In this document: piece by piece, positions 1 to 64,000 of the stretch
How positions within the stretch are numbered: the stretch's first letter is position 1
Layout of the letters: every line of letters begins with the position of its first letter
Origin: Alphaproteobacteria bacterium
GTDB taxonomy: Bacteria; Pseudomonadota; Alphaproteobacteria; Micavibrionales; Micavibrionaceae
Direction of reading: 5' to 3'
NCBI GenBank assembly: GCA_030147745.1
Contig: JASBUS010000070.1
Location: 1-64,000, forward strand
DNA: 64,000 bases
Position numbers and translations under genes: made by a program
Notes under the pieces: model-generated
What the model was told of the DNA's origin: nothing
Seen by the model: the letters and a program-made list of their open reading frames with translations, nothing else
Databases searched by the model: none

Positions 1-1
1 T

Positions 2-295
2 GGTTGGGCACGTTATATTGAAATTACTTGCCACAATCAAATGCTCGATGCTGCAGGGGGCTTATCATCTAGTTTAAAAGATGTGTTCGGCTTTAGGTCT
101 AGAGCGGATATGCCACATAAAATATTAGAGCTGCCGATTAAGGCTTTAGATTGCGCTGAAGATATTATGCGTTTTCCTTTGCTTAAAAAATATAAGTCCT
201 ATCTTGAGGCTCATGCGAAGGACATGGCTAAACAGCCGCAAGCGGATGCTGCGCAATGTTTTGAAATGGTCATACAGGCGGAACCGAAAATATGA
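2..295 (+). CDS. C-terminal fragment of first P-loop-like paralogue (cut by window start)
   Basis: The reading frame is open from base 2 and ends at the TGA at 293-295, so about 97 C-terminal residues of a longer protein are visible. The fragment opens with GWARYIEI. This matches WGRYVEV near the end of the next protein and WLRYVEV near the end of the one after it, which identifies the fragment as the end of a third copy of the same family. The stop overlaps the next start by 4 bases (ATGA), so translation is probably coupled. The catalytic part lies outside the window. Function is unknown and can only be inferred from the two complete copies. Confidence 0.75.
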   Translation, partial: GWARYIEITCHNQMLDAAGGLSSSLKDVFGFRSRADMPHKILELPIKALDCAEDIMRFPLLKKYKSYLEAHAKDMAKQPQADAAQCFEMVIQAEPKI

Positions 296-1044
296 GTAAG
301 CTGCAAAACATCACAGGCTTTACGTTAAGCCGCAGAGATTTGGTTGAATTTGCACGTGCATTGGCGCGCGCGGTGCCTGAACAAATGTTGGATGATAAAA
401 AGCATCCTTTAATCATGGGCATTAAAGGTTCATTCAACTGCGGTAAAAAATGTATCGTCGATTCCTTCATTGAAGCGGCAATTGATATTGCCCCATGTCC
501 TTTAGAAGGTGCGGGCGGTTGGTCGCCTGAAAATAAAGATGCCTATCGAGATTATTTAGCGGCGCGCGCCGCGCGTGATTATAAGTTTTATGGCTTAAGT
601 GGGCGCGATGAACATATGGTTGGGCGGCATGCTAATGGCCATATGGTTAGTCTCGATTATCTGGATTTGAATTATCACCCGCGCTTTTTTTCTTTTGGTG
701 GGCAGTTAAATTTGCCTGATGATTTTGTGACATCTGATGATGCGGTGGATTATTGTCTAAGGCAGCGTGAATATGGCGGTGTGATGCTGCTGCAAAATAC
801 CGAAGATTTATATGACCTGCGCCCAGATGTTGAAATCTGGCTAGAAAATGAACATAAGAATTTTCAGGGAGATGCACGACGCTGCCCTGATTTGAAACAA
901 AAAATGCGCGATGATTTTGAAAATGCGGCATCTCCTTATGATTGGGGACGTTATGTTGAGGTGCAGGTGAATAATCCCGCTTATGCATCGCTTGCGGAGG
1001 CTGCGCAATTGGTACTAAAGCAGCCAAAGGTTGGTGGCGCATGA
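292..1044 (+). CDS. Divergent TsaE-like P-loop protein, copy 2
   Basis: This is a 250-residue soluble protein. An N-terminal helix region (DLVEFARALARAVP, about 16-29) is followed by a beta strand and a glycine loop GSFNCGKK (about 45-52). The loop has Walker A spacing but ends in K-K where K-S/T is expected. The layout resembles TsaE: a helix, a loop GDLGAGKT, then a late segment near 'iEW' and a final R-Y-V-E-V strand. Here the late segments are GGVMLLQNTEDL and WGRYVEVQ. The following paralogue shares the N-terminal block, the REYGGV block and the final strand. It overlaps both neighbours by 4 bases, so the three form one operon. The TsaE relationship is my inference from motif order. ATP binding is uncertain because of the altered loop. 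Confidence 0.6.
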   Translation: MSKLQNITGFTLSRRDLVEFARALARAVPEQMLDDKKHPLIMGIKGSFNCGKKCIVDSFIEAAIDIAPCPLEGAGGWSPENKDAYRDYLAARAARDYKFYGLSGRDEHMVGRHANGHMVSLDYLDLNYHPRFFSFGGQLNLPDDFVTSDDAVDYCLRQREYGGVMLLQNTEDLYDLRPDVEIWLENEHKNFQGDARRCPDLKQKMRDDFENAASPYDWGRYVEVQVNNPAYASLAEAAQLVLKQPKVGGA

Positions 1045-1880
1045 CGGCTTATGCGGTGTTTACCATTTCGAGAGACGATATTGTGGCGCTATCCCGCGCG
1101 ATTGCGCGCGTTATTCCGCAAAACTTTATGGATGACCCTGAGCGCCCCGTGCAGATTGGCGTATCAGGCAGTATCCGCAGTGGTAAGAAGATTGTTGCCG
1201 ATTTTGGTCGTGCACAAATTTTGGGCATTTCTGCTGATAAGCTCGGCTTTGCGAAGCGAAAGAAATTTTTGCCTGAAGCTGATTTAAAGGACATCTTTAA
1301 TACGCGCAGTTATATTGCCGCGGGGCAAAAGGAATATGATGAATTTGTCCTTGGTAAGTGTAAGGGCGATATTGTTGAAGTGAGCTTTATTAATATGTCT
1401 TGGCGCTGCGGTTATAGCTTTCCTTTTTATAAATCTGCTAAACGCGGGGCGTATAGTGATGTTGAGCGCGTTGCCGCTTTGCGCGAAGGGTTTAAGGCGT
1501 ATCGTGAATATGGCGGCGTGTCTTATGTGCATAATGCGCAGACATGCGGTTTTGATTTTGACCTTGCTGTGCGTATTGAGGATGAATGCGTTCAACGCAA
1601 AATACAGGATCAAAAACTCGGCATTGGCCTGATGCAAGATTGTTATATTGCGGATATTTTATCCCATTTCTCAACGGCTGAGCGCTGGGATGAAGACTGG
1701 CTGCGCTATGTTGAAGTTGAAATCCCTAATCAACGTTTGCTTAGGGATTCCAGCTTGGCTGATGTTTTGACGCATATGGGCTTTGTGCCGAAAGATCAGC
1801 TGTCAGAGGATTTGTTTTTACCTGCCTATAAAACCTATGAGGCAGATGCCTTGCCCGAAGTGCCGCTTTTTAAGCCTTAG
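1041..1880 (+). CDS. Divergent TsaE-like P-loop protein, copy 3
   Basis: This 279-residue protein is a paralogue of the preceding gene. The shared segments are F-T-I-S-R-D-D near the start, the loop GSIRSGKK (about 41-48), REYGGVSYVHNA in the middle, and WLRYVEVEIPNQ towards the end. As in copy 2, the residue after the loop lysine is another lysine rather than serine or threonine. It carries an extra tail of about 40 residues after the final strand. The start ATG overlaps the previous stop by 4 bases. Its 3' end overlaps the convergent carboxypeptidase gene by 11 bases. Substrate and partner are unknown. Confidence 0.6.
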   Translation: MTAYAVFTISRDDIVALSRAIARVIPQNFMDDPERPVQIGVSGSIRSGKKIVADFGRAQILGISADKLGFAKRKKFLPEADLKDIFNTRSYIAAGQKEYDEFVLGKCKGDIVEVSFINMSWRCGYSFPFYKSAKRGAYSDVERVAALREGFKAYREYGGVSYVHNAQTCGFDFDLAVRIEDECVQRKIQDQKLGIGLMQDCYIADILSHFSTAERWDEDWLRYVEVEIPNQRLLRDSSLADVLTHMGFVPKDQLSEDLFLPAYKTYEADALPEVPLFKP

Positions 1881-2847
1881 GCACGGGGCAGGTATCAGAA
1901 AAACTTGTATGCGGGTGGTTGGCTAATGGCTTTTGCCCTGTGATATCGACATCATCCATAATGTGATTAAAAGCAACATCAAATTGTTGTGCCATATGAT
2001 TGAAGGAATCTTGACGCCAATATGTGCCTAGCGATACGCCAACCAATTCAATTTCGCCCATGCGGGCAGTTGCTACGAGGTTGTTTCTCGAGGCATTTAG
2101 ATAGCCTGTCTTTTGTCCTTCGGCGTGGTTATAATATTCAGTGAAGAGGTTGCTGCCGTTATGGCGCTTGCCTTTATAGATATAGTCTGTTGCACCGAAA
2201 TAGTTTGTATATAAATTTGGATATGTTGTCAGGATGCGGCTCATCATTACGGCCATATCGCATGCGGTAGATGTGGAATAGGCGCGCGGTTTATAGCGCG
2301 CTGGGCTCTTGCCAAAACCGGATGCATCAGCAAAAATGGTTTTATGCATGCCCCATTTTTTTGCGGTGTCATTCATTAACTTAACAAAGCTTTTATGATC
2401 ACCCGAAACATGTTCGGCAATAGCATAGGCGACATCACCTGCGGATTTCGCAATCATTGCGCGGGCGGCTTGGTCATAGGTCAGCACATCTCCAGCTTTC
2501 GCGTGAAGAAGAGATGCGTCATAGCCCTTTAAATAATTTTCTGCCGCTTTGCTGATCGTCAGTGTGGCGTTGATGCTTTCGTTGTTTTTATGCATATGAT
2601 CAAACAATAAATAAACCGCCATAGCCTTGTTCAAAGATGCGGTGATCCAGATTTTCTCTGGCTGTTTTGTGCCATAGACAACATTAGTGTAAGGATCAAT
2701 AACGATATAGGCTTTGGGGGTGGATTCACCATGCGCCGGGCGCACAAATTCTGCCGTGGCAGCACTGTTAAAACATAATGTCATTGCACAGGCGGCCGCC
2801 ATCGTGCAGAACATTTTTTTAATGCTCTTCTTGGTATTTTTGTTCAT
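1870..2847 (-). CDS. D-alanyl-D-alanine carboxypeptidase, peptidase family S11
   Basis: This 325-residue penicillin-binding enzyme should trim the terminal D-alanine of peptidoglycan stem peptides in the periplasm. A signal peptide covers about residues 1-33. The active-site tetrad S-L-N-K is at 71-74 and K-T-G is at 247-249. The second motif, normally S-x-N, reads S-A-G at 136-138, so its asparagine is replaced by glycine. The length suits a short S11 enzyme without the C-terminal beta domain seen in PBP5. An AGGGA sequence abuts the annotated ATG with no spacer; an in-frame ATG at 2814 behind a GAAGAG is an alternative start. It runs convergently into the P-loop paralogue array. Confidence 0.88.
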   Translation of the reverse strand: MNKNTKKSIKKMFCTMAAACAMTLCFNSAATAEFVRPAHGESTPKAYIVIDPYTNVVYGTKQPEKIWITASLNKAMAVYLLFDHMHKNNESINATLTISKAAENYLKGYDASLLHAKAGDVLTYDQAARAMIAKSAGDVAYAIAEHVSGDHKSFVKLMNDTAKKWGMHKTIFADASGFGKSPARYKPRAYSTSTACDMAVMMSRILTTYPNLYTNYFGATDYIYKGKRHNGSNLFTEYYNHAEGQKTGYLNASRNNLVATARMGEIELVGVSLGTYWRQDSFNHMAQQFDVAFNHIMDDVDITGQKPLANHPHTSFSDTCPVPKA

Positions 2848-3086
2848 TCCCTGACACCAAATTTTTTTTATAATTTTTTATTAGGCGCATAACTTAGCGG
2901 CGTTTAGGGCGTATGTCAAAACATGATTTTTCTAGTCATGCAGGCCTTCGTATAATATCTTATATCTTTAGGGTAAGTCTTAAGTGACTTTTAACTCTTT
3001 TTATGTTATTATTAGTAATTACTTATATAGATTTTATTATTTTTATTTAACTTGTTAATTCGCATTCCAACAAAGTGAGTAAGTCT

Positions 3087-3623
3087 ATGGCTTTATACGG
3101 CAATCCCACCCTGACAGGGCGTGAAACCTTTTTTGACAGTTCCGATGTTATTGTGTCTAAAACGGATTTAAAAGGTAAGATTACTTATGCAAACCGTACC
3201 TTTCTGAAAATGGCGCAGATGGATGAAAAAGACATTCTTGGTCAGCCCCATAACATCATTCGTCATCCTGAAATGCCCCGCTGTGTTTATAAATTGCTGT
3301 GGGATCGTGTGCAGGCGGGTAAAGAGGTTTTTGCCTATGTGAATAATCGCGCGATTAATGGTGATCATTATTGGGTGTTCGCGAATGTGACGCCAAGCTT
3401 TAATGCGAAAGGTGAAATCATCAGTTACCATTCAAACCGCCGTGTCCCTGATCGTAAAGTGTTGGAACAATCGATTATCCCGCTTTACAAAGAATTGTTG
3501 GCGCTTGAAAAGTCTTTCGAAAGTCCGAAGGCTGGCTTGGATGCGTCTTATGCCAAGGTTCACCAGATCCTTGAAGATGCTGGGGTTAGCTTTAATGAAT
3601 TTATGTTCTCGTTACACGCGTAA
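3087..3623 (+). CDS. Aer-type PAS sensor protein (aerotaxis receptor sensory half)
   Basis: This protein of about 178 residues is a single PAS domain plus a helical tail. The stretch [20 protein letters not shown] followed by [11 protein letters not shown] is the hallmark of the FAD-binding Aer PAS fold. No membrane segment is visible, so it is probably cytoplasmic and reports redox or oxygen state. It lacks the HAMP and methyl-accepting domains that Aer carries on the same chain; those lie on the next gene, 29 bases downstream. I prefer the ATG at 3087 because it immediately precedes the conserved N-terminal [10 protein letters not shown] segment. An in-frame GTG at 3075 is possible, and neither start has a clear Shine-Dalgarno. 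Confidence 0.8.
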
Positions 3624-3652
3624 CGGCATTATTTTACGCGGAGGTTGTTGCT

Positions 3653-4801
3653 ATGTTTGGACAAAATACCCAAGAAATTAAACGTGCTTTAGATATTTTA
3701 CAGCGTGCTGTACAGGGCGATTTTGAAGCGCGGATATTAAATATTCGAGCCAAGGGCCCGCTCGGTGAATTACTGCATACCATTAATGATCTGATTGATC
3801 GTAATGATGCCTATATTCGTGAATCGCGCGCCTGTTTGGAACATGTCGCGGAAAACCAATATTACCGCAAAATTGTCGAAGTTGGGATGAATGGCAGCTT
3901 TTTGCATGCTTCGCGCGCCGTGAATAAGGCGCTTGATTCTATTCAGCTTAAAGTTCGTGAGTTCCGCTTGTTGACCGATAGCTTTGAGAAAAGTGTCGGC
4001 GTGGTTGTAGGTGATGTATCGAGCGCAGCAACGCAGCTTACGCATACTTCGGCGTCTTTGTTGCAGGCGGCGGATATGACGAGCGCGAAAGCCGTGTCTG
4101 TATCCAGTGTTGCGGAACAATCTAAGACTAATGCTGTGAGCGTTGCGGAAGCGGCAGATAAATTGTCATCGTCCATTCAGGATATCGGTCATCAGGTGCG
4201 TAATTCTGTTCAGGTCGCTGATGAGGCATCAAAAATTGTTGAAACGGTTGTTGAGCAGGTCGTGCAGCTTGAACAGGCAGGTAATCAAATTAGCCGCGCC
4301 GTTGAGTTGATTAATGATATTGCGGAGCAAACGAATCTTCTGGCGCTTAATGCGACAATTGAAGCCGCGCGTGCGGGCGAAGCAGGTAAAGGCTTTGCCG
4401 TTGTTGCGGGTGAAGTGAAAAGCCTTGCGCGTCAGACATCGGATGCGACGGATGAAATTGGCGGTTATGTTGGTGATATTCAGGCGGCGATGCAGGCGGC
4501 TGTTGAAGGGATTCGCGCCATTCAGGCGAAAATTGGCGATATTAATGATGTGAATTTGAAAGTCTCGCATGTGGTGGAAGACCAATCCAATTCGACGCGT
4601 GAAATTGTCCATATCATTTCAGAAACAGCAAATGGTGCGCGTGAAGTCTCGAAGAATATTTCGGAAGTATCCGATGTGGCGGAGAATACGAAACTGTCCG
4701 CTGAGGAAGTCTCGCAGGCCGCGGGGACGTTATCCGTTCGTGCAACGAATTTATATGATGAAGTCAGTGGATTTATTGAAAAAGCACGAAATGTCGCGTA
4801 G
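3653..4801 (+). CDS. Soluble methyl-accepting chemotaxis protein
   Basis: This 382-residue cytoplasmic transducer has no transmembrane segment. Residues 1-100 form a helical, HAMP-like or sensor-relay region. Residues from about 110 onward form the long coiled-coil signalling domain with the conserved tip [20 protein letters not shown] and then [13 protein letters not shown], which contacts CheA and CheW. The start is preceded by GGAGG at a good distance. It sits 29 bases behind the Aer-like PAS gene and is followed by a strong terminator, so the two form a discrete operon. I infer that the PAS protein supplies the sensory input for this transducer. Confidence 0.92.
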
Positions 4802-4827
4802 CTGTACGTTCAATTAGAGATGTTTTG

Positions 4828-4861
4828 CAAGAGGGTAAGTCATTACCCTCTTGTTTTATTT
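4828..4861 (+). terminator. Rho-independent terminator of the PAS-MCP operon
   Basis: An 11-bp perfect stem (CAAGAGGGTAA paired with TTACCCTCTTG) with a GTCA loop is followed by TTTTATTT. It lies 27 bases after the transducer stop. Confidence 0.9.
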
Positions 4862-4921
4862 GTGCGGTACGCGTATGTTCAGGGCGAAATTTATATCTGA
4901 TTGATTACAGGAGAAGTAGAC

Positions 4922-5662
4922 ATGTTTGATTTGTCAGGAAAAACAGCCCTTGTGACTGGGGCAACTGGTGGTATCGGTGAAGCGATTGCCCGTAATTTGC
5001 ACAAGCAAGGTGCGGAAGTTGCCTTGTCAGGCCGCAATACAGATAAGTTAAATGCGCTTGCCAAAGAGCTTGGTGAACGCGCACATGTTGTTCCTGCTGA
5101 TTTGGGCGCAGAAAATGGCCCCGCTGAATTGGCGAAAGCTGCAGGCGAAGCGCTTGGCGGTAAAATTGACATCTTGGTCAATAACGCAGGCTTAACACGT
5201 GATGGTTTGTCTATGCGTATGAAGGAAGATGACTGGAATGAAGTTATCAACGTGAACATGACAGCGACATTTAAATTGGCGCAGGCATTACAGCGCGGCA
5301 TGATGAAAAACCGTTTTGGTCGTATCATCAACATCACATCTGTTGTGGGCGTTACAGGTAACCCTGGTCAAACAAATTACTGTGCATCTAAAGCCGGTAT
5401 GATTGGTTGGTCTAAAGCGATGGCGGCGGAAGTTGCTTCACGCGGTATTACTGTAAACTGTGTTGCGCCGGGCTTTATTGCCACAGCGATGACCGAAGTT
5501 TTGACAGATGATCAAAAAGACGGCATTAACCGCAATATTCCAATGCAGCGCATGGGCGGCGCAGAAGATATTGCCGCGGCATGTAGTTATCTGGCGAGTG
5601 ATGAAGCCGGCTATGTGACCGGTCAGACCATTCACGTCAATGGCGGCATGGCGATGATTTAA
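4922..5662 (+). CDS. fabG: 3-oxoacyl-[acyl-carrier-protein] reductase
   Basis: This 246-residue short-chain dehydrogenase carries out the NADPH-dependent reduction of 3-oxoacyl-ACP in fatty acid elongation. The nucleotide loop T-G-A-T-G-G-I-G is at 12-19, NNAG at 87-90, and the catalytic residues are S140, Y153 and K157 (Y-x-x-x-K). The C-terminal G-Y-V-T-G-Q-T-I-H-V-N-G-G-M is typical of FabG. Length matches the family. The start is the ATG at 4922 behind CAGGAGAA; an in-frame TTG at 4901 lies upstream of that ribosome site. No fabD or acpP lies beside it, so it stands alone between two terminators. Confidence 0.9.
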   Translation: MFDLSGKTALVTGATGGIGEAIARNLHKQGAEVALSGRNTDKLNALAKELGERAHVVPADLGAENGPAELAKAAGEALGGKIDILVNNAGLTRDGLSMRMKEDDWNEVINVNMTATFKLAQALQRGMMKNRFGRIINITSVVGVTGNPGQTNYCASKAGMIGWSKAMAAEVASRGITVNCVAPGFIATAMTEVLTDDQKDGINRNIPMQRMGGAEDIAAACSYLASDEAGYVTGQTIHVNGGMAMI

Positions 5663-5670
5663 TTTAAAGA

Positions 5671-5693
5671 GGGCGCTTAACGGCGCCCTTTTG
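5671..5693 (+). terminator. Rho-independent terminator after fabG
   Basis: The stem GGGCGC / GCGCCC with a six-base loop is followed by TTTT. It lies 8 bases after the fabG stop and just before the ribosome site of the cytidine deaminase. Confidence 0.75.
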
Positions 5694-5713
5694 CTTTAAC
5701 GGAGATTTTTAAA

Positions 5714-6112
5714 ATGTCTGACTTATATCAAGCGGCGCTTGCGGCGCAGAAGAATGCTTATTGCCCATATTCAAAACATCCTGTGGGCGCGGCGTTAAGA
5801 ACTGTTTCAGGTAAAGTCTTTGCTGGCTGTAATGTTGAAACGGCGCATTATATTGCCATTCATGCGGAAGCATCTGCCATTGCTGCAATGATTACAGCAG
5901 GCGAGCGAGAGGTCGCGGAAATCGCGATTGTCGGCCCTTATGATGGCCTATGTAGCCCATGTGGGGATTGCCGTCAGCGCATTCGTGAGTTTTGCGATAA
6001 AATGACGGTTAAGGTTAGTGTTTATGCGCAGGATGGCAAATTGCTAAAAACATATACAATTGATGAATTATTGCCAGATAGCTTTGGTCCAGAGAATTTA
6101 GCGGGACTTTAA
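5714..6112 (+). CDS. cdd: Cytidine deaminase
   Basis: This 132-residue enzyme deaminates cytidine or deoxycytidine to uridine in pyrimidine salvage. Zinc ligands and the catalytic glutamate are visible as H50-A51-E52 and P-C83-G-D-C86. Short tetrameric deaminases usually have Cys-Ala-Glu at the first site, while here it is His-Ala-Glu as in the larger E. coli type. The start follows a GGAG about 11 bases upstream. The gene ends in a 4-base convergent overlap with the glycosyltransferase. A relaxed nucleoside deaminase specificity cannot be excluded. Confidence 0.88.
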   Translation: MSDLYQAALAAQKNAYCPYSKHPVGAALRTVSGKVFAGCNVETAHYIAIHAEASAIAAMITAGEREVAEIAIVGPYDGLCSPCGDCRQRIREFCDKMTVKVSVYAQDGKLLKTYTIDELLPDSFGPENLAGL

Positions 6113-7179
6113 GCTTTTTCTGTGGGCGCGTTAAGGTTCTGATGCGCGAGAATGTCGTTATAAAATTCTTCATAGGCCTGCATGGTCTTGGCGCAGGAAA
6201 ACTCCTCGACATAGCGTTTATAGCCATTTTCAACCAAGTCTTGCCCAAGTGCTCTATTGTCACGAAGCAACTTTAGATTTTCGCGCAATGTTTCAACATT
6301 ATCGACCGTGAAGGCGAGGCAATCATCTTTGTCGCGGACGAATTGTTTTGGGCCATCAGCAAGGCTGACAATGAGTGGGGTCTTATTCGCCCATGCCTGA
6401 ACAAAGACTGTGCCAAAAGGCTCGTAACGTGATGGGAAACAGCATATATCTGCGGCATGGAGCAGCGCGGCGCGGTCTTCACGCCAGCCCAGAAAATGCA
6501 CACGATCAGCCATGCCAAGATCTTTGGCGTAGTTTTCTAGCTTCTCACGATCTGGGCCATCGCCTGCAAGCCAAAGATGAATGCGCTCTAAGTCTTTTGC
6601 TGCGTCCATCAGGGTGTCGAGTGCCTTAGACTTATGTAGGCGGCTTAAGGTTAAAACGGCGCAGGCATCATCAGGAGTGTTGAGTGTTTTTCGGTCAATT
6701 TTCTCGAAATGATCTTCGGTTTCTGCGAAATTATTGATATGGCGGATGGCGTCTGGATTGACCCCTTCATCGATTAAATAGCGGCCAATATCTGGCGTGA
6801 TCGTCATAAAATAATCCGTGTTTTGGAAATATTTTAATTTGTAATATCCACCTAGGCGGCTGACGACGACATAATTTTTATTTTTGGGCGCAGCGGGCAT
6901 TTTATCCGCGGCGCGTGACATCCATGTTTGGACGATTTGTGGCTTAACCTTTTTAATGATGCGGCTAATGCGCCAAGGCGTGTATTTGTCGATTTTGCTG
7001 CCAAAGGGCAAAGTATGGGTTTTAATGCCAGCTTTTTTAAGGCGCGGAACACGAATTTTATTTGGACGTGTGATCACTTCAACATCGAAGCCATGTTTTT
7101 TCAAGGCGATGCAAGTGTCCACGAAGGCGGTTTCCGCGCCGCCAGTTTGGGCTCCTGCACATACTTGGATGATCTTCAT
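6109..7179 (-). CDS. Glycosyltransferase family 4 (GT-B fold)
   Basis: This 356-residue predicted retaining glycosyltransferase probably acts on lipid-linked or envelope glycans at the cytoplasmic face. The N-terminal domain starts K-I-I-Q-V-C-A-G with the acceptor loop GGAET. The C-terminal domain has LSRLHKSKALDTLMDA, then WLAGDGPDREKLE and the donor-site segment S-R-Y-E-P-F-G-T-V-F-V-Q-A-W. The usual second glutamate of the E-x7-E motif is glutamine here. Only 5 bases separate it from the downstream end of the secreted protein gene, so they probably share a transcript. Donor and acceptor cannot be named from sequence. Confidence 0.85.
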   Translation of the reverse strand: MKIIQVCAGAQTGGAETAFVDTCIALKKHGFDVEVITRPNKIRVPRLKKAGIKTHTLPFGSKIDKYTPWRISRIIKKVKPQIVQTWMSRAADKMPAAPKNKNYVVVSRLGGYYKLKYFQNTDYFMTITPDIGRYLIDEGVNPDAIRHINNFAETEDHFEKIDRKTLNTPDDACAVLTLSRLHKSKALDTLMDAAKDLERIHLWLAGDGPDREKLENYAKDLGMADRVHFLGWREDRAALLHAADICCFPSRYEPFGTVFVQAWANKTPLIVSLADGPKQFVRDKDDCLAFTVDNVETLRENLKLLRDNRALGQDLVENGYKRYVEEFSCAKTMQAYEEFYNDILAHQNLNAPTEKA

Positions 7180-7184
7180 GGCGT

Positions 7185-7757
7185 TTAGTCTTTTAGGCCA
7201 ATATTTTCACGCAAAAGGCGAATTAAGTTCGGCTGCGTTTTATCCATGTCTTTTAACAGGGCGGTACAGCTTTTTTCATCCGATGCAGTTTTAAGGTCGA
7301 TCAATCTTTCACCATATTGCGCGGCGGCATCAAAGCTTTTTAGATGTGCTTTCACTTCAGATGGCTTGGCATAGTCTTGGAGCAAGATTAACTTTTCAAG
7401 GCGATCTTCGCCAGATTTGATAACGGGATGAACGGCAAGTTTCCATTCATTGAAGCGTTTGTCGATATTTTGGCCAAGCTCACCATGCTTTTCTTTGCAT
7501 TCTTTAACGGCTTTACCAACGATATCTTCGACGGATTGAACGGAGCGGATGATGCCATGTGTTTCACGGATTACCAGAAATTTCTTGATCTGCTCTTCGC
7601 TTAAATTACGGAGCAAATCTTCGGTCTCTGCTTGGTAGCGCGCAATTGGCGTATCTTTTTTGGTATCAGCGGCTTTGGTCTCTTCAGCAAAGGCTGCGCT
7701 GCTGAATACTGTGCCTAAAACGGTGAGGGCGGCCAATAATGTAAATGCTTTTGTCAT
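7185..7757 (-). CDS. Secreted helical protein of unknown function
   Basis: This 190-residue protein has a clear signal peptide (M-T-K-A-F-T-L-L-A-A-L, ending S-S-A-A-F-A). The mature part is charged and mostly helical with two cysteines (K-E-C-K-E and K-S-C-T-A). I recognise no domain. The ATG at 7757 follows AGGAT and begins the signal peptide. Longer frames reaching 7952 would overlap the RNase D gene and lack an export signal, so they are rejected. It lies between rnd and the glycosyltransferase on the same strand. Confidence 0.7.
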   Translation of the reverse strand: MTKAFTLLAALTVLGTVFSSAAFAEETKAADTKKDTPIARYQAETEDLLRNLSEEQIKKFLVIRETHGIIRSVQSVEDIVGKAVKECKEKHGELGQNIDKRFNEWKLAVHPVIKSGEDRLEKLILLQDYAKPSEVKAHLKSFDAAAQYGERLIDLKTASDEKSCTALLKDMDKTQPNLIRLLRENIGLKD

Positions 7758-7797
7758 TTTATAATCCTGATCTGTTCCGCTTGTGTGTAGGGGGGTA

Positions 7798-8412
7798 TCA
7801 ATGTGAAAAGATGTCAATATCATTCCAGCCAATAATGTCAAGTTCAGCGCGAGTATTGAGGAAATCAAAACATTGCTGTGCGACTTCCATACGGCCTTCA
7901 CGGATAAGCAGAATATCAAGCTTTTCTTTGAGGCGGTGCAGGAAGAATACATCGCTTGCCGCGTATGATAGCTGATCTTTGCTAAGTTCTTCTGCGCCCC
8001 AATCAGATGATTGTTGCTGTTTGTTCAAGTCAACATTGATCAACTCGCGGCAAAGTTCTTTTAAACCATGGCGGTCAGTGTAGGTGCGAACAAGTTTAGA
8101 TGCAATTTTCGTGCAGTAAACGGGTGCAATATCAACACCAAGGAAGATTTTAAGAGCGGCAACGTCAAAGCGTGCGAAGTGGAATATTTTAACAATATTC
8201 GGGTCAGACATCAGTTTCTTCAAATTTGGCGCTTCTGTTTGGCCTTTGGCAATCTGTACCAAATGGGCTGTGCCATCGCCAGATGAAATTTGAACAACGC
8301 ATAAACGATCACGACCATGGACTTGAAGGCCCATTGTTTCAGTGTCGACGGCGATTGAACCCGTGAATACCAAGTCATCAGGTAAATCGTTTTGATGCAG
8401 GGTAATGCTCAT
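7798..8412 (-). CDS. Ribonuclease D family 3'-5' exonuclease, catalytic domain only
   Basis: This 204-residue DEDDy exonuclease is probably involved in RNA 3'-end trimming. The catalytic residues are D23 and E25 (V-D-T-E-T-M-G-L), D83 (F-H-F-A-R-F-D) and Y150 with D154 (S-Y-A-A-S-D). Full-length RNase D has about 370 residues with HRDC domains; this protein stops after the exonuclease fold. Single-domain forms are common in alphaproteobacteria. The start has AGGAAG upstream. A 40-base gap separates it from the secreted protein gene. Confidence 0.88.
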   Translation of the reverse strand: MSITLHQNDLPDDLVFTGSIAVDTETMGLQVHGRDRLCVVQISSGDGTAHLVQIAKGQTEAPNLKKLMSDPNIVKIFHFARFDVAALKIFLGVDIAPVYCTKIASKLVRTYTDRHGLKELCRELINVDLNKQQQSSDWGAEELSKDQLSYAASDVFFLHRLKEKLDILLIREGRMEVAQQCFDFLNTRAELDIIGWNDIDIFSH

Positions 8413-8611
8413 ATTATATGCTTCCTTAATTTGTTCTATTTTAAGTCAATGAATAGTGCATGCGCAGTGGATTTGATGCAAGTAAATATTTTTAAAGCCA
8501 AATTGTTATTTGTGGGTTTGATTAAAGCGGCGGGACGTGATAAATTTGTTAATTATTTCTGTGTAGTATTATTCGTGTTACGCATTTTTTCCAAATTTCT
8601 TGGGGGCTTCT

Positions 8612-9451
8612 ATGAAGTGTTTAATCGTCGATGGTGATAAAGTTTCTTCTGAGTTGATACAAAGTCGACTTCAGGCGAATGGCGTTAAGGCTTCTGTTGA
8701 GCCAGGTCGTAACATTGCCCTTAAACGTTTGGAAGGCGAATATTTCGATTTTATCGTGATTGACCCATCACCAATGCGTGATGCGCGTCCATTCGTGCGT
8801 GAGGCGCGCCGCGTCTTGAAGGCGAACCCATATATGGTGCTGGCGAGTGAAAGCCACACATTGGATGAGGCGATTAAAGGTGGTTTTAATGATTTGCTGC
8901 CGAAACCGCTTGAACCGAAGTCGATTGACTTAATGGCGCAGAATGCCAAAATTTTGACTGATTTGGTTAATCATTTTGGTGATGATAAAGAAGATTTCAA
9001 AAGTGCAGGCGGAATTATTGCGAAATCAGCTTTTAATCAGTTGTTCTTAGCTTGTATTGATCGTGCTGACCGTTATGCGGAGCGCTCATATTTGTTGTTT
9101 ATCTCGCTTGAAAATTACAAAGAGATTTTGGCAAAAGATGGGCCTTATCCTGCGGAATATAGCGCAGCGCAGCTTGCGAAAAACATGGTTCGTTTGCGCC
9201 GTCAGAGTGATATTATTGGGCAAACACGCCGTAATGAATATGTGTTGTTGTTACAGCGCCCAATTTTTGAAACTGAACCGATTGAAGCGGCGCATCGTTT
9301 TGCCGAGGCGCTATCAAAAATGCATGATATTACATCGGCTGGGGCAATGCGGGCACGCTTGGCGGTGCGTTTGATTGATTTGCCACTTGGCGCGATGCGT
9401 GTTGAACATGTCTTCGATGTGGATGAAGCGCCAAAAGCAGAGGTTGGTTGA
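8612..9451 (+). CDS. Receiver domain fused to a degenerate GGDEF-like domain
   Basis: This 279-residue protein has an N-terminal receiver with acidic pair V-D-G-D-K, phosphoacceptor D51 (F-I-V-I-D-P-S) and conserved K98 (L-P-K-P-L). The second half, about 135-260, follows the helix-strand pattern of diguanylate cyclases. Where GG[D/E]EF should stand it reads T-R-R-N-E-Y, so catalysis is very unlikely. It may act as a phosphorylation-controlled c-di-GMP or protein binding module. The ATG at 8612 follows GGGGG; a TTG at 8600 is inside that ribosome site. It is monocistronic and followed by a strong terminator. Confidence 0.65.
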   Translation: MKCLIVDGDKVSSELIQSRLQANGVKASVEPGRNIALKRLEGEYFDFIVIDPSPMRDARPFVREARRVLKANPYMVLASESHTLDEAIKGGFNDLLPKPLEPKSIDLMAQNAKILTDLVNHFGDDKEDFKSAGGIIAKSAFNQLFLACIDRADRYAERSYLLFISLENYKEILAKDGPYPAEYSAAQLAKNMVRLRRQSDIIGQTRRNEYVLLLQRPIFETEPIEAAHRFAEALSKMHDITSAGAMRARLAVRLIDLPLGAMRVEHVFDVDEAPKAEVG

Positions 9452-9481
9452 TTTCTAATTCTTTAGCATTAGTTTTTGGAT

Positions 9482-9508
9482 AAACGCTGGCAAAACCAGC
9501 GTTTTTTT
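9482..9508 (+). terminator. Rho-independent terminator
   Basis: A 9-bp stem AAACGCTGG / CCAGCGTTT with loop CAAAA continues into a run of T. It ends the receiver/GGDEF-like gene. Confidence 0.92.
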
Positions 9509-9609
9509 ATGGTTTTTGTCCTTGGGTTGCGGGGCGCTTTCCTGTATTATAGTTGTGTATAAGTTTATCTTATGCACGCCTTTCACATTCGAAGTATTCG
9601 GATAATTTC

Positions 9610-10290
9610 ATGATCAAGCCATTATGGTGCAACATTCGCATAGTTTTTTGCTGTTTGTTAAGCTTATGCTTAATGAGCGCATCCGCATATGCGGGCTCTC
9701 CGCCGGTGCGGGTGGATGTGTCTGCGCCAGTCGCTGCGGTGGCGGATATACCTATGGCTGATGATTTGCAGATTTTGGATGTGATGGAAGGTGTTTTACC
9801 TGAGCATGTCAGCTTTGCAAAAGAGGTGCAGCAGGGCTACCGTTTAGCCAGTGATGATGTGCTGAATATTAGGATTTATAACGAGGCCGAATTAAGTGGC
9901 CAATATCGCGTTGATGCGGTGGGGCAAATATTAATGCCATTAATTGGCTCAGTCGATGCGATGCATAAAACGGCGCTAGAATTAGCAGAGGAAATAGAGC
10001 GCAAATTAAAAGATGGGTATTTAAAACGTCCTAGTGTTTCAGTTGAAATTGCGGCGTTTCGTCCATTTTATTTGCTCGGCGAAGTGCGTAGCCCTGGTTA
10101 TTACAGCTATGCTTACGGGCTTGATGTGATTAAGGCGGTTGCGATGGCCGGTGGATTTACCTATCGCGCCAATCAAAAGAAGATATATATTAAACGTGAT
10201 TTTAACGGCATAAAAAAGACGATGGAAGCCCATGTCGATACGGTAATTTATCCGGGGGATGTGATTACCGTTAAAGAAAGATTTTTTTAA
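9610..10290 (+). CDS. Polysaccharide export outer membrane protein (Wza-like)
   Basis: This 226-residue secreted protein has the Poly_export domain (Y-R-L-A-S-D-D-V-L-N-I-R-I-Y and the strands after it) followed by an SLBB domain (F-Y-L-L-G-E-V-R-S-P-G-Y-Y). The signal peptide ends near A-S-A-Y-A-G-S and I see no lipobox cysteine, unlike E. coli Wza. It should form the outer-membrane or periplasmic exit channel of an exopolysaccharide. The start at 9610 begins the signal peptide; longer frames add an implausible N-terminus. The tyrosine kinase gene follows 16 bases later. Confidence 0.88.
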   Translation: MIKPLWCNIRIVFCCLLSLCLMSASAYAGSPPVRVDVSAPVAAVADIPMADDLQILDVMEGVLPEHVSFAKEVQQGYRLASDDVLNIRIYNEAELSGQYRVDAVGQILMPLIGSVDAMHKTALELAEEIERKLKDGYLKRPSVSVEIAAFRPFYLLGEVRSPGYYSYAYGLDVIKAVAMAGGFTYRANQKKIYIKRDFNGIKKTMEAHVDTVIYPGDVITVKERFF

Positions 10291-10306
10291 GTAAGTATAT
10301 TTGTTT

Positions 10307-12604
10307 ATGAGTGACCAGAACACAGCCAATCATCAATTTAAAAAAGCGCTAAGTCAGAATGATTTAAGCTCTAGTTCTGCTGCCCATGCTGCGGGTGGCG
10401 TTGAGATTGATTTGCGCCGCGTTTTGATGACATTTTGGCGTCATCGTTATTTGATCGTGATTATGATGGCGCTGTTTATTATGGGCGCTTATTACATTTC
10501 AGGGCGTATAACGCCGCTTTATCGCACATCGGCTTTAGTGCTTATTCAGCAAGAAAAACTGGATGTGCAGAATATTTCGGCGGCACAGTTTCTGAATAAT
10601 GAACGCGTGGATACAACGCAAATCTTAAGCGAGGTTGAGGTCATTCGTTCGCGTAATATCTTGCTTCAGGTCATTAATAATTTGAAGCTCTATCAAGACC
10701 CAGCTTATACCTATGATTTGCCGTATTTGCGCAAATTTCATCAAATTGAAGCAAGCGAAGAGCGTAAACAAGGCTTTAAATCTTTTAATTTGAATAGTGC
10801 TAATCAAGACGGCGCCGTGCCGTTGATGACCAATGATGAAAAATGGCGTTATGAGCGTGAGCTAGGCATTCTGATTAGCCGTATTGCGGTGAATTTGGAA
10901 ATTCGTCCTGTGCCAGGATCTATGGTGATTGCGGTGAAATACGTCTCACCCTCAGCGGAGCGCGCTAAGCAGGTTGTGGATATGGTTGCGGATGTCTATG
11001 TTAATGATCGCCTTAATCGTAAATTCGCGGCGACACGTAAGGTGTCAGCATGGCTGGATAGTCGTCTGGATATCTTGCGCGAGCAATTACGCGAAGCGGA
11101 ATCTGCCGTTGAAAAATATCGCGGTGAGAAAGAGCTGATTTCGGGCGCGCGTGCAGAGATTACCGCACAGCAGATTTCGGAAGTAAATTCGCAGTTGGTG
11201 GTCTCAAAAACCAGATTGGCGGAAGCCAAGGCCAAGCTTGATAATATTCGCGGCTGGGCTGACCGTCCGGTTAAGATTGAATCTGCAATGACGCTTGGTG
11301 ATGGGAATGTTCTGGGGACGTTAATTCTAAAGCAGGGCACGGTTGAACAGGAATATTCTGACCTGTCAAAGCGTTATGGAGAAAAACACCCCGAGATGAT
11401 CCGTGTGCGCGGGGCGCTTGAAAATATACGCGCTGAAATTAAAAAAGAATTAGAGCGCACGGCTGAACATTTAGAAAATAATATGTCGGTTGAGAAACGC
11501 CGTACAGAAGTGCTGAGCGAGAACTTGCGTGAATTAGAAGAAAAGCGTAAGGAAGAAAATCAAGCCGCGATTCATCTGCGTGAATTGCAGGGCGAAGCTG
11601 AAAGTATCCGTCAAATTTTCATGGCTTTTCTTGAAAGTTATAAACGTTCAGATAGTCAGGAAGACTTACAAGAAGCTGATGCGCAGGTGCTATCTTATGC
11701 AAGTGTGCCGCTCAACCCATTCCACCCAAATGTGAAATTATTTATGGCTTTGTCGGCAATCTTAGGGCTGTTTGTTGCGATTGGTTTGATTGTCTTGATT
11801 GAAAACCTCGATAATACCTATCGCAGTGCTTTGCAGATAGAGCGTGATACGGGACTGCGCTGTATTGGGACAATTCCTGTCGTTAAGGTCAACAAGAATA
11901 GACGTATTGCAGATTATATTTTTGATAACCCAAATACGGTGACAACGGAAGCTTTACGCTCATTAAAAACGGTTTTAACGCTCAATCAGCGCCATATGGA
12001 TAAGCCGCTTGATGTGCTTGGTATTACGTCATCCCTGCCGGGTGAAGGTAAATCGACTTTGGCGCTATGGATGGCGCGCTTAAATGCCCTATCAGGTAAA
12101 CGCGTATTGTTGATCGATTGTGATTTACGCCGTCCAAATATTCATAATTTGATGGGGTATAAAAATAACCTGTCTTTGGTTGAATATTTAACAGGTCAAA
12201 TGCCTCTTGAAGATGTGATCTGTCAGGATGAACGGACGGGGCTTGATATCATATTGGGGCGTTCAGTGGCAAATACTGCGCTTGATTTATTGTCATCTGA
12301 CAAGATGGTGGATTTAATGACGCGTGCGCGCACAGAATATGATTTGGTTGTGCTGGATACGCCCGCATCCTTGGCGGTATCAGACCCATGTATTTTGGCC
12401 GAATATTCGGATCATATGGTTTATTGCGTTCATTGGGATGGCACGCCGCGCGAGATTGTCTTGAGCGGTATTAAGCAGTTTAAAGATTTGGGCTTCACTA
12501 ACCTATCCTTGGCGTTCTCACTTGTTGATTTGCGCCGTCAGGCTAAATATGGCTATGGCGAAACCGCATATTATTACACGCATTACACCGAAGAAGAGGC
12601 ATAA
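10307..12604 (+). CDS. Polysaccharide chain-length determinant with BY-kinase domain (Wzc-like)
   Basis: This 765-residue inner membrane protein has a Wzz-type N-terminal region with membrane segments at about 48-65 and 477-497, enclosing a long periplasmic coiled coil. The cytoplasmic ATPase domain shows Walker A S-L-P-G-E-G-K-S-T (about 575-583), Walker A' L-L-I-D-C-D-L-R-R-P and Walker B L-V-V-L-D-T-P. The C-terminus is tyrosine-rich (K-Y-G-Y-G-E-T-A-Y-Y-Y-T-H-Y), the expected autophosphorylation cluster. The ATG at 10307 is chosen over a TTG at 10301. With the preceding export gene it forms a Wza-Wzc pair, but polymerase, flippase and most transferases are absent from the window. Confidence 0.92.
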   Translation: MSDQNTANHQFKKALSQNDLSSSSAAHAAGGVEIDLRRVLMTFWRHRYLIVIMMALFIMGAYYISGRITPLYRTSALVLIQQEKLDVQNISAAQFLNNERVDTTQILSEVEVIRSRNILLQVINNLKLYQDPAYTYDLPYLRKFHQIEASEERKQGFKSFNLNSANQDGAVPLMTNDEKWRYERELGILISRIAVNLEIRPVPGSMVIAVKYVSPSAERAKQVVDMVADVYVNDRLNRKFAATRKVSAWLDSRLDILREQLREAESAVEKYRGEKELISGARAEITAQQISEVNSQLVVSKTRLAEAKAKLDNIRGWADRPVKIESAMTLGDGNVLGTLILKQGTVEQEYSDLSKRYGEKHPEMIRVRGALENIRAEIKKELERTAEHLENNMSVEKRRTEVLSENLRELEEKRKEENQAAIHLRELQGEAESIRQIFMAFLESYKRSDSQEDLQEADAQVLSYASVPLNPFHPNVKLFMALSAILGLFVAIGLIVLIENLDNTYRSALQIERDTGLRCIGTIPVVKVNKNRRIADYIFDNPNTVTTEALRSLKTVLTLNQRHMDKPLDVLGITSSLPGEGKSTLALWMARLNALSGKRVLLIDCDLRRPNIHNLMGYKNNLSLVEYLTGQMPLEDVICQDERTGLDIILGRSVANTALDLLSSDKMVDLMTRARTEYDLVVLDTPASLAVSDPCILAEYSDHMVYCVHWDGTPREIVLSGIKQFKDLGFTNLSLAFSLVDLRRQAKYGYGETAYYYTHYTEEEA

Positions 12605-12638
12605 TGCGTGTAAAATGAATTTAGTTGCGGTGATGATC

Positions 12639-14930
12639 CTAAGCTGCCTTTATGGCGCTATATTCGCGGCGCATGAATTTTGCTGATTTCACCATATTTT
12701 CTAAGGCAGGGCGAACCTCTTCCCAGCCACGTGTCTTTAGGCCGCAATCTGGGTTAACCCAAATTTGTTCGGCTTTTAACACAGCGCAGGCTTTCTTCAG
12801 CAAGGCGGTCATTTCTTCCTCGCTTGGGATGCGCGGGGAGTGAATGTCATAGACCCCTGGGCCGATATGGTTTGGATAAGCATAATCGGCAAAGGCATCA
12901 AGCAATTCCATTTGTGAACGGCTTGTCTCAATCGAGATCACATCGGCATCTAAGGCCGCGATGGATTCAATAATGTCATTAAATTCAGAATAACACATAT
13001 GGGTGTGGATTTGTGTCGTGTCGGCAACGCCGCAGGCTGAAAGTTTGAAACATTCGACAGCCCATTTCAGGTAAGCCGCCCATTTATCCTGATGGATCGG
13101 CAGGCCTTCGCGTATCGCAGGTTCGTCAATCTGGATCATTGTTACGCCCGCCGCTTCAAGGTCGGAAACCTCGTCACGGATGGCGAGGGCGATTTGACGG
13201 CAAGTGTCCGATAATGGCTGATCATCACGAATGAAAGACCAGAACATGATGGTCACAGGCCCAGTAAGCATACCCTTCATTGGGCGGTTTGTAAGGGACT
13301 GCGCATATCTAGACCATTCAACGGTCATTGGCTTTGGACGTGAGACGTCACCAAAAATGATCGGCGGTTTAACGTAGCGCGAGCCATAAGATTGTACCCA
13401 GCCGAATTTGGTGAAGGCAAAACCTTCAAGATGCTCACCAAAATATTCAACCATGTCATTGCGCTCAGCTTCACCATGGACAAGCACATCGATATCGATT
13501 TCCTCTTGGTAACGGACAACGCTTTCAATTTCTTTGCGCATGGTTTCAACATAGCGGTCGCGGGCAAGGTCGCCTTTTTTATAGGCGGCGCGGGCGGCGC
13601 GGATATCCGCTGTTTGCGGGAAAGAGCCGATTGTTGTGGTTGGGAAGGCTGGCAGTTTATATAGATCTGCCTGAATTTTTTCACGTGCGGCAAAGTTGCT
13701 CTTACGCTGTGACATTTCGCTATTCACTTTTGATGCACGTTTTTTAACATCGGGGTTGTGAATACGCGCGGATGTTTTTCGTGTTTGTAGCGCGGCTTGA
13801 TTGTCTTTTAGTTCAGCTTCAATTGCTTCTACGCCTTCATTGACGGCTTTGGTGATTAAAGCGATTTCGTTTACTTTTTGTTTGGCGAAAGCGAGCCAGC
13901 TTTTAATCTCGACGTCTAATGTTTCTTCACTATCTAGGTCAACAGGGCTATGAAGCATTGAACATGATGGCGCAATCATCAGGCGGCTAGAGCCTGTGGA
14001 TTCAACCGCTTTTTCAGCAAGTTCAATCGCGGCGGTCAGGTCGCTGCGCCAGATGTTCCGGCCGTCGACAAGGCCAAGGGAAAGGCTGCGGCCTTTTGGT
14101 AGGTTGTCGATAATATAATCAACCTGTTTCGGGCCGCGTTTGGTGTCGATATGCAGGCCGTCTATATCTAAGTTAAGGGCAAGGTCAGTATTGGACCCTA
14201 AATCTTCAAAATAGGTGGCGAGGAGGATTTTAATATCGCTCTGTGCTTTTAACCATGCATAGGTTTCACGATAAGCTTGGCGGACTTCATCTGATATATC
14301 GGTAATCAGCAATGGTTCATCAATCTGTACCCATTCAATGCCCATGGCTTTGAAACGCTTAAGGATTTCGCCATATAGCGGCTTAATAGCAGCAAGAATA
14401 TCTTTTTTCGTTAAGTTTGCGGCTTTGATTTTACCAAGGCCAATATAAGAAAGTGGCCCCAGAATAACTGGGCGCGGTGTAATGCCAAGGTCTTGTGCTT
14501 CTTGAATTTCATCAAAAATTTTGCTGGAAGATAGCTTTAGATTATCTATGCGTTCAAATTCTGGTACGATGTAATGGTAGTTGGTGTTAAACCATTTGGT
14601 CATTTCCATCGCAGGGGCGGTCTGATTGCCGCGCGCCATCGCGAAGTATAGATCAGATGTAATGGCGGTGCCGTCCCAATTATAGCGGGCGGGGACACAA
14701 CCAAGCAGAGCGCTCATATCCAAAACATGGTCATAAAATGAGAAATCTCCGACAGGGATATGGTCAAGGCCAGCGTCTTTTTGCAATAGCCAGTTATTTT
14801 TGCGGATGTCTTTACCTGCGGTGATTAACTCAGCTTCGCTAATTTGGTTTTTCCAATAGGCTTCTGTTGCCTTTTTTAACTCGCGTTTCGCGCCAATACG
14901 TGGAAAACCTAAATTTGTTGCAATTGCCAT
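12639..14930 (-). CDS. metE: Cobalamin-independent methionine synthase
   Basis: This 763-residue enzyme transfers the methyl group from 5-methyltetrahydropteroyl-triglutamate to homocysteine. It has the full two-barrel length. Zinc-site residues are visible in H-T-H-M-C-Y-S-E-F and in N-P-D-C-G-L-K-T-R-G-W near the C-terminus. The TTTIGSFPQT segment that opens the second barrel is present. TATGGAGGTAG precedes the start. metF, which makes its methyl donor, lies 2.3 kb away on the same strand but is separated by plus-strand genes, so they are not one operon. Confidence 0.97.
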   Translation of the reverse strand: MAIATNLGFPRIGAKRELKKATEAYWKNQISEAELITAGKDIRKNNWLLQKDAGLDHIPVGDFSFYDHVLDMSALLGCVPARYNWDGTAITSDLYFAMARGNQTAPAMEMTKWFNTNYHYIVPEFERIDNLKLSSSKIFDEIQEAQDLGITPRPVILGPLSYIGLGKIKAANLTKKDILAAIKPLYGEILKRFKAMGIEWVQIDEPLLITDISDEVRQAYRETYAWLKAQSDIKILLATYFEDLGSNTDLALNLDIDGLHIDTKRGPKQVDYIIDNLPKGRSLSLGLVDGRNIWRSDLTAAIELAEKAVESTGSSRLMIAPSCSMLHSPVDLDSEETLDVEIKSWLAFAKQKVNEIALITKAVNEGVEAIEAELKDNQAALQTRKTSARIHNPDVKKRASKVNSEMSQRKSNFAAREKIQADLYKLPAFPTTTIGSFPQTADIRAARAAYKKGDLARDRYVETMRKEIESVVRYQEEIDIDVLVHGEAERNDMVEYFGEHLEGFAFTKFGWVQSYGSRYVKPPIIFGDVSRPKPMTVEWSRYAQSLTNRPMKGMLTGPVTIMFWSFIRDDQPLSDTCRQIALAIRDEVSDLEAAGVTMIQIDEPAIREGLPIHQDKWAAYLKWAVECFKLSACGVADTTQIHTHMCYSEFNDIIESIAALDADVISIETSRSQMELLDAFADYAYPNHIGPGVYDIHSPRIPSEEEMTALLKKACAVLKAEQIWVNPDCGLKTRGWEEVRPALENMVKSAKFMRREYSAIKAA

Positions 14931-15050
14931 TTTCTCTCTACCTCCATACCGAGAATTCGTGAGAATTATTACACCTTAATTCGCCTGCCATGGCAAGGTG
15001 ATTTCTGCGGTGTATATTTTTGTTGAAAATCAATTACATAAAATATGCGC

Positions 15051-15079
15051 TTGACATTTTCATTCTTTTGTCATAAATA
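15051..15079 (+). promoter_or_regulatory. Sigma-70-type promoter for the 15130 gene
   Basis: TTGACA at 15051-15056 is separated by 17 bases from TAAATA at 15074-15079. The first base of the transcript would fall about 45 bases before the start codon. Confidence 0.6.
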
Positions 15080-15129
15080 TGTTTTGCTTCTAATATAAAT
15101 AACAATAATTATTACGTGTAGGGAAATAC

Positions 15130-16260
15130 ATGGTAAAAATTAGACATGTGAATTTGGCGAATGCCGAAGAAGCCGTTAAGCCCCTGCGTGGCGCAAATGA
15201 CAGCTTCACATTTGTTATCCGTGATGACAATAAACACGTGACCGCGCCTATTGCGTCACGATTGATTAATGTTTTGTCGAAAAAGCCGACCGTAAAATCT
15301 GATTTTCTTTGTGCTCAAACGGGGCAATCCCTTGAAGATGTTGTGCATCAAACCGTGGCAAATGCCTATGAAAACTGGATGCGCCATTCGCTCTACATGC
15401 TTGGTCGCCATATTGATGCCAGTAAATACAAACTTGATGACGCGCAAAGCAAACGCTTGCGCGTTCATTTATATGATGCGGATGAGCTTGCAGATTCTGT
15501 GGTGAACAAAGCTTTACATGATCCGTTATTTGTGAAGCCTGGTGCGCCTGAGCCCTATTTGATTTCACTGGATGATATGATTGCAGTGCCTGAAGGGCGC
15601 GGCGGTGAGATTTCATTCTCTCGTTTATTTTCGCTATGTGGTAAAGATTATTTTGATTATACCGCGCGTCCGGGGCATCCGGCCATTCGTCATCAATTGG
15701 CGAAGGTGCGTAATGATTTGAAACAGCGTTTTGAGCAAACAGGGCAGGCAACGCCGATTGTGCTGTTGGAAGATAATATTCGTCATGCCCGTATGCTTAA
15801 CTGGCTTGAAAATTTAATGGATGATCATGGCTTGTTTGATCACGCCTATTTAGCGGGTATTTCAACCTGCTTTTGTTCAGCGGATGATGTTGAGCTTTCT
15901 AAGATTAAGCATAAAGGCACACGTTCAGTCCCTGTTTCCGTTGGGGTTGATTATGTTGGTGTGAATGCTGATGTCCAAACGCCGCGTGATTTAATGTTTG
16001 ATGGCTTTGTTGTTAAGATTGACGGCAAAAAAGGCCGCCTTCCAGGCATCTTTATGGATGTGGCGTCACGTTTCTCAGTCGCGGAAACACGCAGTGAAGC
16101 GTTTAAGGAAGATATTCGTCGCATTAACCGTGAATTTTGCCTTGATATACGCGAAAAATTGGGCGTAAATATGCCGTTGCTATGGTTTGTTGGTGCAAAG
16201 CCAGTATCCCATGTTACGAATACGCATGTGAATACGTCGATGCTGAAAGTCATGCGTTAA
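15130..16260 (+). CDS. Unrecognised 376-residue cytoplasmic protein
   Basis: No family is recognised. There is no signal peptide or membrane segment. The middle contains P-I-V-L-L-E-D-N-I-R-H-A-R-M (about 215-228). It looks like the strand-plus-acidic-pair of a phosphoribosyltransferase PRPP loop but deviates after the acidic pair. A cysteine-rich turn S-T-C-F-C-S follows. AGGGAAATAC precedes the ATG, and a TTGACA-17-TAAATA promoter lies upstream. A nucleoside hydrolase gene starts 37 bases downstream, so a nucleotide or nucleoside-related role is suggested by context only. Confidence 0.55.
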   Translation: MVKIRHVNLANAEEAVKPLRGANDSFTFVIRDDNKHVTAPIASRLINVLSKKPTVKSDFLCAQTGQSLEDVVHQTVANAYENWMRHSLYMLGRHIDASKYKLDDAQSKRLRVHLYDADELADSVVNKALHDPLFVKPGAPEPYLISLDDMIAVPEGRGGEISFSRLFSLCGKDYFDYTARPGHPAIRHQLAKVRNDLKQRFEQTGQATPIVLLEDNIRHARMLNWLENLMDDHGLFDHAYLAGISTCFCSADDVELSKIKHKGTRSVPVSVGVDYVGVNADVQTPRDLMFDGFVVKIDGKKGRLPGIFMDVASRFSVAETRSEAFKEDIRRINREFCLDIREKLGVNMPLLWFVGAKPVSHVTNTHVNTSMLKVMR

Positions 16261-16297
16261 GTCACTTTATTTTTCAAATAACTATGTTGGGATGACC

Positions 16298-17245
16298 ATG
16301 GTCACGCCGTTTATTTTAGATTGTGATACTGGGCGTGATGATGCGCTGGCAATTTGGTATGCATTATTAAATGATCTGCCGCTTAAGGCTGTGGTTGCGT
16401 CCTATGGCAATACACCGCGCGCCAATGTGGTTGCAAATTGCCGCAATGTTTTGGCGGCCTTTGCAGATAAAAATATTCCTGTCTTTGAAGGCGCAGCTGC
16501 GGCGCTGCGTGCGCATAGCTATACCGATAAAATTGTTACCCCGCGCCAAGAGGCTTCAGGTAATGGCCTATGTAATATTCAGTTGCCTTATGATGGGCAA
16601 ACCGTTGATTTGGCAGTTGAGGATGATTTTGCCGCGCTTTGGGCGTTTATTCAGAGCGCGTCTGAACAGCATGGCAGTAAGATTGATTACATTATCACAG
16701 GGCCAGCCACAAATTTTGCACGTTTGATTGAAATATATGGCGCAGATGCCGTTAAGGCGCATATCGGCAAGGTCGTGATGATGGGCGGTAAGTTTGATGC
16801 GCTTTGGGCACGTCTACCTTTCGCTGATTTTAATATTGGCGCAGACCCATTTGCGGTTAAGGCCATAATGGAGGCGGGTATTCAGATTAATTTTGTGCCA
16901 ATGAATTCAACATGGCCAATTGCTGTGGCCTTGGACGTGATAGAGGGCTTCGCGCCTAAGATGGATTTAGCACAGCAAGTTAAGGATATAATGATTGCGC
17001 ATTGCCGTGAATTTTCACCTGAACCGATATTCCGCTTTCATGATCCTGCAGTGATGTTAGTGGTTGAAGATGATTGTGCGTTCACACATCGCCATCTAGA
17101 TATTATCACAGATGATCGCGCGGATGATTTTGGGCGCTTGGTCGCGCAGGACAATGCGGGCTATTTTTGCGGTGTCTTCCAGATTAGCGATGCGCAGATT
17201 ATTGACTTCGAAAAGCGCTTATTGACTATTCTTGGGCTTTCTTAA
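16298..17245 (+). CDS. Inosine/uridine-preferring nucleoside hydrolase
   Basis: This 315-residue enzyme cleaves the N-glycosidic bond of ribonucleosides. The calcium-binding signature D-C-D-T-G-R-D-D lies near the N-terminus, the central N-x-G-A-D-P segment reads N-I-G-A-D-P, and the late catalytic F-H-D-P is present. Length is typical. The ATG at 16298 has GGGA five to six bases upstream; another ATG at 16292 is less well placed. It follows the 376-residue orphan on the same strand, and its 3' end overlaps convergent metF by 27 bases. Confidence 0.9.
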   Translation: MVTPFILDCDTGRDDALAIWYALLNDLPLKAVVASYGNTPRANVVANCRNVLAAFADKNIPVFEGAAAALRAHSYTDKIVTPRQEASGNGLCNIQLPYDGQTVDLAVEDDFAALWAFIQSASEQHGSKIDYIITGPATNFARLIEIYGADAVKAHIGKVVMMGGKFDALWARLPFADFNIGADPFAVKAIMEAGIQINFVPMNSTWPIAVALDVIEGFAPKMDLAQQVKDIMIAHCREFSPEPIFRFHDPAVMLVVEDDCAFTHRHLDIITDDRADDFGRLVAQDNAGYFCGVFQISDAQIIDFEKRLLTILGLS

Positions 17246-18079
17246 CGTGAACAGGCTTTTATCAAGCATGGCAGCGCTGTTGAGCGCATAAAGATGGATA
17301 TGTGGCACATCATTGCTAATTAAGTCGGCTATTTGTGTTTCTAGCAATTCCTGTGCGAAGGCTTTTTGGCTTTCTTGATCATCCTTAAATTTCTCGAAAC
17401 CATCGATAAGTGGCTTAGGTAGCGTCGCCTGACAATTTTGTGCAAAATTTACAAGGCGGGCATAGCTGCGGATTGGCAAGATACCCGGGCAAATTGGGAT
17501 GGTAATGCCTGCTTTAAGGGCTTGATCTAGAAATTCATAATAGATGTTGTTATCAAAGAAAAACTGGGTGAGCGCGCGGTTCGCGCCTGCATCTTGCTTA
17601 TGCTTCAGCGCCATTAAATCTTGCGATAGATCGGGGGAGTCTGGGTGTTTTTCAGGATATGTTCCGACCATAATGTCGAAATCATGGACAGTTTTTAGGC
17701 CGGCGATAAATTCATTGGTGTAACGATAATAGTTATCGTTGTTATAGGCGCTATAGTCGATATCGGGCGGTGTGTCACCACGCAGTGCGACTATGGCCTT
17801 AATGTTGTTATCCCAAAGGCGTTTGGCTTCGTCGGCTATTTCATCTTTTGTTTTGGTTATGAAGGTGAGATGTGCTGCACTCTCGAGCTTTGGGTGGTGT
17901 TTTTGTATGTCTAATAATGTATCAAAGGATAGATCGCCACCATTTTCACCTGTACCGCTGGTCACGGTAATGAATTCAGGTGTTAGATCCAGTAGAGATT
18001 CTAATGATTCATATAATTTATTGCGGCCCATTTCATTTTTTGGCGGAAAAAATTCAAGGCTAATCGATGGTGTGTGCAT
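17219..18079 (-). CDS. metF: Methylenetetrahydrofolate reductase
   Basis: This 286-residue FAD enzyme reduces 5,10-methylene- to 5-methyl-tetrahydrofolate. The N-terminal S-L-E-F-F-P-P-K signature, F-I-T-V-T-S-G-T-G and R-G-D-T-P (a folate/FAD barrel segment) are visible. Length suits a bacterial MetF. GAGGGAATTTTACT precedes the ATG. It converges on the nucleoside hydrolase with a 27-base overlap. It supplies the methyl donor for the MetE encoded nearby. Confidence 0.92.
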   Translation of the reverse strand: MHTPSISLEFFPPKNEMGRNKLYESLESLLDLTPEFITVTSGTGENGGDLSFDTLLDIQKHHPKLESAAHLTFITKTKDEIADEAKRLWDNNIKAIVALRGDTPPDIDYSAYNNDNYYRYTNEFIAGLKTVHDFDIMVGTYPEKHPDSPDLSQDLMALKHKQDAGANRALTQFFFDNNIYYEFLDQALKAGITIPICPGILPIRSYARLVNFAQNCQATLPKPLIDGFEKFKDDQESQKAFAQELLETQIADLISNDVPHIHLYALNSAAMLDKSLFTLRKPKNSQ

Positions 18080-18227
18080 AGTAAAATTCCCTCTATTTAC
18101 CCCACGATTTTTACACTTTTGGATATAAATGCAAGTTTTTTGATCAATTTTAACGGATGATCTAGAAAGATAACGCTCGGTATGTTATCATTAAGAAGTT
18201 ATATAGGATTTTTTTAAGGTATTAGAC

Positions 18228-18824
18228 TTGTCAGTTTTTTATAAGATCACATCGGTTGTACTGGGTGCGGCGTGCTTGACGGTCATGGGGGCGCAGCCTT
18301 TACATGCGCAGCAAGATGTTTCACAGGACAATAGACCGTTTTGGGAGACTGAAAAAGTCCCCGCAAAATTGGTGAAGCGTTATGAGCGGCGTTATCCGTT
18401 CTTCAAAAAGCTCGACAAAGATCTAAACTGGATTTTGAGTGAGGCTGAAATTGAAGCTGCGATAAGCGGTGAGTTTAAGGCTTTTGATAAAGATTTAGAT
18501 GGCATCTGGAATAAAGAAGAATTTAGAGCTTATCGTTCAAAATTTGTTGAAACACGTGAAGAAAGTCATGGCGCAACATCGGCGGATCGCGTGAAACGTT
18601 TTGATTTGCGTGTTGAGCAGGCGGATAAAAATGATGATGGTCAGCTGTCATGGGAAGAGTTCTATCGTTTCTCGCGTGAACGTTATTTCCGCATGGATAA
18701 CAATAAAAATGGGGAAATTGAGTTTAAAGAATTTCGTACTATAGATGATAAAATATCACCAACTGGTGGGTCGGATGATGAAGTCGTCAAAGTGCCAGAG
18801 TATAAAGATAAGTTAGGTGAATGA
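18228..18824 (+). CDS. Secreted EF-hand calcium-binding protein
   Basis: This 198-residue protein starts at TTG (AAGG upstream) and has a signal peptide ending near P-L-H-A-Q-Q. Three EF-hand loops are visible: D-K-D-L-D-G-I-W-N-K-E-E, D-K-N-D-D-G-Q-L-S-W-E-E and D-N-N-K-N-G-E-I-E-F-K-E. All keep the acidic twelfth position, so calcium binding is likely. The stop overlaps the start of a TetR regulator by 4 bases, so regulator and EF-hand protein are probably made together. Its periplasmic partner is unknown. Confidence 0.82.
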   Translation: MSVFYKITSVVLGAACLTVMGAQPLHAQQDVSQDNRPFWETEKVPAKLVKRYERRYPFFKKLDKDLNWILSEAEIEAAISGEFKAFDKDLDGIWNKEEFRAYRSKFVETREESHGATSADRVKRFDLRVEQADKNDDGQLSWEEFYRFSRERYFRMDNNKNGEIEFKEFRTIDDKISPTGGSDDEVVKVPEYKDKLGE

Positions 18825-19432
18825 TGTCTGGGAAGACCAATTCAAAAGTTAAACTGATTGAGACCGCCGTGGATTTGGTGCGGATGAGTAGTTATACCGA
18901 TGTCGGTGTGAACGAAATCTGCGAAAAAGCTGGGGTCACTAAAGGCGCGTTTTATCACCATTTTAAATCAAAAGCAGCGCTTTATGCGGAAGCGGCGGCT
19001 TATAAAAAAGAAAATGAGGGCAAAGTCCTGCAATCGTTGCTGTCTGACCGCCATGACGCGATGAAAAAGCTCAATAACATGATTGGCTATATCTATTATA
19101 AAGGCTTCCAAAGCACAGAAACTTCGGAACAAAAGGTCAGTGGCTGCCCATTTTTTACAGCGGGGGCGATTAATTCACAAAATGATGAGTTGATCCGCGA
19201 AGCAAGTATGGATTATGTCGATCACGAAGTTAGCCATTGGGAGCTTGTGATCACTTCTTTGGCAGAAGCTAATTTGATTGAACCACCACAAGACGCGCGT
19301 CAATTGGCGCGGATGATTTATCAATATGCGAATGGCGTATTGACCTATTCCCGTATCTTTGATGATGAACGCACAATGCGAGAGGATCTCGAAACTGGGA
19401 TTTATCGATTCTTAAATATCAAAAAAAATTAA
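18821..19432 (+). CDS. TetR/AcrR family transcriptional regulator
   Basis: This 203-residue repressor has the N-terminal helix-turn-helix G-V-N-E-I-C-E-K-A-G-V-T-K-G-A-F-Y-H-H-F (about 29-48). The C-terminal ligand domain contains G-C-P-F-F-T-A-G-A, as in a common subfamily with a G-C-P/L-x-x motif. It overlaps the EF-hand gene by 4 bases. About 90 bases after the stop is an ACCGGTCGGT sequence inside a promoter-like element, which is a plausible operator. Ligand is unknown. Confidence 0.88.
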   Translation: MMSGKTNSKVKLIETAVDLVRMSSYTDVGVNEICEKAGVTKGAFYHHFKSKAALYAEAAAYKKENEGKVLQSLLSDRHDAMKKLNNMIGYIYYKGFQSTETSEQKVSGCPFFTAGAINSQNDELIREASMDYVDHEVSHWELVITSLAEANLIEPPQDARQLARMIYQYANGVLTYSRIFDDERTMREDLETGIYRFLNIKKN

Positions 19433-19519
19433 AAAAATTTTTCTGAGCCATTGCTGGAATATATCTATAGCCGCGTGAATATTGGTTTTACGCGGTTAAA
19501 TATTTTTGTGCTTTTTTAT

Positions 19520-19553
19520 TTGACACAGACCGGTCGGTATGTTAGTCTAAATA
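19520..19553 (+). promoter_or_regulatory. Promoter with embedded TetR-type operator
   Basis: TTGACA (19520-19525) begins a promoter-like region. The half-site-rich GACCGGTCGGTA lies inside the spacer (19528-19539), a typical arrangement for a TetR-controlled promoter. The -10 is weak (TAGTCT at 17-base spacing, or TAAATA a little later). It points towards the structured leader and the receiver-HPt gene. Confidence 0.45.
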
Positions 19554-19641
19554 TATGAGTTGCTTGAAATAAGTAAAAGGAAGAAGCTCAAAATTATTTT
19601 AATTGAGTGGATGTATTTATTAAAAAATATTTTAAAGCAAA

Positions 19642-19720
19642 GGACAGAAAGTTAAGATATCGGGCTTACCCCCATACCTTGATCCTAAATATAACCGGCC
19701 CGGTATTTTTCTTTCTGTCC
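19642..19720 (+). ncRNA. Long imperfect hairpin, candidate small RNA or leader structure
   Basis: The outer arms GGACAGAAAG (19642-19651) and CTTTCTGTCC (19711-19720) pair perfectly over 10 bp. Inside them ATATCGGGC (19657-19665) pairs with GCCCGGTAT (19698-19706) over 9 bp with one G-U. The 32-base loop carries the C-rich TTACCCCCATACC. A T-rich run follows the outer arm. There is no ORF here. The region from 19433 to 19769 otherwise holds only the promoter/operator above. It could be a small RNA, a terminator for a transcript from 19555, or a leader of the receiver-HPt gene. Confidence 0.45.
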
Positions 19721-19769
19721 ATTTTTATTTAGCACAAATTTTGAATTAAGTTTTTTGGCGGTGGTTTAT

Positions 19770-20576
19770 ATGGTTCCTCAGCAAGATACAATGCGTATTC
19801 TTTATGTTGACGATCTTGTCATGAACCACGCCATTTTTGAATCTATGTTTGTGCATTCGGGCTATGATTGCGCCTTTGCACAAAGCGGAGAGGAAGCAGT
19901 CGGACTGTGTTTGAAAAGCCATTATGATTTGATCATCATGGATAGCGTCACAGGGTCATTAGACGGTTTCCTCGCAACGAAGTTTATTAGAAACCATGAG
20001 CGGGCAGAGCTTATAAGGCCATCGGTCATTTTAGGGCTCAGCTTTGATGATAATTTCGTCACCCGCTTAAAGGCTTCAATGAGTGGCATGAATGCAGTAA
20101 TAAGAAAGCCAATGACAATGAGTATGCTGAAAAAAATTATAAACCGATGGTTTGAACCAGAAGATGCTGAGGCAGCTGCGATGGATCCTTTAAAAACAGA
20201 TTATGCGAATAGCTACGCGAGACAGTTTCTTGACGAACAAGCTGTGTTGTCGCTGAAAGAAATTCTTAAAGAGAAATACCCGACGACACTGGATTTGTTT
20301 AAGCAAGACATCAAGAAATATGTCGAACAGGCGTATGATGCGCTTGATGGTTATGACCTAAAAAAGGTTTATGATTCCATGCATACGATTAAATCTGCAA
20401 GTATGCAGGTTGGTTTGATTAAAGTGCATGAATTAGCGGCGCAGCTTGAATCAATTTGTGCCAATGACCACCCAGACATCGAACACAGCATGATGTGCGA
20501 TATTGTCCGCGCACAAGTGGATCATATTCAGCATGTTTATAGCCTGTCTGAGCGTTTGCTAGAGCAGACAAAATAA
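19770..20576 (+). CDS. Receiver-HPt two-domain phosphorelay protein
   Basis: This 268-residue protein has an N-terminal receiver (I-L-Y-V-D-D, phosphoacceptor in L-I-I-M-D-S, conserved lysine in I-R-K-P-M). The C-terminal helical HPt domain carries the phosphorylatable histidine in M-H-T-I-K-S-A-S (about 206). Such proteins shuttle phosphate between a hybrid kinase and a response regulator. The ATG at 19770 follows GGCGGTGG; a TTG at 19755 and an ATG at 19791 are alternatives. No cognate kinase lies nearby. The long 5' region contains the structured hairpin described separately. Confidence 0.82.
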   Translation: MVPQQDTMRILYVDDLVMNHAIFESMFVHSGYDCAFAQSGEEAVGLCLKSHYDLIIMDSVTGSLDGFLATKFIRNHERAELIRPSVILGLSFDDNFVTRLKASMSGMNAVIRKPMTMSMLKKIINRWFEPEDAEAAAMDPLKTDYANSYARQFLDEQAVLSLKEILKEKYPTTLDLFKQDIKKYVEQAYDALDGYDLKKVYDSMHTIKSASMQVGLIKVHELAAQLESICANDHPDIEHSMMCDIVRAQVDHIQHVYSLSERLLEQTK

Positions 20577-20678
20577 GGTCATTGCTGATCTTTCCAAAGC
20601 CTGTCGTTTCGTGTATGATGATTGATAGATAATGTCTTTTCGGGCGTTCGCCCGTATTTCAGCACATGGAGTGATTAT

Positions 20679-21494
20679 ATGTCGATGAAACGCCTTTCTT
20701 TGGTTGCGTCTTGTATGGCGGCTTTGATGGCTGCGCAGCCTGCATCTGCGGGTTACCAAGAAAATTTGATCCAATCAGATTCTAAATGGGATGTCATGTT
20801 GGGTGTCACGGCGGCGACAGTTGCTGAATACCCTGGCGCGGAAGATCAAGAATTTATTGGTTTGCCTGCGATTGTCGTGGATTACGAATTTCGTGAAAAT
20901 AACCATCTATACATTAATACATTACAAGATAGTGGCTCTGACTTTATGAAAGGTGCGGGCTATGAATTTAATGGTGAGCGTATTATTTGGGGGATTAAAG
21001 CGGGTTGGCGCAAAGGGCGTGAGCAAGGTGATTCAGAAAAGCTGATTGATCTAGGGGATGTTGACAGTACATTCACTGCAGGTTTCTATGGCGGCCTCCA
21101 TTTTGGACCATTACGTTTATTGGCAGAATATGATGCGGGCTTAGATAACAATAATGATGGCGTGTTAACGACGTTTTCAGCGCGCTATAACATGGTTTCC
21201 GTTGATAAGCCGATGAGCGGCTTTATTGGCGTGAAAACCGTTTATGGCGATGATGCCTACCAAGATGCGTATTTCGGTGTGGATACACCGCGCGTGGGGC
21301 GTCCAGCTTATGAGGCTGATGCTGGCTTTGTTAAATATGGAGTATTCGGCGGCATTGATTATTTATTGGCAGACCATCACTATTTCCGTCTAGATGGGAA
21401 TTATATGAGCCTATCAACAGACGTAACCAATAGCTCGGTCGTTGAAGAAAACTACGACTTCGGCGCCTTTGTCAGCTATGGCTATAAATTCTGA
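20679..21494 (+). CDS. MipA/OmpV-like outer membrane protein
   Basis: This 271-residue beta-barrel protein has a signal peptide ending A-Q-P-A-S-A-G. Alternating amphipathic strands fill the protein and it ends in Y-G-Y-K-F, the aromatic C-terminus recognised by the BAM machinery. The early A-E-Y-P-G-A-E-D and I-V-V-D-Y-E-F segments match MipA/OmpV. The ATG at 20679 has GGAG eight bases upstream and starts the signal peptide. A terminator follows directly. MipA relatives act as scaffolds or in envelope maintenance; a specific role is not visible here. Confidence 0.8.
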   Translation: MSMKRLSLVASCMAALMAAQPASAGYQENLIQSDSKWDVMLGVTAATVAEYPGAEDQEFIGLPAIVVDYEFRENNHLYINTLQDSGSDFMKGAGYEFNGERIIWGIKAGWRKGREQGDSEKLIDLGDVDSTFTAGFYGGLHFGPLRLLAEYDAGLDNNNDGVLTTFSARYNMVSVDKPMSGFIGVKTVYGDDAYQDAYFGVDTPRVGRPAYEADAGFVKYGVFGGIDYLLADHHYFRLDGNYMSLSTDVTNSSVVEENYDFGAFVSYGYKF

Positions 21495-21515
21495 TCTAAA
21501 GATGACCTAAAAGTT

Positions 21516-21546
21516 AAAGGGCCTAGTTAAGGCCCTTTTTTTATGG
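21516..21546 (+). terminator. Terminator copy 1 after the MipA-like gene
   Basis: The stem AAAGGGCC / GGCCCTTT with loop TAGTTAA is followed by seven T. All 31 bases recur exactly at 22242-22272. Confidence 0.92.
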
Positions 21547-21588
21547 CCTTGTTATGAATTTTTAATAACTCATTGTTAGGATGATGAT

Positions 21589-22242
21589 ATGGGGTATGTC
21601 GTTCTTTCTGTCATTGGTGTTTGTTTTCTTGCGGTCGCTTTATACGATGCGTATCTGTTCGTGCAACGGACAACTAAGCAGGGCGGGCGCTATCCCGTTG
21701 TTGGCTATAAACGCGTTTTGTTCCGTAAATTAATTCCTAATATTGCACCAGTCGTGAAGAAAGGAGATGACTATTTTGTCTTAGATTTAGGTAAAACAGA
21801 ATATGTTATTCCTCTGGGAACGCAAATTTATTGTTTTGAACGCGATGGCCTGTTGGTTTATCGCTCTTATATGCGTTTAATGCTGTTGCTCTTAGCTGTG
21901 CTCATATTGAGCATTTTTGGGATTGCTTTTAATGTTAGTGGTGGAGAATATCTATTTCTTGCAGTATTGCTGCTGATGTTTGTTTTGCTTATAGTTGAAA
22001 ATTATCAAATTTATGGGCGTCAGAACTTTAAGACAGCTATGCTTTATTCTATTATGCGACCAAAGCAGGGCGAGCCGCTTAAGTTAAGCAAAGAAGATTA
22101 TGCAGCTTTAATCGCATCTGATCAGTTGTTGAGTTTTGATGAGGCAGTGGCGATGAAAAAAAGAGATGCGCGTATAGAGCTGGCTGTTTATATGCCGTTT
22201 CTTATTTTTTTCTTAATATACTGGCTAAGCTTAAAAATGTAA
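21589..22242 (+). CDS. Four-helix inner membrane protein of unknown function
   Basis: This 217-residue protein has hydrophobic segments at about residues 3-22, 95-115, 120-140 and 197-214. Between the first and second is a soluble, strand-rich stretch with L-D-L-G-K-T-E-Y-V. The family is not recognised. AGGATG precedes the ATG. The gene sits exactly between two identical copies of a 31-base terminator, as if it and its 3' terminator form a cassette. Confidence 0.7.
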   Translation: MGYVVLSVIGVCFLAVALYDAYLFVQRTTKQGGRYPVVGYKRVLFRKLIPNIAPVVKKGDDYFVLDLGKTEYVIPLGTQIYCFERDGLLVYRSYMRLMLLLLAVLILSIFGIAFNVSGGEYLFLAVLLLMFVLLIVENYQIYGRQNFKTAMLYSIMRPKQGEPLKLSKEDYAALIASDQLLSFDEAVAMKKRDARIELAVYMPFLIFFLIYWLSLKM

Positions 22243-22272
22243 AAGGGCCTAGTTAAGGCCCTTTTTTTATGG
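22242..22272 (+). terminator. Terminator copy 2 after the membrane protein gene
   Basis: This is an exact 31-base duplicate of 21516-21546: the GGGCC-type stem, loop TAGTTAA and seven T. It overlaps the last codons of the convergent methyltransferase gene, whose TAA lies in the T-run. Confidence 0.92.
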
Positions 22273-23388
22273 TTGTGCAGGTGCTTTTGGCGTGATGCGG
22301 AAGCTGTGGAGGTAGATATTCTCCTTGCCGCGTGCCAGCATTTCTTTGGCTTCGTAAAATTTTGAAGTTTTGCTCAAATTGTTGACTTGTGTATTCACGA
22401 TAGATGTACTCGCTTGGTAGGAGTTGATCATTGTGAAAGAGAAGCCCGCTTCGATATCTTTACAAATTTCTTCGAAGGAACCGTCCTGAACGCTGTCGTC
22501 TTTAGCGTAAACACGGAAAGATTTTTTCGCTTTGATGATATGCGCATAGTTGCGTGTTTGTGGATCAAATTTAGGATCGTCCATTTCATAGGCGAATAAA
22601 TCATTGATCACAGCACGGTCGTTTTTATCAAGCGGGTTACCGTTGATGTCTTCGATACGAATATCAGGCGAGTTGAGCAGCATGAAATGCCATGCGTTCA
22701 ACATAAATTCAGCCAAATAAGCGTTTGCATAAGCTTTTTGTAATGTTGATTGCTTTTCAAGGGCGTTGTAGCCGATGATTGCATAACCGTCATTTGCCGC
22801 TAAACGGAAGATATCGCGCAAAGCAGATTGTGTTTCTGTTTCAGGATATGAATCCTTCGCTAATTTCTCGATGTTGGTAATCAACGAACCCACGCACATG
22901 ACAAGATTTTTCTTGTAATCTTTTGCCCAGCGGTCGGTGACTTTTTTATCAATATCTTGGAATGGGCCAGTGATTGCTGTCACGCTAACATTTTTCGCAG
23001 CAAGCTCGGCTTTCATGTCCGTCATTGTTTGTCTTGCGGCTTGGTTAAATTTTTCCGCAATATCAATGAAGGTCACTTTTTTCAAATTCGGCAGGTGTTT
23101 AATGACGTGGAATTCTTTTTCTGCAAAAGCTGAACCTGGGCCGACGATAACGGCATGTTCAACATCACGCATTTCAGTAGCCATGGCCTGGCCATGCTCA
23201 GACAAAATTTCGCCTTCTTTCCAGAAGCTTGGGTAGTTTTCGTTGTTACGAATAAATTCGTTAAACTTCGCACCACCACCATTTAGATAGGCATAACGGC
23301 CGCCATTGGCCGTTGACTGACCAAACAACATATCTTTTGTCGCTTGTTCGATACCTTCCAAATGTTTGTCTTGCTTTTTATTGGCCAC
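22267..23388 (-). CDS. EgtD-like SAM-dependent methyltransferase
   Basis: This 373-residue protein resembles the histidine-specific methyltransferase (EgtD, Methyltransf_33) family. It has a Rossmann SAM segment A-V-I-V-G-P-G-S-A-F-A-E-K-E, followed by V-T-F-I-D-I-A, then L-V-M-C-V-G-S-L-I-T-N, which matches the F-L-G-S-x-I-G-N block of EgtD. Substrate is not determined; no EgtB sulfoxide synthase lies nearby, so ergothioneine synthesis is not supported. I prefer the GTG at 23388 with AAGGTG just upstream, because the longer frame to 23430 would overlap the regulator. The regulator gene ends 17 bases upstream, so the two form an operon. Confidence 0.7.
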   Translation of the reverse strand: MANKKQDKHLEGIEQATKDMLFGQSTANGGRYAYLNGGGAKFNEFIRNNENYPSFWKEGEILSEHGQAMATEMRDVEHAVIVGPGSAFAEKEFHVIKHLPNLKKVTFIDIAEKFNQAARQTMTDMKAELAAKNVSVTAITGPFQDIDKKVTDRWAKDYKKNLVMCVGSLITNIEKLAKDSYPETETQSALRDIFRLAANDGYAIIGYNALEKQSTLQKAYANAYLAEFMLNAWHFMLLNSPDIRIEDINGNPLDKNDRAVINDLFAYEMDDPKFDPQTRNYAHIIKAKKSFRVYAKDDSVQDGSFEEICKDIEAGFSFTMINSYQASTSIVNTQVNNLSKTSKFYEAKEMLARGKENIYLHSFRITPKAPAQP

Positions 23389-23405
23389 GTTCACACACCT
23401 TATAT

Positions 23406-24044
23406 TTAGAAACTCACAGCGCGCTTCCACATATCCTCAAACTGGATACGGTAAGCTGCATTAATAGCAGGGTAATTCATGACGATGACTGTAGGTTCGT
23501 TTTCGAACAACATAATCGCCAGTTTTTCACCAAATGCATAAAACGGTACAGATGCAAAAAGATCAGACGGTAGGCGTCGATATTCAGCGTAGCTATCACC
23601 TGGTTTGTAATCGTCATTCTCACGAATAAGAATGCGGAAACTTAACCCTTCGATAGATTCCATACGGTTAATATGTGTTTTGGCGTAATCACCAAGCCAG
23701 CGTATAAAGTCCCGCTCATTCACGTTGCTAACAACAACGTTTTTGTTTTCACTTGTTTTGAGTGTTTCAAAAATAGTGTCATAGAAACTGATCAAGCCAT
23801 TACGACCTGTGAAGACACGTACATCGCCACTGCGAATTTTTACGCCTTCAAGACCGACAAATTCAATACCGCCGTATTCAAATGTCGCCTTAATATTGGC
23901 AATGGTGCTTTCGCGAGGAGTTGTTGTGCCGTTTTCTATGCTACCAATAGAGGTCGCAGAAATACCGGTACGGTCAGAAAGATCTGCTTGGGACCAGTTA
24001 AGTAGTCCGCGTGCGCCTCTAATTTGTGCTGCCGTAATGGTCAT
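23406..24044 (-). CDS. XRE-type regulator fused to a PLD-like sensor domain
   Basis: This 212-residue protein opens with an XRE helix-turn-helix (I-R-G-A-R-G-L-L-N-W-S-Q-A-D-L to about residue 60). The C-terminal half reads F-Y-D-T-I-F-E-T-L, then V-V-S-N-V-N-E-R-D-F, and ends P-A-I-N-A-A-Y-R-I-Q-F-E-D-M-W. That pattern is like the phospholipase-D-fold sensor domains of TrmB-like regulators, without an obvious catalytic H-K-D. GAGGGAACAAT precedes the ATG. It leads an operon with the EgtD-like methyltransferase and is divergent from a candidate small RNA. Confidence 0.78.
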   Translation of the reverse strand: MTITAAQIRGARGLLNWSQADLSDRTGISATSIGSIENGTTTPRESTIANIKATFEYGGIEFVGLEGVKIRSGDVRVFTGRNGLISFYDTIFETLKTSENKNVVVSNVNERDFIRWLGDYAKTHINRMESIEGLSFRILIRENDDYKPGDSYAEYRRLPSDLFASVPFYAFGEKLAIMLFENEPTVIVMNYPAINAAYRIQFEDMWKRAVSF

Positions 24045-24277
24045 ATTGTTCCCTCATTTGAAACATTCTTACAAACTGGTCATGAAAAATATAAGCTTAA
24101 TATTTATCACGATTTCATTTGCGTTTTTAACAAGTTTTAAGTGGTTAAAAACTTTATAGAGGGAAGTTATACAGTTTTCAATAAAAAAATGCAAGATAAT
24201 TATGACAATAATTTTGACTTATTTTTTTCTAACTTAATTAAAACATAAGCAGTGCTTTTCCATTTCGCAATTTTGTC

Positions 24278-24306
24278 TTGACAAGGGTGAAATAAAAGCG
24301 TAGTAA
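24278..24306 (+). promoter_or_regulatory. Possible promoter for an intergenic RNA
   Basis: A perfect TTGACA at 24278-24283 lies 17 bases before TAGTAA at 24301-24306, a weak -10. The -35 sits inside the inverted repeat TTGTC-TT-GACAA. There is no plus-strand gene downstream before the terminator at 24401. Confidence 0.45.
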
Positions 24307-24307
24307 T

Positions 24308-24430
24308 CAACTATTGTTTGTATATATGTGTCTATGATTGGATGAAATTTATAATTTTATTTCAATTGCAGACTATATATCAGATTTCCCCACATAACTT
24401 GACCGTCGGAGCTAATCCGACGGTCTTTTT
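24308..24430 (+). ncRNA. Candidate small RNA with Rho-independent terminator
   Basis: A strong terminator (GACCGTCGG / CCGACGGTC, loop AGCTAAT, then TTTTTCTTTCTG) stands on the plus strand with no plus-strand ORF upstream. That implies a non-coding transcript of about 120 bases if the promoter at 24278 is used. A single-stranded C-rich segment TTTCCCCACATAACTTGA precedes the hairpin and could pair with Shine-Dalgarno sequences. The 5' end is approximate. Confidence 0.5.
24401..24430 (+). terminator. Strong orphan Rho-independent terminator
   Basis: A 9-bp perfect GC-rich stem with a 7-base loop is followed by five T and a pyrimidine-rich tail. Neither flanking gene is on this strand. Confidence 0.9.
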
Positions 24431-24450
24431 CTTTCTGCTTGCATTACTTC

Positions 24451-24519
24451 ACATGGGCTGCGTTGCTGCGATGTTTGCGTAGCATATCTACGCGTCATAT
24501 CTTGCTGCCTATCCCATGT
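24451..24519. repeat. 69-bp imperfect palindromic element
   Basis: The outer arms ACATGGG (24451-24457) and CCCATGT (24513-24519) and the inner arms GCGTAG (24477-24482) and CTACGC (24488-24493) share one exact centre at 24485. The two 19-base stretches between them pair only partly and each contains TTGCTGC or its near neighbour. It has no T-run and no ORF. The form suits a REP- or MITE-like intergenic element. No second copy was seen in this window. Confidence 0.5.
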
Positions 24520-24564
24520 AAAGCCTTGCGGCGCATGAGTTTGTTTCGTGTTAATGTAACGCGC

Positions 24565-26604
24565 TTATGCGACCATAAGGTTCTCGCGGCGTAGCAATGC
24601 ATCAGGATCAGCATCGCGGCCGCGGAAGCGGCGATAGAGAAGATCAGGGTCTTCGCTGCCGCCCTTGGAGAGGATCTCTTTACGGTATTTCGCGGCGATG
24701 GCCTGATTATATAAGCCTTCTTCCTTGAAATATTCAAAAGCATCGGCATCCAAAACCTCGGCCCATTTATAGCTGTAATAGCCTGCAGAATAGCCGCCAG
24801 CAAAGATATGGCTGAAGGATGAGGATGTCGGCCCGCCGAAACGATCAAAGAGTTTACAGTCTTTAATTGCGGCGTCTTCAACGGCAATAACGTCCTTCAC
24901 ATTTTCAGGAATACCATTATGCCAAGCCATATCAAGCAGGCCGAGGCTCACTTGACGCAGGCCGAACATGCCAATCATGAAGTTTTTAGATTCTACTAAC
25001 TTATGAATTAGCTCTTCAGGGATTTTTTCGCCTGTTTCGTAATGTTCAGCGAAGAGATCAAGCGTCTCTTTCTCATATGTCCAGTTTTCCTGAAGCTGAG
25101 AAGGCAGCTCCACAAAGTCCCAAAGGACATTTGTACCAGAGAGTGAACGATATTCACCTTCCGCGAGGAGGGCGTGGATCGCATGGCCTAATTCATGGTA
25201 AAGCGTTGATACTTCATCATGTGTTAATAGGCTTGGCTTGTCGCCTGTTGGTTTGGTGAAGTTACAAACAATTGAAATAACTGGGCGGTGCACTTCGCCT
25301 TTATAGAGGCCTTGGTCACGGTAACTTGTTTTCCAAGCGCCTGGCTTTTTACCAACGCGTGGGTAGAAGTCGCCATATAATGTGCCAATGAAGCTATTGT
25401 CATGCTTGTCATAGACGTCATATGTCACTACATCACTATGCCAAACATCGTAGTTGTCGTTTTTAGTGAAGGTGATGTTGAATAATTTACTGAAATGGGT
25501 GAAGGCACCATCCAAAACTTTGCTGAGTTGGAAATAGGGGCGGAGATCCTCACCTGAGAATTTGAAACGCTCTTGTTTCAGTTTCTCACTATAATAAGAC
25601 GCATCCCATGGTTTGAGCTCGTCGCTAAGGCCATGGCTTTCGGCGTACGCCTTTAATTCAGCCAATTCTTTTTCAGCCGCTGGTTTGTAGCTGTCTTGAA
25701 GCTTCTTTAAAAACTCCATCACTGTTTCAGGGGAGCGTGCCATACGGCGTTCCAGAACATAATCGGCGTGGTTTTTATAGCCGAGGAGTTTGGCGCGCTC
25801 ATCACGCAATGTGACGATTTGTTCGATGAGTTCAGCGTTGCTATATTCATCGCCCCATGCGCGGTTTGAAAAGGCTTTCCAAATTTTTTCACGTAATTCA
25901 CGCTTGTCAGAAAATGTGATGAATGGGCCAAAGCTTGGATAATCTAGTGTGAAAAGCCATTTGCCTTTATAGCCTTTATCCGCTGCTGCGTGCGCTGCGC
26001 CATCAATGGCGCTTTGTGGCAGGCCAGATAAATCGTCTTCATTTTCAATCAAAAGTTCGAAGGCTTCAGATGATTTATTGACGTTATTTGTATATTCAGG
26101 GCCGAGCTTTGACATGGCTTCGTTAATTTTACGAAGCTTTGCTTTACCGTCATCATCCAAAAGTGCGCCGCCACGCACGAAGCCTTTATAGCTGTTGGTC
26201 AGTAGCATATCTTGTTCAGCGTTGAGTTTTAGGCTGTCTTTTTTATCAAAAACGGCTTTGACGCGCTCGAATAAAACTGGGTCCATGGCCACGTCAGATG
26301 ACAATTCTGCACAAAGCGGGCCGACTTGCATGGCAAGTTCTTGTAGGCCGTCCGTGCCATTCGCATAAAGCTGGTTGTAGAAGATAGATGTAATGATGTC
26401 GAGGGTTTCGCTCGCGACTTCCATGGCGACAACTGTGTTTTCAAAATCAGGCTCGCTCGTATCCGTTTTAATCGCAGCGATATTAGCGCGTGCCTCATTA
26501 ATGGCTTCTTTTACTGCAGGCAGAAAGTCTTCTTCTTTATAGGCCGTAAAATGTGGCGCCATATTTGGGAGGTCTGATTTTTTAAGAAGCGGGTTATTGC
26601 TCAT
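24565..26604 (-). CDS. M3 family zinc oligopeptidase / peptidyl-dipeptidase (Dcp/PrlC type)
   Basis: This 679-residue metallopeptidase degrades oligopeptides. The zinc motif Y-H-E-L-G-H-A-I-H lies around residue 468 and is followed about 25 residues later by the third ligand in D-F-V-E-L-P-S-Q. Y-S-A-G-Y-Y-S-Y-K-W near the C-terminus is the substrate-binding tyrosine segment. No signal peptide is visible, so it is probably cytoplasmic. The ATG at 26604 follows AAAGGAAATGTA; a longer frame to 26637 is upstream of that site. Confidence 0.92.
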   Translation of the reverse strand: MSNNPLLKKSDLPNMAPHFTAYKEEDFLPAVKEAINEARANIAAIKTDTSEPDFENTVVAMEVASETLDIITSIFYNQLYANGTDGLQELAMQVGPLCAELSSDVAMDPVLFERVKAVFDKKDSLKLNAEQDMLLTNSYKGFVRGGALLDDDGKAKLRKINEAMSKLGPEYTNNVNKSSEAFELLIENEDDLSGLPQSAIDGAAHAAADKGYKGKWLFTLDYPSFGPFITFSDKRELREKIWKAFSNRAWGDEYSNAELIEQIVTLRDERAKLLGYKNHADYVLERRMARSPETVMEFLKKLQDSYKPAAEKELAELKAYAESHGLSDELKPWDASYYSEKLKQERFKFSGEDLRPYFQLSKVLDGAFTHFSKLFNITFTKNDNYDVWHSDVVTYDVYDKHDNSFIGTLYGDFYPRVGKKPGAWKTSYRDQGLYKGEVHRPVISIVCNFTKPTGDKPSLLTHDEVSTLYHELGHAIHALLAEGEYRSLSGTNVLWDFVELPSQLQENWTYEKETLDLFAEHYETGEKIPEELIHKLVESKNFMIGMFGLRQVSLGLLDMAWHNGIPENVKDVIAVEDAAIKDCKLFDRFGGPTSSSFSHIFAGGYSAGYYSYKWAEVLDADAFEYFKEEGLYNQAIAAKYRKEILSKGGSEDPDLLYRRFRGRDADPDALLRRENLMVA

Positions 26605-26672
26605 TACATTTCCTTTGAATTGTTCAATTTGTATCATCGTTCAGAAATTAAGATAGAAAGGGTAACAAAAAG

Positions 26673-28169
26673 TTAAAGCCCTAGCTTATCCATTTCCTTA
26701 TCCAGAATTTTTAAGACATCGGCTCTTGTGAGGTCTTTTTCTTTGGCATTATATGCGGTTTTCTCACTTTGCAGTTTCGTCAGCAGTTTGTCCGTATTGT
26801 CAAATACGCCATCCCAGTCACCAGGTTCTTGCTGACGAATGAAACGTGTGCCGTCATATAAAGGTGTTGTGCGTGTTTCAGGGAAATAAAGCCAATATGG
26901 ACGGAAGTTTAACAGGTCAAGCTGCGGGACTCCCTGATGGCCGCATAAATGGGTGAGGGAGCTATCGGTCATAATGACCAAGTCCATATAATCAAGCGCG
27001 GCTGATGTTTCAGAGAAGTTATCAAACATATGCCCCATTGGGATCATTGTGCCAAGGCCGTAGCGGTTCATATCAACTTCGCGCTCACCTTTTTGGAAGC
27101 TGTAGAACTGAATTTCAGGATGCTTCGCGGCGAGCTTTAAGAAACGCTCGATTGATACCGCGCGTTTAGCGTTTTGTTGGAAGGTCACACTACCCGACCA
27201 AACAATTCCAATTTTTAGGCGTTTTGTATTATGGTTGTTTAGAAAAGCAAATTTCTTGCGGGCCTCGTCACTTGTATGCAGCTTAGGTGCCTTTGGCCAT
27301 TTTAGCCAGTCATGTTCAAGATGCTGTGGAATGCTCATCATTTCGATATAATAATCATATTCATTTTCTTGAATATCGGCGTTTTCAATGCAGGTAACAC
27401 CCAAGTTACTAAATAAAACATGCAGCGGTTTCTTACATGTAAGGGTCACGGATTCACATTGTTTGGTGAAATGTGGTAGGAAGCGGATCATTAGCATGGT
27501 ATCGCCAAAGCCCTGTTCGCCGACAATCAGCATTTTTTTGTTTTTTAGGCTTTTCTTGCCGTCCCAGCGTTCAAGCTTGCTGATTTGTGGTAAATTGATT
27601 TTGCCCGTTTTAAGGCGCCATTCAAAATTTTTCCATGCGCTTGCTAGATCTTCGCGGATATAAAGCTCAATAAAGGCCTTATCGAAGTTAAGCATCGCGT
27701 CATCTGGCTTTTCAGCAAGGCATTGCTCGTAATATTTTAGGGATTCTTTGAAATATTTCGCATCACGCAGCTGCACGGCAAGATTTTTTCGGAAGCCGAA
27801 ATCTTTCTCATTTAACTCAACAGAGCGGCGTGAGTGGATGATGGCCTCTTCATTGCGGTCCATATCGTTTAAGAGGTTCCCCAGATTGGTATGGGCGGAT
27901 GCGTTATCAGGATCAATCTTTAGCGCACGGCGATAGCACATCTCTGCGGCTTCATAACGTTTGCTGACACGATAGATAATGCCAAGGCAGATAAGGCCAA
28001 GCGGGTCAGCTGGCTGCGCGGCGATATAGCGAAGCGCGAGCGGCTCGGCGAGGTTATAGCGCTCTTCATTAACAAATTTGAACAAGGTCTCGCGCAGTTC
28101 TTTCAAATTATTGAAGACCATAGTCTGCGGCGATTTCTCAGTTGTAACAAAGCTGGAATTATTTTGCAT
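26673..28169 (-). CDS. TPR-repeat protein with C-terminal glycosyltransferase-like domain
   Basis: This 498-residue protein has N-terminal tetratricopeptide repeats over about 30-200 (for example A-L-K-I-D-P-D-N-A-S-A-H-T-N-L-G-N-L). A GT9-like domain follows, with M-L-I-V-G-E-Q-G-F-G-D-T-M-L, then I-G-I-V-W-S-G-S and T-D-S-S-L-T-H-L-C-G. Related proteins glycosylate proteins or surface polymers. The annotated start has no good Shine-Dalgarno, so the N-terminus is uncertain. It lies 68 bases upstream of the peptidase on the same strand; a functional link is not evident. Confidence 0.82.
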   Translation of the reverse strand: MQNNSSFVTTEKSPQTMVFNNLKELRETLFKFVNEERYNLAEPLALRYIAAQPADPLGLICLGIIYRVSKRYEAAEMCYRRALKIDPDNASAHTNLGNLLNDMDRNEEAIIHSRRSVELNEKDFGFRKNLAVQLRDAKYFKESLKYYEQCLAEKPDDAMLNFDKAFIELYIREDLASAWKNFEWRLKTGKINLPQISKLERWDGKKSLKNKKMLIVGEQGFGDTMLMIRFLPHFTKQCESVTLTCKKPLHVLFSNLGVTCIENADIQENEYDYYIEMMSIPQHLEHDWLKWPKAPKLHTSDEARKKFAFLNNHNTKRLKIGIVWSGSVTFQQNAKRAVSIERFLKLAAKHPEIQFYSFQKGEREVDMNRYGLGTMIPMGHMFDNFSETSAALDYMDLVIMTDSSLTHLCGHQGVPQLDLLNFRPYWLYFPETRTTPLYDGTRFIRQQEPGDWDGVFDNTDKLLTKLQSEKTAYNAKEKDLTRADVLKILDKEMDKLGL

Positions 28170-28227
28170 GGGAGGCTCTCTGACGTGCGTTTTAGCTTTG
28201 TTTATGATAGGTCAAAAAGCGCATAAA

Positions 28228-28252
28228 ATAAAGCCCCTTAGCGGGGCTTTAT
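28228..28252 (-). terminator. Terminator after the DAACS symporter
   Basis: The stem AAAGCCCC / GGGGCTTT with a five-base loop, read on the minus strand, ends in TTTATTTTATG. It lies just past the symporter stop. Confidence 0.85.
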
Positions 28253-28258
28253 GGCTGT

Positions 28259-29599
28259 TTATTTAATCCATTTATTCATTATGGAGGCCGCGGTGATGTC
28301 ACCGGTGACATTTATGGTCGTTCGGCACATATCCAAAATGCGGTCTACACCAATGATTAAGGCGATGCCTTCGGCAGGGACGCCAATGCCCGCAAGGATG
28401 GTCGCAAGCACGACAATGCCGACGCCTGGTGTCGCGGGTGTGCCGATGGATGCGCCAATCGTTGTGATCAACAGCAATATGGTTTCACTCAATGTTAAAT
28501 CAACGCCAAAAGCCTGTGCTAAAAATACGGCGGCGACGGCTTGATAAAGCGCGGTGCCATCCATATTGACGGTTGTGCCAAGCGGAATAATAAAGCGCGT
28601 AATTTCATGGCGCAGGCCAAGTTTTTCTTCCGCAGCTTGAATGGTTACAGGCATAGTTGCGGCGGATGATGACGTTGAAAATGCGATGATCTGCACTTCA
28701 CGAATGCCGCGTAAGAATTCACGGATGGAAAAATCTGAAAAGCATTTAATTAAGATCAAATAGACAACCATCATGGCGCAGAGCGCCGCAAAGACCGTCA
28801 AGGTATACAGTCCGACACTGGTAAGGGCTTCTAGGCCAAGGCCGATAGTGATTTTACCAAGCAAGCCAAATACCGCGTAAGGGGCAATTTGCATCGCCCA
28901 TCCGATGATATGCATAGTGACCATCTGTATGGATCTGCACAAATTGGTGATGGGCAGAGTGGTTTCCGTCGGGATTTGCAGCAAGGCCAAGCCCACGATA
29001 ATTGCCGCAATAACGATATGCAGCATATTACGGTCAACATTGGCTTTGGCAGGATTGGTTGGGATCATATTGGCAATACGCTGCGGAATGGTTAAGTCAT
29101 CAAAAGTCTGCGTTTTAATAGCGTTTTCAGCGCGCGCGGATTCGACCGCCATATTGAGGCGATCTTGGTCAAAATTCATACCGGGTTTGATGAGATTAAC
29201 CGCGCAGAGGCCAATCGAAATAGATATAGCCGTTGTTAAAATGAAGTAAGGCACAATGCGCAGGCCAAGTTTTTTGACGAAAGCCATATTGCCTGAATCC
29301 GCAATACCCAAGATGATGGAGCACGTGACTAAGGGAATAACCACCATTTTAATCAGGCCAAGGAAGATGACGCCAAGCAGCTCAATCCATTCACTGATCG
29401 TGCTTAAAATTTTGGCTTTGGCGTCGGCATCATTGATCACATAGCTAAGGCCATCGGCGCCGTAAGGGGATAGAAGTAGGCCAAAGCTAATGCCGAGTGC
29501 CATGCCGATTAAAATTTTATACCAGAGGCCAGTTTGGATAATTTGTTCACCCGTATCATGGACAATTTCGCCGCGGGCGGAACGTTTTTGTGCGTTCAT
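28259..29599 (-). CDS. Dicarboxylate/amino acid:cation symporter (DAACS family)
   Basis: This 446-residue sodium- or proton-coupled inner membrane importer handles glutamate, aspartate or C4-dicarboxylates. It has multiple hydrophobic helices. The serine-rich re-entrant loop S-T-S-S-S-A-A-T-M-P-V-T, the N-M-D-G-T motif and the late D-R-I-L-D-M-C-R-T-T-I-N-V-T-G-D segment are all present and define the family. AGGAATTTTTATT precedes the ATG. The N-terminal cytoplasmic extension of about 25 residues is slightly long. Exact substrate cannot be told. Confidence 0.92.
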   Translation of the reverse strand: MNAQKRSARGEIVHDTGEQIIQTGLWYKILIGMALGISFGLLLSPYGADGLSYVINDADAKAKILSTISEWIELLGVIFLGLIKMVVIPLVTCSIILGIADSGNMAFVKKLGLRIVPYFILTTAISISIGLCAVNLIKPGMNFDQDRLNMAVESARAENAIKTQTFDDLTIPQRIANMIPTNPAKANVDRNMLHIVIAAIIVGLALLQIPTETTLPITNLCRSIQMVTMHIIGWAMQIAPYAVFGLLGKITIGLGLEALTSVGLYTLTVFAALCAMMVVYLILIKCFSDFSIREFLRGIREVQIIAFSTSSSAATMPVTIQAAEEKLGLRHEITRFIIPLGTTVNMDGTALYQAVAAVFLAQAFGVDLTLSETILLLITTIGASIGTPATPGVGIVVLATILAGIGVPAEGIALIIGVDRILDMCRTTINVTGDITAASIMNKWIK

Positions 29600-29730
29600 A
29601 ATAAAAATTCCTGTTCTTTTTCATGCATTTGAGGGGCAGTATAACAAAAATAAGAGAAATGCGAAGGGTTTGTTATGCGCAGTGCGTATATATGTCTAGT
29701 AACACATTTTGTCTCGACGGAGGAATACAT

Positions 29731-30153
29731 ATGAAAGCAAAAGAAAAACAATCTATGCGTTATTTAACGGCGTTATTTGTTGGCGCAGCAATTATCGGGT
29801 TATCAGCCTCGGCTTATGCGGAAGGCGGTGCGGGCGAAGGGCCTAAGAAGATGTTCGATAAAAAAGGTCATCATGAACGTATGATACAAAAATTTGATGA
29901 AAATAAAGACGGTCAAATTACGAAAGATGAATTTATTGCAGAATCTGAAAAGCGTTTTGCGGAAATTGATACGGATGGCGATGGTGTTTTGACATCGGAA
30001 GAATTGCAAAAACATCATGAAGCACGCCGTGAAGAGATGAAAAAGAAATTTGAAGAATTTAAAGGCAAAGGTGGTCCATATGGTCGTGGTGGCCCAGATG
30101 GTCATATGCCGCCGCCAATGGACGGTGACATGCCACCACCACCAGAAGAATAA
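29731..30153 (+). CDS. Small secreted EF-hand protein with proline-rich tail
   Basis: This 140-residue protein has a signal peptide ending S-A-S-A-Y-A-E. Two EF-hand loops are visible, D-E-N-K-D-G-Q-I-T-K-D-E and D-T-D-G-D-G-V-L-T-S-E-E. A charged helix follows, then a Gly/Pro/Met-rich tail ending P-P-P-P-E-E. GGAGG lies about 8 bases before the ATG at 29731; longer frames upstream lack an export signal. It is monocistronic, ended by a strong terminator. This is the second secreted EF-hand gene in the window. Confidence 0.82.
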   Translation: MKAKEKQSMRYLTALFVGAAIIGLSASAYAEGGAGEGPKKMFDKKGHHERMIQKFDENKDGQITKDEFIAESEKRFAEIDTDGDGVLTSEELQKHHEARREEMKKKFEEFKGKGGPYGRGGPDGHMPPPMDGDMPPPPEE

Positions 30154-30196
30154 TTCTCTATACCCTGTGATGTCCTTGGTCATCACACCCACACGG

Positions 30197-30233
30197 ACAG
30201 GGATAAGTTTAACCGCTTATCCCTGTTTTTTTT
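30197..30233 (+). terminator. Rho-independent terminator after the EF-hand gene
   Basis: An 11-bp stem ACAGGGATAAG / CTTATCCCTGT with an 8-base loop continues into eight T. Confidence 0.93.
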
Positions 30234-30275
30234 GCGCATTATGTGTATAATCGCCTGCAGAAGGAGCATTTGGCC

Positions 30276-30881
30276 ATGCGGCGTATCTTTTTTATATTAT
30301 TCATGATTTTTGTAGTCGCGTTTGTTTTTTACGGGCTGCCTTTATATCAATATTATGTGTTAGGTCTGCGCTCTGAAGTGGTTGAGCCTGTAGAAGCTAA
30401 AGCTGAACCTTCATATGTTGAAGCCTATAAAATGCGTGCAGTGGAAGAGCGCGCGTATAAACGGCCAATCGATGTGATCAATGCCTATAGCCGTGCGCTG
30501 ATTACGGGGCAGCTTTATGATCATCTTCATCTTTTTACGTTACGCTCGCAGTTGATTTTACAGCGTGGACGTTTCACAGAAGTGCAGCAAAAACAATTGG
30601 CGCTGGCGCTTGAAAATTGTTTGCCGGGGCAAAGCTTGCAGCGCGGGATATATGCTGTGACACGGTTTGCGCCATCCCGCCGCGAATGTGCGCCATTTTT
30701 TATGGTGCAGGAGGATGAACAATGGCATCTTGATTTTTATAGTATGCAGAATGAGATTATTTTTAATACGGATAATCTATGGCATTTCAGAAATGTTGAA
30801 GCTTTTCTGGAGAGTGACTATGGATTTGCGTTTCATGATTGGCGCTTTGATCGTAATGGTTATCCGCTAAGCAGCAATTAA
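30276..30881 (+). CDS. Membrane-anchored protein of unknown function
   Basis: This 201-residue protein has one N-terminal hydrophobic segment (R-R-I-F-F-I-L-F-M-I-F-V-V-A-F, about 2-25) with no obvious cleavage site, so it is probably anchored with a periplasmic domain. The soluble part has two cysteines (E-N-C-L-P-G and R-E-C-A-P) that could form a disulfide. Family is not recognised. AAGGAG at 30261-30266 supports the ATG at 30276. It overlaps the convergent GST gene by 4 bases. Confidence 0.65.
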   Translation: MRRIFFILFMIFVVAFVFYGLPLYQYYVLGLRSEVVEPVEAKAEPSYVEAYKMRAVEERAYKRPIDVINAYSRALITGQLYDHLHLFTLRSQLILQRGRFTEVQQKQLALALENCLPGQSLQRGIYAVTRFAPSRRECAPFFMVQEDEQWHLDFYSMQNEIIFNTDNLWHFRNVEAFLESDYGFAFHDWRFDRNGYPLSSN

Positions 30882-31474
30882 TTTTTCCAAACTGGATATT
30901 TCGTCATAATGGCTTGAAATGCTGCGCTTTCTAGATGTGCAGCTAGCCATGTTTTTAATGCATCATAAGGTAAGGCATCAAACCAATTTTTATCGACATT
31001 TGCGCATTGACGAATAAAGGGGAAAATCGCGTAATCTGTAAGGCCGCCGAGCGTTCCTGTCGCTTTTAAACGATCATCTAATAATGCAAAAAATGCTGCA
31101 CAATTGCCCTGTGCGGCGTTGCAATCTTCATCAGGAAAACGTGATGGATATTTATAGCGGTCGAGCTGCGGTTTAAAACTGCGGTCATTTTGTTCGATCA
31201 GCGCAAAATCTGTATCGTCCAACAGGCGTTTTGGATCATTTTGTGCGGCCGCCCATTTCATGATGTCGAGGCTTTCATCTATGACGCGTCCATCCGCAAA
31301 CACCATAACGGGGACCGTTCCCTTAGGGGATGCCTCAAGCATCTCTGGCGGTTTGTCTTTTAGGACGATTTCCCGATGTTCAACTTCACAGCCTGCATAA
31401 TGCAGAGCGAGCCGCGCCCGCATCGCATAGGGGCAGCGACGGAAGCTGTAGAATATAGGGCGCGAAGTGTTCAT
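30878..31474 (-). CDS. Glutathione S-transferase-like protein
   Basis: This 198-residue protein has an N-terminal thioredoxin fold with Y-S-F-R-R-C-P-Y-A-M-R-A-R and the cis-proline segment S-P-K-G-T-V-P-V-M, then the E-S-L-D-I glutathione contact. A helical C-terminal domain follows. The C-P-Y-A motif resembles glutaredoxin-2/omega-type enzymes, suggesting thiol transferase rather than conjugation chemistry. The start at 31474 is one base from the stop of the acyl-CoA dehydrogenase gene, so the two are translationally coupled. The functional link to fatty acid oxidation is unclear. Confidence 0.82.
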   Translation of the reverse strand: MNTSRPIFYSFRRCPYAMRARLALHYAGCEVEHREIVLKDKPPEMLEASPKGTVPVMVFADGRVIDESLDIMKWAAAQNDPKRLLDDTDFALIEQNDRSFKPQLDRYKYPSRFPDEDCNAAQGNCAAFFALLDDRLKATGTLGGLTDYAIFPFIRQCANVDKNWFDALPYDALKTWLAAHLESAAFQAIMTKYPVWKN

Positions 31475-31475
31475 T

Positions 31476-33236
31476 TTATGCGGCGGTGACTTCTGGTGTA
31501 ACGCCATTTAAAATGGTCGGTATCAAGCCGTAAATTTGCGGCAAAAGGAAGTCAAAATAGAACTGCGTAGTTTTGGCTTTTTCTTCCATGAATTCTTTAC
31601 GGTTATCGCCGTCTTGATCATGTATGCCGCCAAGGCAGCGCACCAACATCGATGCGCCCGCAACTAGGCCGAATATTTTGAGGTAACTTGTCGCAATGCC
31701 GCCCAAACGATCATTCTCACCCTGCGCAGCAAAATGAAGGATCGCTTTAGTCGCTTCTTCAAGTAAGTCATAAGCCGCGCTTAAATCCGCACTCATTTTA
31801 GATACAGATTCTGCAGGGCATTTGCTCATCGATAATGTTTTTTCTTTGGCATCAGAAAGCCATGCGGTGAAGGCTGCGCCTTTATCCATGATTGTTTTGC
31901 GGAAGACCAGATCCATGGCTTGAATACCGTTTGTGCCTTCGTAAATTGGTAAAATACGGGCATCACGATAATATTGCGCAAGGCCAGTTTCTTCAATAAA
32001 GCCCATACCGCCGCAAACTTGAACACCGAGCGATGTTACATCAAGGGAGATGTCTGTTGACCAGCCTTTAACGACAGGGGTTAACAACGCAACGCGTGCA
32101 GCGGCGCTTGTGTCATCTTTATGGTCGTCTTGTTGGCTTAAGTCGTAGTAATAAGCAGCCTCATAAGCCAAGGCGCGTGCCGCCTCTGTATAAGCTTTCA
32201 TTGTCATTAACATGCGGCGAACGTCAGCATGTTCGATGATATTGGCGCTTTCACCTTTCAGGTTCTTACCTTGTGTGCGGTCAGCCGCATAAGCGGTTGC
32301 CGCTTGATAGGCGCGTTCAGAAATGGCAATACCTTGGAGGCCAACATTCAGGCGCGCCATATTCATCATGGTGAACATGTATTTAAGGCCTTCATTGGCT
32401 GTGCCGACCAAATACCCTGTCGCGCCTCCTTTTTCACCAAAAGTCATGGTACATGTTGGGGAAGCGTGAATACCTAATTTATGTTCAAGGCCGCTACAGA
32501 TTAAATCATTGCGCTCGCCCAAAGACCCGTCTGCATTGACAATATATTTCGGGACGATGAACAGGGAAATGCCTTTCACGCCTTCAGGCGCATCGGGCAA
32601 GCGGGCAAGCACCAAGTGGATGATGTTTTCAGAAAAATCATGTTCACCGAAGGTGATATAAATCTTCTGACCGGTGATTTTATATGTGCCGTCGGCTTGT
32701 GGTTCTGCTTTGGTGCGCACAGCGGCAAGGTCTGAACCAGCTTGTGGCTCAGTTAAATTCATTGTGCCTGTCCATAGGCCTGAAATCATATTCGGTAGGT
32801 AGCGCTGTTTTAGTTCATCGCTCGCGTGGCTTTCAATGGCTTCGACCGCGCCTTGGTTTAGAAGCGGGCAAAGGCTAAAGCTCATATTCGCGCTTTGCCA
32901 CATTTCTTGTAGTGGGAAAGACAATGTATAAGGCAAGCCCTGACCATCATATTCAGGGGAGAATGGCACACTATTCCAGCCGCTTTCGCAATATTGGCTA
33001 TACGCATCTTTAAAACCTGGGGGCGTAATAACGACGCCATCTTTGCATTCCATTGGAAATTCATCGCCGACGCGGTTAAGCGGGGCAAGGACATCGCGTG
33101 ATAATTTGGCAGCTTCGTGCAAAATCGCTTCGACCATATCGCCATCAAGCTCAGCCGCTTTATCTAGACCATGTAGGTTTAAGACTTTTTCGATGATGTG
33201 GCGCATATCTTCAATTGGCGGGTTATATGTCAGCAT
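31476..33236 (-). CDS. Acyl-CoA dehydrogenase (long, DmdC-like subfamily)
   Basis: This 586-residue flavoprotein oxidises an acyl-CoA to the 2-enoyl-CoA. N-terminal, middle (M-N-L-T-E-P-Q-A-G-S-D-L) and C-terminal acyl-CoA dehydrogenase domains are present, plus the extra C-terminal domain typical of the roughly 590-residue subfamily that includes 3-methylmercaptopropionyl-CoA dehydrogenase. The likely catalytic glutamate is in I-Y-E-G-T-N-G-I-Q (around 430). AAGGAGCCCCCATC precedes the ATG. Its substrate cannot be decided from the sequence; medium- or long-chain fatty acyl-CoA is equally possible. Confidence 0.88.
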   Translation of the reverse strand: MLTYNPPIEDMRHIIEKVLNLHGLDKAAELDGDMVEAILHEAAKLSRDVLAPLNRVGDEFPMECKDGVVITPPGFKDAYSQYCESGWNSVPFSPEYDGQGLPYTLSFPLQEMWQSANMSFSLCPLLNQGAVEAIESHASDELKQRYLPNMISGLWTGTMNLTEPQAGSDLAAVRTKAEPQADGTYKITGQKIYITFGEHDFSENIIHLVLARLPDAPEGVKGISLFIVPKYIVNADGSLGERNDLICSGLEHKLGIHASPTCTMTFGEKGGATGYLVGTANEGLKYMFTMMNMARLNVGLQGIAISERAYQAATAYAADRTQGKNLKGESANIIEHADVRRMLMTMKAYTEAARALAYEAAYYYDLSQQDDHKDDTSAAARVALLTPVVKGWSTDISLDVTSLGVQVCGGMGFIEETGLAQYYRDARILPIYEGTNGIQAMDLVFRKTIMDKGAAFTAWLSDAKEKTLSMSKCPAESVSKMSADLSAAYDLLEEATKAILHFAAQGENDRLGGIATSYLKIFGLVAGASMLVRCLGGIHDQDGDNRKEFMEEKAKTTQFYFDFLLPQIYGLIPTILNGVTPEVTAA

Positions 33237-33358
33237 GATGGGGGCTCCTTGATCCGAATATGTGGCGAATAGTCTAACAAATTTTTGCGCATTACCATAG
33301 GTTAAAAATGAACATTTCGCTTTGGCATGATCTTTGCGAGTGTAAGGGCAGGTAATTG

Positions 33359-34378
33359 ATGTTTAATTTAAATGGGTCAACGATGACACTGACTGCACCA
33401 CAATCAAATACACAATATTTACAGTCGCTTAGCCGCCGCGCAGGGGCAGAGGTAAATAATGCCGTGCGTCTGGCGAGTAATGCAACTGGGGTAGATTTTG
33501 CCTATTTATTGGAACAAGCTGCCGTTGAAAGCAGCTTTGATACCGATGCGGCGGCAAAAACCAGTTCCGCGCGTGGCTTATATCAGTTTATTGAATCGAC
33601 TTGGCTCAATATGGTGCGTGAATATGGCGATAAATATGGCCTTGGCGCAGAAGCTGCCGCTATTGATGAAAATGGCCGTGTTGGCGATGATACCACACGC
33701 CGCGCGATTTTAGATTTGCGCAATGATCCGAAAATCGCATCGATTATGGCGGCTGAGCTTGCGGCAGATAATAAAGATTACCTCGCTAAGACTTATGAAG
33801 GTGATATTGGCAGTACGGAACTTTATATGGCGCATTTCTTGGGCGCGGGTAATGCGGCAGCCTTTTTAAATGCGACTAAAGATACGCCTTATGCAGCGGC
33901 AGCAGATATATTCCCTAAAGCCGCGCTGGCTAACCGTAATGTGTTTTATGATCAGCAAAGTGGTCAGCCAAAGACATTGTCAGAAGTCTATAGCTATTTT
34001 GATCAGAAATTTAGCGCGGATGATGTAGGAACACTGGATGTTGCCGCGGCGGATACTTCGGAAGAGCTACGCATAAGTAAGCAGCCCCTTCGCAATTTTA
34101 TCAATCAAATTCCGTTTGAAGCAGATGTCGCGCGTGCACGTGCTTTGGGTGCGGTGGTGATGAATAGCTTAAATGCGCAAAGCATCGACAGTTTGAGCGA
34201 TACAGCAGGCGAAGCGCAGGCGTTTAATTTGGACCCAACAAAGTCACTTTTTGAACAATTGCAGTATCGTCATTATACCCCAAATAAGGTGGCGGCAGCG
34301 CCGCAGCTGCCGAGTGCGTCAGGCCTTGCGAATTATAGCAATCATGACTTTGTCAGCCTGTTTACCAACGCGGTCTAA
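33359..34378 (+). CDS. Lytic transglycosylase (SLT domain)
   Basis: This 339-residue protein has an SLT-type lysozyme fold at about residues 40-160. The catalytic glutamate lies in A-A-V-E-S-S-F-D, followed by S-A-R-G-L-Y-Q-F-I-E-S-T-W. It should cleave the glycan strand of peptidoglycan. No classical signal peptide is visible at the N-terminus, so export may be non-Sec (flagellar-type) or the start may be misplaced. The ATG at 33359 follows AAGGGCAGG. The C-terminal 150 residues are unassigned. Confidence 0.82.
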   Translation: MFNLNGSTMTLTAPQSNTQYLQSLSRRAGAEVNNAVRLASNATGVDFAYLLEQAAVESSFDTDAAAKTSSARGLYQFIESTWLNMVREYGDKYGLGAEAAAIDENGRVGDDTTRRAILDLRNDPKIASIMAAELAADNKDYLAKTYEGDIGSTELYMAHFLGAGNAAAFLNATKDTPYAAAADIFPKAALANRNVFYDQQSGQPKTLSEVYSYFDQKFSADDVGTLDVAAADTSEELRISKQPLRNFINQIPFEADVARARALGAVVMNSLNAQSIDSLSDTAGEAQAFNLDPTKSLFEQLQYRHYTPNKVAAAPQLPSASGLANYSNHDFVSLFTNAV

Positions 34379-34429
34379 TCGCCTGAAAATTAGCCATAAT
34401 ATTGATTGTAAAAAAATCTTCTAATATAT

Positions 34430-34458
34430 TTGACATAAATTTTTAGGAGGCGTATATT
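34430..34458 (+). promoter_or_regulatory. Near-consensus sigma-70 promoter
   Basis: TTGACA (34430-34435), a 17-base spacer and TATATT (34453-34458) precede the 551-residue orphan. The predicted leader is about 20 bases and contains AGGAGGTG. Confidence 0.75.
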
Positions 34459-34485
34459 CTTTTGCAGTGCAATAGGAGGTGTAAT

Positions 34486-36141
34486 ATGAGTAAAAAGCAG
34501 GAACATCCGCTCTCTCATTTCCATGACCGTATAACGGATATAACAAGTCGATTTTCTTTTACCCATCATCCGGTTCCGGATCAAAATGGTTTAATTGTAG
34601 CCCCGCAAGGTTTTGGGCGTCCATTTTACCATCGCGAAAGTAACACGGTTGGGGTTTTATTTTCAAAAACAGCGAATAATTTGGAAGGCCGCCGTTTAGC
34701 GGATGGGCGCATTGTCGCCACGGCTGATCAAATGGAGCGCTGCTATATATTTGGCGCGCGCCGTGCCCGTGGGGATGTTGATACGCCACTTAAGGATCGT
34801 GCCAACGCGCATACGATGCGCCGCGAATTACGCGAAGACCTTGATACCGCACGTCGTAAATTGGGCGTTAAAAGCCGTAAGCATTTTACGCTTTATGGCG
34901 CAGATAACATTTATACAAATGGTCGCCACGTATATGAAATAGTCAAATCGGGTGATAAACAACACGCCGTTGTCTTGCATTTATCGACCCGCCGCAAAGA
35001 AGGCGGGTTTTTACCTTTTGATATGAATGATAAGTCCCTACGCGGGCGTTTTGCTTATGCGTCAAAAACGATTGGTCGTTTTGACAGTGAGCAAGCCGCA
35101 CGCCGTTTCGTGAGTGAGCATTGGCGCGGTCTAGCAGGTCAGCTTTGGGAAAATCAAAATATTTTCCTTGAAAATGGTTTGTCGATGGCAGCGAAAAAAC
35201 TCGCGGCAGACTTTGTCAATGTAACATTAGATAAGGGCGGTAAGATTGCCCTAACCACAGGTCTTGTCGGTAGTGTCTTTTCTGTTAAATATGCTTTGGC
35301 GGCGGATCTTCATGCGGGGACTGCAGCTGTGCTCGGTGCAGCCAGTGCGGGTTTGATTTCAACCCTTATTCACACGGCTGTCCATATTCCCGTTGAATTC
35401 GGCGTCGATGAATATTCAGAAGCGCGCCGCCGTGCAAAGGAATTGAAGAGCAAACAGTCTATTGACGCTTTTGGCTATGATGTGGATGTGTCTGATCACT
35501 TTAAAATTCAGACCCCATCCAACCTTGTTAAATTATGTCCCCATGTTGATTTGGATCGTTTCAAGGCGCATGAATTTGAATTTTTGACCTTGGATCAATT
35601 TGATTTACGCAAAGACCGTGAACAAACCCAAAATAATCTTCAGGCGACATCTTTGGCGGGGTATTTGATGTTTGGCGGACAGCGCGGCATACCATCGGAA
35701 GCGTTCATCGCAGACGATGCGACGGAGCTGCGTGCATTCTATAGCGGCGTTGTGCGTTATATGCATGAAAAAGACAACGGTAATATTGTTGTTTTTGCGC
35801 AATATCGTCCTGATATGTGCCGCAATGATTATATGCGCGTACCGCCACAATATATTGATCAGTTTGATGGTAAAATTGTACGCTTGGAATATGACCGTAT
35901 GGCCGATACCTTCGGCGAAGGGCTTGTGCAGGATGTAACGCCTGTGACGATGGCGCAGATGATGAAGGAAATTGAGGTCGAGAGTTTGTTTAAAGACTAT
36001 AAAAACCTGTCATGGACAACGAAACAGCGTAGCCTTGAAGGTATAACCAGCTTGTTTGAAGAAACTGGTTATAGCATCAACCCGAGAGGGCATAAACATA
36101 TGGCGGTGCGCTCTGCCCTAAAAGCAGCAGACCCTGCGTAA
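34486..36141 (+). CDS. Unrecognised 551-residue protein
   Basis: No family is recognised. AGGAGGTG stands 6-7 bases before the ATG at 34486, and a near-consensus promoter stands just upstream, so strong expression is likely. The N-terminal half is rich in arginine and basic residues (R-R-A-R-G-D, T-R-R-K). Around residues 255-305 is a glycine/alanine-rich hydrophobic stretch (K-I-A-L-T-T-G-L-V-G-S-V-F and A-A-V-L-G-A-A-S-A-G-L) that could be one or two membrane helices. The C-terminal half is mixed. It ends two bases from the convergent adenylate-kinase-like gene. Confidence 0.6.
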   Translation: MSKKQEHPLSHFHDRITDITSRFSFTHHPVPDQNGLIVAPQGFGRPFYHRESNTVGVLFSKTANNLEGRRLADGRIVATADQMERCYIFGARRARGDVDTPLKDRANAHTMRRELREDLDTARRKLGVKSRKHFTLYGADNIYTNGRHVYEIVKSGDKQHAVVLHLSTRRKEGGFLPFDMNDKSLRGRFAYASKTIGRFDSEQAARRFVSEHWRGLAGQLWENQNIFLENGLSMAAKKLAADFVNVTLDKGGKIALTTGLVGSVFSVKYALAADLHAGTAAVLGAASAGLISTLIHTAVHIPVEFGVDEYSEARRRAKELKSKQSIDAFGYDVDVSDHFKIQTPSNLVKLCPHVDLDRFKAHEFEFLTLDQFDLRKDREQTQNNLQATSLAGYLMFGGQRGIPSEAFIADDATELRAFYSGVVRYMHEKDNGNIVVFAQYRPDMCRNDYMRVPPQYIDQFDGKIVRLEYDRMADTFGEGLVQDVTPVTMAQMMKEIEVESLFKDYKNLSWTTKQRSLEGITSLFEETGYSINPRGHKHMAVRSALKAADPA

Positions 36142-36143
36142 AT

Positions 36144-36704
36144 TTAAGGTTTTAAGTTCAGCGCCAAACAAATGTCACGTGTGACTTCGGCGATGGGCTT
36201 TGTGCCGTCAATTTCGATGAGTTTGCCTGCCTTGCGGTAATGGTCGATCAAGGGCAAAGTTTTGCTGTTGTAATCGGCAAGGCGTTTTTTCAACACTTCT
36301 GGTTTATCATCGGCGCGGCCACGTAAGGCCATGCGCTTATAAAGCTCTGCATCGGGCACATCGATATGGATGGCCTTATCAAATACTAAATTTGTACGTT
36401 TTAAAATATCGTCTAATGTGGCGATTTGCCCTAAGTGACGAGGGTATCCATCTAATATAACGCCTTGTTGGCAATCTGCTTGGTTTAGGCGGTCTTCAAG
36501 GACTTGATTCACAATCGCTTCAGATGCGAATTGGCCTTTTGCCATGGTTTGACGGATGGCATCAGCAATTTGGTCTGTGCCGTTCATGCGGTCGCGCAGT
36601 AAATCACCTGTGCTGACATGTGCCCATGCGGTGCGTAATGAAATTTCTTTGGCTTGCGTGCCTTTGCCTGAAAGTGGCGGCGCAATAAGTGCGATAACGC
36701 TCAT
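36144..36704 (-). CDS. Adenylate kinase-like nucleoside monophosphate kinase
   Basis: This 186-residue kinase shows P-loop A-P-P-L-S-G-K-G-T-Q-A, NMP-binding H-V-S-T-G-D-L-L-R, G-Y-P-R-H, and a short lid after R-M-A-L-R-G-R-A-D-D. The usual G-x-P-G-[AS]-G-K-G-T loop has proline-leucine where glycine residues normally stand. Length equals the short-lid form. The main adk of proteobacteria lies in or near ribosomal genes; here neighbours are an orphan and a PodJ-like gene, so this may be a second copy or a related NMP kinase. Confidence 0.8.
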   Translation of the reverse strand: MSVIALIAPPLSGKGTQAKEISLRTAWAHVSTGDLLRDRMNGTDQIADAIRQTMAKGQFASEAIVNQVLEDRLNQADCQQGVILDGYPRHLGQIATLDDILKRTNLVFDKAIHIDVPDAELYKRMALRGRADDKPEVLKKRLADYNSKTLPLIDHYRKAGKLIEIDGTKPIAEVTRDICLALNLKP

Positions 36705-36913
36705 AATTATATCCCCCTGTTTTAAAATTTTTATCCTTCACCATTAGCACGGGCATATATTCTGTCAAGTGGAATATTGGCGGGAGTCATGTGGACAAGC
36801 GCTTGATAAAATCGAAAATAACTGGATTTTTTGTATGGGATTTTGTAAAGTGCGCGGTATTAGGGAAAACATTTGCGTATCTATATCTCGCGCGACGAGC
36901 AGCAGGGCTGCTT

Positions 36914-36942
36914 TTGACGTGCGCTTTGGGGAATTATATATA
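36914..36942 (+). promoter_or_regulatory. Promoter of the PodJ-like gene
   Basis: TTGACG (36914-36919), 17 bases, then TATATA (36937-36942). The leader would be only about 12 bases with no clear Shine-Dalgarno. A small hairpin AGCAGC-AGG-GCTGCT lies directly before the -35. Confidence 0.6.
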
Positions 36943-36960
36943 TAAGTTTTGGGTATAACC

Positions 36961-39123
36961 ATGAATATAAAAACAGCCGTTAAATCACAAAAACAAAATC
37001 GCATGAGCGGCTTAAAACCGACCGACGCAAACGCGCCGGCCACCAAGACATTAAGCCCAGCCAATGGCAGTAAATTGCCAATGGGGATGGGTAAGGATAA
37101 ATCTGCTTATATCATTAAATTATTAGATACCGTCTCACAGCAGCTGCGCCGTTCAGAGACTGAGCGCGAATTGCTTTGGAAAGAATTAGAAGAAACACGC
37201 CGCTTGTTAATGGCGCTAGAAGAGCGTACAGGCAAACATGAAAAATCTTATAACTTTATTCGTCAAGAAGTTGAGCGCACACAGCAGGAAAGTCTGACTT
37301 TTGCTGAGCAGCTGAATATTGTTGAAAGCCGTGCGATTAACGCGGTTGAGAAGCTTGAGAATATCAGCGAAGAGAATGCACGTCTTTCGCATTCTGTTGA
37401 GCGTTTGGCGCAGGATAAAACCCGCCTAAACCGTAAAGTGAATATCATTGAAGAGGCGGTGACCTCAACACGTGAAGCACTTGAAGCTAAAGCTTTGGTG
37501 CTATTGACCGATAAAGCGATTGCGCATCAATCAGGTTATCCATCACTCGATGCCGCGCAGCTTTATAGTGATCATAATGATGTGACCCCTGCGAAAACAC
37601 CAGAAGCTTTGGTCGATGAAGAAGCTGCGAAAATTAAACAGCGCTTATTCGGCGGCGTATCGATTTCGGTATTAATGGTGCTTGGCGTTGCCGCTGTCTG
37701 GGGTTTTAGTCATTTTGGGCCATCGCTGCAAAATGGCAATGTCGCAAATGAAGTCCGCTATACTGCGCCTGCGCCTGTTGAACAGGTCGCGCCGCGTAGT
37801 GAAACCGTTTCAAAATATCAACGCGGCTATGTCGGCCAGACTGACTTTGAAGCATTTGATCAAGCGGTTGAAGAGACAATTGAGCAAAATGGCGGCGATA
37901 TCAACTCCGTCGCTGAGATGATGAATGCATTAGAGCCTTCAGTAGAGGCAGAAGCTGCTGAAGAAGCTGTTATAGAAACATCTGTTGTCGAGACGCCTGC
38001 CGAAGTTCAGCCTGCGCCTGAGATGAAGGCCGAAGTTGTCGCGCCAGTCGTGGCAACAAAGCCGGTTCCAGTGCAGCCAAAAGTCGCAACGGGCGCAGCG
38101 CTTAAAAGCGAGTTAGATAAACTTGAACAAGACGCTGTTAATAAAGCCTTCCCTGCGAATGACCTTGCAGCGCTATCAAGCCGCGCAAAACCAGATACAC
38201 GTTTGAACGGTTTAGCGAAAGAAGTTGAAACCGCAGCCTTTAGCGGTAACCCAGAAGCACAGCATGATTTGGCGGCGCTTTATACTGCGGGTCAAGAAGG
38301 CGTTCCACAGGATTTTGAAAAGTCATTCTTCTGGTTCACGGAATCAGGCCGCGCCAATGTCGCGAATGCGCGTTATAACCTTGGTGTGCTCTATCAGCAG
38401 GGCTTAGGCACGTTGAAAAATATCAACCGCGCGATGGATATGTATCGCAGCGCCGCTTTGCTTGGTCACCCAGAAGCACAATATAATTTGGGTATTGCTT
38501 ATGCGGAAGGCATTGGCGTGCCATATTCAATTGAAGCCGCTGTCCATTATTTTGAGAAATCTGCCATTAATGGCGTGCCTGAATCAGCCTATAATCTTGG
38601 TTTGATTTACGAGAATGGTTTAACAGGCCGTAAGGACAGCAACAAGGCGCTGTTCTGGTATAACATGGCGTCTGATCAAAATAACATCGAAGCGCAAAAT
38701 GCTTTGAGCAATTTGACGACAAAACTTGGTCTTTCGCTTAACGAAGTGCGCGATATTATCAGCCTAGAGCAAGAGCGTATTCCTGCACTTAACAAAGTGA
38801 ATAAGGTTAGCGCGGTCGCGAAATCCATGCCTAAACCGCAGCCTGTCGAAAATATTCGCGCGGTACAGCCAACTGAAAATGAAATCATCGATGTGCGCGA
38901 CGTTATGCCCGCGCAGAGTGATTACAACCTGATCGCACCAATCCAAGAACAGCTTATGGCGCTGGGGCTATATCCTGGCCCTGCCGACGGTATCATGGGC
39001 CCAATGACGGCTGATGCTATTCGTTCATACCAAATGATGTTCGGCCTCAACACAGACGGCCAAGCTTCGGCGGGGTTGATTGAACATATGATGAATAACG
39101 TCGCCGCAGCAGGCGGGCAGTAA
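36961..39123 (+). CDS. PodJ-like polar localisation protein (coiled coil, TM, Sel1 repeats, PG-binding)
   Basis: This 720-residue protein has a cytoplasmic coiled coil at about 50-190 and a single membrane segment at about 229-250 (I-S-V-L-M-V-L-G-V-A-A-V-W). An acidic/alanine-rich linker follows. At about 427-580 are Sel1 repeats (for example A-R-Y-N-L-G-V-L-Y-Q-Q-G-L-G). The C-terminal PG_binding_1 domain contains L-M-A-L-G-L-Y-P-G-P-A-D-G. This is the domain order of Caulobacter PodJ, which recruits PleC at a cell pole. divK and pleD in the same window make a polarity role plausible. The orthology is inferred from architecture, not alignment. Confidence 0.75.
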   Translation: MNIKTAVKSQKQNRMSGLKPTDANAPATKTLSPANGSKLPMGMGKDKSAYIIKLLDTVSQQLRRSETERELLWKELEETRRLLMALEERTGKHEKSYNFIRQEVERTQQESLTFAEQLNIVESRAINAVEKLENISEENARLSHSVERLAQDKTRLNRKVNIIEEAVTSTREALEAKALVLLTDKAIAHQSGYPSLDAAQLYSDHNDVTPAKTPEALVDEEAAKIKQRLFGGVSISVLMVLGVAAVWGFSHFGPSLQNGNVANEVRYTAPAPVEQVAPRSETVSKYQRGYVGQTDFEAFDQAVEETIEQNGGDINSVAEMMNALEPSVEAEAAEEAVIETSVVETPAEVQPAPEMKAEVVAPVVATKPVPVQPKVATGAALKSELDKLEQDAVNKAFPANDLAALSSRAKPDTRLNGLAKEVETAAFSGNPEAQHDLAALYTAGQEGVPQDFEKSFFWFTESGRANVANARYNLGVLYQQGLGTLKNINRAMDMYRSAALLGHPEAQYNLGIAYAEGIGVPYSIEAAVHYFEKSAINGVPESAYNLGLIYENGLTGRKDSNKALFWYNMASDQNNIEAQNALSNLTTKLGLSLNEVRDIISLEQERIPALNKVNKVSAVAKSMPKPQPVENIRAVQPTENEIIDVRDVMPAQSDYNLIAPIQEQLMALGLYPGPADGIMGPMTADAIRSYQMMFGLNTDGQASAGLIEHMMNNVAAAGGQ

Positions 39124-39147
39124 ACTTTTCTTATATTTGGACGAAAA

Positions 39148-39174
39148 AAACGCCGCATTAGCGGCGTTTGTTAT
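39148..39174. terminator. Bidirectional terminator between PodJ-like and TetR genes
   Basis: The 9-bp stem AAACGCCGC / GCGGCGTTT has loop ATTA. The minus-strand side ends in seven T and serves the TetR gene; the plus-strand side ends TTTGTTATTT. Confidence 0.9.
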
Positions 39175-39191
39175 TTCTGGATGGGGCTTAG

Positions 39192-39851
39192 TTAGCGTAC
39201 CAAGCGTAGCGCTTCATTTGGGTAGCGGGTGATGAAGTCTTCGTCTAGTTCATCTGAGCCACTCATAAGGTGGTAAACGATGCCGCCATAGATCATATCA
39301 ACCGCCATAGCTGTATCAAGGTCTTTACGGAAAGCGCCTGCACCTTTGCCGTTTTCGATGATTTCGGCAAGGTTTTCTTCGTGAACAAGCATGAAGCTTT
39401 CATAGAAGCTGCCAAGAGCATCTGGGCTCGCTTGGGCCTGTGCCATCATTTCAATAATGACTTTACCGTTACGGCCGCGTAACAGACGTAGGAAGCGTTC
39501 AATTTGCCAAAGGAGGCGTTCACCAGCGCTTTTATGGACAGGCTGCGGCACATTCGCGCCATTGGCGTTGATGGCTTCAAGGATCAAAGCGATTTTATCT
39601 GGCCACCAACGGTAAATCGTGGTTTTGCCAACGCCTGCTTTTTTCGCAATGGCTTCGATGGAGAGGTCTGAAGCTTGTTTATGCAGCAGCATGCGGTTCA
39701 CGGCATTCACAATTGCTTTACGTGATTTTTCTGAACGTGGACGACCAACTTTACGGGCTGGTTTTTCATCTTTTTTGACTTTAGCCTTTGGTAAATCATC
39801 ACGAATTACATCAGCCAAAGCGGATGCACGGGCATTTGCAGCGCTGCTCAT
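39192..39851 (-). CDS. TetR/AcrR family transcriptional regulator
   Basis: This 219-residue regulator has a basic N-terminal extension with A-R-K-V-G-R-P-R-S-E. The helix-turn-helix is S-I-E-A-I-A-K-K-A-G-V-G-K-T-T-I-Y-R-W-W (about 64-83), followed by a C-terminal ligand domain. The ATG at 39851 has GGAGAA seven bases upstream; the ATG at 39866 is inside or before that site. An orphan minus-strand terminator lies about 100 bases upstream of it. Target genes are unknown; it is not obviously linked to the PodJ-like gene. Confidence 0.88.
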   Translation of the reverse strand: MSSAANARASALADVIRDDLPKAKVKKDEKPARKVGRPRSEKSRKAIVNAVNRMLLHKQASDLSIEAIAKKAGVGKTTIYRWWPDKIALILEAINANGANVPQPVHKSAGERLLWQIERFLRLLRGRNGKVIIEMMAQAQASPDALGSFYESFMLVHEENLAEIIENGKGAGAFRKDLDTAMAVDMIYGGIVYHLMSGSDELDEDFITRYPNEALRLVR

Positions 39852-39950
39852 ATCAAACTTCTCCATTGATTTTTATGATGGCCTCATTTTCGATACGTCA
39901 CGTCTAAATGTCAAGGGGGATAGGGATGGTTATACAGAGCTTATTAAAAG

Positions 39951-39982
39951 AAAAAAACGCCTCACGAGGGTATTGTGAGGCG
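39951..39982 (-). terminator. Orphan minus-strand terminator upstream of tetR
   Basis: Stem CGCCTCAC / GTGAGGCG (39958-39982) with a 9-base loop is followed on the minus strand by seven T and CTTTT. No ORF on the minus strand ends before it; the next gene to the right is the plus-strand LysR gene. Confidence 0.82.
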
Positions 39983-40100
39983 CTTAAGTCAAAACGAGTC
40001 GAATAGGAAGACTCTTATTTCCATAAGCGTGTCTATCGAATTCTGGTTATACATAAAACATTAACTTATGCTTTGTCTAATAATTATTGCTTATATAATT

Positions 40101-40116
40101 ATAACAAATTTGTTAT
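40101..40116. promoter_or_regulatory. Perfect 16-bp palindrome before the LysR gene
   Basis: ATAACAAATTTGTTAT is exactly self-complementary and ends 8 bases before the LysR start codon. It fits an operator for autoregulation and occupies the position where a ribosome site would stand. Confidence 0.5.
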
Positions 40117-40124
40117 GATCTAGT

Positions 40125-41045
40125 ATGAGCTATTACTTATCGAATTTAAACTTGAATATGCTGGTGGTATTTGACGCCGTTTGTCGACATTTGAATATGA
40201 CGGCTGCGGCCGCAGATTTGGGCATCACGCAGCCTGCCGTGTCACGCTATATCAAAGAATTAAAGGAGATAACGGGCACGGATTTATTGATCCGAGGCGC
40301 ATCTGGCTATCAATTAACGGCGGAAGGGCAAATATTTTGGCAGCAAGCGGTCGAGATTTTAAATGGCTGTGAAGTGTTTACACGTTATGCCCATGGTCAA
40401 TTCGACCCTTACAAAGATAAGCATCAATTTCATGTCGGTATGGGACCACTAAACACAACATATTTCACTGAAAAAATTACTGTTAATGCCCTGCTTGAAT
40501 ATCCGCAAATACACATTCATTTAAGTCGCCATGATATGAAAGGGGCGTTTGAGCGTCTTTATCGCCGCGAGCTATCAGCCTATATGGGGTATACATTAGA
40601 CGTTTTGCCAGATCATATATCTTTTGAGCCAATTAAAAAAATGGAATATGTCCCGGTATGTTCGGTGCGTAGCCCCTTTGCAAAAGAGCGACGTATTGAT
40701 GCTAAAGGTTTTGTGCAGACACCGCATATAAAAGTTTACACAGGTCAGTCAGCATCGGTATTTGACCGCATACTCAAGAAGCTTAATTTATTGCAAGATT
40801 CGATTATAGAGGTGCCAGACGTGGCCTCAGTATTGGTGGTGTTAAAACAGACAGATTTTTTATTCTTTGCGTTAAGAGACCATGCTGAGATCTTTTGTGG
40901 TAAAGACCCTGAATTAGTAATCTTGGAACCTGAAAACTTTGCTTTGCCCCCGATGGAGTTAAATCTTTATTGGAATAAAAGTCACGATCAATATAAGCCG
41001 CATATATGGCTGCGCCAATATTTACAGACGGCGCTCAATACCTAA
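40125..41045 (+). CDS. LysR family transcriptional regulator
   Basis: This 306-residue protein has the N-terminal winged helix F-D-A-V-C-R-H-L-N-M-T-A-A-A-A-D-L and T-Q-P-A-V-S-R-Y-I-K-E-L-K (to about residue 50). A co-inducer-binding domain of normal length follows. No Shine-Dalgarno is evident before the ATG; a perfect palindrome sits there instead, so translation may be leaderless-like or weak. Effector and targets are unknown. The genes on both sides are not obvious metabolic targets. Confidence 0.9.
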   Translation: MSYYLSNLNLNMLVVFDAVCRHLNMTAAAADLGITQPAVSRYIKELKEITGTDLLIRGASGYQLTAEGQIFWQQAVEILNGCEVFTRYAHGQFDPYKDKHQFHVGMGPLNTTYFTEKITVNALLEYPQIHIHLSRHDMKGAFERLYRRELSAYMGYTLDVLPDHISFEPIKKMEYVPVCSVRSPFAKERRIDAKGFVQTPHIKVYTGQSASVFDRILKKLNLLQDSIIEVPDVASVLVVLKQTDFLFFALRDHAEIFCGKDPELVILEPENFALPPMELNLYWNKSHDQYKPHIWLRQYLQTALNT

Positions 41046-41061
41046 TCCCAGAAAATGAAAA

Positions 41062-41096
41062 AAAGCCCGGAGCGTGATTCTGACGTTCCGGGCTTT
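41062..41096 (-). terminator. Terminator of the diguanylate cyclase gene
   Basis: Stem AAAGCCCGGA / TCCGGGCTTT (10 bp) with an internal loop is followed on the minus strand by a run of seven T and CATTTTC. On the plus strand the tail is GGGG, so it mainly serves the minus strand. Confidence 0.82.
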
Positions 41097-41168
41097 GGGG
41101 AGTTCACTTGCTAGGGTTTGGGTTTACGGTTAGGGAGGTCGCAAGTGAGTATGTTCGGTTAGTGTGGG

Positions 41169-41939
41169 TTACTGGTGTAGTGTGAGGACCGAAATCTCCC
41201 CTTTAAACAGTTGGTTTTTCAATGCTTCACCTTTTGAGGAGGCAAACTCTTCACGCTGTTTATTTGCTTTTTTATCTTCATACAGCGTTGTATCCGCGGC
41301 GCTCATTACGCTTTCTAATTTAGCGCCTTTGTGGAAATCTTTCAGGCCGACACTGGCACGAATGTCAATGGTTTCGCCTTCCCATTCGATAGATAGCTTG
41401 TTTAGAGCTACAGCCATCTCTTGGGCGCGGCCAATCGCTAATTCAGCGTTAGTATCAGCAAAAATCACGACAAATTCATCACCGCCAAGGCGCGCTGCTG
41501 TGTCAAATGTACGCACAGTTTCTTTCAAGAAGCCTGCCACACATTTTAGGCATTCATCACCAGCCTGATGGCCAAAGGTGTCGTTGATTTGTTTAAAATT
41601 ATCAAGGTCGATCATGATTAAAAGGCCGCCTGCGCTGTGGTCGCGGTTAATGCGGTCCATTTCAATGGCGAAGGCACGTTCAAATTGACGGCGGTTCGCT
41701 AGGCCTGTCATGAAATCTGTGTCGGCAACTTTTTCTAGAGCCATAATTTCGGCTTGCTGTGCGGCGATAACGCTTTGTGCGTCTTTTAAATTTTGTTGCA
41801 TCGCTGTGAACATTGAAAGCGCCTTTGCTGCGAAATTATTGCTATTGTCGCTGTTATCAAACAGGCTTTGTAAATCTTTTATTGACGGTGCGTAGCCATT
41901 CTGTGTGTAACCCGCTAATTCTGATGGCTGTGTTAACAT
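41169..41939 (-). CDS. Diguanylate cyclase (GGDEF)
   Basis: This 256-residue soluble protein has a helical N-terminus and coiled coil (about 30-85) and a GGDEF domain with T-D-F-M-T-G-L-A-N-R-R, I-D-L-D-N-F-K-Q-I-N-D and active-site R-L-G-G-D-E-F. The product-inhibition I-site R-T-F-D stands exactly five residues before GGDEF, so feedback by c-di-GMP is expected. The ATG at 41939 follows GAGG. No sensory domain or membrane segment is present. It is monocistronic. Confidence 0.92.
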   Translation of the reverse strand: MLTQPSELAGYTQNGYAPSIKDLQSLFDNSDNSNNFAAKALSMFTAMQQNLKDAQSVIAAQQAEIMALEKVADTDFMTGLANRRQFERAFAIEMDRINRDHSAGGLLIMIDLDNFKQINDTFGHQAGDECLKCVAGFLKETVRTFDTAARLGGDEFVVIFADTNAELAIGRAQEMAVALNKLSIEWEGETIDIRASVGLKDFHKGAKLESVMSAADTTLYEDKKANKQREEFASSKGEALKNQLFKGEISVLTLHQ

Positions 41940-42190
41940 TGTAAATACCTCACTCAACTACCGTTTCGTCGAATGGCCTTATATTATTATTTGCCCCTAA
42001 CCATTCGCTCTCGAATAACTCTATGCGAATGGCGTGCCAATGCGGAAAAAGCCGTGTTTTTATAGGGGGGGCTGTGCTATAACTGTATAAATTGCTGTCT
42101 TGTCGCGGGGCTATCTTGGCCTTAATCGCGGTCAAATTTTCCCTTTAAGTAGGAAAAAATTTCCACATCCCCAAATGGAGGGTTCAAAAA

Positions 42191-43045
42191 TTGCCTATTC
42201 AACATACACGACTATGCCAGAAACTTGGCGCGGCCTTTTGTATGGTCTTAATGTCATCTGTAACAGGGGGGCATGCGGCAAAGGCTGAGTATTCGTCAAT
42301 TTTACAAGACATGGTCGGGCATAAGGCCGTTTATGACATTAATTTGATCAAAACCAAGCCAGGGTCGAAGGTGATCTCGGTAAAAGGCCAAGTGACTTAT
42401 GAGGCGCGCCCTGATTGTGTCGGCTGGTCGTCACAATTTGATTTTGATATGGAATATGTCTATGTCGATAATCCGCCCCTTAAAATGAAAAGCACGATTG
42501 TCAGCTATGAGAATGTCGCGGATCAAAGCTATAATTTTGGTCTTGAGCGCACGGCGCTGGGGAAGGTCGTTGATACACGTAAGGGGGAAGCGCGTCTTGA
42601 AGACGATGGCTTGAAGGTACATGTCAGCGCCCCTAAAGATGAAAATAATATATATGATGCACCTGTTATCTTCCCGATGGCGCATACGTTTAACCTGATT
42701 CAAAAGGCGCGGGCGGGTAAACGTTTTTATAGCGCCGATATATATGACGGTTTTGATGATACGGGCGTTATGAATGTTAATGCCGTTATTACATCGCTTG
42801 ATGAGCGTTTGGCCTATAACCGCGGTGCGGATGTTACCGCGCTGGCCGCCTTAGATGGTGAATATTGGCGGGTGAATTTAGGGTATTTTGCGCGCGGTGA
42901 TGAAGAAGCGCAAAGCATATATGAATTGCGTGGGACATTATATGATAATGGTGTACTTGATGATGTGGTGCTGAATTACCATGATTATGAGATCTCGCAA
43001 GAGATAAAATCGATCGAATTTTTACCGGCGCCAGCCTGTGAATAG
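42191..43045 (+). CDS. eipB: EipB-type cell envelope integrity protein (DUF1849)
   Basis: This 284-residue periplasmic protein begins at TTG with GGAGGG eight bases upstream. A signal peptide covers about 1-32. The mature protein opens with M-V-G-H-K-A-V-Y-D-I and is strand-rich, as in the EipB beta-spiral fold. Two cysteines remain in the mature part, C76 (R-P-D-C-V-G-W) and C283 (P-A-C-E), the pair that forms the conserved disulfide in EipB. The family is restricted to alphaproteobacteria and supports outer-membrane integrity. It precedes divK by 154 bases. Confidence 0.85.
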   Translation: MPIQHTRLCQKLGAAFCMVLMSSVTGGHAAKAEYSSILQDMVGHKAVYDINLIKTKPGSKVISVKGQVTYEARPDCVGWSSQFDFDMEYVYVDNPPLKMKSTIVSYENVADQSYNFGLERTALGKVVDTRKGEARLEDDGLKVHVSAPKDENNIYDAPVIFPMAHTFNLIQKARAGKRFYSADIYDGFDDTGVMNVNAVITSLDERLAYNRGADVTALAALDGEYWRVNLGYFARGDEEAQSIYELRGTLYDNGVLDDVVLNYHDYEISQEIKSIEFLPAPACE

Positions 43046-43199
43046 TGGGGTGTGCTAGGCTGATATAAAATTTATCGTTAAATTTATGTATTCACTTTAA
43101 ATTTTAATCATTTTGCAATACTATCCTAGTAACCTATATTACTAATAAATATGACGAATCTTATAATGTCGTCAAAGAGCTTAGGGTATTTAAATAGAG

Positions 43200-43571
43200 A
43201 TGAACAAGACCGTCCTGATTGTCGAAGACAATGAATTAAACATGAAATTATTTAATGACTTACTGGAAGCGCATAATATCAACACGCTCCAGACGAAAGA
43301 TGGTCGCGAAGTTTTGGATATTGCCCGTGAAAAGAAGCCTGATTTGGTGATCATGGATATTCAATTGCCTGAAGTCTCTGGCTTAGAGGTCACTAAATGG
43401 CTTAAGGCAGATGAAGAGTTGTGCAAGATTCCTGTGATTGCCGTAACGGCTTTCGCCATGAAGGGCGATGAACAAAAAATTCGTGAAGTTGGCTGTGATG
43501 ATTATATTTCAAAGCCAATTTCGGTCGCACATTTTATGGAAGTTGTGCAAAAGCATTTGAATGCTGAATAA
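43200..43571 (+). CDS. divK: Single-domain response regulator DivK
   Basis: This 123-residue receiver carries phosphoacceptor D53 ([12 protein letters not shown]), acidic pair V-E-D-N and the conserved lysine in I-S-K-P-I-S. Sequence, length and direct linkage to pleD 20 bases downstream identify it as DivK, which controls CckA/CtrA signalling and cell division in alphaproteobacteria. The start codon lies in A-G-A-G-A-T-G context with a weak ribosome site. Confidence 0.93.
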
Positions 43572-43591
43572 TATTTGATAAAGGAAGACAA

Positions 43592-45040
43592 ATGTCTGCA
43601 CGTATTCTCGTTGTTGATGATATTTTGCCAAATGTGAAGCTTTTGGAAGCAAAGCTGATCAGCGAATATTATGATGTGATCACCGCTACAAATGGCGAAG
43701 ATGCTTTACGCCGTGTGGCCGAAGATGGTCCAGATATTGTCTTGCTTGATGTGATGATGCCGGGTATGGACGGTTTTGAAGTCTGTAAACGCATTAAACA
43801 AAACCCAGATACATCACATATTCCTGTTGTTATGGTCACGGCGCTAACGGATGTCCAAGACCGCGTTAAAGGCCTTGAAAGCGGCGCAGATGATTTCTTA
43901 AGTAAACCAATTAACGATACTGCCTTGATGGCGCGTGTACGCTCGCTCGTCCGTTTGAAAATGACGATTGATGAATGGCGCGTACGTTCAAATGCGGCGA
44001 ATACACTCGGTGTGATGGATGATTCTGGCGCGGTGATGAACGAGCCTGTAACGGGTGCACAGTTGTTGTTGGTCGAAGACCAAGATTTTGAAGTCGATAA
44101 AATCAAGAGCGCGTTGGCAGGGGATGAGAATATCATCATTCAAGCACGCAGCGGTATGCAAGCTTTGGAATTTGCCCGTCAGCGTGAATTTGATTTGATT
44201 GCGATTTCTTTGAATTTGGGCGGTGAAGACGGCCTGCGTTTATGTTCGCATATTCGATCGAATGAACGTACACGTCAAATCCCGATTATTATGATTGCAT
44301 CTCCAGATGATATGCCGCGTGTTGCTCATGGTTTGGAAATTGGTGCGCATGACTATATTATGCGTCCGATTGATAAAAACGAAATGTTGGCTCGTGCGCG
44401 CACACAAATTCGCCGTAAGCGTTTCCAAGAACGCCTACGTTCAAATTATGAGAACAGCCTCAATATGGCGCTGACGGATCAGCTTACTGGCCTGTACAAC
44501 CGTCGTTACTTTGAAGTACATATGGAGAAATTGCTCGAAGATAATAAGACGAGCGCGAAGAATCTTTGTGTCCTTTATATGGATATTGATAAATTCAAGA
44601 GCGTGAACGATACATGGGGTCACAATGTTGGTGACGAAGTGTTGAAAGTTTTCGCAAATCGTCTGAAAGATAATCTACGTAGCTTCGATATGCTTGCGCG
44701 TCTTGGTGGTGAGGAATTTGTCGCGGTATTGCCTGATGTCTCGCAAGAAAAGGCATTATATGTCGCGGAACGTCTCCGTCGTATTGTTGCGGATGAAGTT
44801 TTCCCATGTTCAGTGCCTGATGGCCATTTGCCGATTACAACATCGATGGGCGGCGTTTTGGTTGAAGGTGGTGATCACCCAATTCCAACATTGCTTGAGC
44901 GCGCGGATGGTGAGCTTTATAAAGCGAAAGAGGGGGGCCGTAACCGAGTCTTCTTCGAAAATATTGGTGAGCTGAATCCTGATGATTTTGAAATCATTGA
45001 GCGTGAAGACATGGGCGGCGAGCTTAATCAGCAAGCGTAA
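43592..45040 (+). CDS. pleD: Diguanylate cyclase response regulator PleD
   Basis: This 482-residue protein has receiver 1 with phosphoacceptor D53 (L-L-D-V-M-M-P-G-M-D-G). Receiver 2 has serine in place of the phosphoacceptor (L-I-A-I-S-L-N-L), consistent with its adaptor role. The C-terminal GGDEF domain has active site R-L-G-G-E-E-F (about 370-375) with an I-site R-S-F-D five residues before it. AAAGGAAG precedes the ATG. In Caulobacter PleD makes c-di-GMP at the pole during the swarmer-to-stalked transition. Domain order and gene order both match. Confidence 0.95.
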   Translation: MSARILVVDDILPNVKLLEAKLISEYYDVITATNGEDALRRVAEDGPDIVLLDVMMPGMDGFEVCKRIKQNPDTSHIPVVMVTALTDVQDRVKGLESGADDFLSKPINDTALMARVRSLVRLKMTIDEWRVRSNAANTLGVMDDSGAVMNEPVTGAQLLLVEDQDFEVDKIKSALAGDENIIIQARSGMQALEFARQREFDLIAISLNLGGEDGLRLCSHIRSNERTRQIPIIMIASPDDMPRVAHGLEIGAHDYIMRPIDKNEMLARARTQIRRKRFQERLRSNYENSLNMALTDQLTGLYNRRYFEVHMEKLLEDNKTSAKNLCVLYMDIDKFKSVNDTWGHNVGDEVLKVFANRLKDNLRSFDMLARLGGEEFVAVLPDVSQEKALYVAERLRRIVADEVFPCSVPDGHLPITTSMGGVLVEGGDHPIPTLLERADGELYKAKEGGRNRVFFENIGELNPDDFEIIEREDMGGELNQQA

Positions 45041-45050
45041 CCAAACATCA

Positions 45051-45085
45051 AAAAAGTGGCCTCTGCCCTAGGGCAAAGACCACTC
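45051..45085 (-). terminator. Terminator of the 34-residue protein gene
   Basis: The arms AGTGG (45055) and CCACT (45084) and the inner palindrome TGCCCTAGGGCA share one centre, and the bases between them pair with G-U allowed. The minus-strand product ends in six T. The plus-strand side lacks a T-run, so it serves the minus strand. Confidence 0.75.
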
Positions 45086-45121
45086 CGTAATAAAAATTCT
45101 TTATAAAAAGATTTGATTAAA

Positions 45122-45226
45122 TTACTTGCCCAGAGCTAACGGCGCAGGCTTAGGCTGCTCGACCTTAACTTCTATGGCTGGAGTTTCTTGTTCAATAGTA
45201 TCTACTGTATTAAAATCGTTTTTCAT
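45122..45226 (-). CDS. 34-residue protein of unknown function
   Basis: A short ORF starts MKNDFNTVDT and ends P-A-P-L-A-L-G-K, with an acidic middle rich in E, V and K. AAGGGAGATTCCCA places a strong ribosome site 8-9 bases before the ATG. A dedicated terminator follows 37 bases after the stop. No signal peptide, membrane helix or cysteine is present. The layout of an acidic leader-like part and a short C-terminal segment superficially resembles ribosomally made peptide precursors, but no maturation enzyme is adjacent. It could equally be a small regulatory protein. Confidence 0.6.
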   Translation of the reverse strand: MKNDFNTVDTIEQETPAIEVKVEQPKPAPLALGK

Positions 45227-45421
45227 TGGGAATCTCCCTTTAGAATTGAGTATTAAAATACCAGCTACTCCATGGAAAGGTTAGGGAATCGGCGGTGCAG
45301 ACGTCAAAACTAATTTGTAAGGCACTGTAATTGAACGAGAATAATGTTAATGCAGCCTTTCTAATGTTTTTCCAGACTGGACGACCGGCCGATAGAATCT
45401 ATATTTATTAGCAGGAGAATA

Positions 45422-45616
45422 ATGATGATCAGATTTATATGTCTATCGCTTAGTCTTATGACATTATCGGCCTGCCAAGGGCCTGAGGCGACACAGGAAC
45501 AAATGGATGAGCTAAATGCCGCGCGTGAATGGCAAGACAAAGTTCGCGCGGAAGAAATTCAACATCCGCGCTGTGATTTTCGTCCAAGTGGCACAGGCAG
45601 CTGCGTGATGCGATAA
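45422..45616 (+). CDS. Small lipoprotein
   Basis: This 64-residue protein has a signal peptide and lipobox L-S-A-C (C18), so it should be lipid-anchored. The mature part of about 46 residues is hydrophilic and contains two further cysteines (H-P-R-C-D-F and G-S-C-V-M-R). AGGAG stands upstream of two adjacent ATG codons (45422 and 45425); either may be used. A bidirectional terminator follows. No family is recognised. Confidence 0.72.
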   Translation: MMIRFICLSLSLMTLSACQGPEATQEQMDELNAAREWQDKVRAEEIQHPRCDFRPSGTGSCVMR

Positions 45617-45633
45617 TTTATTTTGCATGAAAA

Positions 45634-45664
45634 AAAAGCCCCGCATTTTCATCGGGGCTTTTGT
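45634..45664. terminator. Bidirectional terminator between lipoprotein and Hsp20 genes
   Basis: Stem AAAAGCCCCG / CGGGGCTTTT with loop CATTTTCAT. Both strands end in T-runs, so it serves the small lipoprotein gene and the convergent Hsp20 gene. Confidence 0.92.
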
Positions 45665-45667
45665 GTT

Positions 45668-46270
45668 TTAAGCGGCGGATTTTATATCAATCACCTTGCT
45701 GCCTTTCGGTTTTTCGATGGCTTTGCGTGGCATTGTGATGGTTAATACGCCATTTTTAAATTGGGCATCTATAGCATCGGCGATGGCATCTTCAGGCAGT
45801 GTGAGCACACGCTGGAATGTGCCGTATGAACGTTCGATGCGATGAAAATTTTTGTCTTTATTTTCACTTTCCGATTTTTTTGTGCCGCTAACGGTCAGCA
45901 TATTATCGCTAAGTTCCAATTTGACGTCTTTTTCATCTACGCCCGGTATTTCGACGGTTACGGTATAGGCCTTTGTAGTTTCTGCAATGTCGATACTCGG
46001 TCTTAACATTGTATCCGTGATTAGGCTTTGTTCGCCTATGCTCGGGAACGTTTGAAAGGCGGAAAAGACATCGCCGAAAAGACGGTCTATATCGCGGTGG
46101 AGTGAGGCGAGCGGGCCAGTTTCATAGAAATTAGCAAGGCTGCCTTGTCCAGATGTTTGTCTTAAATTTTGCCCTTGTGCGCGGTTGGCGACAGTGCCGT
46201 GTTTTACGGCGGCGCTCTGTTCGTCTTTTAACCAGTTCCAAGGGGCGAGTTTTTGAATATTAATACTCAT
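45668..46270 (-). CDS. Small heat shock protein Hsp20 (class with long N-terminus)
   Basis: This 200-residue alpha-crystallin chaperone has the core domain at about 90-185, with R-P-S-I-D-I-A-E, V-E-I-P-G-V-D-E-K-D-V and the conserved G-V-L-T-I-T-M-P late strand. The N-terminal arm of about 85 residues is longer than in IbpA. AGGAGGACTGAATC precedes the ATG. A hairpin with arms GCGGCATG and CATGCCGC (46321-46352) lies in its 5' region. It follows the IbpA-like gene by 122 bases on the same strand and may be cotranscribed. Confidence 0.9.
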   Translation of the reverse strand: MSINIQKLAPWNWLKDEQSAAVKHGTVANRAQGQNLRQTSGQGSLANFYETGPLASLHRDIDRLFGDVFSAFQTFPSIGEQSLITDTMLRPSIDIAETTKAYTVTVEIPGVDEKDVKLELSDNMLTVSGTKKSESENKDKNFHRIERSYGTFQRVLTLPEDAIADAIDAQFKNGVLTITMPRKAIEKPKGSKVIDIKSAA

Positions 46271-46392
46271 GATTCAGTCCTCCTTTATGGTTGTCAGAAA
46301 ACATGTGATGGGGGAAGTAGGCGGCATGAATAGGGGAACCATGCATGCCGCGTACCCCACTGTTTTTAACTTAAGTAAGCATCAAAAGATGT

Positions 46393-46860
46393 TTACTTGG
46401 CTTTATTATGGGGCAGTTTTTCTGCCTCGGCCTTGATCTTGATCATTTTTGGCTTCTTTTCTTCTGGTATTTCGCGCTCAAGCTCAATCCGTAATAAACC
46501 ATCTTTAAGGCTCGCTTCATTAACCTTGATATGGTCATCAAGGCGGAAGTTGCGCTCAAAAGCGCGCGCAGCTATGCCGCGATGGAGGAATTCCACCTCT
46601 GCATCGTCTTCACGATCTTGAATTTCACCGCTGACGGTCAAGGTATTGCCGTTTTGGACAATATTCAGGTCGGATTCCCTAAAGCCTGCCAAAGCCATAG
46701 TGATACGGTAATAATTTTCACCATATTTTTCTATGTTATGCGGCGGGTAATGGTCTTGTGTGGTTGATTTTTCATCAAAAAACGTATCAAAAAGATCATT
46801 GAAGCGGTCAAAGCCAACACTGCGTCGCAGTAGCGGCGTCATGGTTAATACATTTGTCAT
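46393..46860 (-). CDS. Small heat shock protein, IbpA-like Hsp20
   Basis: This 155-residue holdase has an N-terminal arm of about 35 residues, a core domain with Y-P-P-H-N-I-E, A-L-A-G-F-R-E-S-D-L and F-L-H-R-G-I-A-A-R-A-F-E-R, and the late strand L-K-D-G-L-L-R-I-E-L. This is the IbpA/HspA class common in rhizobia and relatives. AAAGGAGATACA precedes the ATG and is sequestered in a predicted ROSE hairpin. It leads the two-gene Hsp20 cluster. Confidence 0.93.
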   Translation of the reverse strand: MTNVLTMTPLLRRSVGFDRFNDLFDTFFDEKSTTQDHYPPHNIEKYGENYYRITMALAGFRESDLNIVQNGNTLTVSGEIQDREDDAEVEFLHRGIAARAFERNFRLDDHIKVNEASLKDGLLRIELEREIPEEKKPKMIKIKAEAEKLPHNKAK

Positions 46861-46964
46861 TTGTATCTCCTTTCATTAAGCAAGATGATCAATGTATTGT
46901 GGTTGCGTTTGAATATCTGTTTAGATCTTCATGATGGAGCCTTAAAAAGCACTCCTGCGCAACC
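46861..46964 (-). promoter_or_regulatory. Candidate ROSE-type RNA thermometer in the ibpA-like leader
   Basis: Read on the minus strand, ATCTTGCT (46886-46879) pairs with the Shine-Dalgarno AGGAGAT (46871-46865) across a 7-base loop. The G of the TTGCT motif is left bulged, which is the signature of ROSE thermometers. Upstream, CGCAACC/GGTTGCG (46958-46964 and 46901-46907) closes a long stem around two smaller hairpins (GGAG/CTCC and GAA-ATCT/AGAT-TTC types). At low temperature the ribosome site would be masked. Confidence 0.75.
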
Positions 46965-47096
46965 TATGTACCCCTTATACGACGCGGTTTTAATTTGGAT
47001 CACATTTTAGGAAATTTTTTTCCATTCGCACTGTTGTTTTACTTTTTTTAAATACTGCTATACTAAGCGGCATAACCTCTGTTGAAAGGATTTATA

Positions 47097-47492
47097 ATGA
47101 TTATTGGCTATTATGCAGGTTTATTAGGGCTGCTATTTATTGTGCTGACACTGCGCATTGTTCGTATGCGCTGGAAGTTAAAGGTCGGCATTGGTGATGG
47201 TGGGGATCATCAATTGAAAAAAGCCATTCGCGTGCAGGGTAATTTTGTTGAACAGGTGCCTTTGACCCTTATTTTGATTTATTTGGTCGAAGCGCAATGG
47301 TCGAATATGTTTCTCATTCATGGCCTAGGCAGCGCCTTATTAATTGCACGTGTATTACATGCTTATGGCCTAACTAAAACCAGTAAAACATCCTTTGGAC
47401 GTTTCTTTGGTGCAGTGGTGACCACATTGGTGATGCTGACCGCGTCTGTTTTGTTGATTGTTAGCTATCTTAAGCATAATCAAATCTTCTAA
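47097..47492 (+). CDS. MAPEG family membrane protein
   Basis: This 131-residue protein has four hydrophobic segments and the MAPEG signature: V-Q-G-N-F-V-E-Q-V-P-L after the first helix, then R-V-L-H-A-Y-G-L. Bacterial members include glutathione transferase-like and eicosanoid-type enzymes, most without known substrates. GAAAGGA supports the ATG at 47097 over an upstream TTG. It is monocistronic between the Hsp20 cluster and icd. Confidence 0.88.
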   Translation: MIIGYYAGLLGLLFIVLTLRIVRMRWKLKVGIGDGGDHQLKKAIRVQGNFVEQVPLTLILIYLVEAQWSNMFLIHGLGSALLIARVLHAYGLTKTSKTSFGRFFGAVVTTLVMLTASVLLIVSYLKHNQIF

Positions 47493-47602
47493 TTTTCGCT
47501 CTTTTGAAAAGCGTGAAATTTCGTTATAATGCAGGGCTGAAGCATATCGTTTCGTCCCTGCATTTTTTTATATGGCTTCGTTCAGCCTGGAAGGAAATAA
47601 AC

Positions 47603-49033
47603 ATGAAAACCCCAATTACAGTTGCACGCGGTGATGGTATTGGCCCAGAAATTATGGATGCCACATTACGCATATTAGAAGCTGCGGGCGCTCAGCTTGA
47701 TATTGAAGAGATTGAAATTGGTAAAGCGGTCTATGAACGTGGCGTGCAAAACGGCATTGAAGATAGCAGCTGGGATTCACTCCGCCGTACAAAGGTATTC
47801 TTAAAGTCACCAATTACCACGCCACAGGGCGGCGGGTTTAAATCCCTTAACGTGACGGTGCGTAAGTCACTTGGTCTTTATGCCAATGTACGCCCGTGTG
47901 TGTCTTATCATCCATATGTTGAAACCAATTTCCCAGGTATGGATTTGGTCATTATTCGTGAGAATGAGGAAGATCTTTATGCGGGTATTGAGCACCGCCA
48001 GACACAAGATGTTGTTCAGTCTATCAAGATTATCTCTCGCCCAGGTAGTGAGCGTATCGTGCGCTATGCATTTGAATATGCACGCGCGAATGGCCGTAAA
48101 AAAGTGACATGTATGTCGAAAGACAACATCATGAAAATGGCGGATGGTTTGTTCCATAAGACATTTGACGAAATTGGCCTTGAATACCCAGATATTGAAC
48201 AAGACCATTATATTATCGATATCGGTACAGCACGCATTGCGGCGCGCCCTGATGATTTTGATGTGATTGTGACTGAAAACCTTTATGGCGATATTATTTC
48301 GGACGTTGCTGTTGAGATCACTGGTTCAGTTGGCCTTGGTGGCTCATGTAACGTGGGTGATGATTTCGCGATGTTTGAAGCTGTGCACGGTTCAGCGCCT
48401 GACATTACAGGTAAAGGCATTGCTAACCCATCAGGTTTGTTACTTGGTGCGGTGTTGATGCTCAACCATATTGGTCAGTCGGCCGTGGCGACTAAGGTGC
48501 ATAATGCATGGTATAAAACACTTGAAGACGGCATTCACACAGGCGACATCTATGATGAAAAATTGTCAAAAGAGCGCGTCGGTACAGTAGGCTTCGCGGA
48601 TGCGGTTATCGCACGCCTTGGTCAAAAGCCAAGCCAGTTTAAAGTCATTGATTACGGTGAAGGCAATAGCGAAGGTTTGAAAATGCCGCCACTTAAACCG
48701 CGCCGTGAGCAAAAGAAAACTTTGTTCGGCGCTGATATCTTTATCGCTTTTGACGGCGTGACTGATGACCTTGTGAAAAAAGTGCATGCAGTTGAAGGTT
48801 TGAAATTGGAAATCGTGTCTAACCGCGGCGTAAAAGTTTGGCCTAATGGGCATCCTGATACATTCTGTTCAGATCATTGGTGTTTGCGCTTCTATAAGAA
48901 TGAAGACATCAACCATGATACGCTATTGGCGCAATTAAAGGCGCTTAAAGATGCAGGGCTTGAGTTTATTAAGCTTGAGAACCTCTATGAATTTGATGGC
49001 GAGCGCGGCTTTACATTGGCACAAGGTCAGTAA
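47603..49033 (+). CDS. icd: Isocitrate dehydrogenase with C-terminal extension
   Basis: This 476-residue TCA enzyme oxidatively decarboxylates isocitrate. The first 330 residues have the beta-decarboxylating dehydrogenase fold: A-R-G-D-G-I-G-P-E-I, N-V-R-P-C, I-I-R-E-N-E-E-D-L-Y, E-N-L-Y-G-D-I-I-S-D and H-G-S-A-P-D-I-T-G. About 140 extra residues follow, as in the Rickettsia and Thermus type. AAGGAAAT precedes the ATG at 47603; the longer frame to 47504 is not supported. NAD versus NADP preference is not decided by what I can see. Confidence 0.9.
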   Translation: MKTPITVARGDGIGPEIMDATLRILEAAGAQLDIEEIEIGKAVYERGVQNGIEDSSWDSLRRTKVFLKSPITTPQGGGFKSLNVTVRKSLGLYANVRPCVSYHPYVETNFPGMDLVIIRENEEDLYAGIEHRQTQDVVQSIKIISRPGSERIVRYAFEYARANGRKKVTCMSKDNIMKMADGLFHKTFDEIGLEYPDIEQDHYIIDIGTARIAARPDDFDVIVTENLYGDIISDVAVEITGSVGLGGSCNVGDDFAMFEAVHGSAPDITGKGIANPSGLLLGAVLMLNHIGQSAVATKVHNAWYKTLEDGIHTGDIYDEKLSKERVGTVGFADAVIARLGQKPSQFKVIDYGEGNSEGLKMPPLKPRREQKKTLFGADIFIAFDGVTDDLVKKVHAVEGLKLEIVSNRGVKVWPNGHPDTFCSDHWCLRFYKNEDINHDTLLAQLKALKDAGLEFIKLENLYEFDGERGFTLAQGQ

Positions 49034-49053
49034 AGCGACATAACGGAATTTAT

Positions 49054-49086
49054 AAAGGCGAGGAATTTTTTTTCTCGCCTTTATTT
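49054..49086 (+). terminator. Rho-independent terminator after icd
   Basis: Stem AAAGGCGAG / CTCGCCTTT (9 bp) with an 11-base loop is followed by ATTTTTG. Confidence 0.85.
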
Positions 49087-49199
49087 TTGAATAGGCGTAA
49101 ATGTTAAGTATAGTCTTTTGGACTTGTTTTATATGGATATTTCTAAATATTCGATAAAGTAAGCCCAAAGGCCTAAAACTAGATTTTTAGGGGTGTATT

Positions 49200-49475
49200 A
49201 TGAATCACATTAAAAACATATTCATACGTAATGCGGCGTTGGCTGATGAAATTTTAATCGACCGCCGTGTGGTTAAGCAGAAAAACAAGCCTGCGCCAAC
49301 AGAATCCATTGAGTTTAATAAGCTACGCATTACCTTCACTGAATTTTCAGATGCAGATATCGAGCGTTTAGACTCAGCCTTCATTGATATCAATTTTCAA
49401 AAGAAGCAGACCGCACAAGAGGGCGATTTCTTGATCTTGTCCCGCGGCACAAAAGTGCATTTTGAACTGCGCTAA
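49200..49475 (+). CDS. 91-residue hypothetical protein
   Basis: This small basic cytoplasmic protein starts M-N-H-I-K-N-I-F-I. The second half alternates hydrophobic and polar residues (K-L-R-I-T-F-T-E-F and D-F-L-I-L-S-R-G-T-K-V-H-F-E-L), suggesting a small beta fold. TAGGGG lies upstream of the ATG. No family is recognised. It converges on hemH with a 10-base gap. Confidence 0.55.
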   Translation: MNHIKNIFIRNAALADEILIDRRVVKQKNKPAPTESIEFNKLRITFTEFSDADIERLDSAFIDINFQKKQTAQEGDFLILSRGTKVHFELR

Positions 49476-49485
49476 GCTTGGTTTG

Positions 49486-50544
49486 TTAAATCCAGCCTTG
49501 TAACTCTTGCTCAATATAGCGTGAGAGCAGGTCGATATGTGCATCATCATCATTTAGGCATGGAATATAGCTGTAGTTTTCGCCGCCATGTTCGATGAAT
49601 GTGTGCTTGGCTTCAATCGCGATTTCTTCGAGGGTCTCAATACAGTCACTAACAAAGGCGGGAGAGAGAATAGCGATATTCTTCACGCCTTTTTCTGCGA
49701 GAGCGATTAAGGTTTTATCGGTATAAGGCTGTAACCATTCGGCAGGGCCAAAACGCGATTGGAAGGTCGTTAGCCATTTGTCTTTTGGCCAATCTAGTTT
49801 TTCCTGCAAAAGGCGTGAATTTTTTACGCACATGCAGTGATATGGGTCGCCCTTCATCAAATATTTTTTCGGCAGGCCGTGGAACGACGTCAAAATATAT
49901 TCAGGCTGATGGTCTAATGTCGCTAGATGCGCACGGACTTTATTGGCAAGGGTTGTGATGTAATCATCACGGTCATGCCATGGACTTGATGTGCGGATCG
50001 CTGGTTGCCAACGCATGGTTTTTAAATGGTCGAAAGCTTTATCAAAGGCGGTTGCCGTTGTTGTTGCGCTATATTGTGGGTAGAGGGCAAAAAGCAGGAT
50101 TTTTTTACAGCCTTTGGCGGTTAATTCTTCGATACCGCTTTGGATAGATGGATTGCCATAGCGCATGGCCCATGCAACTTCGATATTATTATGTTTGGAT
50201 TGAAGCAGCGTTGTGATTTTCTCACTTTGGGCACGTGTGATGGTTTTGAGTGGCGATTCATTCTGCGCTTCATTCCAGATCGACTTATAGGCTTTGCCGC
50301 TTTTTGACGGACGAATCGTTAGGATGATGCCTTGTAGCAATGGCTGCCAGAAAATTTTTGGCATGTTAATGACGCGCGTATCGCTTAGAAATTCCGATAG
50401 ATATTTACGCATCGACCAATAATCTGTCGCATCTGGTGTGCCAAGGTTTATAAGGCAAATACCAATACGCTCTGCACGCTGTTCAGGGTGGTCTGCTGGC
50501 TTGGTGATTGGCGCTAGAATATCTGTCGATTCGCTGTTGGTCAT
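49486..50544 (-). CDS. hemH: Ferrochelatase
   Basis: This 352-residue enzyme inserts ferrous iron into protoporphyrin IX, the last step of haem synthesis. Visible signatures are L-I-N-L-G-T-P-D near the N-terminus, the S-P-L loop, L-F-A-L-Y-P-Q-Y-S, the active-site histidine in T-S-F-H-G-L-P-K-K-Y, and the late glutamate segment S-D-C-I-E-T-L-E-E-I. Length is typical. No other haem genes are adjacent. A 313-base regulatory-looking region lies upstream. Confidence 0.94.
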   Translation of the reverse strand: MTNSESTDILAPITKPADHPEQRAERIGICLINLGTPDATDYWSMRKYLSEFLSDTRVINMPKIFWQPLLQGIILTIRPSKSGKAYKSIWNEAQNESPLKTITRAQSEKITTLLQSKHNNIEVAWAMRYGNPSIQSGIEELTAKGCKKILLFALYPQYSATTTATAFDKAFDHLKTMRWQPAIRTSSPWHDRDDYITTLANKVRAHLATLDHQPEYILTSFHGLPKKYLMKGDPYHCMCVKNSRLLQEKLDWPKDKWLTTFQSRFGPAEWLQPYTDKTLIALAEKGVKNIAILSPAFVSDCIETLEEIAIEAKHTFIEHGGENYSYIPCLNDDDAHIDLLSRYIEQELQGWI

Positions 50545-50857
50545 CTAACTTCTCTATAAAATTGTAAATAAAATCAATATGTTGATGTGTCCATTTTGGC
50601 GTTAATATTTTGTTAACTAGTTTGCGTCAAACTTCATCTACTTACACACACTACACATATTACCGATGGTCAAAAACCTTATTTAGACTATCTAGCACAA
50701 TTATCAAGTTACATCTTTGTAACTTTTGATGTGCTGATCAATTCGCTTATCTGGAAGTTGCTTCATTTATAGCCGTTTAATTTCATACAAGGACGCCGTC
50801 CTAAAATGAACGAAAAGGGCTAATTTTTAAAATTTATTAAATGAAAAGGATCAAGCT
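50545..50857. other. 313-bp gene-free region with two inverted repeats
   Basis: This lies between divergent hemH and the isochorismatase-like gene. It holds AAGTTACA/TGTAACTT (50706-50725, 4-base loop) and a 29-bp interrupted palindrome at 50782-50810. No ORF or terminator is seen; it probably contains both promoters. Confidence 0.6.
50782..50810. promoter_or_regulatory. 29-bp interrupted palindrome, likely operator
   Basis: The arms TTCAT (50782) and ATGAA (50806-50810) and the inner arms AGGACG (50790-50795) and CGTCCT (50797-50802) share one exact centre at 50796. It ends 47 bases before the isochorismatase-like start, a good operator position. The regulator is not identified. Confidence 0.55.
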
Positions 50858-51544
50858 ATGACTTTTGCCACTAAAAATTTAATCAATCCTGATAACGCTG
50901 TTTTCGTATTTGTTGATCACCAGCCGCAAATGGCTTTTGGTGTACGTTCGATAGATACACAGCTTCTGAAAAACAATACGGTGGCGCTTGCTAAAACCGC
51001 GCGTGCGTTTAATGCACCAACTATTCTCACCTCAGTCGAAAGTGATAGCTTTTCCGGATATATTTGGCCTGAATTATTGGATGTACTTCAGCAAGATCCA
51101 TTGGAGCGTACAACCATGAACCTTTGGGAAGATAAAAAGGTTTATGACGCGATTAAAAAGACGGGCCGCAAGAAAATTATCTTCTCTGGCCTATGGACAG
51201 GGGCATGTATTAACTTCCCCGCACTTTGTGCGCTTGATGAGGGTTTTGAGGTTTATATTATTGGTGATGCCTGCGGCGAAGTGAGCCCAGATGCACAATA
51301 TATGGCGATGACGCGCGCTGAACAAGCGGGGGCAATTCCGATGACATCGTTGCAAGTGCTTTTGGAGCTTCAACGTGATTGGGCGCGTCAGGAAACTTAC
51401 GACCGTACGCTTGATATTGTGCGTGAACATTACGGCGCTTACGGTATGGGTGTTGATTATGCGTACACGCACATACATCAACAGCCACAGCGCAGTGAGC
51501 ATCCACAAAAAGTTATGCCACTTCATAGAAAGTCGGCCGCTTAA
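50858..51544 (+). CDS. Isochorismatase-family cysteine hydrolase
   Basis: This 228-residue hydrolase of the isochorismatase/nicotinamidase superfamily is closest in pattern to YcaC. The likely triad is D20 (F-V-F-V-D-H-Q), a central lysine and C117 (G-L-W-T-G-A-C-I-N-F), with a cis-peptide region before the cysteine. Substrate is not known for most members. AAAGGATCAAGCT precedes the ATG. The gene is monocistronic with an operator-like palindrome upstream and a strong terminator after it. Confidence 0.88.
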   Translation: MTFATKNLINPDNAVFVFVDHQPQMAFGVRSIDTQLLKNNTVALAKTARAFNAPTILTSVESDSFSGYIWPELLDVLQQDPLERTTMNLWEDKKVYDAIKKTGRKKIIFSGLWTGACINFPALCALDEGFEVYIIGDACGEVSPDAQYMAMTRAEQAGAIPMTSLQVLLELQRDWARQETYDRTLDIVREHYGAYGMGVDYAYTHIHQQPQRSEHPQKVMPLHRKSAA

Positions 51545-51593
51545 AATATTTTTTTACTTACTCCACCCTCTATGAGTCCTACGACTGCACCTT

Positions 51594-51622
51594 GGCGTCC
51601 TGTTTAACAGGACGCCTTTTTT
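51594..51622 (+). terminator. Rho-independent terminator after the hydrolase
   Basis: Stem GGCGTCCTG / CAGGACGCC (9 bp) with loop TTTAA is followed by six T. Confidence 0.94.
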
Positions 51623-51629
51623 ATGATAG

Positions 51630-52658
51630 TTACGTCCAGTCTAATATAACTTTACCAGATTGGCCTGACGCCATGGTTTCAAAGGCTTGTTGGTAATCAT
51701 CAATCTTAAAATGATGCGTGATGATTGGGCTTAGGTCTAGACCGCCCATAACCATCATTTTCATTTTGTGCCATGTTTCATACATTTCACGACCATAGAT
51801 ACCTTTGAGGGTTAGGCCTTTAAAGATGACTTGGTTCCAGTCAATCGTCATTTCACCCGGCGGGATACCGAGCAAAGCAATTTTACCGCCATGGATGATA
51901 TGTTGAAAAATGGTTTTAAAGGCTGGAGCAGCGCCAGACATTTCTAAGGCAACATCAAAACCTTCTAGAATATGAAGCTCTTTCTTCAAATCGTTTAGGT
52001 CTGTCTCCGCCACGTTAATGGCATGTTCAATGCCGCATTTTTGGGCAAGCTCTAGGCGGTATGGGTTAATGTCAGTAATCACGACATGGCGCGCGCCAGC
52101 GTGTTTACAGACCATCGCCGCCATAATACCAATTGACCCTGCGCCTGTGATGATCACATCCTCGCCAACAAGGTTAAATGAAAGTGCTGTATGGACGGCA
52201 TTACCAAATGGGTCAAAGATAGATGCCACTTCATCCGGAATTTCATCAGGAATTGGGCAGACATTGCTTGCTGGTAATTTCATATATTCCGCAAATGCAC
52301 CTTGAATATTTACGCCGATACCAACGGTTTTCGGGCAAAGATGTAGGCGGCCGCCACGGCAGTTACGGCATTGGCCACAGACAAGGTGGCCTTCGCCAGA
52401 TACGCGCTGCCCGACTTTTACGGTTTTTACATCGCTGCCAATTTCGACAATCTCACCAACATATTCATGGCCCGTAATCATTGGCACGGGAATAGTCTTT
52501 TGTGACCATTCGTCCCAGTTATAGATGTGTAAATCTGTGCCGCAAATAGCGGTTTTACGCATTTTGATCAAGACTTCACTTGGGCTGATTTTTGGAATTT
52601 CAGCATCATTGATCATCCAGATTCCTGGTTCTGCCTTTAACTTTGATAATGCCTTCAT
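51630..52658 (-). CDS. tdh: L-threonine 3-dehydrogenase
   Basis: This 342-residue zinc alcohol dehydrogenase-type enzyme oxidises L-threonine to 2-amino-3-ketobutyrate with NAD. Catalytic zinc ligands are C39 (A-I-C-G-T-D-L-H), H64 and E65 (G-H-E-Y-V-G). The structural zinc cysteines are in C-G-Q-C-R-N-C and H-L-C. The Rossmann loop is G-A-G-S-I-G. It starts one base after the kbl stop, so the two are coupled and act in sequence. Confidence 0.95.
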
Positions 52659-52659
52659 C

Positions 52660-53865
52660 TTACGCGGCCTTTCCTTTTAATACGCCTAATTTCTCACCGA
52701 CTTCTGTGAAGGCGGCAATGGCTTTGTCTAAATGTTCTTTGTTATGTGCGGCTGACATTTGCGTGCGAATGCGTGCCTCGCCCTTTGGGACTACAGGGAA
52801 TGAGAAGCCAACGACATAAACGCCGCGTTTGAGCATTTCATCCGCAAATTTCGAGGCAAGCGCTGCATCATACAGCATGACAGGAATAATTGGATGATCA
52901 CCTGGCAACAGGTCAAAACCGCGCTTGGTCATTTCACTGCGGAAATAGGCGCTGTTTTCTTGTAGCTTTTGGCGCATTGCCGCGCCTTCTTCGTCAAGTA
53001 AGTCCAATACGGCAATAGAGGTTGCGGCAATAACTGGCGCGAGGGTATTAGAGAACAGATAAGGGCGTGAACGCTGTCGGAGCATTTCAATGATTGGCTT
53101 GCTCGCGGAGATATAACCGCCAGACGCGCCGCCAAGAGCCTTGCCCAATGTGCCTGTGATGATGTCAATCTGGTCAATGACATTGTGATAATCCGCTGTG
53201 CCGCGCCCGTCTTTACCGAGGAAACCTGCGGCATGACAATCGTCAATCATCACTAAGGCGTCATATTTTTTAGCCAGCGCGCAAACTTCAGGCAGGTTCG
53301 CAATATAGCCATCCATAGAGAATACGCCATCTGTCGCGATAAGGCGGTAGCGTGCATCTTTGGCCGCTTGTAATTGTGCCTCTAAATCCGCCATATCATT
53401 ATTTTTATAGCGATAGCGCTGCGCTTTACTGAGGCGGATGCCATCAATGATACTCGCGTGGTTGAGGGAATCGCTGATAATCGCGTCTTCAGGGCCGAGG
53501 AGCGTTTCAAACAGGCCGCCATTTGCATCAAAGCATGATGGGTAAAGGATGGTGTCTTCTTTACCTGTGAATTTGGAAATGCGGGCTTCTAATTCCTTAT
53601 GGACATCTAGTGTGCCGCAAATGAAACGGACAGAGGCCATGCCGAAACCATATTTATCGATGGCCTGTTTCGCTTTTTCAATGAGTTTTGGATTATTGGC
53701 AAGACCAAGATAGTTATTGGCGCAGAAATTTAATACATCTTGTCCGCCCGTAACGGCAATTTCAGCCGATTGTTGGCTGATGATTGGGCGCTCATTTTTA
53801 TATAGCCCTGCGGATTTAATGGTTTCAATTTCTTCGCTGAGATATGTGTTGAAATCCTGTGCCAT
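52660..53865 (-). CDS. kbl: 2-amino-3-ketobutyrate CoA ligase (glycine C-acetyltransferase)
   Basis: This 401-residue PLP enzyme cleaves 2-amino-3-ketobutyrate with CoA to glycine and acetyl-CoA. The family segments [20 protein letters not shown] and the PLP lysine in [10 protein letters not shown] are all present. Length matches E. coli Kbl. It is the first gene of the kbl-tdh operon; the downstream tdh starts one base after its stop. Confidence 0.95.
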
Positions 53866-54020
53866 TATTGTGCCCTCCTATGAATATATGCGTCATAATT
53901 TATAGCGTTTTCTTCACAATTAACCAATAAGTAAATTTTTTTGCTTAAAATTTAATCTATTACACAAAGCTATTTTATATAGGACTAATTTAGTTTAGAA
54001 TATAAGGAATTATTTAAACA

Positions 54021-54407
54021 ATGAGCGACGAAATGATTGACCGTATCTTAGTTATTGATGATAGCGAAACCGACCAGTTTATTTGTTCCTGTATTTTGGA
54101 AGAATATAATAAAAATATAGAGATCCTAAAGGCCTATGATGGTAAAGAAGGTTTAGAGGTTTTGTCATCATTGGATAAGCCGCCTGAGTTAATTTTGCTC
54201 GATATTAATATGCCACGTATGAATGGCCATGAATTCTTGGAAGAATATGCGAAATTAGGTAATGACGCGACGAGCGTTGTTGTGATGCTGACGTCATCAG
54301 CACAGGAAAAAGATAAAGAGCAAGCGATGAAATATGGCTTTGTGCGTCAGTATCAACAAAAACCATTATCTGTAGAAGCGGTACAGAAGATGGAAACGTT
54401 ATTCTGA
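54021..54407 (+). CDS. Single-domain response regulator
   Basis: This 128-residue CheY-like receiver has acidic pair V-I-D-D-S, phosphoacceptor in L-I-L-L-D-I-N-M-P-R-M-N-G and conserved lysine in Q-Q-K-P-L-S. There is no output domain. The form (E-T-D-Q-F-I, M-P-R-M-N-G-H-E) resembles RcpA-type stand-alone regulators that accept phosphate from hybrid kinases. No kinase is nearby. It is followed by hmgA 63 bases later, probably as a separate transcript. Confidence 0.9.
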   Translation: MSDEMIDRILVIDDSETDQFICSCILEEYNKNIEILKAYDGKEGLEVLSSLDKPPELILLDINMPRMNGHEFLEEYAKLGNDATSVVVMLTSSAQEKDKEQAMKYGFVRQYQQKPLSVEAVQKMETLF

Positions 54408-54470
54408 CCCTAGTCTTTTCGCTTAAGTTGTTATAAAATCTTCCTAAATAATAATTAGGGAGATTTTTTT

Positions 54471-55760
54471 ATGGATAATTTAGCTTATATGAGTGGCTTT
54501 GGGAATGAGTTCGCTAGCGAAGCCAAAGCAGGCGCGCTACCTGAGGGGCAAAACTCACCGCAATCTGCTGCTTACGGTTTATATCCTGAACAAATCTCTG
54601 GCTCAGCGTTTACCGCGCCCAAGGCGCGTAATCAGCGTAGTTGGTTTTACCGCATTAAGCCATCTGTCTGCCATGGTAAATATCAGCCGTATAAAGACGC
54701 AAAGCATTTTTTATCTGCGCCATTTTCAGGGGCGGATTTATCACCTAATCAGCTGCGTTGGAGCCCTAAAGCGCCGTTAAAAGATCATGTCGATTTCATT
54801 GATGGTATTTTCACGATCGCAGGCAATGGCGTGATTGATGAATGGTCTGGCTTGGCGGTGCATGTTTATCGCGCCAATAGCTCAATGCGTAGAGGGCATC
54901 GTTATTTTTATAATGGCGATGGTGAAATGATGATTGTGCCGCAGGATGGCGCGATGACCATTCGTACAGAGATGGGCATATTAGCCGTTGCACCAGAAGA
55001 AATTGCCGTTATACCGCGCGGCATTAAATTTGCCATTGATTTGGCCGAGGGCGAGAGCGAAATACGCGGTTATATTTGTGAAAATTATGGCGCGCCGTTT
55101 GAACTGCCAGAGCGCGGGCCGATTGGCGCGAATGGTCTTGCCAATCCGCGTGATTTTTTGTATCCCGTCGCGGCCTATGAAGAATTTGAGGGCGGCTGTA
55201 CGCAGATTGCCAAATTCATGGGCAAGTTATGGGCGGCAGAACTGCGCAGCTCGCCGCTAAATGTGGTGGCTTGGCATGGGAATTATGCGCCGTATAAATA
55301 TAATCTTAAACATTTTAATACAATCAACACAGTCAGCTTTGATCACCCAGATCCATCAATCTTTACGGTGTTAACATCACCAAGCCATATCGCGGGTACG
55401 GCAAATGTGGACTTTGTGATCTTCCCGCCGCGCTGGATGGTGGCAGAGCATACCTTCCGTCCACCATATTTCCACCGTAACTTAATGAGCGAGTTTATGG
55501 GGATGATTAATGGTGAATATGATGGTAAGTCAGATGGCTTTGCGCCAGGGGGCTATTCGCTGCATAACGCAATGTCCGCTCATGGGCCAGATAGCGCCGT
55601 ATTTAAAAAGGCGAGTAATGCGGATTTACAGCCGCAATATCTGGATAGCGGCCTTGCCTTTATGTTTGAAAGCCGCTATGTCATGCGTCCAACCGCGCAG
55701 GCGATGAGTGATGATACATTACAGCCTGACTATTTAGATGTTTGGCAGGATATGGCCTAA
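54471..55760 (+). CDS. hmgA: Homogentisate 1,2-dioxygenase
   Basis: This 429-residue iron dioxygenase opens the ring of homogentisate to maleylacetoacetate. It starts Y-M-S-G-F-G-N-E-F, as in known HmgA. The iron ligands lie in P-P-R-W-M-V-A-E-H-T-F-R-P-P-Y-F-H-R-N, with a conserved W-H-G-N-Y-A-P-Y-K-Y before them. Length is typical. It is on the opposite strand from the rest of the tyrosine pathway, with which it converges around the 209-residue gene. Confidence 0.95.
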   Translation: MDNLAYMSGFGNEFASEAKAGALPEGQNSPQSAAYGLYPEQISGSAFTAPKARNQRSWFYRIKPSVCHGKYQPYKDAKHFLSAPFSGADLSPNQLRWSPKAPLKDHVDFIDGIFTIAGNGVIDEWSGLAVHVYRANSSMRRGHRYFYNGDGEMMIVPQDGAMTIRTEMGILAVAPEEIAVIPRGIKFAIDLAEGESEIRGYICENYGAPFELPERGPIGANGLANPRDFLYPVAAYEEFEGGCTQIAKFMGKLWAAELRSSPLNVVAWHGNYAPYKYNLKHFNTINTVSFDHPDPSIFTVLTSPSHIAGTANVDFVIFPPRWMVAEHTFRPPYFHRNLMSEFMGMINGEYDGKSDGFAPGGYSLHNAMSAHGPDSAVFKKASNADLQPQYLDSGLAFMFESRYVMRPTAQAMSDDTLQPDYLDVWQDMA

Positions 55761-55826
55761 ATGCATCTTGACATAATTCGCGAGCTGCTTTACTGATGGT
55801 CTCTATAAATAATAGGGAGCATCACA

Positions 55827-56456
55827 ATGGATATCAAAAAAGTTCCAGTACTACGTTTGTTTTTTAATGAACCTGCCGCGAAAACCGCTGCGCAGCTTGA
55901 ACATGAACGTCAATTTGAACGTATGCGTCAATGGATGGCTAGGCTGCCTGAATTTATTTCAAAAAATTTAGATGAAACGTTAGATAAAGCACGTAAAGAA
56001 GGCATTGACCCTGATGCGCTTAAGTCTCAATTAGCTCCCTATAATAATATGTTCCAGCTAGTCGCGGAAAATGGCCGCTCTAAGGGGCATTTAAAAGCTT
56101 GTGCAATAATTGATGTTGATGGCGCAGCTTTTTCACGTGAGGAAATGAAAGTCTTGCAGAATGAACTTAACGCCATTCATGATATGGCGCTTGCTTATAA
56201 TGTTGATATTGGTTTTGCAGGCTTTGATAATTTGCCGCGTAAATTAACAACATCACGTAATTCAACAGCCGCGGCAGACAGCGTCATGTTTTTCTTCGAT
56301 ACTGAACGTAGCTATAGCTACTTCGCGCATCCTGAATTTAACGCGGTTGCCGGTGAAATAGATGCGCTACAAAGCCGCTTAAATAATCGTTTCATTACGC
56401 CCAAACCAAAAGGGCCAGATAATTCAATTCAACCTGCACGCCCTGCGATCTGGTAA
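55827..56456 (+). CDS. 209-residue protein of unknown function
   Basis: A cytoplasmic protein without signal peptide. Residues about 20-75 are helical and charged. A strand-rich centre follows (A-C-A-I-I-D-V-D-G-A-A-F-S and V-D-I-G-F-A-G-F-D-N), then F-F-F-D-T-E-R-S-Y-S-Y-F. The family is not recognised. It follows hmgA by 66 bases with GGGAGC before the ATG and shares the bidirectional terminator at 56461 with the phhB operon. No evidence ties it to tyrosine degradation beyond position. Confidence 0.6.
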   Translation: MDIKKVPVLRLFFNEPAAKTAAQLEHERQFERMRQWMARLPEFISKNLDETLDKARKEGIDPDALKSQLAPYNNMFQLVAENGRSKGHLKACAIIDVDGAAFSREEMKVLQNELNAIHDMALAYNVDIGFAGFDNLPRKLTTSRNSTAAADSVMFFFDTERSYSYFAHPEFNAVAGEIDALQSRLNNRFITPKPKGPDNSIQPARPAIW

Positions 56457-56460
56457 TTAA

Positions 56461-56489
56461 AAAAAGCGGCTTAGTTAGCCGCTTTTTTG
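56461..56489. terminator. Bidirectional terminator between the 209-residue gene and phhB
   Basis: Stem AAAAAGCGGC / GCCGCTTTTT with loop TTAGTTA. T-runs follow on both strands, ending the plus-strand unknown gene and the minus-strand catabolic operon. Confidence 0.93.
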
Positions 56490-56494
56490 TGTCT

Positions 56495-56842
56495 TCACGC
56501 TGCTTTGTTGAATATTTCGTCCGTTTTGGCAGCGCAGATGAAGTCGTTTTTATGCAGGCCATTAATGGCATGTGTCCACCAAGTGACTTTAACTTTGCCC
56601 CATTCAATCAGTAGGGCAGGGTGATGTTGTTCTGATTCTGCAAGTTCACCGACTTTAACGGCGAAAGCTTGTGCTTGTTTCCAGTTTTTAAATTTAAAGA
56701 CGCGCTCAATCATGTCGACATGATCAGTATCATAAATTGTCCATTCAGGAATTTCCTGCGCCATAGACTTGATTTCATCTTTGGTCAGCGCTGTTACGCC
56801 GCCATGGCATGGGATGCATTTATCTTTTTCGAGTGCAGACAT
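56495..56842 (-). CDS. phhB: Pterin-4a-carbinolamine dehydratase
   Basis: This 115-residue enzyme dehydrates the pterin carbinolamine formed by phenylalanine hydroxylase and so recycles the cofactor. The conserved E-Q-H-H-P-A-L-L-I-E-W and V-T-W-W-T-H segment is present. The N-terminus carries C-I-P-C-H-G-G, common in this family. The ATG at 56842 follows GGAGAA; the longer frame to 56962 lies inside the spacer from phhA and is rejected. It is the last gene of the operon. Confidence 0.93.
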   Translation of the reverse strand: MSALEKDKCIPCHGGVTALTKDEIKSMAQEIPEWTIYDTDHVDMIERVFKFKNWKQAQAFAVKVGELAESEQHHPALLIEWGKVKVTWWTHAINGLHKNDFICAAKTDEIFNKAA

Positions 56843-56891
56843 TATCGTTTCTCCATTTGGGGTGTTTATTATTTGGACTAATACAGTTTCA

Positions 56892-57698
56892 TTACGCGGT
56901 TTTTTGTTCATCATCCTTCGGCGGATATTTGGGGGCGTGTAGGCCAAGCGCCTGCGCCTCACGGACTTTAGCCATTATATCCATTTGGGCGATGTTATAA
57001 AGGTCATGAATGCCATTAATCATAAAATATATTGGCTGCATGATATCTATGCGATATGGCGTGCGCAGAACGTCTAATACATCGAGTGGTTTGCGCTCTG
57101 GCGTGGTGGATGAAAAGGCATATTCAGTTTCCGCAGGTGAAGATAATATGCCGCCGCCATAAATGCGCAGGCCGTCCTTGGTTTGCATGAGGCCGAATTC
57201 AACCGTAAACCAGTAAAGGCGCGCAAGCCAGACGCGGTCTTTCTTATCGGCATCTTTGCCAAGTAGACCGTATTTATGCGTGAACGCCGCAAAATCAGGA
57301 TTGGTCAGCATCGCACAGTGGCCGAAAATTTCATGGAAAATGTCAGGCTCTTGCAGATAATCAAATTCTTCGCGGCTGCGGATAAATGTTGCAGCAGGAA
57401 ATTTCTTGTCAGCAAGCAGCGCAAAGAATTTATCAAAGTTAATGAGGGCGGGGACAGGATAGACCTCCCAGCCTGTTTCTTTCTTTAAAACTTTATTGAT
57501 GTCAGGCAGCTGCGGTATTGCGCCTTGGTCAAAGCCAAGTGTTTTGATGCCATGCATATATTCATCGCAGGCTTTGCCTTCTATACAGCCAAGCTGACGC
57601 GCAACAAGCTCGCTCCAAATTTGGTTTTCATCATTGCTCCACGCAATATAACCTTTGTCATCAGGCTGTTTTGAGACGTATTTTGTTGTTTTTGTCAT
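56892..57698 (-). CDS. phhA: Phenylalanine 4-monooxygenase
   Basis: This 268-residue non-haem iron hydroxylase converts phenylalanine to tyrosine using tetrahydropterin. Two iron histidines are in I-F-H-E-I-F-G-H and the glutamate ligand in F-T-V-E-F-G. Early P-V-P-A-L-I contacts are present. Length matches the short bacterial form without a regulatory domain. It lies 49 bases before phhB, its partner, and 36 bases after maiA. Confidence 0.95.
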   Translation of the reverse strand: MTKTTKYVSKQPDDKGYIAWSNDENQIWSELVARQLGCIEGKACDEYMHGIKTLGFDQGAIPQLPDINKVLKKETGWEVYPVPALINFDKFFALLADKKFPAATFIRSREEFDYLQEPDIFHEIFGHCAMLTNPDFAAFTHKYGLLGKDADKKDRVWLARLYWFTVEFGLMQTKDGLRIYGGGILSSPAETEYAFSSTTPERKPLDVLDVLRTPYRIDIMQPIYFMINGIHDLYNIAQMDIMAKVREAQALGLHAPKYPPKDDEQKTA

Positions 57699-57734
57699 TC
57701 TTTCCCTGTCCCTTATTATTTTTAAATTATAGCA

Positions 57735-58403
57735 TTAAGCGTGTATTTTTTCCAATTCTTCTGGTGCTTCTGGATGTGCCTCTGGCGTTGACTTTAATAC
57801 CGCTTCATGCTGCAGCATATTTTGTTCGATGCGGCGCAAATTTGGATATGGCGATAGGTCGATTTTATAGCGATGCGCGTTATAAAGCTGTGGCAATAAA
57901 CAAATATCCGCAAGGGATATTGCATCGCCGCAGCTGAACTCGCTTTGTGTGGCGCTGCGCGTTAGCATGGTTTCATAGGTTGATAGGCCGCGCGTTAGCC
58001 AGTGGTTGATCCACGCATCGGCTTGGTCTTGCGTGGCGTCTAAGATGCCCATCAGATATTTCTTCCAAACTTGCGGCGTGCCGAAAGGATGAATATCGGT
58101 TGCGACCAATAAGGCAAGCTGCCAAATATTCGCCTGCGTCGCGGCATCGCCATAGACGAGCTTGGTATCGGGATATTGGTTATCCAAATATTGCACAATG
58201 GCAAGGCTCTGGTTTAACGCAACATCGCCATCAATTAGATAAGGCACAGTGCCGAGTGGGTTGATGGCTTTATAATCTGCGCCATGATGTTCGCCTTTAA
58301 GTAAATCAACATGGATGCTCTGATAGTCTAGCCCTTTAAGGTTAAGGGCAAGACGCACGCGATAGGCGCTGGAGGCGCGGTAATAATCATAAAGCTTAAT
58401 CAT
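57735..58403 (-). CDS. maiA: Maleylacetoacetate isomerase (zeta-class GST)
   Basis: This 222-residue glutathione-dependent isomerase converts maleylacetoacetate to fumarylacetoacetate. The zeta-class active-site run R-A-S-S-A-Y-R-V-R-L-A replaces the usual S-S-C-S/A-W-R form, keeping the key serine. The segment I-N-P-L-G-T-V-P-Y-L and Q-S-L-A-I follow as in GSTs. It starts 3 bases after the fahA stop, fitting tight coupling in the operon. Confidence 0.92.
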   Translation of the reverse strand: MIKLYDYYRASSAYRVRLALNLKGLDYQSIHVDLLKGEHHGADYKAINPLGTVPYLIDGDVALNQSLAIVQYLDNQYPDTKLVYGDAATQANIWQLALLVATDIHPFGTPQVWKKYLMGILDATQDQADAWINHWLTRGLSTYETMLTRSATQSEFSCGDAISLADICLLPQLYNAHRYKIDLSPYPNLRRIEQNMLQHEAVLKSTPEAHPEAPEELEKIHA

Positions 58404-58406
58404 GAT

Positions 58407-59417
58407 TTAGGCGCTCTTCTTCACTGGATTAGCGGCAAGATTATACTGCACAATTTTCTGACTGATTGTGCCGAAGATTGATGCACCATTTTTGTCTTTC
58501 GCTTCGATCTGAATCGTGTCGCCAAATTTCATGAATGGGGTTTTAAATTCACCGCTATCAATTTTCTCAATCATACGAATTTCGGCAAGGCAGCTATAGC
58601 CTGCACTGCGGTCTGAATTTGAAATTGTGCCAGAGCCGATAATCGCACCTGCAGCAAGCGGACGTGTTTTGGCGGCATGGGCGATAAGTTCACCAAAATC
58701 AAACTGCATTTCAACGCCGCAATTTGGTGCGCCGCATTGTGTGCCGTTTAATGTGCTGATGAGCGGCACTGTTAATTTGCGCCCATCCCATGCGTCGCCA
58801 AGGCTGTTTGGGGTAACGGCGACGGGTGAAAATGCACTTGGCGGTTTTGAATTGAAGAAACCAAAACCTTTCGCTAATTCATTCGGGATAAGGTTGCGCA
58901 GCGATACGTCATTCATGATCATGACAAGTGCAATATAATTTGGCGCATCAGCGGCGCTCACGCCCATAGGGACATCGGTAGTAATGACAGCGACTTCGCC
59001 TTCAAAATCGATGCCGTAATCTTCGCTAATCACAGGAATGTCATCATGTGGGGCGAGGATTGTGTCAGATACTGCTTGATACATTAATGGGTCAGTCAAA
59101 AAGCTTTCTGGCATTTCAGCGCCGCGGGCTTTGCGGACTAACTCGACATGGTTTAAATAAGCGCTGCCATCAGCAATTTGATAAGCACGCGGCAGCGGTG
59201 ATGCACACTTTAATTCATCAAAGGCTTCGACTGATGCTGCGGATCCGTTCTCTAATGCAACTGATATTGCCGCAAGCTTGGGCGCAGTATTCTCCCAATC
59301 ATCAAGGGCGGCTTGCAGCGTTGGGGCGATATTCTGCGCGTTGACCGCTTTGGTTAAATCGTTTGAAACGACATAAAGCTTCCCGTCACGTCCTGATTTG
59401 TAAGATGCTAATTTCAT
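58407..59417 (-). CDS. fahA: Fumarylacetoacetate hydrolase
   Basis: This 336-residue metal-dependent hydrolase splits fumarylacetoacetate into fumarate and acetoacetate. The FAA-hydrolase core has Y-G-I-D-F-E-G-E-V-A-V-I, a later N-D-V-S-L-R segment, and the late G-S-G-T-I-S-N loop. The first 80 residues form an N-terminal cap. It follows hppD by 19 bases. Confidence 0.93.
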   Translation of the reverse strand: MKLASYKSGRDGKLYVVSNDLTKAVNAQNIAPTLQAALDDWENTAPKLAAISVALENGSAASVEAFDELKCASPLPRAYQIADGSAYLNHVELVRKARGAEMPESFLTDPLMYQAVSDTILAPHDDIPVISEDYGIDFEGEVAVITTDVPMGVSAADAPNYIALVMIMNDVSLRNLIPNELAKGFGFFNSKPPSAFSPVAVTPNSLGDAWDGRKLTVPLISTLNGTQCGAPNCGVEMQFDFGELIAHAAKTRPLAAGAIIGSGTISNSDRSAGYSCLAEIRMIEKIDSGEFKTPFMKFGDTIQIEAKDKNGASIFGTISQKIVQYNLAANPVKKSA

Positions 59418-59436
59418 TCTTTATGCCTTTCTGATT

Positions 59437-60495
59437 TTATGCTTTTTTTTCGTCTAATACGCCGCGGCGGATTTGGTCGAGTTCGATGGATTCAAACAAG
59501 GCTTGGAAATTGCCTTCGCCAAAGCCTTCATTGCCCTTACGCTGAATAATTTCAAAAAAGACTGGGCCAATTGCGTCTTTTGTGAAGATCTGTAGCAAAA
59601 TACCTTGCCCGTCTGTCGGTGCGCCGTCAAGCAGGATGTTTAGCTCTTGTAAGGCTTTGGTATCTTCACCATGGCCAGGGACGCGGGCATCGAGTTTCTC
59701 GTAATATGTATTCGGTGTTTCTTGCAGCGGCACATTATTGTGACGGAGGCTGCGGACGGTATTGTAAATATCATCTGTACCAAGCGCGATATGCTGAATG
59801 CCTTCGCCGTTAAAGCGTTTCAAAAACTCCTCAATTTGGGATTTGTCGTCAGAACTTTCGTTCAGCGGGATGCGGATTTTACCGCAAGGCGACGTCATTG
59901 CACGGCTTTTGAGGCCAGTTAGCTTGCCTTCAATGTCGAAATAGCGAATTTCGCGGAAGTTAAAGACGTCTTCGTAAAATTTACCCCATTTATCCATATT
60001 GCCGCGGAAAACGTTATGGGTCAGGTGATCAATATAAGTTAGCCCTGCGCCTTTAGGGTGATGATCATCTGTGATGAAGTTAAAATCATTCTCATAGAAT
60101 GCGTCGGCATCATCAAGGAAGTGGATAAGGCTGCCGCCAATGCCTTCAAGCGTTGGGATGTTCTTCTGCTTTGCGCCGCTTTTATCCATCGCAGATGTTG
60201 CGCCGCGCTTGATGGCTTCTTTAAAGGCGAAATCTGCATCATGGACACGGAAGGCCATAGAGCTTGCGCCCGCAATATGCGTATCGCTGAATTCTTTCGG
60301 CTGACCGTAATCTTCAGCGTTGAGGAGGAAATTGATATTGCCCTGACGGTAAAGGTAAATGGCGCGTTCTTTATGCTGCGCAACTTTAGTGAAGCCAAGC
60401 GCTTCAAACAGTTTGCCTAATTCTTCGGGCTGGCCTGCATATTCAATAAATTCGAATCCATTTGTTCCGATAGGGTTTTCAAATAAATCAGCCAT
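59437..60495 (-). CDS. hppD: 4-hydroxyphenylpyruvate dioxygenase
   Basis: This 352-residue iron enzyme converts 4-hydroxyphenylpyruvate to homogentisate. Two VOC-fold halves are seen. The iron ligands lie in the C-terminal half: histidines in I-D-H-L-T-H-N-V and G-I-Q-H-I-A-L-G-T, and glutamate in V-F-F-E-I-I-Q-R-K. GAGGAGAAATCTG precedes the ATG. It is the first gene of the operon hppD-fahA-maiA-phhA-phhB and is divergent from the amino-acid dehydrogenase. Confidence 0.95.
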   Translation of the reverse strand: MADLFENPIGTNGFEFIEYAGQPEELGKLFEALGFTKVAQHKERAIYLYRQGNINFLLNAEDYGQPKEFSDTHIAGASSMAFRVHDADFAFKEAIKRGATSAMDKSGAKQKNIPTLEGIGGSLIHFLDDADAFYENDFNFITDDHHPKGAGLTYIDHLTHNVFRGNMDKWGKFYEDVFNFREIRYFDIEGKLTGLKSRAMTSPCGKIRIPLNESSDDKSQIEEFLKRFNGEGIQHIALGTDDIYNTVRSLRHNNVPLQETPNTYYEKLDARVPGHGEDTKALQELNILLDGAPTDGQGILLQIFTKDAIGPVFFEIIQRKGNEGFGEGNFQALFESIELDQIRRGVLDEKKA

Positions 60496-60674
60496 CAGAT
60501 TTCTCCTCGTTATATATCATTTTGCGCGGATTATAGAATAAATATAGGGCGGGCAATAGTGAAAATCATGCGGCGCTGCAACAGCAAGAATGATTGACCG
60601 CCGTTTTTTTGCGGCATAGACTGGCGCTCGGTAATTCAGGTGTGACATTTAAATGTTTATATGTGGAGGGCGTT

Positions 60675-61742
60675 ATGGCGCTGACTTTCTCTTACCCTGA
60701 TCTATCTGGACATCCAGCTTATGATAATCATGAAAAAATCCTTTGTGCAGAAGACCTTGATATAGGTTTTAAGGCGTATATTGCGCTTCATAACACACGC
60801 CTTGGCCCTGCGCGCGGTGGTTGCCGCTACTGGGCAAATTACGAGAATGATAATGATGCGATTGGCGATGTGCTGCGCCTGTCTAAAGGCATGACTTTTA
60901 AGAACGCTTTGGCGGGTTTGAATTATGGCGGCGGGAAAACCGTTATTGTCGGCACGAAAGGCACGAAAAACCCAGATCCTGCTTTTATGGAGGCTTTAGG
61001 CCATGCGCTGAACGAATTGGGCGGCGCCTATGAGACAGGTGAAGACGTTGGGACGCGCACAGAGGATTTCCGTATCGCGGGGCATGTGACGGATTATGTG
61101 CGCGTGAAATCGCTTGAAAAAGCCGGCGCAAAAGATTTAGCAGGCGGTCCACCGCTTTATACGGCTTTTGGTGTTTATTACGGCATTAAAGCGGCGGTGA
61201 AGTTTAAATTTGGGCAAGATACGCTGCAAGATATTCGTTTTGCCGTGAAGGGGCTTGGTAATGTTGCTGCGCCGCTTTGTAAATTACTTTATGCCGATGG
61301 TGCAATGCTGACGGTATGTGATATCGACCCAAGCAAAACGAAAATGGCGCAGGAATTATGGGGCGCGAAAGTCGTTTCACCTGATGAAATTATTGCACAG
61401 GCTGTTGATGTCTATGTGCCTTGTGCTTTGGGCGGTGACATTCACCCCGCAAGTTTGCCGCTAATTAAGGCAAAAGTGATTGCGGGCGCCGCGAATAATC
61501 AGCTTGCCTCGCCTGATATGGCTTTGGCGCTGAAAGAACGCGGCATTGTTTATGCCCCTGATTATGCGATTAATGCGGGCGGTGTGATTAATGTGGTTGA
61601 AATTGGTGCGAGCCATGAAGACCTTATCCGTAAAGTCCAAAATATTGGTACAACCTTGATGGAGATATTTGAGCGCGCTGAGCGTGAAGATAAAACCACA
61701 GCGGAAATTGCCGATATCATCGCGCTAGAGCGTATCTTTTAA
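60675..61742 (+). CDS. Leu/Phe/Val-type amino acid dehydrogenase
   Basis: This 355-residue NAD enzyme reversibly deaminates a hydrophobic L-amino acid. The conserved G-P-A-R-G-G-C-R-Y, K-G-M-T-F-K-N-A-L-A-G, N-Y-G-G-G-K-T-V-I (catalytic lysine), G-E-D-V-G-T and Rossmann V-K-G-L-G-N-V-A segments are present. GGAGGG supports the ATG at 60675. Leucine and phenylalanine dehydrogenases share these motifs, so specificity is open; the divergent tyrosine operon makes an aromatic substrate worth considering. Confidence 0.88.
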   Translation: MALTFSYPDLSGHPAYDNHEKILCAEDLDIGFKAYIALHNTRLGPARGGCRYWANYENDNDAIGDVLRLSKGMTFKNALAGLNYGGGKTVIVGTKGTKNPDPAFMEALGHALNELGGAYETGEDVGTRTEDFRIAGHVTDYVRVKSLEKAGAKDLAGGPPLYTAFGVYYGIKAAVKFKFGQDTLQDIRFAVKGLGNVAAPLCKLLYADGAMLTVCDIDPSKTKMAQELWGAKVVSPDEIIAQAVDVYVPCALGGDIHPASLPLIKAKVIAGAANNQLASPDMALALKERGIVYAPDYAINAGGVINVVEIGASHEDLIRKVQNIGTTLMEIFERAEREDKTTAEIADIIALERIF

Positions 61743-61869
61743 AGGTGAGGACAATCTGATCTTTTTGTGCGGGATTAAATTGGTCACGCGCAAAATATGA
61801 TAGACTCGCCCATGCGAGTTAAAAAGTTAGATTTATTAATATCATTAAATAAAAAATAAAGGAGCATTA

Positions 61870-63396
61870 ATGATGCGAGACCATGGGGGTTTGGATATCC
61901 ATTCCGTAATGAATGATTTGGGCATTGCCAATGAAGTGAAGGGTGGGAATCTTGATGTATTCTCTCCTGCAGATGGCAGTAAAATTGGCGCGGTGCAAAT
62001 GCATGATGCCGCGGCCTGTGATAAAATCATCGCGCAGTCTGAAGAAGCGTTTAAGGCATGGCGTAATGTGCCAGCGCCGCGCCGCGGTGAATTAGTGCGT
62101 ATCTTAGGCGAAATCTTGCGTGAGAAAAAAGAAGCGCTTGGCGCTTTGGTTACGCTTGAATGCGGTAAAATTTACCAAGAAGGCCTTGGTGAAGTGCAGG
62201 AGATGATCGATATTTGCGATTTTGCTGTGGGGCTAAGCCGTCAGCTTTATGGCTTAACGATCGCCTCAGAGCGTCCAGGTCACAAAATGCGTGAAATTTG
62301 GCAGCCAATGGGCCCTGTCGGCATCATTAGTGCCTTTAACTTCCCTGTGGCGGTTTGGTCATGGAATGCGGCGCTTGCGCTTGTTTGCGGCGATAGCATT
62401 ATCTGGAAGCCATCAGAAAAGACACCAATTACGGCTCTGGCCTGCCAAAAGCTATTCGAAGAAGCTTGTAAGCGTTTTGGTGAAGATGCGCCGAAGAATT
62501 TATCTCAGCTTTTGATTGGCGAAGCGAATATTGGTGAGCAAATGGTGCGTGATCATCGCGTGCCAGTGATTAGCGCGACAGGTAGTACCGCGATGGGCCG
62601 TAAAGTTGCGCCGATTGTAGCGGAGCGTTTTGGTCGTTCGATCCTTGAGCTTGGTGGTAATAACGCGATTATCGTTGCGCCAAGTGCGGATTTGAATTTG
62701 GCGTTTCAGGGCATTGTCTTTGGCGCAGTCGGTACATGTGGTCAGCGCTGTACAACAACGCGCCGTATATTTGTGCATAACGATGTTTATGATCAACTTG
62801 TTCCGCGTATCAAAAAAGCTTATGGCGGTATTTCCCTTGGGCACCCAATGGCGGCTGAAACTTTGGTTGGCCCACTGATTGATAAAGCTTCGTTTGATAT
62901 GATGGAAGCGGCGCTTGATAAAGTCCGCGCTAAAGGTGCGCAAATCACAGGTGGTGGCCGTGCCTTGGTGGATCAATATCCTGATGCCTATTACGTGAAT
63001 CCGGCCGCAGTCGAAATGGATGGCGTTGCAGATAACGTCATGGAAGAAACTTTCGCGCCAATTCTTTATGTCTTCCGTTATAGCGATTTGGATGATGCAA
63101 TTGCGCGCCAAAATGCTGTACCACAAGGTCTATCATCGGCGATCTTTACGCGTGATATGCTTGAGGCTGAAACCTTCACTTGTGAAGCAGGCAGTGACTG
63201 CGGTATCGCGAATGTGAATATCGGTACAAGCGGCGCTGAAATTGGCGGTGCATTTGGCGGTGAAAAAGAAACAGGCGGCGGCCGTGAAAGTGGATCAGAT
63301 TCATGGAAAGCTTACATGCGTCGCATGACTAGCACGGTGAATTATTCGAAAGCTTTACCGCTCGCACAGGGGATTAAGTTTTCTGTCGAAGAATAA
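61870..63396 (+). CDS. ALDH7-type aldehyde dehydrogenase (aminoadipate-semialdehyde dehydrogenase)
   Basis: This 508-residue NAD aldehyde dehydrogenase has cofactor segment I-S-A-F-N-F-P-V-A, catalytic glutamate in L-E-L-G-G-N-N-A and nucleophile C294 in C-G-Q-R-C-T-T-T-R-R. G-N-N-A and T-T-T-R-R are typical of ALDH7/antiquitin and AmaB, which oxidise alpha-aminoadipate semialdehyde in lysine breakdown. AAAGGAGCATTA precedes the start; a second ATG follows at 61873. It lies 127 bases behind the amino-acid dehydrogenase. Confidence 0.88.
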   Translation: MMRDHGGLDIHSVMNDLGIANEVKGGNLDVFSPADGSKIGAVQMHDAAACDKIIAQSEEAFKAWRNVPAPRRGELVRILGEILREKKEALGALVTLECGKIYQEGLGEVQEMIDICDFAVGLSRQLYGLTIASERPGHKMREIWQPMGPVGIISAFNFPVAVWSWNAALALVCGDSIIWKPSEKTPITALACQKLFEEACKRFGEDAPKNLSQLLIGEANIGEQMVRDHRVPVISATGSTAMGRKVAPIVAERFGRSILELGGNNAIIVAPSADLNLAFQGIVFGAVGTCGQRCTTTRRIFVHNDVYDQLVPRIKKAYGGISLGHPMAAETLVGPLIDKASFDMMEAALDKVRAKGAQITGGGRALVDQYPDAYYVNPAAVEMDGVADNVMEETFAPILYVFRYSDLDDAIARQNAVPQGLSSAIFTRDMLEAETFTCEAGSDCGIANVNIGTSGAEIGGAFGGEKETGGGRESGSDSWKAYMRRMTSTVNYSKALPLAQGIKFSVEE

Positions 63397-63415
63397 GGCT
63401 AAATTTAGGTTATTT

Positions 63416-63450
63416 AAGCCCGCTGGAGTGCTTCTGGCGGGCTTTTTTTA
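63416..63450 (+). terminator. Rho-independent terminator after the aldehyde dehydrogenase
   Basis: Stem AAGCCCGC / GCGGGCTT (8 bp) with a 13-base loop is followed by seven T. Confidence 0.9.
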
Positions 63451-63467
63451 TACTTGTTATGGATGTT

Positions 63468-63585
63468 TTGTATAAACAAAAAATACATAAATACAATATG
63501 TTGACTGTAAACGGATTGGTTTATTTCTTGTGTATAACTTGGGTGTGTCGTCTGTTATGATTTTTTTGGTTGTTGTATAAATAAA
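63468..63585. promoter_or_regulatory. Direct repeats upstream of the TetR gene
   Basis: TTGTATAAACAAA at 63468-63480 recurs with one change at 63573-63585 (TTGTATAAATAAA), 105 bases apart. They flank the likely promoter region and may be sites for the regulator that follows. Confidence 0.35.
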
Positions 63586-63619
63586 CGAGTATGTTTATGT
63601 CTGCTGAAAGGGACTGCAC

Positions 63620-64000
63620 ATGAAAATTACAGCGAAGCAAAAAGACATTTTAGACGCAGCTGAAAAAGAGTTTTTGAAGCATGGTCTGCATAATGCTGTG
63701 ATTGATCAAATCGTTGAAAATGCTAATGTTTCTAAACGTACACTCTATAAATATTACCGAAGTAAACTAGACCTTTTCCAAGCGGTTTTAATGCAAAAAT
63801 ACCGTGCGGTGGGGCGTGCGCCACAGGTCAAATATTTGAAGGATCAAGACTTCAAAACACAGCTGAAAAATTTGATTGAGAACGAGATAAATGTTTATCA
63901 ATCAAACGCTTATCGTGATGTGGCGCAGATGATTTTGCGTGAATTGATGCTCTCTCAGGATAAAGCGGAGAAAGTTTTCGCCCAATTACCGCCGACAGGT
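63620..64000 (+). CDS. TetR/AcrR family regulator (N-terminal part, cut by window end)
   Basis: The frame is open from the ATG at 63620 to the end of the window, giving 127 residues. The helix-turn-helix reads V-I-D-Q-I-V-E-N-A-N-V-S-K-R-T-L-Y-K-Y-Y (about 28-47). AAAGGGA stands upstream. The ligand-binding domain is only partly visible. It may control the preceding dehydrogenases, but a terminator separates them. Confidence 0.88.
   Translation, partial: MKITAKQKDILDAAEKEFLKHGLHNAVIDQIVENANVSKRTLYKYYRSKLDLFQAVLMQKYRAVGRAPQVKYLKDQDFKTQLKNLIENEINVYQSNAYRDVAQMILRELMLSQDKAEKVFAQLPPTG

Follow-up and report, generated by a model that had tools for sequence, protein, structure and literature searches.

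Two intergenic elements of a marine, Micavibrio-like alphaproteobacterium (genome of 2.4 Mb in 101 contigs) are best explained, at a probability of about 0.72, as conserved noncoding regulatory RNAs of two different kinds: one, here called site 2, would be a stand-alone small RNA (sRNA), and the other, site 1, a long hairpin RNA under TetR control. The explanation is built on the conservation and synteny of both elements, on base pairing kept through sequence change, on promoter-like and operator sequences, and on homologs of site 2 elsewhere; from the sequence we infer, in addition, transcription, TetR binding, base pairing and repression at the two sites. The window (the whole stretch of DNA analyzed, 64,000 nucleotides) was set against a collection of 104 family genomes that includes the window genome itself and two congeners, G001 and G002. 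Micavibrio-like bacteria are a group that includes predatory species, and our literature search found no dedicated sRNA study of them.

Two conserved elements in one syntenic block

The synteny of sites 1 and 2, which lie 4.7 kb apart (Table 1), is kept in each of the three congeneric genomes. Both relatives share the gene order MTHFR, EF-hand protein, TetR, site 1, receiver-Hpt, MipA, EgtD-like methyltransferase, HTH_3 regulator, site 2 and peptidase M3, with a membrane protein gene between MipA and the methyltransferase found only in the window genome. Searched with up to three mismatches, the core patterns of both sites return one copy per genome in 3 of the 104 family genomes, and this pattern search found no close copies of the site 1 loop or the site 2 core in the other 101. 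Further copies within the window genome, which the initial annotation had suggested looking for, failed to appear for either core at the same tolerance. Both RNAs fold better than 200 of 200 shuffled sequences (z of −4.3 for site 1 and −6.5 for site 2), and the conservation in relatives on which the initial annotation had staked its reading is borne out, with both RNAs present in all three species and their pairing maintained through sequence change.

The sequence features that first drew attention to the pair are likewise real. Read directly, the C-rich strings CCCCCATACCTTGA (19669-19682) and CCCCACATAACTTGA (24388-24402) are exact; from the first base of CTTGA (19678 and 24398) to the last of TTTTTCTTTCTG (19717 and 24437) there are 40 bases in either case, and CGGT begins 23 bases after CTTGA at both sites. 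The nested arms at site 1 are present as annotated, the outer pair as GGACAGAAAG/CTTTCTGTCC at 19642-19651/19711-19720 and the inner one as ATATCGGGC/GCCCGGTAT at 19657-19665/19698-19706 with one G-U, as is the terminator hairpin of site 2 at 24401-24425, in which we count 10 pairs where 9 had been given. Both sites can be called undescribed in Rfam terms, since nothing in the window attains the gathering score of an Rfam family; that label needs tempering for site 2, whose design is close to the known alpha-r8 RNAs. Sub-threshold Rfam matches other than RF00519 look like chance and were set aside.

Table 1. Positions of the genes, RNAs and sequence elements at sites 1 and 2 in the window
Feature	Position	Strand	Remarks
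TetR-family repressor gene	18821..19432	+	Upstream of site 1; Pfam TetR_N, E 1e-12
Terminator-like hairpin	19468..19498	+	Between tetR and site 1 promoter
Site 1 promoter TTGACA-17-TAGTCT	19520..19548	+	Conserved in 3 species (TGGTCT in G002); read by eye
TetR-type operator ACAGACCGGTCGGTATGTT	19525..19543	+	In spacer of site 1 promoter; putative
Site 1 RNA	about 19555-19720	+	23-24 bp hairpin
5' domain of site 1 transcript (TGAGTT / AAGCTCA / TTGAGT)	19556..19612	+	Conserved in 3 species
Site 1 long hairpin, 23 pairs	19642..19720	+	Long stem in 3/3 species
Site 1 loop	19666..19697	+	Near-invariant core CCCCCATACCTTGATCCTAAATA; 3/104 genomes, one copy each
Receiver + Hpt protein gene	19755..20576	+	Pfam Response_reg, Hpt; orthologs downstream in both relatives
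HTH_3 (XRE-type) regulator gene	23406..24044	-	Divergent from site 2; 89-98% identical in relatives
Site 2 promoter TTGACA-17-TAGTAA	24278..24306	+	-35 region and following TGTTTGTATATATGTGTC conserved in 3 species; read by eye
Site 2 RNA	about 24312-24435	+	Stand-alone sRNA candidate, about 120 nt
Site 2 5' hairpin, apex variable	24316..24385	+	Basal helix predicted alike in 3/3 species
Site 2 single-stranded core UUUCCCCACAUAACUUG	24385..24401	+	Contains 10-mer UUUCCCCACA
Site 2 intrinsic terminator + U tract	24401..24435	+	10 pairs
Peptidase M3 gene	24565..26637	-	Convergent with site 2

Site 2 and its homologs in other genera

Site 2 would be a trans-acting sRNA transcribed from its own promoter, which the consensus promoter scan did not list. 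Four parts of it are conserved in all three species: the TTGACA region, the downstream TGTTTGTATATATGTGTC, the segment TATATCAGATTTCCCCACA-Y-AACTTG, and the terminator. Within the genus 4 of the 10 terminator pairs are compensatory and none is broken, where at both sites covariation is read from three close species with few changes; over five sequences, adding G112 and G019, the count rises to 8 of 10 compensatory pairs with none broken, and 0 of 500 shuffles did as well. Between the 5' hairpin and this terminator lies the unpaired segment UUUCCCCACA..AACUUG, which would most likely pair with G-rich Shine-Dalgarno regions and thereby repress translation, as do the alpha-r8 RNAs (MmgR, SisA-D).

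A covariance-model search in related genomes, proposed by the initial annotation, did recover homologs of site 2. A model of core plus terminator, run over the 104 family genomes, detects relatives in other genera that the 3-mismatch pattern misses; at E≤1 site 2 is its sole match in the window genome. In G112 and G019, which belong to one other genus, promoter-like sequence is followed by a 5' hairpin, GAATTTCCCCACATT(T)AAACTTGACC and a terminator, and in G005, from a third genus, a second model, applied to 142 genomes of the order, detects the hairpin GTTCTGC..GCAGAAC, TTCCCCACATAAACTAGAC and a terminator. The 10-mer UUUCCCCACA is also present in the site 2 homologs of other genera. The same second model returns weaker candidates, consisting of UUCCCCACA plus a terminator, in several more genera. 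We count the family as secure in three genera and the further ones as candidates, bearing in mind that homologs outside the genus were found with a model that includes the core and as such are candidates, not proof. Judged by sequence, site 2 appears to stand for a new sRNA family, alpha-r8-like, among relatives of Micavibrio.

Site 1, its putative TetR-type operator and candidate targets

At site 1 the first part of the transcript would carry a 23-24 bp hairpin that presents an invariant C-rich loop, and the loop would act through base pairing. The stem of G002 differs largely in sequence but is still predicted to form 24 pairs; counted from the loop, 6 of its 7 loop-proximal pairs are changed on both sides relative to the window genome, a comparison that was aligned by structure and hence leans toward structure. 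The loop core CCCCCATACCTTGATCCTAAATA, whose invariance is independent of that alignment, is identical in G002 despite the altered stem.

The TetR protein encoded next door probably blocks the promoter of site 1, which the consensus promoter scan again left off its list and which encloses an operator-like sequence. The palindrome ACCGGT(C/T)GGT lies in the promoter spacer in all three species, the genome has three copies of the 10-mer ACCGGTYGGT, all in intergenic DNA, and homologs of the TetR protein at E≤1e-30 are confined to those 3 of the 104 family genomes that hold site 1. The adjacent protein would bind the site 1 operator; its NCBIfam similarity to CurR/AcuR is weak and below cut-offs. 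Exactly the same operator 19-mer recurs on contig 88, in the promoter of an ORF of 39 codons that is conserved in G001. We regard site 1 as a structured RNA probably under TetR control, which would serve as the leader of the downstream receiver-Hpt gene or be the source of an sRNA cut from that leader.

Candidate targets were drawn from duplex predictions, which for translation start regions covered 60 window genes. Reverse-complemented, the site 1 loop reads AGGATCAAGGTATGGGGG, resembling a ribosome-binding site plus start codon. The best duplex of the loop, at −21.4 kcal/mol, is with the start region of gene 21589, a gene absent at this locus in the relatives; a weaker one, with the isochorismatase-family gene at 50858 (AGGATCAAGCTATG), has its match in the window genome and G001 and has lost it in G002. 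A 17-mer pattern, used to look for a conserved start-site target of the loop, was abandoned, all its matches being coding-interior or non-orthologous. Among the start regions matched to site 2, that of gene 15130, of unassigned family, is the best conserved (−13.2, −15.2 and −18.2). Downstream of the 39-codon mini-protein ORF, the 3' UTR holds ATCAAGG, complementary to the site 1 loop, in all three species, and its duplex with the loop compares with shuffles at p of 0.025 in G001, 0.24 in the window genome and 0.195 in G002. All of these target candidates are weak predictions, leads without statistical force. One could further imagine a circuit in which the genus-specific TetR protein silences both site 1 and the mRNA of the 39-codon membrane mini-protein, whose 3' UTR, through its conserved complement ATCAAGG, could sponge site 1 or be regulated by it, the complement of the site 1 loop, AGGAUCAAGGUAUGGGGG, imitating a translation start region; we consider this scheme unlikely.

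Alternative readings and known systems

The initial annotation had proposed two regulatory RNAs of a single undescribed family. Its regulatory half stands, as both elements are conserved and structured with exposed C-rich strands, and the architecture of site 2 is that of an alphaproteobacterial anti-Shine-Dalgarno sRNA; membership of one family does not, and we hold it to be highly improbable. The two do share a local similarity, CCCC-(A)-CATA-N-CTTG, within their conserved unpaired segments, where the C-rich cores resemble each other at p of 0.02 in the window genome and 0.02-0.03 in G002. This likeness is marginal, being at p 0.07-0.16 in G001, and similarity over the whole RNAs, which no shuffle equals in the window genome (p 0/500), is gone in G001 (0.48) and G002 (0.67). 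The 3' tail TTTTTCTTTCTG at its fixed spacing is conserved in neither relative, its last part at site 1 being one arm of the stem, and is by this comparison a coincidence of the window genome alone. The architectures differ, and the covariance model built on site 2 and its homologs of another genus (R3) scores site 2 at 75 bits and leaves site 1 unmatched at E≤1. On this miss and on the core and whole-RNA statistics a single family was rejected; common descent of the two sites is not supported, as homology it appears largely refuted, and convergence on a similar seed is possible. Improbable as well, though a little less so, is the reading of both sites as ordinary terminators or inverted repeats devoid of regulatory function: site 2 does end in a standard terminator and TTTTTATTT follows site 1 in 2 of 3 species, but the most conserved parts are unpaired segments and not stems, site 2 comes with a 5' hairpin and a promoter-like sequence of its own, and each core is single copy.

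For site 1 a role as leader of the receiver-Hpt gene is as likely as one as an sRNA, because in the window genome the coding start lies 35-50 nt past the hairpin and no promoter is visible between the two. Taken further, site 1 would be a purely cis-acting 5' leader, an attenuator or switch that never works in trans; the short distance, the gene order kept in 3 of 3 species and a 5' domain that in suboptimal folds can form two mutually exclusive helices all speak for this, and we give it somewhat less than even odds. In G002, however, hairpin and gene lie farther apart (about 100-135 nt) and the protein has just 50% identity, yet the loop is invariant, and the loop shows no notable pairing with the start region of the gene (−12.3, −14.7 and −10.9 kcal/mol). 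We keep to a structured RNA, probably TetR-controlled, for which both the leader and the sRNA role are allowed.

How close site 2 stands to the alpha-r8 family can be judged trait by trait. In alpha-r8 RNAs a single-stranded UUUCCUCCCU with an anti-Shine-Dalgarno signature is placed between a weak hairpin and a terminator, and their action on Shine-Dalgarno regions depends on Hfq (PMC12559287). In Rfam they are RF00519, with MmgR of Sinorhizobium meliloti and SisA-D of Caulobacter and a gathering score of 41 bits. RF00519 matches site 2 over its full length (1-77/77), scoring 20.6 bits in the window genome and 23.5 bits in G001, short of that score and from a model with weak matches in 13 of 14 control genomes. 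A hairpin upstream of the 10-mer is predicted in 3 of 3 species and a Rho-independent terminator follows downstream, while the 10-mer itself, UUUCCCCACA, is identical to UUUCCUCCCU at 7 of 10 positions and so is not an exact match. In place of the N-formylglutamate amidohydrolase gene that neighbors alpha-r8 RNAs in most species, if not all copies, HTH_3 and peptidase M3 genes adjoin site 2. That site 2 is nonetheless a true, divergent alpha-r8 (MmgR/Sis) RNA is a tentative reading, slightly more doubtful than the purely cis-acting leader: the full-length sub-threshold match and the shared order of hairpin, U3C-rich segment, ACUU and terminator favor it, against which stand the 10-mer, the score, the neighboring genes and a better RF00519 match elsewhere in the window genome (28.7 bits), after a gene that we presume from its C-terminal sequence to be of phoH type. 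That closer alpha-r8-like candidate, ACTCCCTGTAAACTTGA plus a terminator at the 3' end of the gene, is found in the window genome and in relatives; a first combined alignment with site 2 yielded no common base pairs. By analogy, there is a fair probability that site 2 works like an alpha-r8 RNA, though it falls short of membership in that family.

In at least three genera, these observations suggest, Micavibrio-like bacteria possess sRNAs of the C-rich, anti-Shine-Dalgarno type whose core, UUUCCCCACA, is their own; site 1 in turn offers an opportunity to test whether a TetR repressor governs a structured RNA and not proteins alone. With alpha-r8 RNAs, site 2 shares the 5' hairpin, a C-rich single strand beginning UUUCC, ACUU ahead of an intrinsic terminator, and a stand-alone gene; it differs in its core, in a score half the Rfam gathering score, and in its neighbors. 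The Caulobacter RNA SisA, acting with Hfq, represses many targets, and the sponge RNA CrfA counteracts it (PMC12559287). Site 1 resembles CrfA (PMC12559287) in an exposed, conserved loop able to pair with RNAs and in expression apparently tied to a regulator. Its loop is C-rich where CrfA is G/A-rich, and is closed by a 23-24 bp stem; CrfA itself is an RNA that pairs with sRNAs. For TetR/AcrR regulators, a repressor gene adjoining its target promoter is the general arrangement, and the site 1 promoter, beside a tetR gene and containing the palindromic ACCGGTCGGT, conforms to it, with the difference that this promoter would make a structured noncoding RNA ahead of a receiver-Hpt gene.

Site 1 and its predicted partner

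At the 5' end of site 1, the long hairpin with a C-rich loop, AAGCTCAA can pair with either an upstream TGAGTT or a downstream TTGAGT in 3 of 3 species of the genus, and this domain may constitute a bistable element. Within the window, the site 1 loop is predicted to form its best duplex with the start region of a membrane protein gene that matches no Pfam or NCBIfam entry and is missing from the same locus in the two congeneric genomes, G001 and G002.

A second operator-bearing promoter

The TetR-type operator also occurs in a second promoter of the window genome (G000), with counterparts in G001 (L111) and G002 (L118). Downstream lies a 39-codon ORF, MSVRVRQKVKRNYQEKAFLQVEYIAFGVFAFYMVMDYLF, likely encoding a membrane mini-protein, whose 3' UTR carries a strong terminator and, in all three genomes, a conserved block, ATTGCGTGTGTG..GTGGG..ATCAAGG.

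Coordinates of the features
Feature	Position
Site 1 5' domain	window 19556-19612
Membrane protein gene	window 21589-22242
Second operator promoter	G000:C88:33227 (L109:1501-1780)
phoH-linked candidate RNA	G000:C13:46222-46298 (L129)
L017 segment (JAESRE010000010)	after 4257
CCCCACACA-type segments: L208 (G023), L200 (G013), L189 (G022), L199 (G077), L205 (G020)	around 1500 of each locus

Related terminator-linked segments

Immediately 3' of a phoH-type gene, ACTCCCTGTAAACTTGA and a terminator form an alpha-r8-like candidate RNA present in 3/3 species of the genus (L150 in G001, L131 in G002); G122 (L125) has it too, but there the core has diverged. CCCCACACA-type segments precede terminators in further genera, with two in tandem in L208. 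Downstream of peptidase M3, L017 carries CCCCACACACG and, behind it, a terminator, a placement relative to that gene resembling that of site 2, the putative stand-alone sRNA; here, however, AACTTGG precedes the segment rather than following it.
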